Assembly (NCBI GenBank): GCA_028679855.1
Contig: JAJRAP010000173.1
Coordinates: 1 to 11,941, forward strand
Direction: 5' to 3'
DNA length: 11,941 nucleotides
Source: Candidatus Methanoperedens sp.
Lineage (GTDB): Archaea > Halobacteriota > Methanosarcinia > Methanosarcinales > Methanoperedenaceae
Shown here: positions 1 to 11,941 of the stretch, piece after piece
Numbering within the stretch: the first letter of the stretch is position 1
Layout: each line of letters begins with the position of its first letter
Translations under genes and position numbers: made by a program
The notes under the pieces: model-generated
What the model was told of the DNA's origin: nothing
What the model saw: only the letters and a program-made list of their open reading frames with translations
Databases searched by the model: none

Positions 1-40
1 TATATAATTTGCTCTAAGACATATTTATACCACTTGTGGC

Positions 41-54
41 AAATAAAAAAAAAA
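41..54 (-). terminator. Oligo-T terminator of the surface-protein gene
   Basis: Directly after the stop codon of the Ig-repeat gene, the minus strand reads ten T residues, one A and then three T. Archaeal RNA polymerase commonly terminates on such oligo-T tracts without needing a strong hairpin. A short CCAC-TT-GTGG dyad lies just beyond it at 30-39. The placement immediately behind the stop supports the call, which is inferred from sequence only. Confidence 0.6.
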
Positions 55-1470
55 TTAACGCGCCAGCGTCATGATCCCTTCAGTATATCCTTCGTTGCGC
101 GCAGCCACATTTATCGTCCCGGTGCCAGAGGCTGAAAGTTGCAGTGTCACCTGACCGGCAGTGTTCGTCATACCATCTGCTGTGATGCCGCCGCCATACA
201 CGCTCACAGTTGCACCGCTCACAGGATTATTGCTGCTTTTTACTGTAAAAGTTACAAAAGTAGCCACGCCGTTCGTGACATTGGAAGGAGACGCGCTCAC
301 GCTGAGGGTCTGCTGACCGACCGCGGATAACGTGGTGCTGCCAGCAGTGAATCCTGTCCTTGCCGCTGTCGCAGTTATTGTGCCAGGTCCGGCCGGATTT
401 ATCTGTATGATAGCGATGCCGTTCAGGTTCGAAACTCCATTCCCGCTCGCTGCTCCAGTGAGCGTTACCGTGGCTTCGCTGATGAAGTTATTGTCGCTTT
501 TCACGGTAAATGTCACGAAGGTAGGAGTTGCTGCTGTTATTGATGATGGGGATGAAGAAACTGACAGCGATTGAGTGCCTGTAGAGGTGATCGTGCTTGA
601 TCCGCTCACGAAACCAGTCTTGATCGCAGATACCGTTATGGTGCCAGTCGTGTGTGGAGTCACTAAAATGATCGTCTTTCCATCCGGGTTTGTGATACCG
701 TCTCCGGTTGCTGCGCCGCTTATGCTTATTCCTGCATCAGCAACAGGAGAACCTCCAGCCGTTACTGTAAATGTTACATATACCGGCACATTGACAATGA
801 GCGTATTGTGGCTTGCAGAAACGCCCAGTACCTGCTGGCTTGTCGATGTTAGAATAGCAGAACCGTCAGTATATCCTTCTTTTATTGCGGTTACAACAAC
901 TTTTCCTGTGCTCGGAACATTGAGCTGCTTTATGACCTGACCACTGGGATCTGAAATTCCTTCAAAAGATATACCAGCTCCTGAAATATTTATCACAGAT
1001 CCTGCAACAGGTTTGCCCATGCTCATTACCGTAAATGTCACAAAAGTATCTATTCCAGAGGTTATTGAGGATGGTGAAGTGCCCACATCCAGCTTTGGTG
1101 TGGCTGTAATAACTGAAGTAGCATTTTGATAATCCGGTCTTGACGCCAACACACTAATGCTGCCGTTTGTTGTTGCATTCACCGCAAGCTCAAGCATTCC
1201 ATTTTCATCTGTTGTTCCGCGACCTGCTGCAGCACCTGAAAGCGTGATATTTACATTGCCCAGTGCGGCGCTCTTGCTTATAGTTATGAACTTGACATTT
1301 GTTATCTTGCCTGCACCGATATTGTCCGGAATGCTTATTACGTTCAACTGTGGAGATGCCGGTAAAACAATACCGATTATTCCGTTAAAACCGGCTCCAA
1401 CAATAAGTCCTCCTATCAATGCAATAGCAATAAAAACCCTTGTATTACTGTCGTCATCGTATCCTCGCAT
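55..1470 (-). CDS. Membrane-anchored surface protein with five tandem Ig-like repeats
   Basis: The 471-residue protein starts with a short charged segment (residues 1-11, RGYDDDSNTR) and one hydrophobic, glycine-rich helix (about 12-37) that should act as a signal anchor. The rest is five tandem beta-rich repeats at about 41-125, 126-213, 214-300, 301-387 and 388-471. The motif VTFTV recurs at 144, 232, 319 and 406, a period of 87-88 residues. Each unit also has a G-x-x-x-x-x-x-G turn and a closing GYT/GFT-like strand, typical of invasin/carboxypeptidase-regulatory Ig-like folds. There are no cysteines and no C-terminal PGF or other sorting signal, so anchoring is probably only N-terminal. 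The start ATG has GGAGG eight bases upstream and a TATA box at 1513-1521. The role is probably cell-surface or adhesive. The ligand is unknown, and family assignment within the Ig superfamily is uncertain. Confidence 0.85.
   Translation of the reverse strand: MRGYDDDSNTRVFIAIALIGGLIVGAGFNGIIGIVLPASPQLNVISIPDNIGAGKITNVKFITISKSAALGNVNITLSGAAAGRGTTDENGMLELAVNATTNGSISVLASRPDYQNATSVITATPKLDVGTSPSSITSGIDTFVTFTVMSMGKPVAGSVINISGAGISFEGISDPSGQVIKQLNVPSTGKVVVTAIKEGYTDGSAILTSTSQQVLGVSASHNTLIVNVPVYVTFTVTAGGSPVADAGISISGAATGDGITNPDGKTIILVTPHTTGTITVSAIKTGFVSGSSTITSTGTQSLSVSSSPSSITAATPTFVTFTVKSDNNFISEATVTLTGAASGNGVSNLNGIAIIQINPAGPGTITATAARTGFTAGSTTLSAVGQQTLSVSASPSNVTNGVATFVTFTVKSSNNPVSGATVSVYGGGITADGMTNTAGQVTLQLSASGTGTINVAARNEGYTEGIMTLAR
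58..1350 (-). repeat. Five tandem ~260-bp coding repeats (Ig-like modules)
   Basis: The coding sequence consists of five in-frame modules of about 255-264 bp. They are visible on the plus strand as recurring antisense copies of the VTFTV-encoding segment near 240-255, 500-520, 765-780 and 1025-1040. The last four modules are the most alike. The first (residues 41-125) is more divergent, with VKFITI in place of VTFTV. Such arrays can change copy number by recombination. Confidence 0.75.
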
Positions 1471-1510
1471 AATTCCATCCTCCGATATAGTAGTTTATAA
1501 TTGTGGCACA

Positions 1511-1521
1511 TAGATATAAAG
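1511..1521 (-). promoter_or_regulatory. TATA box of the surface-protein gene
   Basis: The minus strand reads CTTTATATCTA here, a close match to archaeal TATA boxes. With a typical spacing of about 25 bases, transcription would begin near 1490, giving a leader of roughly 20 bases that holds the GGAGG ribosome binding site at about 1479-1483. The segment upstream of the box is the GC-rich inverted repeat at 1523-1552, not a purine-rich BRE. Confidence 0.55.
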
Positions 1522-1522
1522 A

Positions 1523-1552
1523 TTCCCGGAAAGGTTACAAGCGGTCCGGGAA
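1523..1552. repeat. Perfect 8-bp inverted repeat, candidate operator
   Basis: TTCCCGGA at 1523-1530 is matched by its exact reverse complement TCCGGGAA at 1545-1552, with a 14-base spacer. The arm centres are 22 bases apart, about two helical turns, which suits a dimeric DNA-binding protein. The repeat touches the upstream edge of the surface-protein TATA box and lies about 60 bases upstream of the putative TATA box of the divergent HdrD-like gene. The regulatory role is inferred. Confidence 0.4.
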
Positions 1553-1611
1553 CAGGGACTGATGTGAACCATCCTGATAGGAAAGTCATCCATCGGAGAT
1601 TGCGTTAAAAT

Positions 1612-1627
1612 CGAAATCTTTAAAGCT
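1612..1627 (+). promoter_or_regulatory. Putative BRE/TATA element of the HdrD-like gene
   Basis: The plus strand reads CGAAATCTTTAAAGCT: a purine-rich BRE-like CGAAA followed by an AT-rich TCTTTAAA core. A start site about 25 bases downstream, near 1648, would give a leader of about 35 bases before the TTG start at 1684. The TATA match is moderate and no other better candidate was seen in the 213-base divergent spacer. Confidence 0.4.
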
Positions 1628-1672
1628 AATCATTCCATGTAAAACTAAAAAACGTTACACCAAATAAACGCT

Positions 1673-1677
1673 GGTGA
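1673..1677 (+). promoter_or_regulatory. Ribosome binding site deciding a TTG start
   Basis: GGTGA, complementary to the archaeal 16S rRNA 3' end, is six bases before the TTG at 1684. An in-frame TGA is part of this same motif, so no start codon further upstream can be used. The next in-frame ATG lies inside the first Fe-S motif. The site therefore fixes TTG as the start. Confidence 0.6.
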
Positions 1678-1683
1678 GTAATT

Positions 1684-2715
1684 TTGAGTAACATACAAGT
1701 CTGTTTTCAGTGCGGTAAATGCACATCCATATGCCCCATGCGCAGAGTTTCAAAGACATCTCCACGAAGTTCGATTTATAATTCCAATGTTTACGGTCTT
1801 GAAACAAAAGATATCTGGACATGTCTGACTTGTGGATTATGCCCGCCGGAATGTCCTCAGCAGGTGGATTTCTTAAGTTTCATAAAAGAAAAAAGGGAAG
1901 GGAAACAGCCTCTTGAAATCGCACATCAGGGTGTTTTCAGCAAATACGCTGAATTAAATTCAAAACTCGGTGGAAATTTTAAAATCGAAAAAACATCGGA
2001 TTCAAAATACGGCTACTTCCCGGGATGCGTGGACTTGCTGGGGTTATTCCTGCATGATGTAGGGACGGATTTCGGGTCTATCACTACCTCATCGCTCAAA
2101 CTTCTTGATAGACTCGGCATAAAACCTCAGGTTATGCAGATGAAATGCTGCGGTCATGATGTGCTCTGGCAGGGAAAAAAAGATGTTTTCGATAGATTGA
2201 AAATATCCAATATAAAATACATAAAAGATAGCGGCATCGATACGCTCATCACAAGCTGCGCCGAATGCTACCGCACATTCTCAAAGGATTACGATATCGG
2301 GATAAAGGTGGTCCACATTTCCGAGCTTCTTGATAAGCTTGGATTAAAAATAAATGCTGAAGTCACTTATCATGATCCCTGCAGGCTTGGAAGGCATATG
2401 GGTGTGTATGATGCTCCGCGAAAAGCGCTAACAGCAAACGGCGTTAAGATAATAGAGATGGAGCACTCGAAGGAAAATGCCCTGTGCTGCGGTGTGAGCA
2501 GTTTCATGAACTGCAATGAGCAGACAAAAGCCCTGCGCATTGCACGGATGGACGAGGCTCGGACTACGGGTGCAAAGACGCTTATTACCACCTGTTCAAA
2601 ATGCCTTGCGCATTTCAATTGCCTTAAGAATGAAAAAGAACCAGAAAAGAAATACGACTTTGATGTGGTCGACCTTAGCGTTTTCCTGGCAGGGCATCTT
2701 GAATCGGGTAAATGA
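1684..2715 (+). CDS. HdrD-like heterodisulfide reductase-type subunit (HdrC-HdrB fusion), first copy
   Basis: The 343-residue soluble protein fuses an HdrC-like and an HdrB-like part. Two ferredoxin motifs bind two [4Fe-4S] clusters: Cys7/10/13/17 and Cys47/50/53/57. Two CCG domains follow: Cys115, Cys155-Cys156, Cys192/195, and Cys233, Cys268-Cys269, Cys304/307. In HdrB the CCG motifs hold non-cubane [4Fe-4S] clusters that reduce the CoM-S-S-CoB disulfide, so this protein could reduce a disulfide or similar substrate. The substrate is not shown. No membrane segment is present, so it is not the membrane HdrDE type. Translation starts at TTG with GGTGA six bases upstream. It is a clear paralogue of the 377-residue protein at 6207-7340, sharing CCGHD, DPCRLGRHMG, YDAPR and CCGVS. 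It stands alone, convergent with the large operon, 28 bases from the end of the DUF22-like gene. Confidence 0.88.
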   Translation: MSNIQVCFQCGKCTSICPMRRVSKTSPRSSIYNSNVYGLETKDIWTCLTCGLCPPECPQQVDFLSFIKEKREGKQPLEIAHQGVFSKYAELNSKLGGNFKIEKTSDSKYGYFPGCVDLLGLFLHDVGTDFGSITTSSLKLLDRLGIKPQVMQMKCCGHDVLWQGKKDVFDRLKISNIKYIKDSGIDTLITSCAECYRTFSKDYDIGIKVVHISELLDKLGLKINAEVTYHDPCRLGRHMGVYDAPRKALTANGVKIIEMEHSKENALCCGVSSFMNCNEQTKALRIARMDEARTTGAKTLITTCSKCLAHFNCLKNEKEPEKKYDFDVVDLSVFLAGHLESGK

Positions 2716-2743
2716 TTATCCATCTTCGCAGCTTCCATTATCC

Positions 2744-3160
2744 TCACATGATCAGCACAGGTTTGGTGGCATCCCGTGTGAACATTATCGGATACAGGTT
2801 CAGTATGGAGAGAAGGTCGCCTTTTTTTATCTCCCCCGATTCATGTCCGACTACAAAAGCGGTGTTGACGACGCGGTCGGTTTCCATGAGCGCTGGGCCG
2901 CTGCTGGTTCCCACCTTTATGACAGATACTAAAGGATGCTGATTGAAAGCGCAGGGGACTGCTATCATGTCTTTCTGCACTTTAATATCCTTAACTCTTA
3001 CACGCTCAAATTTGCCTGCCCCGATGGTAACATCATCATTAGCTATTATCATCTCCCACTTTGCTCGTGTGGCTATAGTATATTCATAGGGGGATGCCTT
3101 CATTTTTTTTCTTATAATTTTCCCGTTGTCACTTGTGACAATATTAATGATTTCACTCAT
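2744..3160 (-). CDS. Archaeal conserved protein, probable DUF22 family
   Basis: The 138-residue soluble protein has no signal peptide or membrane segment. It resembles the archaeal DUF22 family as I recall it, with features such as YEYTIATRAKWEMIIA (about 26-41), a VTIGAG-F-RV segment, AVPCA (about 67-71) and a C-terminal GDLLSILNLYPIMF stretch. The family has no known function and the assignment is from memory, not a search. There is one cysteine (about residue 70) and no Fe-S motif. The start ATG has AAGGAG about six bases upstream and is 10 bases behind the preceding HdrA-like gene, so it is the last gene of the Hdr operon. A run of eight A in the codons for Arg-Lys-Lys-Met (about 3106-3113) is a possible slippage-prone site. 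An accessory or assembly role with the Hdr proteins is only suggested by position. Confidence 0.75.
   Translation of the reverse strand: MSEIINIVTSDNGKIIRKKMKASPYEYTIATRAKWEMIIANDDVTIGAGKFERVRVKDIKVQKDMIAVPCAFNQHPLVSVIKVGTSSGPALMETDRVVNTAFVVGHESGEIKKGDLLSILNLYPIMFTRDATKPVLIM
2822..2828 (+). terminator. Possible oligo-T terminator for the plus-strand HdrD-like gene
   Basis: Seven consecutive T residues occur on the plus strand about 107 bases after the HdrD-like stop codon, inside the antisense of the DUF22-like gene. There is no T run in the 28-base space between the two convergent genes, so this is the first plausible stop signal. If used, the two 3' ends would overlap as antisense RNA. The evidence is weak. 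Confidence 0.25.
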
Positions 3161-3170
3161 AATTCGCTCC

Positions 3171-4910
3171 TTATGCTTTTATGCGGTCGTATATATATGC
3201 TCCAGGTTGTTGAAACGCCTTTATGGTGGCCATAATCTGTGGTAAAGTGAAATGATTCGGGGTGATCGCCCCTGCGGGACATCCTGCAGCACACGTCCCG
3301 CAGCCCTTGCATAAAGCGGGATTGATATACGACTTCCTCGTGATGTACGAAACTTCCTCTGCCACAACCGTCTTCTCATTCATCGAAGCAGCCCGGTAAG
3401 GACAGATAGAGGCGCAATAGCCGCATCCTATACACTTTGTCTCGTCCACAACTGCTGTGATGGCTTCAGCCTGCACGTAGCCGTTCATAAGCGGTATTGC
3501 CGCTCTGGATGCCGCAGAATAACCCTGGTTGATGCTCTCGATTATATCTGCTGGAGCCCTTGCGCTTCCGCACAGGAAGATACCGTCTGTTGCAAAATCA
3601 ACAGGTCGAAGTTTCACATGAGCCTCAAGGAAAAACCCATCCTGACCAAGCGGAACCTTCAGCATCCTGGAGAGGTCGCCGTTCTCGGGATGCGGGATGA
3701 GCGGCGTGGACAGCACTATGATATCGGGCGTATATTCTATCTCCCTGCCCATGAGTTCATGATACAACTTCACCCGCATTCGTTCTCCATCAACAGTAAC
3801 CTCCGGAGGCTTCTCCTTTGAATACTTTCGAAACCCTACCCCCAGTTCCTGGGCTTCCCTGTACATCTTCTCATACGTACCGTAGGCGTGAATACCGTTG
3901 TGAAGTATGTTGATATCAGCTTCAGGGAACGTCTGCTTCAATAATTTCGAGTTCTTTATCGCCACGTTACAGCAAATCCTTGAGCAGTATGACCGCCCCT
4001 CTCCTCTTGAACCCACGCACTGGATAAAGATCGCACTGTCCAGTTTTTGCAATGACCCGTTTTTTAATCTCTCTTCGAGTTCAAGCTCGGTGAGCACGTT
4101 ACCGCTGCCACTGTACCCATAGAGGTTAACAGGTTTAAATTCATCTGCTCCCGTTGCAACTACTATGATTCCAGTCTTGATGTCAAGCGGCACTTTTTCG
4201 TTCTGTACCGAAACCGTAAAGTTTCCTATATACCCATCCACCTTTTTAATGGTTGAAGACGTATGTACTTCAATCTTCGGGTGGTTTTTCACCTTCCCGA
4301 TGAACTCGTCCATGACCAGAGACGCCTTCCTTCCCCCGGGATACAGATCGTTAAGATACCGCAGCATTCCCCCCATTTCACTATCCTTTTCGACAATATC
4401 CACCTTGAACCCCTGATTCGCAATAGAAAGAGCAGCGGTCATGCCTGCAATCCCCCCTCCTATGACGAGCGCAGAGGGCGTGACGCTAATCCTGATCTCC
4501 TCCTGCGGCTCAAGCAGTGCAGTCCTTGCCACACCCATCCTTATAAGGTCTTTGGCTTTCTGGGTGGCTGCTTCCTTTTCCTTCATATGCACCCAGGAGC
4601 AGTGCTCCCTTATGTTCACAAGCTCGAAAAGGTAGGGGTTGAGCCCTGCGTCTGCCACGGCAGAGCGGAAAAGGGGTGCATGCGTCCTGGGTGTACATGA
4701 TGCCACGATTACCCTATTGAGATTGTGGTCTTTGATGGCTTTTTTTATCGCGGTAAGACCATCATCGGCACAGGTATATGTATTTCTCTCGGCATGGACA
4801 ACGCCAACCAGAGTCCTGGCGTATTCCACAACGCTGGGTACATCCACATACCCTCCTATGTTGGTGCCGCAATGGCATACGAATACTCCAATCCGGGGTT
4901 CATCTTTCAT
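3171..4910 (-). CDS. HdrA-like flavoprotein lacking the inserted ferredoxin domain
   Basis: This 579-residue HdrA paralogue has the N-terminal HdrA Fe-S domain (Cys12/14/47/72, in CHCGTN and SCTPR contexts). A thioredoxin-reductase-like FAD domain follows (GGGIAG at 151-156; IQCVGSRG further on). A C-terminal ferredoxin domain has two [4Fe-4S] motifs (Cys493/496/499/503 and Cys534/537/540/544). Compared with the full HdrA at 7750-9714, it lacks the CSAC pair after the second FAD motif, replaced by an LYPGGRKAS segment. It also lacks the whole inserted ferredoxin. It should move electrons between FAD and a partner docking at the C-terminal ferredoxin. Its start overlaps the stop of the short HdrA-like gene as ATGA, with AGGAGGTG seven bases upstream, so 1:1 synthesis with that protein is likely. 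The N- and C-domain content recalls QmoB, but no MvhD domain is fused. Confidence 0.9.
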   Translation of the reverse strand: MKDEPRIGVFVCHCGTNIGGYVDVPSVVEYARTLVGVVHAERNTYTCADDGLTAIKKAIKDHNLNRVIVASCTPRTHAPLFRSAVADAGLNPYLFELVNIREHCSWVHMKEKEAATQKAKDLIRMGVARTALLEPQEEIRISVTPSALVIGGGIAGMTAALSIANQGFKVDIVEKDSEMGGMLRYLNDLYPGGRKASLVMDEFIGKVKNHPKIEVHTSSTIKKVDGYIGNFTVSVQNEKVPLDIKTGIIVVATGADEFKPVNLYGYSGSGNVLTELELEERLKNGSLQKLDSAIFIQCVGSRGEGRSYCSRICCNVAIKNSKLLKQTFPEADINILHNGIHAYGTYEKMYREAQELGVGFRKYSKEKPPEVTVDGERMRVKLYHELMGREIEYTPDIIVLSTPLIPHPENGDLSRMLKVPLGQDGFFLEAHVKLRPVDFATDGIFLCGSARAPADIIESINQGYSAASRAAIPLMNGYVQAEAITAVVDETKCIGCGYCASICPYRAASMNEKTVVAEEVSYITRKSYINPALCKGCGTCAAGCPAGAITPNHFTLPQIMATIKAFQQPGAYIYDRIKA

Positions 4911-6205
4911 ATATACGCACCTCCTGCCACTTCAGTTGCCCTGGCAGCGGCTCCACTCCCCTGCGCAACTGATTCAGGAATGTCCTTGGGCGACTGGCAA
5001 TATCCTGCTATAAATACCCCGGGTCTTCTGGTATCAAGAGGTGCAGTCAGCTCATCCCTGCTCTTGTAGAGACCGTATTCGTCAAGTTCAATATCCAGAA
5101 TGGCAGCGAGTTTATCGCTGCCTTTTGCAGGGATGAGGCTTGTACAGAGCACAGCCATGTCGACCTCAAGCCCTTTTACCTTTCTGTTGACTGTATCGTC
5201 ATACCACACGGTCAACGTCTTTGTGCTGGCATCCTCAGTGATCTGCCCGGGACGGCCTCTTATGTACTTTATCCCGTATTCCTTTTCACCTCTTACTGCA
5301 TATTCCTCAAACCCCTTTCCTACTGCCCTCAGGTCTGTATAAAAGATATAGGGCTTTATGTCCTCATAATGCTCTCTGGCGAGGATGGATTCTTTTATGG
5401 CATGCATGCAGCATACACTGCAGCAGTACGGATTGTGCTGCAGGTCTCTTGATCCAACGCACTGGATAAAAGCTATCTTACCTGGATGCTCCTTATCTGG
5501 CGCGGTCTCAAGATGCCCCCCTGTTGGCCCTGAGGCGCATATCATTCGTTCATATTCCATGGCTGTGATCACATTTGCGTACTTTCCATACCCGTACTCC
5601 TGCATGTGGGTCGGGTCGAACATGTCGAATCCTGTCGCCACTATCACAGCCGCAACGTTGAGATCTACAAAGGTGTCCTTCTGTTCATAATCCACTGCAC
5701 CAGCATTGCAAACCTTTTTGCAGTTACCGCATTTTCCCTTAGTGAGGTATATACAGTGCTCTCTGTCAATGGTCATTACCCTGGGGACTGCCTGCGGATA
5801 AGGCAGGAATATGGATTTCCTTTTATCGAGGTTGCCGTTGTATTCATTGGGTACTTTTGACGGGCACTTGGCGGTGCAATCCCCGCAACCTGTGCATTTC
5901 TCTTCATTGATGTATCTGGCTTTCCGCTGTACCCTTGCCGTGAAGTCTCCTGCATTGCCGCTCAGGTCCATTACTTCGGAATAAGACAGTATATCGATAT
6001 TGGGATGCGCATTGCACTCGTTCATTTTAGGAGCGAGTATGCACATCGAGCAGTCGTTTGTCGGGAAGGTCTTATCGAGAAGAGCCATATGTCCTCCTAT
6101 ACTCGGTTCCCGCTCCACAAGATAGATATGGTAACCCCGGTTGGCAAGGTCGAGCGATGATTGGATTCCGGCTATTCCTCCCCCTATCACAAGCACGCTT
6201 TTCAT
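4907..6205 (-). CDS. Short HdrA-like flavoprotein (FAD domain plus inserted ferredoxin only)
   Basis: The 432-residue protein begins directly at the FAD-binding domain (GGGIAG at 8-13), so the N-terminal HdrA domain is absent. It keeps the Cys52/55 pair, with Cys64 nearby, and the inserted ferredoxin with two [4Fe-4S] motifs (Cys104/107/110/114 and Cys151/159/162/166). IQCVGSRD and a CCSVCC segment of the second half also remain. It ends right after the FAD domain (IAGYCQSPKDIPESVAQG), without the C-terminal ferredoxin. This is complementary to the next gene's product, and the pair together carry every HdrA domain. QmoA of sulfate reducers is a comparable short HdrA. The start at 6205 is preferred over an upstream in-frame ATG at 6238 because AGGTGA sits five bases before it, the protein then begins like other FAD domains, and the gap to the HdrD-like stop is one base. 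Confidence 0.9.
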   Translation of the reverse strand: MKSVLVIGGGIAGIQSSLDLANRGYHIYLVEREPSIGGHMALLDKTFPTNDCSMCILAPKMNECNAHPNIDILSYSEVMDLSGNAGDFTARVQRKARYINEEKCTGCGDCTAKCPSKVPNEYNGNLDKRKSIFLPYPQAVPRVMTIDREHCIYLTKGKCGNCKKVCNAGAVDYEQKDTFVDLNVAAVIVATGFDMFDPTHMQEYGYGKYANVITAMEYERMICASGPTGGHLETAPDKEHPGKIAFIQCVGSRDLQHNPYCCSVCCMHAIKESILAREHYEDIKPYIFYTDLRAVGKGFEEYAVRGEKEYGIKYIRGRPGQITEDASTKTLTVWYDDTVNRKVKGLEVDMAVLCTSLIPAKGSDKLAAILDIELDEYGLYKSRDELTAPLDTRRPGVFIAGYCQSPKDIPESVAQGSGAAARATEVAGGAYI

Positions 6206-6206
6206 T

Positions 6207-7340
6207 TCATTCACCTGCCAGCGCCCTGCATGCGGCAACAGTCAGATCCACCACAGGGATATCGACTTTTTCCTTCTCCACCGGTATCTGGTTGTGAACA
6301 GCGCACCTGAAATGGATAAGGCATTTTGGACAGGACGTGACAAGCATATCAGCCCCTGTGGATTTTGCCTCAATGAGCCTTTCTATCTGCATCAGTTTGG
6401 AATTACCTTCGCATGTTGCCCAGGCGCTCACGCCGCAGCAGGAAGATTCTTCTCTGTTCTTATTCATTTCTACCAGTTCTCCCATGCTCTTTATTACCTC
6501 TCTCGGGGCGTCGTATATCCCCATATGCCGCCCCAGCCGGCAGGGATCCTGGTATGTCATAATACCAGCCCTGTTTAATTTAATATCATTATTCTTGATG
6601 AGCGATGAAATAAATTCAGAGATATGCACTATTTCTATATCAGTACCTTCAAAGAAATCCGCATAGTCGAGCTTCAGTGTCCTGAGACATTCAGGGCACG
6701 AGGTCACTATTCGAGAAGCACCACTTTCCTTTATCATCTCGATGTTCAATCTCGCAAGTTTCTGGAAGGTTTCCACGTTGCCTGTCCATAGGAGGTCATG
6801 ACCGCAGCAGCGTTCGTTGGGGGAGACCACAGGACTTATGCCTGCTTTATTCAGTATCTTGACCGTGCTCCTTGCAATTTCGAGGGGATTAACAAACCCT
6901 GAGAAAAGGTTCTCAAAATAAGGGAGACAGCCGGTGAAATACAATACTTCCCCTTCAGTTGAGGTTTTCAGGTCGTCCGAGATCCATTGAAGTCTATTCT
7001 GAACAATGTCCCTGTATGATTGCACCCTCTGGATGGAATGCAGCAGACCGCCCTGAGAACACCTGCTTGTGTATCCGGAATTGAATGCCGATGACCTCAT
7101 GCCGCGAATAAATTCGGAAAATTTCACTGTGGATGGACACTTTGTTGTACAGGCTTCACATGTCAGGCAGGTCCACAGTTCCCTGTCCCCCTCGATCTCT
7201 CCTTTCATCCCTGAAAGGGCTCTTTCTACTATTACCCTGGGGGAGAAACCTTCATTGACCCTTGCTACAGGGCACGACCCTGAACATTTCCCGCATTCCA
7301 CACAGTAATACGCTTTTGTCCTCTTTATTATCTGTTTCAT
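6207..7340 (-). CDS. HdrD-like heterodisulfide reductase-type subunit (HdrC-HdrB fusion), second copy
   Basis: The 377-residue soluble protein has two [4Fe-4S] motifs (Cys13/16/19/23 and Cys58/61/64/68). A linker of about 65 residues is followed by two complete CCG domains: Cys138, Cys178-Cys179, Cys215/218, and Cys267, Cys301-Cys302, Cys337/340. This is the HdrD layout without a membrane partner. CCG domains hold the non-cubane clusters that cleave CoM-S-S-CoB in HdrB. Here the true substrate is inferred and could be another disulfide. Its ATG overlaps the MvhD stop as TAATG, with GGGAG seven bases upstream, and the next gene begins one base after its stop. The genes behind it encode two HdrA-like proteins, so it is probably their catalytic subunit. 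It is a paralogue of 1684-2715, with a longer linker between Fe-S and CCG parts. Confidence 0.9.
   Translation of the reverse strand: MKQIIKRTKAYYCVECGKCSGSCPVARVNEGFSPRVIVERALSGMKGEIEGDRELWTCLTCEACTTKCPSTVKFSEFIRGMRSSAFNSGYTSRCSQGGLLHSIQRVQSYRDIVQNRLQWISDDLKTSTEGEVLYFTGCLPYFENLFSGFVNPLEIARSTVKILNKAGISPVVSPNERCCGHDLLWTGNVETFQKLARLNIEMIKESGASRIVTSCPECLRTLKLDYADFFEGTDIEIVHISEFISSLIKNNDIKLNRAGIMTYQDPCRLGRHMGIYDAPREVIKSMGELVEMNKNREESSCCGVSAWATCEGNSKLMQIERLIEAKSTGADMLVTSCPKCLIHFRCAVHNQIPVEKEKVDIPVVDLTVAACRALAGE
6211..6216 (-). promoter_or_regulatory. Ribosome binding site deciding the short HdrA-like start
   Basis: AGGTGA on the minus strand lies five bases before the ATG at 6205. No comparable motif precedes the in-frame ATG at 6238, which would add eleven residues (MPHAGRWQVNE) unlike any HdrA N-terminus. 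The site overlaps the last codons of the HdrD-like gene, linking their translation. Confidence 0.6.
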
Positions 7341-7753
7341 TATCTCACTCCCAATAGATTGGGACCAAGTTCTTTGATCTCTTCTACAAATTCTTTTACA
7401 GTACTGGCGAATTTCATCCCTTCACTGGCTGAAATCCACTCCAATCTCACTCTTCTGGGGTCAAGCCCCAGGGTCTTCATAACTCTGAGGAGCGTCTCGA
7501 CCCTCTCCTGAGCTTTCTTATTTCCTGAGACATAGTGGCAGTCGCCGATGTGGCAACCGGCGACCAGCACACCGTCAGCTCCGAGTTCCAGCGCTTTCAG
7601 TATATAGGAGGGAAAAACCTGACCGGAACACATCACTCGCATAATCCTGATATTATCGGGGTACTTCAATCTGCTTGTGCCTGCAAGGTCTGCGCCCACA
7701 TAGCTGCACCAGTTGCAGCAGAAAGCCACAATCCTTGGAGAGAATTCTGTCAT
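7340..7753 (-). CDS. mvhD: MvhD-like [2Fe-2S] electron-transfer subunit
   Basis: The 137-residue protein belongs to the MvhD/FlpD family, which in methanogens carries electrons from MvhAG hydrogenase or formate dehydrogenase into HdrA through a [2Fe-2S] cluster. The family cysteines are present: Cys12-Cys13 and Cys16 (CCNWCSY), Cys42 (RVMCSG), Cys67 and Cys72 (GCHIGDCHY), with GADGV before the last pair. Two usual residues differ: the family's CSGRVDP reads CSGQVFP, and CHPGDC reads CHIGDC. Its start overlaps the HdrA stop as ATGA, with GGGAGGTG about four bases upstream, so it is coupled to HdrA. No hydrogenase or dehydrogenase gene adjoins it, so the electron source must be encoded elsewhere. 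It could also serve the second HdrA pair, since it lies between the two modules. Confidence 0.93.
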   Translation of the reverse strand: MTEFSPRIVAFCCNWCSYVGADLAGTSRLKYPDNIRIMRVMCSGQVFPSYILKALELGADGVLVAGCHIGDCHYVSGNKKAQERVETLLRVMKTLGLDPRRVRLEWISASEGMKFASTVKEFVEEIKELGPNLLGVR

Positions 7754-9714
7754 ACTGCACCTCCCAGCGTGGCATCAAGCATGGCAAATGTAATGCTGTC
7801 GGTATAATTGCGAAGCTTGATTGAGCCGTTACAGCATGCCACAGCACATGCACCGCAGCCTTTGCATATTGCTGGGTTTATTCTTGCCACTTTGTGGGTG
7901 TCGAGGGTTACAATCTCAATAGCTCCATACTCGCATACATCCTTACAGTCGCCGCAGCCCCTGCACAGCCTCTCATCGACTTCAGAAATCAGCGGAGAAA
8001 GCTGCAGTGTCTTATGCGAGATAACTTCAAGGGCGCCTGATGCCGCCCCTTTTGCCTGTGCGACCGTGTCAGGAATGTCCTTGGGACCCTGTGCTGTCCC
8101 GGCAAGGAATACGCCATCAACAAGTGTGTCCACAGGCCGGAGTTTTGCATGCGCTTCCATGAAGAACCCGTCCGGGCTGGCAGCCAGCCCAAGCATCTTC
8201 TGGATCTTGGAAGAGTCAGACCTCGGAATCATCCCCACCGAGAGCACCACCATATCCAGTTCGTTCTCGGTGACCATGCCAAGCAGCGTATCGTCTGCAC
8301 GTATGACAGGATTTCTGCTCTTTTGCTCTTCGAAAATCTCTGCAACCCTGCCGCGCATGAATTTGATTCCGTTTTCCTGAGCACGCTTGTAAAACTCTTC
8401 GTAGCCTTTGCCAAAAGCCCTGATATCGATATAATATATAAATATCTCGCTTTCAGGATGGTGCTCCTTTATAAGAAGGGCGTTTTTTATGGCATACATG
8501 CAGCAGACCCTTGAGCAGTATTTATTGGCATGCTCGTCCCTTGACCCCACGCACTGCACAAATGCAATTCTTTTCGGAATCGCTCCATCCGAAGGTCTCA
8601 CCACTTCTCCCTTAGTTGGACCGGCTGCATGCAGGAGCCTCTCAAGCTGGAGTCCTGTGATCACGTTCCTGTATATCCCGAACCCGTACTCTTCTTTGGA
8701 GACGGGGTCAAACGGGTCAAATCCCGTAGCAACGACCACAGCCCCGATTTCTTCTTCGATGAACTCATCTGTGCGTTCATAATCAATAGCGCCAGCCGGG
8801 CACACCTTCTTGCATACCCCGCATTTTCCTTTCGTTATATATAAGCAACTGGCCCTGTCAATCACTGGAATATTGGGAACAGCCTGCGGGAACAGTGTGT
8901 ATATCGCTTTTCTTTTTCCCATCTTCTCATCATATTCACTCGGCACTTTTGTGGGGCATTTTTCCTGGCATAAACCGCATCCCGTGCAAAGACTTTCATC
9001 CAGTCCCCGCGATTTTTTCCTGATCTTTGCCTTGAAATTGCCTATAAATCCCGAAATCTCCTCTACCTCTGAGTAGGTGAACAGCTTTATCCTGGGATTT
9101 AAGGAGACCTCCACCATTTTGGGGGTCAGTATGCAGGCAGAGCAATCAAGCGTGGGGAAGGTTTTTCCAAGCTGGGACATCCTGCCGCCTATGCTCTGCT
9201 CTTTTTCCACCAGGACAACATCAAACCCTATATTCGCAATGTCAAGAGATGTCTGTATTCCTGCTATCCCTGCTCCTATGACAAGAACGCGCTGGATGAC
9301 ATTTGCGGATAAACTTGTCAGCGGCTCATCCATCCTCACTTTTGCCACTGCCATCTTTATAAGGTCAAGGGCTTTATCTGTGGTCTTCTCTTTATCCAGA
9401 TGCACCCATGATGCCTGCTCCCTGATATTTGCAATCTCTAAAAGGAAGGGATTGAGCCCTGCGCTGGCAAGCACCTTCTTATATGTATTTTCGTGCATGC
9501 GGGGTGAACATGCCGCCACCACTACCCTGTCGAGATTCCTGTTTTTGATATCTTCCCTTATCAGGTCCTGTCCCGGTTCTGAACACATGTACTTGTAGTC
9601 CTTAGCAAGAGATACGTCTTTTAATTTCGCAACCTTTTGTGTCAGTCCCTCCACATCGACAACACCGGCTATATTCGTTCCACAGTGACAGATATAAACA
9701 CCAATATTTGTCAT
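7750..9714 (-). CDS. hdrA: Full-length heterodisulfide reductase subunit A (FAD, iron-sulfur)
   Basis: The 654-residue protein has the normal HdrA length and all four parts. These are the N-terminal Fe-S domain (Cys9/11/44/69), the FAD domain (GAGIAG 147-152, Cys191/194 in CSAC), the inserted ferredoxin (Cys243/246/249/253 and Cys290/298/301/305) and the C-terminal ferredoxin (Cys584/587/590/594 and Cys617/620/623/627). In methanogens HdrA carries the FAD that bifurcates electrons between ferredoxin and the CoM-S-S-CoB disulfide. In methane oxidisers the reaction would run in reverse. There is no in-frame TGA, so it is a cysteine form and not a selenoprotein. The ATG overlaps the HdrB stop as ATGA, with GGAGG six bases upstream. 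Its start contains the conserved GVYICHCGTN segment, confirming the N-terminus. HdrB, HdrC and MvhD partners are adjacent. Confidence 0.97.
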   Translation of the reverse strand: MTNIGVYICHCGTNIAGVVDVEGLTQKVAKLKDVSLAKDYKYMCSEPGQDLIREDIKNRNLDRVVVAACSPRMHENTYKKVLASAGLNPFLLEIANIREQASWVHLDKEKTTDKALDLIKMAVAKVRMDEPLTSLSANVIQRVLVIGAGIAGIQTSLDIANIGFDVVLVEKEQSIGGRMSQLGKTFPTLDCSACILTPKMVEVSLNPRIKLFTYSEVEEISGFIGNFKAKIRKKSRGLDESLCTGCGLCQEKCPTKVPSEYDEKMGKRKAIYTLFPQAVPNIPVIDRASCLYITKGKCGVCKKVCPAGAIDYERTDEFIEEEIGAVVVATGFDPFDPVSKEEYGFGIYRNVITGLQLERLLHAAGPTKGEVVRPSDGAIPKRIAFVQCVGSRDEHANKYCSRVCCMYAIKNALLIKEHHPESEIFIYYIDIRAFGKGYEEFYKRAQENGIKFMRGRVAEIFEEQKSRNPVIRADDTLLGMVTENELDMVVLSVGMIPRSDSSKIQKMLGLAASPDGFFMEAHAKLRPVDTLVDGVFLAGTAQGPKDIPDTVAQAKGAASGALEVISHKTLQLSPLISEVDERLCRGCGDCKDVCEYGAIEIVTLDTHKVARINPAICKGCGACAVACCNGSIKLRNYTDSITFAMLDATLGGAV

Positions 9715-10607
9715 TTCCTTCCTCCATTGATCTTATCCAGCAGCGATTGTGCAGGAATGTTTTGAAATTCAAGTCCAAGCTTTTTCTGTTCCATTCCGAG
9801 GCCAAGTCCGATCAGCTGTGTGAAATAAAGCACTGGAAGGCGGAATTCTTCGCCGTATATCTTTTTTATCTCCGCCTGGCCCCTGTCGAACTCGAGATGG
9901 CATGACGCACACTGATCAACGATGCAGTCTCCGCCTGCCAAGATGATGTTTTTTAGTTTTTCTCGTGTAAAATCAAGGGTCACATCGATATCTTTGGCAC
10001 GAACGCCGCCCCCAAACCCGCAGCACATTGTTTTGTCCTTATAATCTATACTCTCAGCCCCCGTAGCTCTGACGATATCATCAAGGAATCTGGGCCGCTC
10101 TGAACTTCCATGCTTCTTTATTTCAGATGGTTTAAGGAAGTGACATCCATAGTGGGTGCATACCTTTATACCATCGAGAGTATTTTTCATCGACTCCTGT
10201 ATTTTTTTTACTCCGATATCCTCAGAAAAAACCTCAATCATGTGTTTTATTTTTGAGTTCCCCTTGAATTCGCATCCCACCTTTGAGAGGATTTCATTGA
10301 TTTTGTCCTTCAGCTCCTTATTTCCATTCAGGAGATGGTTTGCCTCGGCAAGCGAGCCGTAACAGCCGTTGCACATGGTCACTATATCCTGCCCCGTCTC
10401 TTCCCCGATTGCTATGTTCCTTGCCGCGATTGCAAGCCATGATTCAAGGTGAAAACAACTGAAAACACCCGGCGCAGGACAGCACGACGCCCCGTTTATC
10501 GGGAGAAGTTCTATATCAAAATATTTCAGTATGCTGGTAGATGTGGCTTCGATTCCAGGATAACGGTTCGGGATTATACACCCAAGAAAAGTGGCGTACT
10601 CTTTCAT
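9711..10607 (-). CDS. hdrB: Heterodisulfide reductase subunit B (two CCG domains)
   Basis: The 298-residue protein has the length and motifs of true HdrB, the subunit that reduces (or, in reverse, forms) CoM-S-S-CoB on two non-cubane [4Fe-4S] clusters. The first CCG domain has Cys10, Cys42-Cys43 (SCCPAPG) and Cys79/82. The second has Cys155, Cys195-Cys196 (CCGFGGG) and Cys233/236. The C-terminal LPVLYFTQLIGLGLG segment is typical of HdrB. It differs from the HdrD-like proteins here, which read CCGVS at the second site. Translation starts at an ATG overlapping the HdrC stop as ATGA, with GGGGGAG three bases upstream. With HdrC and HdrA it should form the soluble cytoplasmic HdrABC complex. Confidence 0.97.
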   Translation of the reverse strand: MKEYATFLGCIIPNRYPGIEATSTSILKYFDIELLPINGASCCPAPGVFSCFHLESWLAIAARNIAIGEETGQDIVTMCNGCYGSLAEANHLLNGNKELKDKINEILSKVGCEFKGNSKIKHMIEVFSEDIGVKKIQESMKNTLDGIKVCTHYGCHFLKPSEIKKHGSSERPRFLDDIVRATGAESIDYKDKTMCCGFGGGVRAKDIDVTLDFTREKLKNIILAGGDCIVDQCASCHLEFDRGQAEIKKIYGEEFRLPVLYFTQLIGLGLGMEQKKLGLEFQNIPAQSLLDKINGGRK

Positions 10608-11185
10608 ATTCTCCCCCGAAGTTCCATAGTCTCCCAGTTAAACCCAACTATCTCATCAAAACCAGTGAGTCTCAATACTTCCTGAACTGACCTGAGCGCC
10701 TCGGGGAATGAATGAGTGGTGGGAGGAAGCCGGTTGAGCCCGAGTTCAACCCTCTGTTTCTGGACTTCCTCATTGGCAGGCACCCCGTGCCCTGTCTTGA
10801 ACACATAACTTGCGGTCATCCTGTGGGCATCCGCCATATAGCCCTCGCGCACTGCCATATTGCGCAGAACCCTTATGATGTCTGTGGTTTTTACACCTCT
10901 CGGACACCTCTCATAACACGTATAGCAGGTGGTGCAGAGCCAAAGATCGTCACTTCCGAGAACACTGTCCTTAAAACCGAGAGACGTCTCTCTAAAAATT
11001 TTCCGGGTACGGAAAGCTGTCCTTCTGCCTGATGGGCAGCTCCCTGTACAGCAGCCGCACTGGATGCACAACTCGACGGAACGCAGCACGTCTTCACCGA
11101 AAATCTTTCTCCCACTCTCCACGAACTCATCAATAAAACCGCTATTTAAATCATTGATCCGGATAATGTTCCTTGTAATAGGCAT
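10604..11185 (-). CDS. hdrC: Heterodisulfide reductase subunit C (two [4Fe-4S])
   Basis: HdrC relays electrons from HdrA to HdrB. From the ATG at 11185 the protein has 193 residues. The two motifs are CIQCGCCTGSCP (Cys40/43/46/50) and CTTCYTCYERCP (Cys84/87/90/94), followed by the typical HdrC helical tail with GHGVPANEEVQKQR and LGLNRLPPTTH. The length matches soluble HdrC. A GTG at 11194 would add three residues and overlap the V4R stop as GTGA, but it has no ribosome binding site. The ATG at 11185 has GGTGAT four bases upstream and is preferred. The V4R gene ends 5 bases before this start, and HdrB overlaps the end. No membrane segments are present. Confidence 0.94.
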   Translation of the reverse strand: MPITRNIIRINDLNSGFIDEFVESGRKIFGEDVLRSVELCIQCGCCTGSCPSGRRTAFRTRKIFRETSLGFKDSVLGSDDLWLCTTCYTCYERCPRGVKTTDIIRVLRNMAVREGYMADAHRMTASYVFKTGHGVPANEEVQKQRVELGLNRLPPTTHSFPEALRSVQEVLRLTGFDEIVGFNWETMELRGRI

Positions 11186-11189
11186 GTCA

Positions 11190-11195
11190 ATCACC
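11190..11195 (-). promoter_or_regulatory. Ribosome binding site deciding the HdrC start
   Basis: GGTGAT on the minus strand includes the V4R stop codon (TGA) and lies four bases before the ATG at 11185. The competing GTG at 11194 is inside this motif and is preceded by TTAAACCAATGTTCTG, which has no pairing to 16S rRNA. This supports ATG as start and couples HdrC translation to the V4R gene. Confidence 0.55.
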
Positions 11196-11715
11196 AGAAC
11201 ATTGGTTTAATAAGAAATTCGCAGTGGTCATCTCCCCTGCTTTCACAGCGAACTTCATCGCACCTCAGAGCTTCCATCCCAAAAGCCACCTCTACGAACC
11301 CGCAGAGGTATCCCCTGGTAAAATAGCAGACCGGGTCATCGGATTTTTTTTGATACTGCCGGGATTCGAAGTTATTGTGAACTGTTATTCTTATTTCAGT
11401 CTTATCTACGTCCTCTTCTATACTGTCGAGATAGAGCCACCCAAACCTGGAGAACTGTTTCTTGTATGCCTCGATCACTTCGTCTTTGTTTCTGAAGTCC
11501 CACCATTTTTTCATGGTCGCTACCCCCTGCCTCCCTGCCTCATATCCAGCATGGTAGAGCAGGCTCTCCCCCCGCCTTCCAAGCACTGTCACCAGTTCTT
11601 TATGTATCATCCCGAAAGTTTTCTTGCTCATGAGAATAACAGGGACATCTGAAACTCTCACATCTGCGGTCATATCATCAAATGTTATCCTGAAAGCCTC
11701 TTCCAGCAACTTCAT
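11191..11715 (-). CDS. V4R-domain protein at the head of the Hdr operon
   Basis: The 174-residue soluble protein ends in a V4R (4-vinyl reductase-type) domain, about residues 110-170. It is recognised by FTRGYLCGFVE (132-142) and the metal- or ligand-site motif C157-ESRGDDH-C165-EF. Other cysteines are at 130, 138 and 152. The N-terminal part (1-105) has a YHAGYEAGRQG segment (54-64), normal for small-molecule-binding V4R proteins. V4R domains are known in archaeal regulators, in bacteriochlorophyll and phenol-response proteins, and in TRAPP-like folds, where they bind hydrophobic ligands. None of that fixes the function here. Its ATG overlaps the zinc-finger gene stop as ATGA, with GGAGG eight bases upstream, and hdrC begins 5 bases after its stop. 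A ligand-sensing or regulatory role for the operon, or an accessory role for the Hdr complex, is inferred. Confidence 0.85.
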   Translation of the reverse strand: MKLLEEAFRITFDDMTADVRVSDVPVILMSKKTFGMIHKELVTVLGRRGESLLYHAGYEAGRQGVATMKKWWDFRNKDEVIEAYKKQFSRFGWLYLDSIEEDVDKTEIRITVHNNFESRQYQKKSDDPVCYFTRGYLCGFVEVAFGMEALRCDEVRCESRGDDHCEFLIKPMFW

Positions 11716-11885
11716 CTTTGATTCCTCCCTGAAACCGATACCTCATTATTTCGGTGTATTTTTGAGTTATGCATCTTGCTCATATGGTCAAATACTGAAC
11801 TTATTAATACAAATTCACCACCGCAGATAGGGCAGCCAAACGTCCAAGGATAGTGGTTTTTCTCACTTTTTCCATCTTCATCCAT
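11712..11885 (-). CDS. 57-residue single C2H2 zinc-finger protein
   Basis: This short gene codes for MDEDGKSEK, then one zinc finger, then a basic tail (about 40-57, with KIHR and GRNQR). The finger is C18-x2-C21-x3-F25-x5-V31-x2-H34-x4-H39, which fits the classical C2H2 pattern including the hydrophobic core positions. The ATG is the first after an in-frame TAA, with AAGGT about eight bases upstream and a TATA-like element 36-46 bases upstream. The stop overlaps the V4R start as ATGA, and the pattern of coupling matches the genes that follow. It is probably the first gene of the operon. Small C2H2 proteins are known in archaea and are often DNA- or protein-binding, but no function is established. 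A chance ORF is unlikely given the exact finger spacing, ribosome binding site and overlap. Confidence 0.8.
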   Translation of the reverse strand: MDEDGKSEKNHYPWTFGCPICGGEFVLISSVFDHMSKMHNSKIHRNNEVSVSGRNQR

Positions 11886-11920
11886 TTTAATTTACCTTCA
11901 ATTTTTAGTAGCAATGCCAT

Positions 11921-11931
11921 CAATAAATAAG
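11921..11931 (-). promoter_or_regulatory. Putative TATA box of the Hdr operon
   Basis: The minus strand reads CTTATTTATTG, AT-rich and TATA-like. A start site about 25 bases on, near 11895, would leave a leader of about 10-12 bases before the zinc-finger ATG at 11885. Only 10 bases remain upstream in the window, so BRE and operator context cannot be judged, and a more distant promoter is possible. Confidence 0.4.
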
Positions 11932-11941
11932 CAAGTGAGCA

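Follow-up and report, generated by a model that had tools for sequence, protein, structure and literature searches.

Complementary HdrA paralogues in a Candidatus Methanoperedens operon as a probable heterodimer

HdrA, as seen in the solved HdrABC complexes (5odc, 7bkb, 8rvu, 8rvv and 9sfi), is a chain of about 650 aa that carries all of its domains and is present as two identical protomers. The operon described here encodes, in addition to a full-length HdrA, two shorter HdrA paralogues of the same fold family (E-values of 1e-108 to 1e-150 against these structures). A first-pass annotation of this DNA had proposed that the two form a split, probably heterodimeric HdrA. The locus raises the question of whether these proteins act with each other, and what each of them would contribute to a shared electron path.

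The operon and its two HdrA paralogues

The window analyzed in this study is the whole of contig JAJRAP010000173.1 (C65; 11,941 nucleotides), part of a 1.68-Mb, 77%-complete assembly of Candidatus Methanoperedens sp. Its minus strand, to which all coordinates below refer, carries a run of genes in the order V4R, HdrC, HdrB, HdrA, MvhD, HdrD-like, short HdrA (S), long HdrA (L) and DUF22. HdrC (10604..11194, 196 aa) and HdrB (9711..10607, 298 aa) were identified by TIGR03290 (225 bits against a cut-off of 160) and TIGR03288 (418 bits against 345), respectively. The full-length HdrA of the operon (7750..9714, 654 aa) has all ligands, including the Cys pair 191/194, and is followed by MvhD/FlpD (7340..7753, 137 aa; PF02662, 4.9e-55), the candidate point of electron entry. 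The HdrD-like protein (6207..7340, 377 aa) is encoded directly upstream of S and contains two four-Cys ferredoxin motifs and two complete CCG motifs, the HdrC-HdrB fusion type. S (432 aa) occupies 4907..6205 when read from its ATG and L (579 aa) occupies 3171..4910, so that the two genes overlap as ATGA, just as the first-pass annotation had read them. An upstream TTG, used instead of the ATG, would extend S to 443 aa. No hydrogenase or FdhAB gene was found among the ten window proteins scanned, MvhD being present, and the sole hydrogenase match in the assembly was a 25-bit partial hydrogenase-like one. A search for McrA (PF02249) in the assembly, 77% complete, gave no match.

Of the relatives with gene context, the closest is a Candidatus Methanoperedens sp. 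contig in which S is 82% identical. The genes from HdrC to L are arranged there as in the window, and no match to V4R was seen in that contig. The run from V4R through L is also found in two genomes (G059 and G035) of another family of the same order, with the G035 contig ending inside L.

Alignment to known ligands and to PDB structures bore out the domain losses claimed earlier for the two proteins. S retains the thioredoxin reductase-type (TrxR) FAD domain, the pair Cys52/Cys55 and the inserted two-cluster ferredoxin (Cys 104, 107, 110, 114, 151, 159, 162 and 166), and is without the N- and C-terminal Fe-S domains. L retains the N-terminal Fe-S domain (Cys 12, 14, 47 and 72), the TrxR/FAD domain and the C-terminal two-cluster ferredoxin (Cys 493, 496, 499, 503, 534, 537, 540 and 544); the inserted ferredoxin is absent, and Lys195 and Leu198 stand at the positions of the Cys pair. 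Accordingly, S aligns to residues 146-562 of 5odc, and L to residues 2-236 and 315-647. The alignment offset of 142 equates S Cys55 with Cys197 of 5odc, and its codon, counted from the ATG at 6205, lies at 6041..6043. Each protein thus carries Fe-S ligands missing from the other, and the two together carry one complete set of HdrA Fe-S domains. Common to both, and unlisted in the first-pass annotation, are the TrxR-domain cluster (Cys 249, 261, 265 and 266 in S; 298, 309, 313 and 314 in L) and the bifurcation-linked pair Glu356/Lys409 (E219/K271 in S, E279/K319 in L).

The TrxR-type FAD core, the Glu356/Lys409 equivalents and the four-Cys TrxR cluster place both proteins within the HdrA superfamily. 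S is 49.7% identical to the 654-aa HdrA (213/429) and L is 41.0% identical to it (228/556), and over their common core S and L share 33.7% identity (111/329). Neither protein passed the NCBIfam models for canonical HdrA. The best match for both was NF040770 (hetero_SS_HdrA2), at 540 bits for S and 551 bits for L against a cut-off of 1100 bits, a cut-off that the 654-aa HdrA also fell below (899 bits); NF041778 and NF041891 gave lower scores still, against higher cut-offs. The possibility that S and L are degraded copies was rejected, as every ligand of the retained domains is intact in each. Moreover, the same ligand-level pattern was found, with few exceptions, across 269 S and 182 L units, and this recurrence indicates that it is more than chance.

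Fused and adjacent homologues

Protein-database searches, which scored about 8,000 candidates each and listed the best 120, returned for L fused proteins of 985-1,030 aa. The half that corresponds to S came first in all 88 fused proteins among the best 120 matches listed for L. Judged by their sequences, S and L together correspond to a fused HdrA of about 1,010 aa in unfused form. Among the 60 relatives searched, the genome of the window included, 45 have a single frame of 981-1,090 aa whose second half was matched by L; S, where listed, matched the first half of these frames (the frame in G016 has an internal stop). The fused paralogue in the window's own genome (contig C205, L118) occurs alongside the split pair and has its own MvhD and full-length HdrA as neighbors.

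In a tree of 99 units, whose separate proteins taken from the protein database come without gene context, 16 separate L units grouped together with a support of 90, and 22 fused L units grouped with one separate L at a support of 97. Similarly, 23 separate S units formed a group with moderate support (82), and 21 fused S units one with a support of 98. The exceptions were three fused S and two fused L units that fell outside these groups and the one separate L placed inside the fused-L group. This parallel division of both S and L into separate and fused groups suggests that the split pair is ancient and not the product of a recent break, and on these grounds a recent fission of a fused HdrA was rejected.

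Adjacency of the two genes, proposed earlier as a check on the pair, was nearly constant. At E <= 1e-110 the long form was present in 39 genomes of a 196-genome phylum sample. The 28 loci examined come from 59 long-form matches listed, which include 16 matches of 905-991 aa from one archaeal family (f10) that were not individually examined. L was separate in 14 of these loci, and in the other 14 an S-half sequence was found in the same frame; in one fused frame (L147) the S half is broken into two frames. S lay upstream on the same strand in 13 of the 14 separate-L loci, the contig of the fourteenth ending about 220 bases upstream. For the short form, 19 loci were examined from 20 matches at E <= 1e-147, of which 15 were separate and four fused. 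All 15 separate-S loci had L downstream, with gaps of about 400 and 840 bases in two of them, and 12 had an HdrD-like gene upstream of S, two of these by weak similarity (about 80 bits). These adjacency counts are confined to near relatives by the E-value limits of 1e-110 and 1e-147. The order HdrD-like, S, L was also found in five loci labelled Syntrophobacteraceae, Deltaproteobacteria or Desulfobacterales (L012, L021, L025, L026 and L028), and S-L pairs, split or fused, occur in several archaeal and bacterial groups.

Had each form commonly occurred alone, this would have spoken against a pair, as the first-pass annotation pointed out. Among the 60 relatives, however, there was one clear case of a lone L (G059:C45:5820-7487) and one partial case (G026:C135), in which L is without its N-terminal end and the 3.2 kb upstream showed no S; a fragment of S stands at the end of another contig of the same genome. 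Short forms alone were found in one archaeal family, within an orthologue group of full-length HdrA, and mostly without Cys197, as described below.

Cys197 as a cross-dimer ligand

In the solved homodimer, Cys197 from the other protomer provides one ligand of the N-domain cluster (Chadwick et al. 2022, PMC9012536). Within the pair, this ligand is present in S, and the N-domain that it serves is present only in L. Of 269 S units, 266 have a Cys or Sec at this position, compared with none of 182 L units and all 20 full-length HdrA units; these counts are otherwise unthinned and include the window's own S and L twice (as window genes and as database entries). After clustering at 70% identity, the corresponding figures were 83/86, 0/74 and 8/8. 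Counted by locus, the position was occupied in 58 of 60 S units (43 by Cys and 15 by an in-frame TGA read as Sec), 0 of 59 L units and 18 of 18 full-length units. The TGA codons are putative Sec, assigned from their in-frame position, and the CxxU motif of HdrA is already known from selenoproteins (PMC13188914). Seven units of other domain make-up stand outside the classes of the locus count: three have the N domain with no C domain seen, two have the N domain and inserted ferredoxin without the C domain, and two are without the N domain and inserted ferredoxin. The ligand counts exclude L011, a copy of L112, and frames with T1 only or T1 and the inserted ferredoxin only (L023, L035, L049 and L050) or broken frames (L030 and L043) were not counted as S. 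Three S units are without Cys197: L022, with a partner that lost one N-domain Cys; L119, with a partner in which all four are present; and L034, apparently a second half that was misassigned.

The partnerless short forms of family f10 provide a natural control. In this archaeal family, one branch of the full-length HdrA encoded behind MvhD has lost the N- and C-terminal domains. No long form was seen in the wider flanks of seven such loci, the contig of one of them (L212) ending about 130 bases downstream. Across the 22 loci of the orthologue group, Cys197 is kept in all 13 units with N- and C-terminal domains and lost in 7 of the 9 without them. In these nine, the 12 Cys of the inserted ferredoxin and TrxR cluster and the Glu/Lys pair are intact throughout. 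Two of the nine partnerless forms keep Cys197. For two of them (L212/L220 and L222), no more than about 220 bases of contig follow downstream, too few to establish that a partner is absent. On the tree, the domains were lost once and Cys197 changed twice. Because the domain loss is a single event, the control amounts to one replicate rather than nine, and a sign test is powerless. It nevertheless suggests that Cys197 is needed mainly for holding the N-domain cluster. S keeps Cys197 though it is itself without an N domain; therefore, a partner that bears such a domain would be expected to dock on S, the candidate being L.

Proposed electron path, alternatives and related systems

The fused homologues, the nearly invariant adjacency of the genes, the distribution of the trans ligand Cys197 and the parallel groups of split and fused units in the tree all support the heterodimer proposed at the outset. 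We consider it probable that S and L take the place of the HdrA homodimer as a single obligate heterodimer, with L as an arm and S as the bifurcating core. In a cryo-EM structure of a methanogen Hdr complex, the N- and C-terminal domains of one HdrA form an arm that acts on the FAD of the other HdrA (PMC12350162). The figure legends of that study place HA3 at the C terminus of HdrA and HA1,2 at the N terminus; from the Cys count we would expect the reverse, and either way both domains sit on the same arm. As the N and C domains are both on L and the inserted-ferredoxin exit is on S, L would be the arm and S the core, equivalent to one half-site of the homodimer. This assignment we infer from homologues rather than from the protein itself. 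Electrons would enter through MvhD and the C-terminal ferredoxin of L and reach the FAD of S. From there, the high-potential electron would pass through the TrxR-domain cluster of S to the HdrD-like protein, and the low-potential electron through the N-domain cluster of L, completed by S Cys55, to the inserted ferredoxin of S. In an ANME-type metabolism the flow may be reversed (confurcation). The FAD site and cluster of L itself are conserved and without an inserted-ferredoxin exit.

A more specific version of this scheme is put forward tentatively, at somewhat less than an even chance. HdrD-S-L would be a one-armed bifurcase, split along the boundary of arm and core, in which only the FAD of S bifurcates and the FAD and cluster of L are freed for another task, for example linking to the upstream HdrABC-MvhD for serial two-stage bifurcation or confurcation. 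If so, the pair would be a natural half-site mutant whose two HdrA flavins can be distinguished and changed singly. The two HdrA subunits of the solved Hdr complexes are identical, so no single flavin or cross-subunit ligand can be altered alone in them, whereas a donor arm and core encoded by different genes would allow the proposed trans electron path to be tested subunit by subunit. As the pairs occur in several archaeal and bacterial groups, the matter is relevant to the balancing of ferredoxin, thiols and mid-potential carriers in many anaerobes.

The strongest alternative accepts the S-L heterodimer but has both flavins bifurcating in series, in a two-step bifurcation or confurcation. 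Glu356 and Lys409 are proposed marks of a bifurcating HdrA (Lyu et al. 2025, PMC12054007), and their equivalents were present in 269 of 269 S units and 171 of 182 L units; the TrxR cluster is kept in all L units but two. The first-pass annotation had expected two different flavins, an expectation that the retention of both bifurcation-associated residues in both subunits does not uphold. L may therefore be more than an arm and bifurcate as well, and Lyu et al. 2025 argue that the two TrxR domains of type II HdrA may each bifurcate, and that two steps could result from a second HdrA together with HdrD. Under a trans-arm model, however, the FAD of L would have no arm acting on it, S being without N and C domains, and no inserted-ferredoxin exit, and 8 of the 11 L units that deviate from the pair have Asp in place of Glu, a mild sign of relaxed constraint. 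We regard flavins in series as rather unlikely. Mixed dimers, in which S and L would each pair with the full-length HdrA instead of each other, are improbable: the 654-aa HdrA is encoded in the same operon and has both the N-domain and the Cys pair, but every one of the 88 proteins of about 1,000 aa examined joins S to L, and the two stand in tandem at some loci with no full-length HdrA seen within the fetched stretch (e.g., L185, L012 and L016). That S and L act independently and have no more than gene linkage in common, S forming a homodimer without N and C domains as the partnerless f10 forms behind MvhD (seven loci, nine in the orthologue group) might suggest, is very improbable, since those forms are members of an orthologue group of full-length HdrA and have mostly lost the Cys197 that S almost always keeps, and none of the 15 separate-S loci was without an adjacent L.

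The preferred S-L heterodimer is a new, conserved instance of a kind already in print. Chadwick et al. 2022 (PLoS Biol, PMC9012536) proposed heterodimers for tandem ANME HdrAs (HdrA 5/6 and 12/13), described the fused HdrA 3/4 and HdrD-like genes in HdrA clusters, and noted the same complementarity for Moorella HdrA. S and L share the features by which that study recognizes tandem heterodimeric HdrAs, namely adjacent genes and complementary possession of the N domain and Cys197. Their text describes the fused HdrA3/4 as beginning with the N-domain half, whereas this half is second in 88 of 88 fusions here. The accessible text of the same paper offers neither a count across phyla, nor a control from partnerless forms, nor a reading in terms of arm and core. 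Lyu et al. 2025 (Microbiol Spectr) catalogued classes A6, A12 and type II, the latter a fusion of A6 and A12. S has the make-up of A6, that is, HdrA1 minus the N-terminal Fe-S and C-terminal ferredoxin domains, and L, matched to its class by text description, that of A12, which resembles the type II C-terminal region. Their clusters, as here, contain HdrA, HdrD, HdrBC and MvhD; the available text places its emphasis on two bifurcation sites and does not use the word heterodimer. The arm/core reading was not found in print in the literature searched, which covered few subscription papers, and PMC12350162 was the only paper in it to join an HdrA 'mobile arm' with bifurcation. The present analysis contributes a measure of how far S and L are co-inherited, the counts of ligands, the control at Cys197 and the assignment of arm and core.

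QmoA/QmoB, cited earlier as the known parallel, was found to hold at the level of domains, with the fused HdrA being a much closer relative. In two sulfate-reducer genomes, QmoA (a 433-aa frame) is of the S type, with a Cys at the 197 position and one complete inserted-ferredoxin cluster as judged by eye, and scores about 275 bits against S. QmoB (782- and 784-aa frames in the same genomes) is of the L type without the 197 Cys; by eye it is without the TrxR-domain cluster and has an MvhD-like C terminus, and it scores about 130 bits against L. Both proteins are thus only distantly related to S and L; their genes follow the order of S and L and lie next to QmoC. The QmoAB complex is defined by adjacency to the QmoC membrane subunit. 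Membership of S and L in a Qmo complex was rejected, as no qmoC scored above cut-off among the ten window proteins and the neighbors are HdrD-like, HdrBC and MvhD. The solved relatives found by sequence were the five all-domain HdrAs and 6tjr, to which QmoA adds one weak match to a thioredoxin reductase.

TGA codons in the short HdrA

An in-frame TGA was found exactly at the Cys197 position, that of the ligand supplied across the solved HdrA homodimer, in 15 short HdrA units from 12 of the homologous loci compared (L012, L015, L016, L018, L019, L021 and L024-L029). The titles of these loci name Deltaproteobacteria, Desulfobacterales, Desulfobacteraceae, Desulfobacula or Syntrophobacteraceae. 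The TGA at this cross-dimer ligand of the short HdrA probably encodes selenocysteine.

Fused, lone and tandem HdrA forms

Locus L184 encodes a 903-aa variant (5493-8201) of the fused HdrA, which joins the short and long halves in one frame, and no inserted ferredoxin was seen in its first half; frames of 905-991 aa from the same family may have a similar make-up. At L186, an 898-aa HdrD-like open frame (5618-8311), carrying an extra stretch that resembles the HdrA stretch labelled T1, lies upstream of a split short-long pair. The long HdrA of L114 (5790-7493) adjoins MvhD, has no short partner and was placed by the tree within the fused clade, a position that would fit loss of the short half from a fused form.

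A tandem HdrA arrangement of a different kind was observed in L119 and L127, where one form has three of the four N-domain Cys and the inserted ferredoxin, without the C-terminal domain, and the adjoining form carries Arg-Cys at the positions of the Cys52/55 pair. The neighbouring HdrA form of L127 is broken into pieces.

Genes bordering the Hdr operon

Directly upstream of HdrC, the minus strand of the window encodes a V4R/XylR_N-like protein (11191-11715), a neighbour also present in L114 and L116. Downstream of the long HdrA, on the same strand, is a DUF22 protein (2744-3160); phmmer searches of open frames of at least 90 aa revealed no counterpart in L112 or L114.

On the strand opposite to that of the Hdr operon, positions 1684-2715 (+) encode a second HdrD-like protein, 343 aa long and carrying two CCG motifs, both complete; relatives of this protein lie near the Hdr genes of L112, L115, L118 (the fused paralogue in the window's own genome) and L186. 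For a repetitive-looking protein (55-1470, minus strand), Ig-like by eye, L112 has a homologue scoring 532 bits close to its copy of the Hdr operon.
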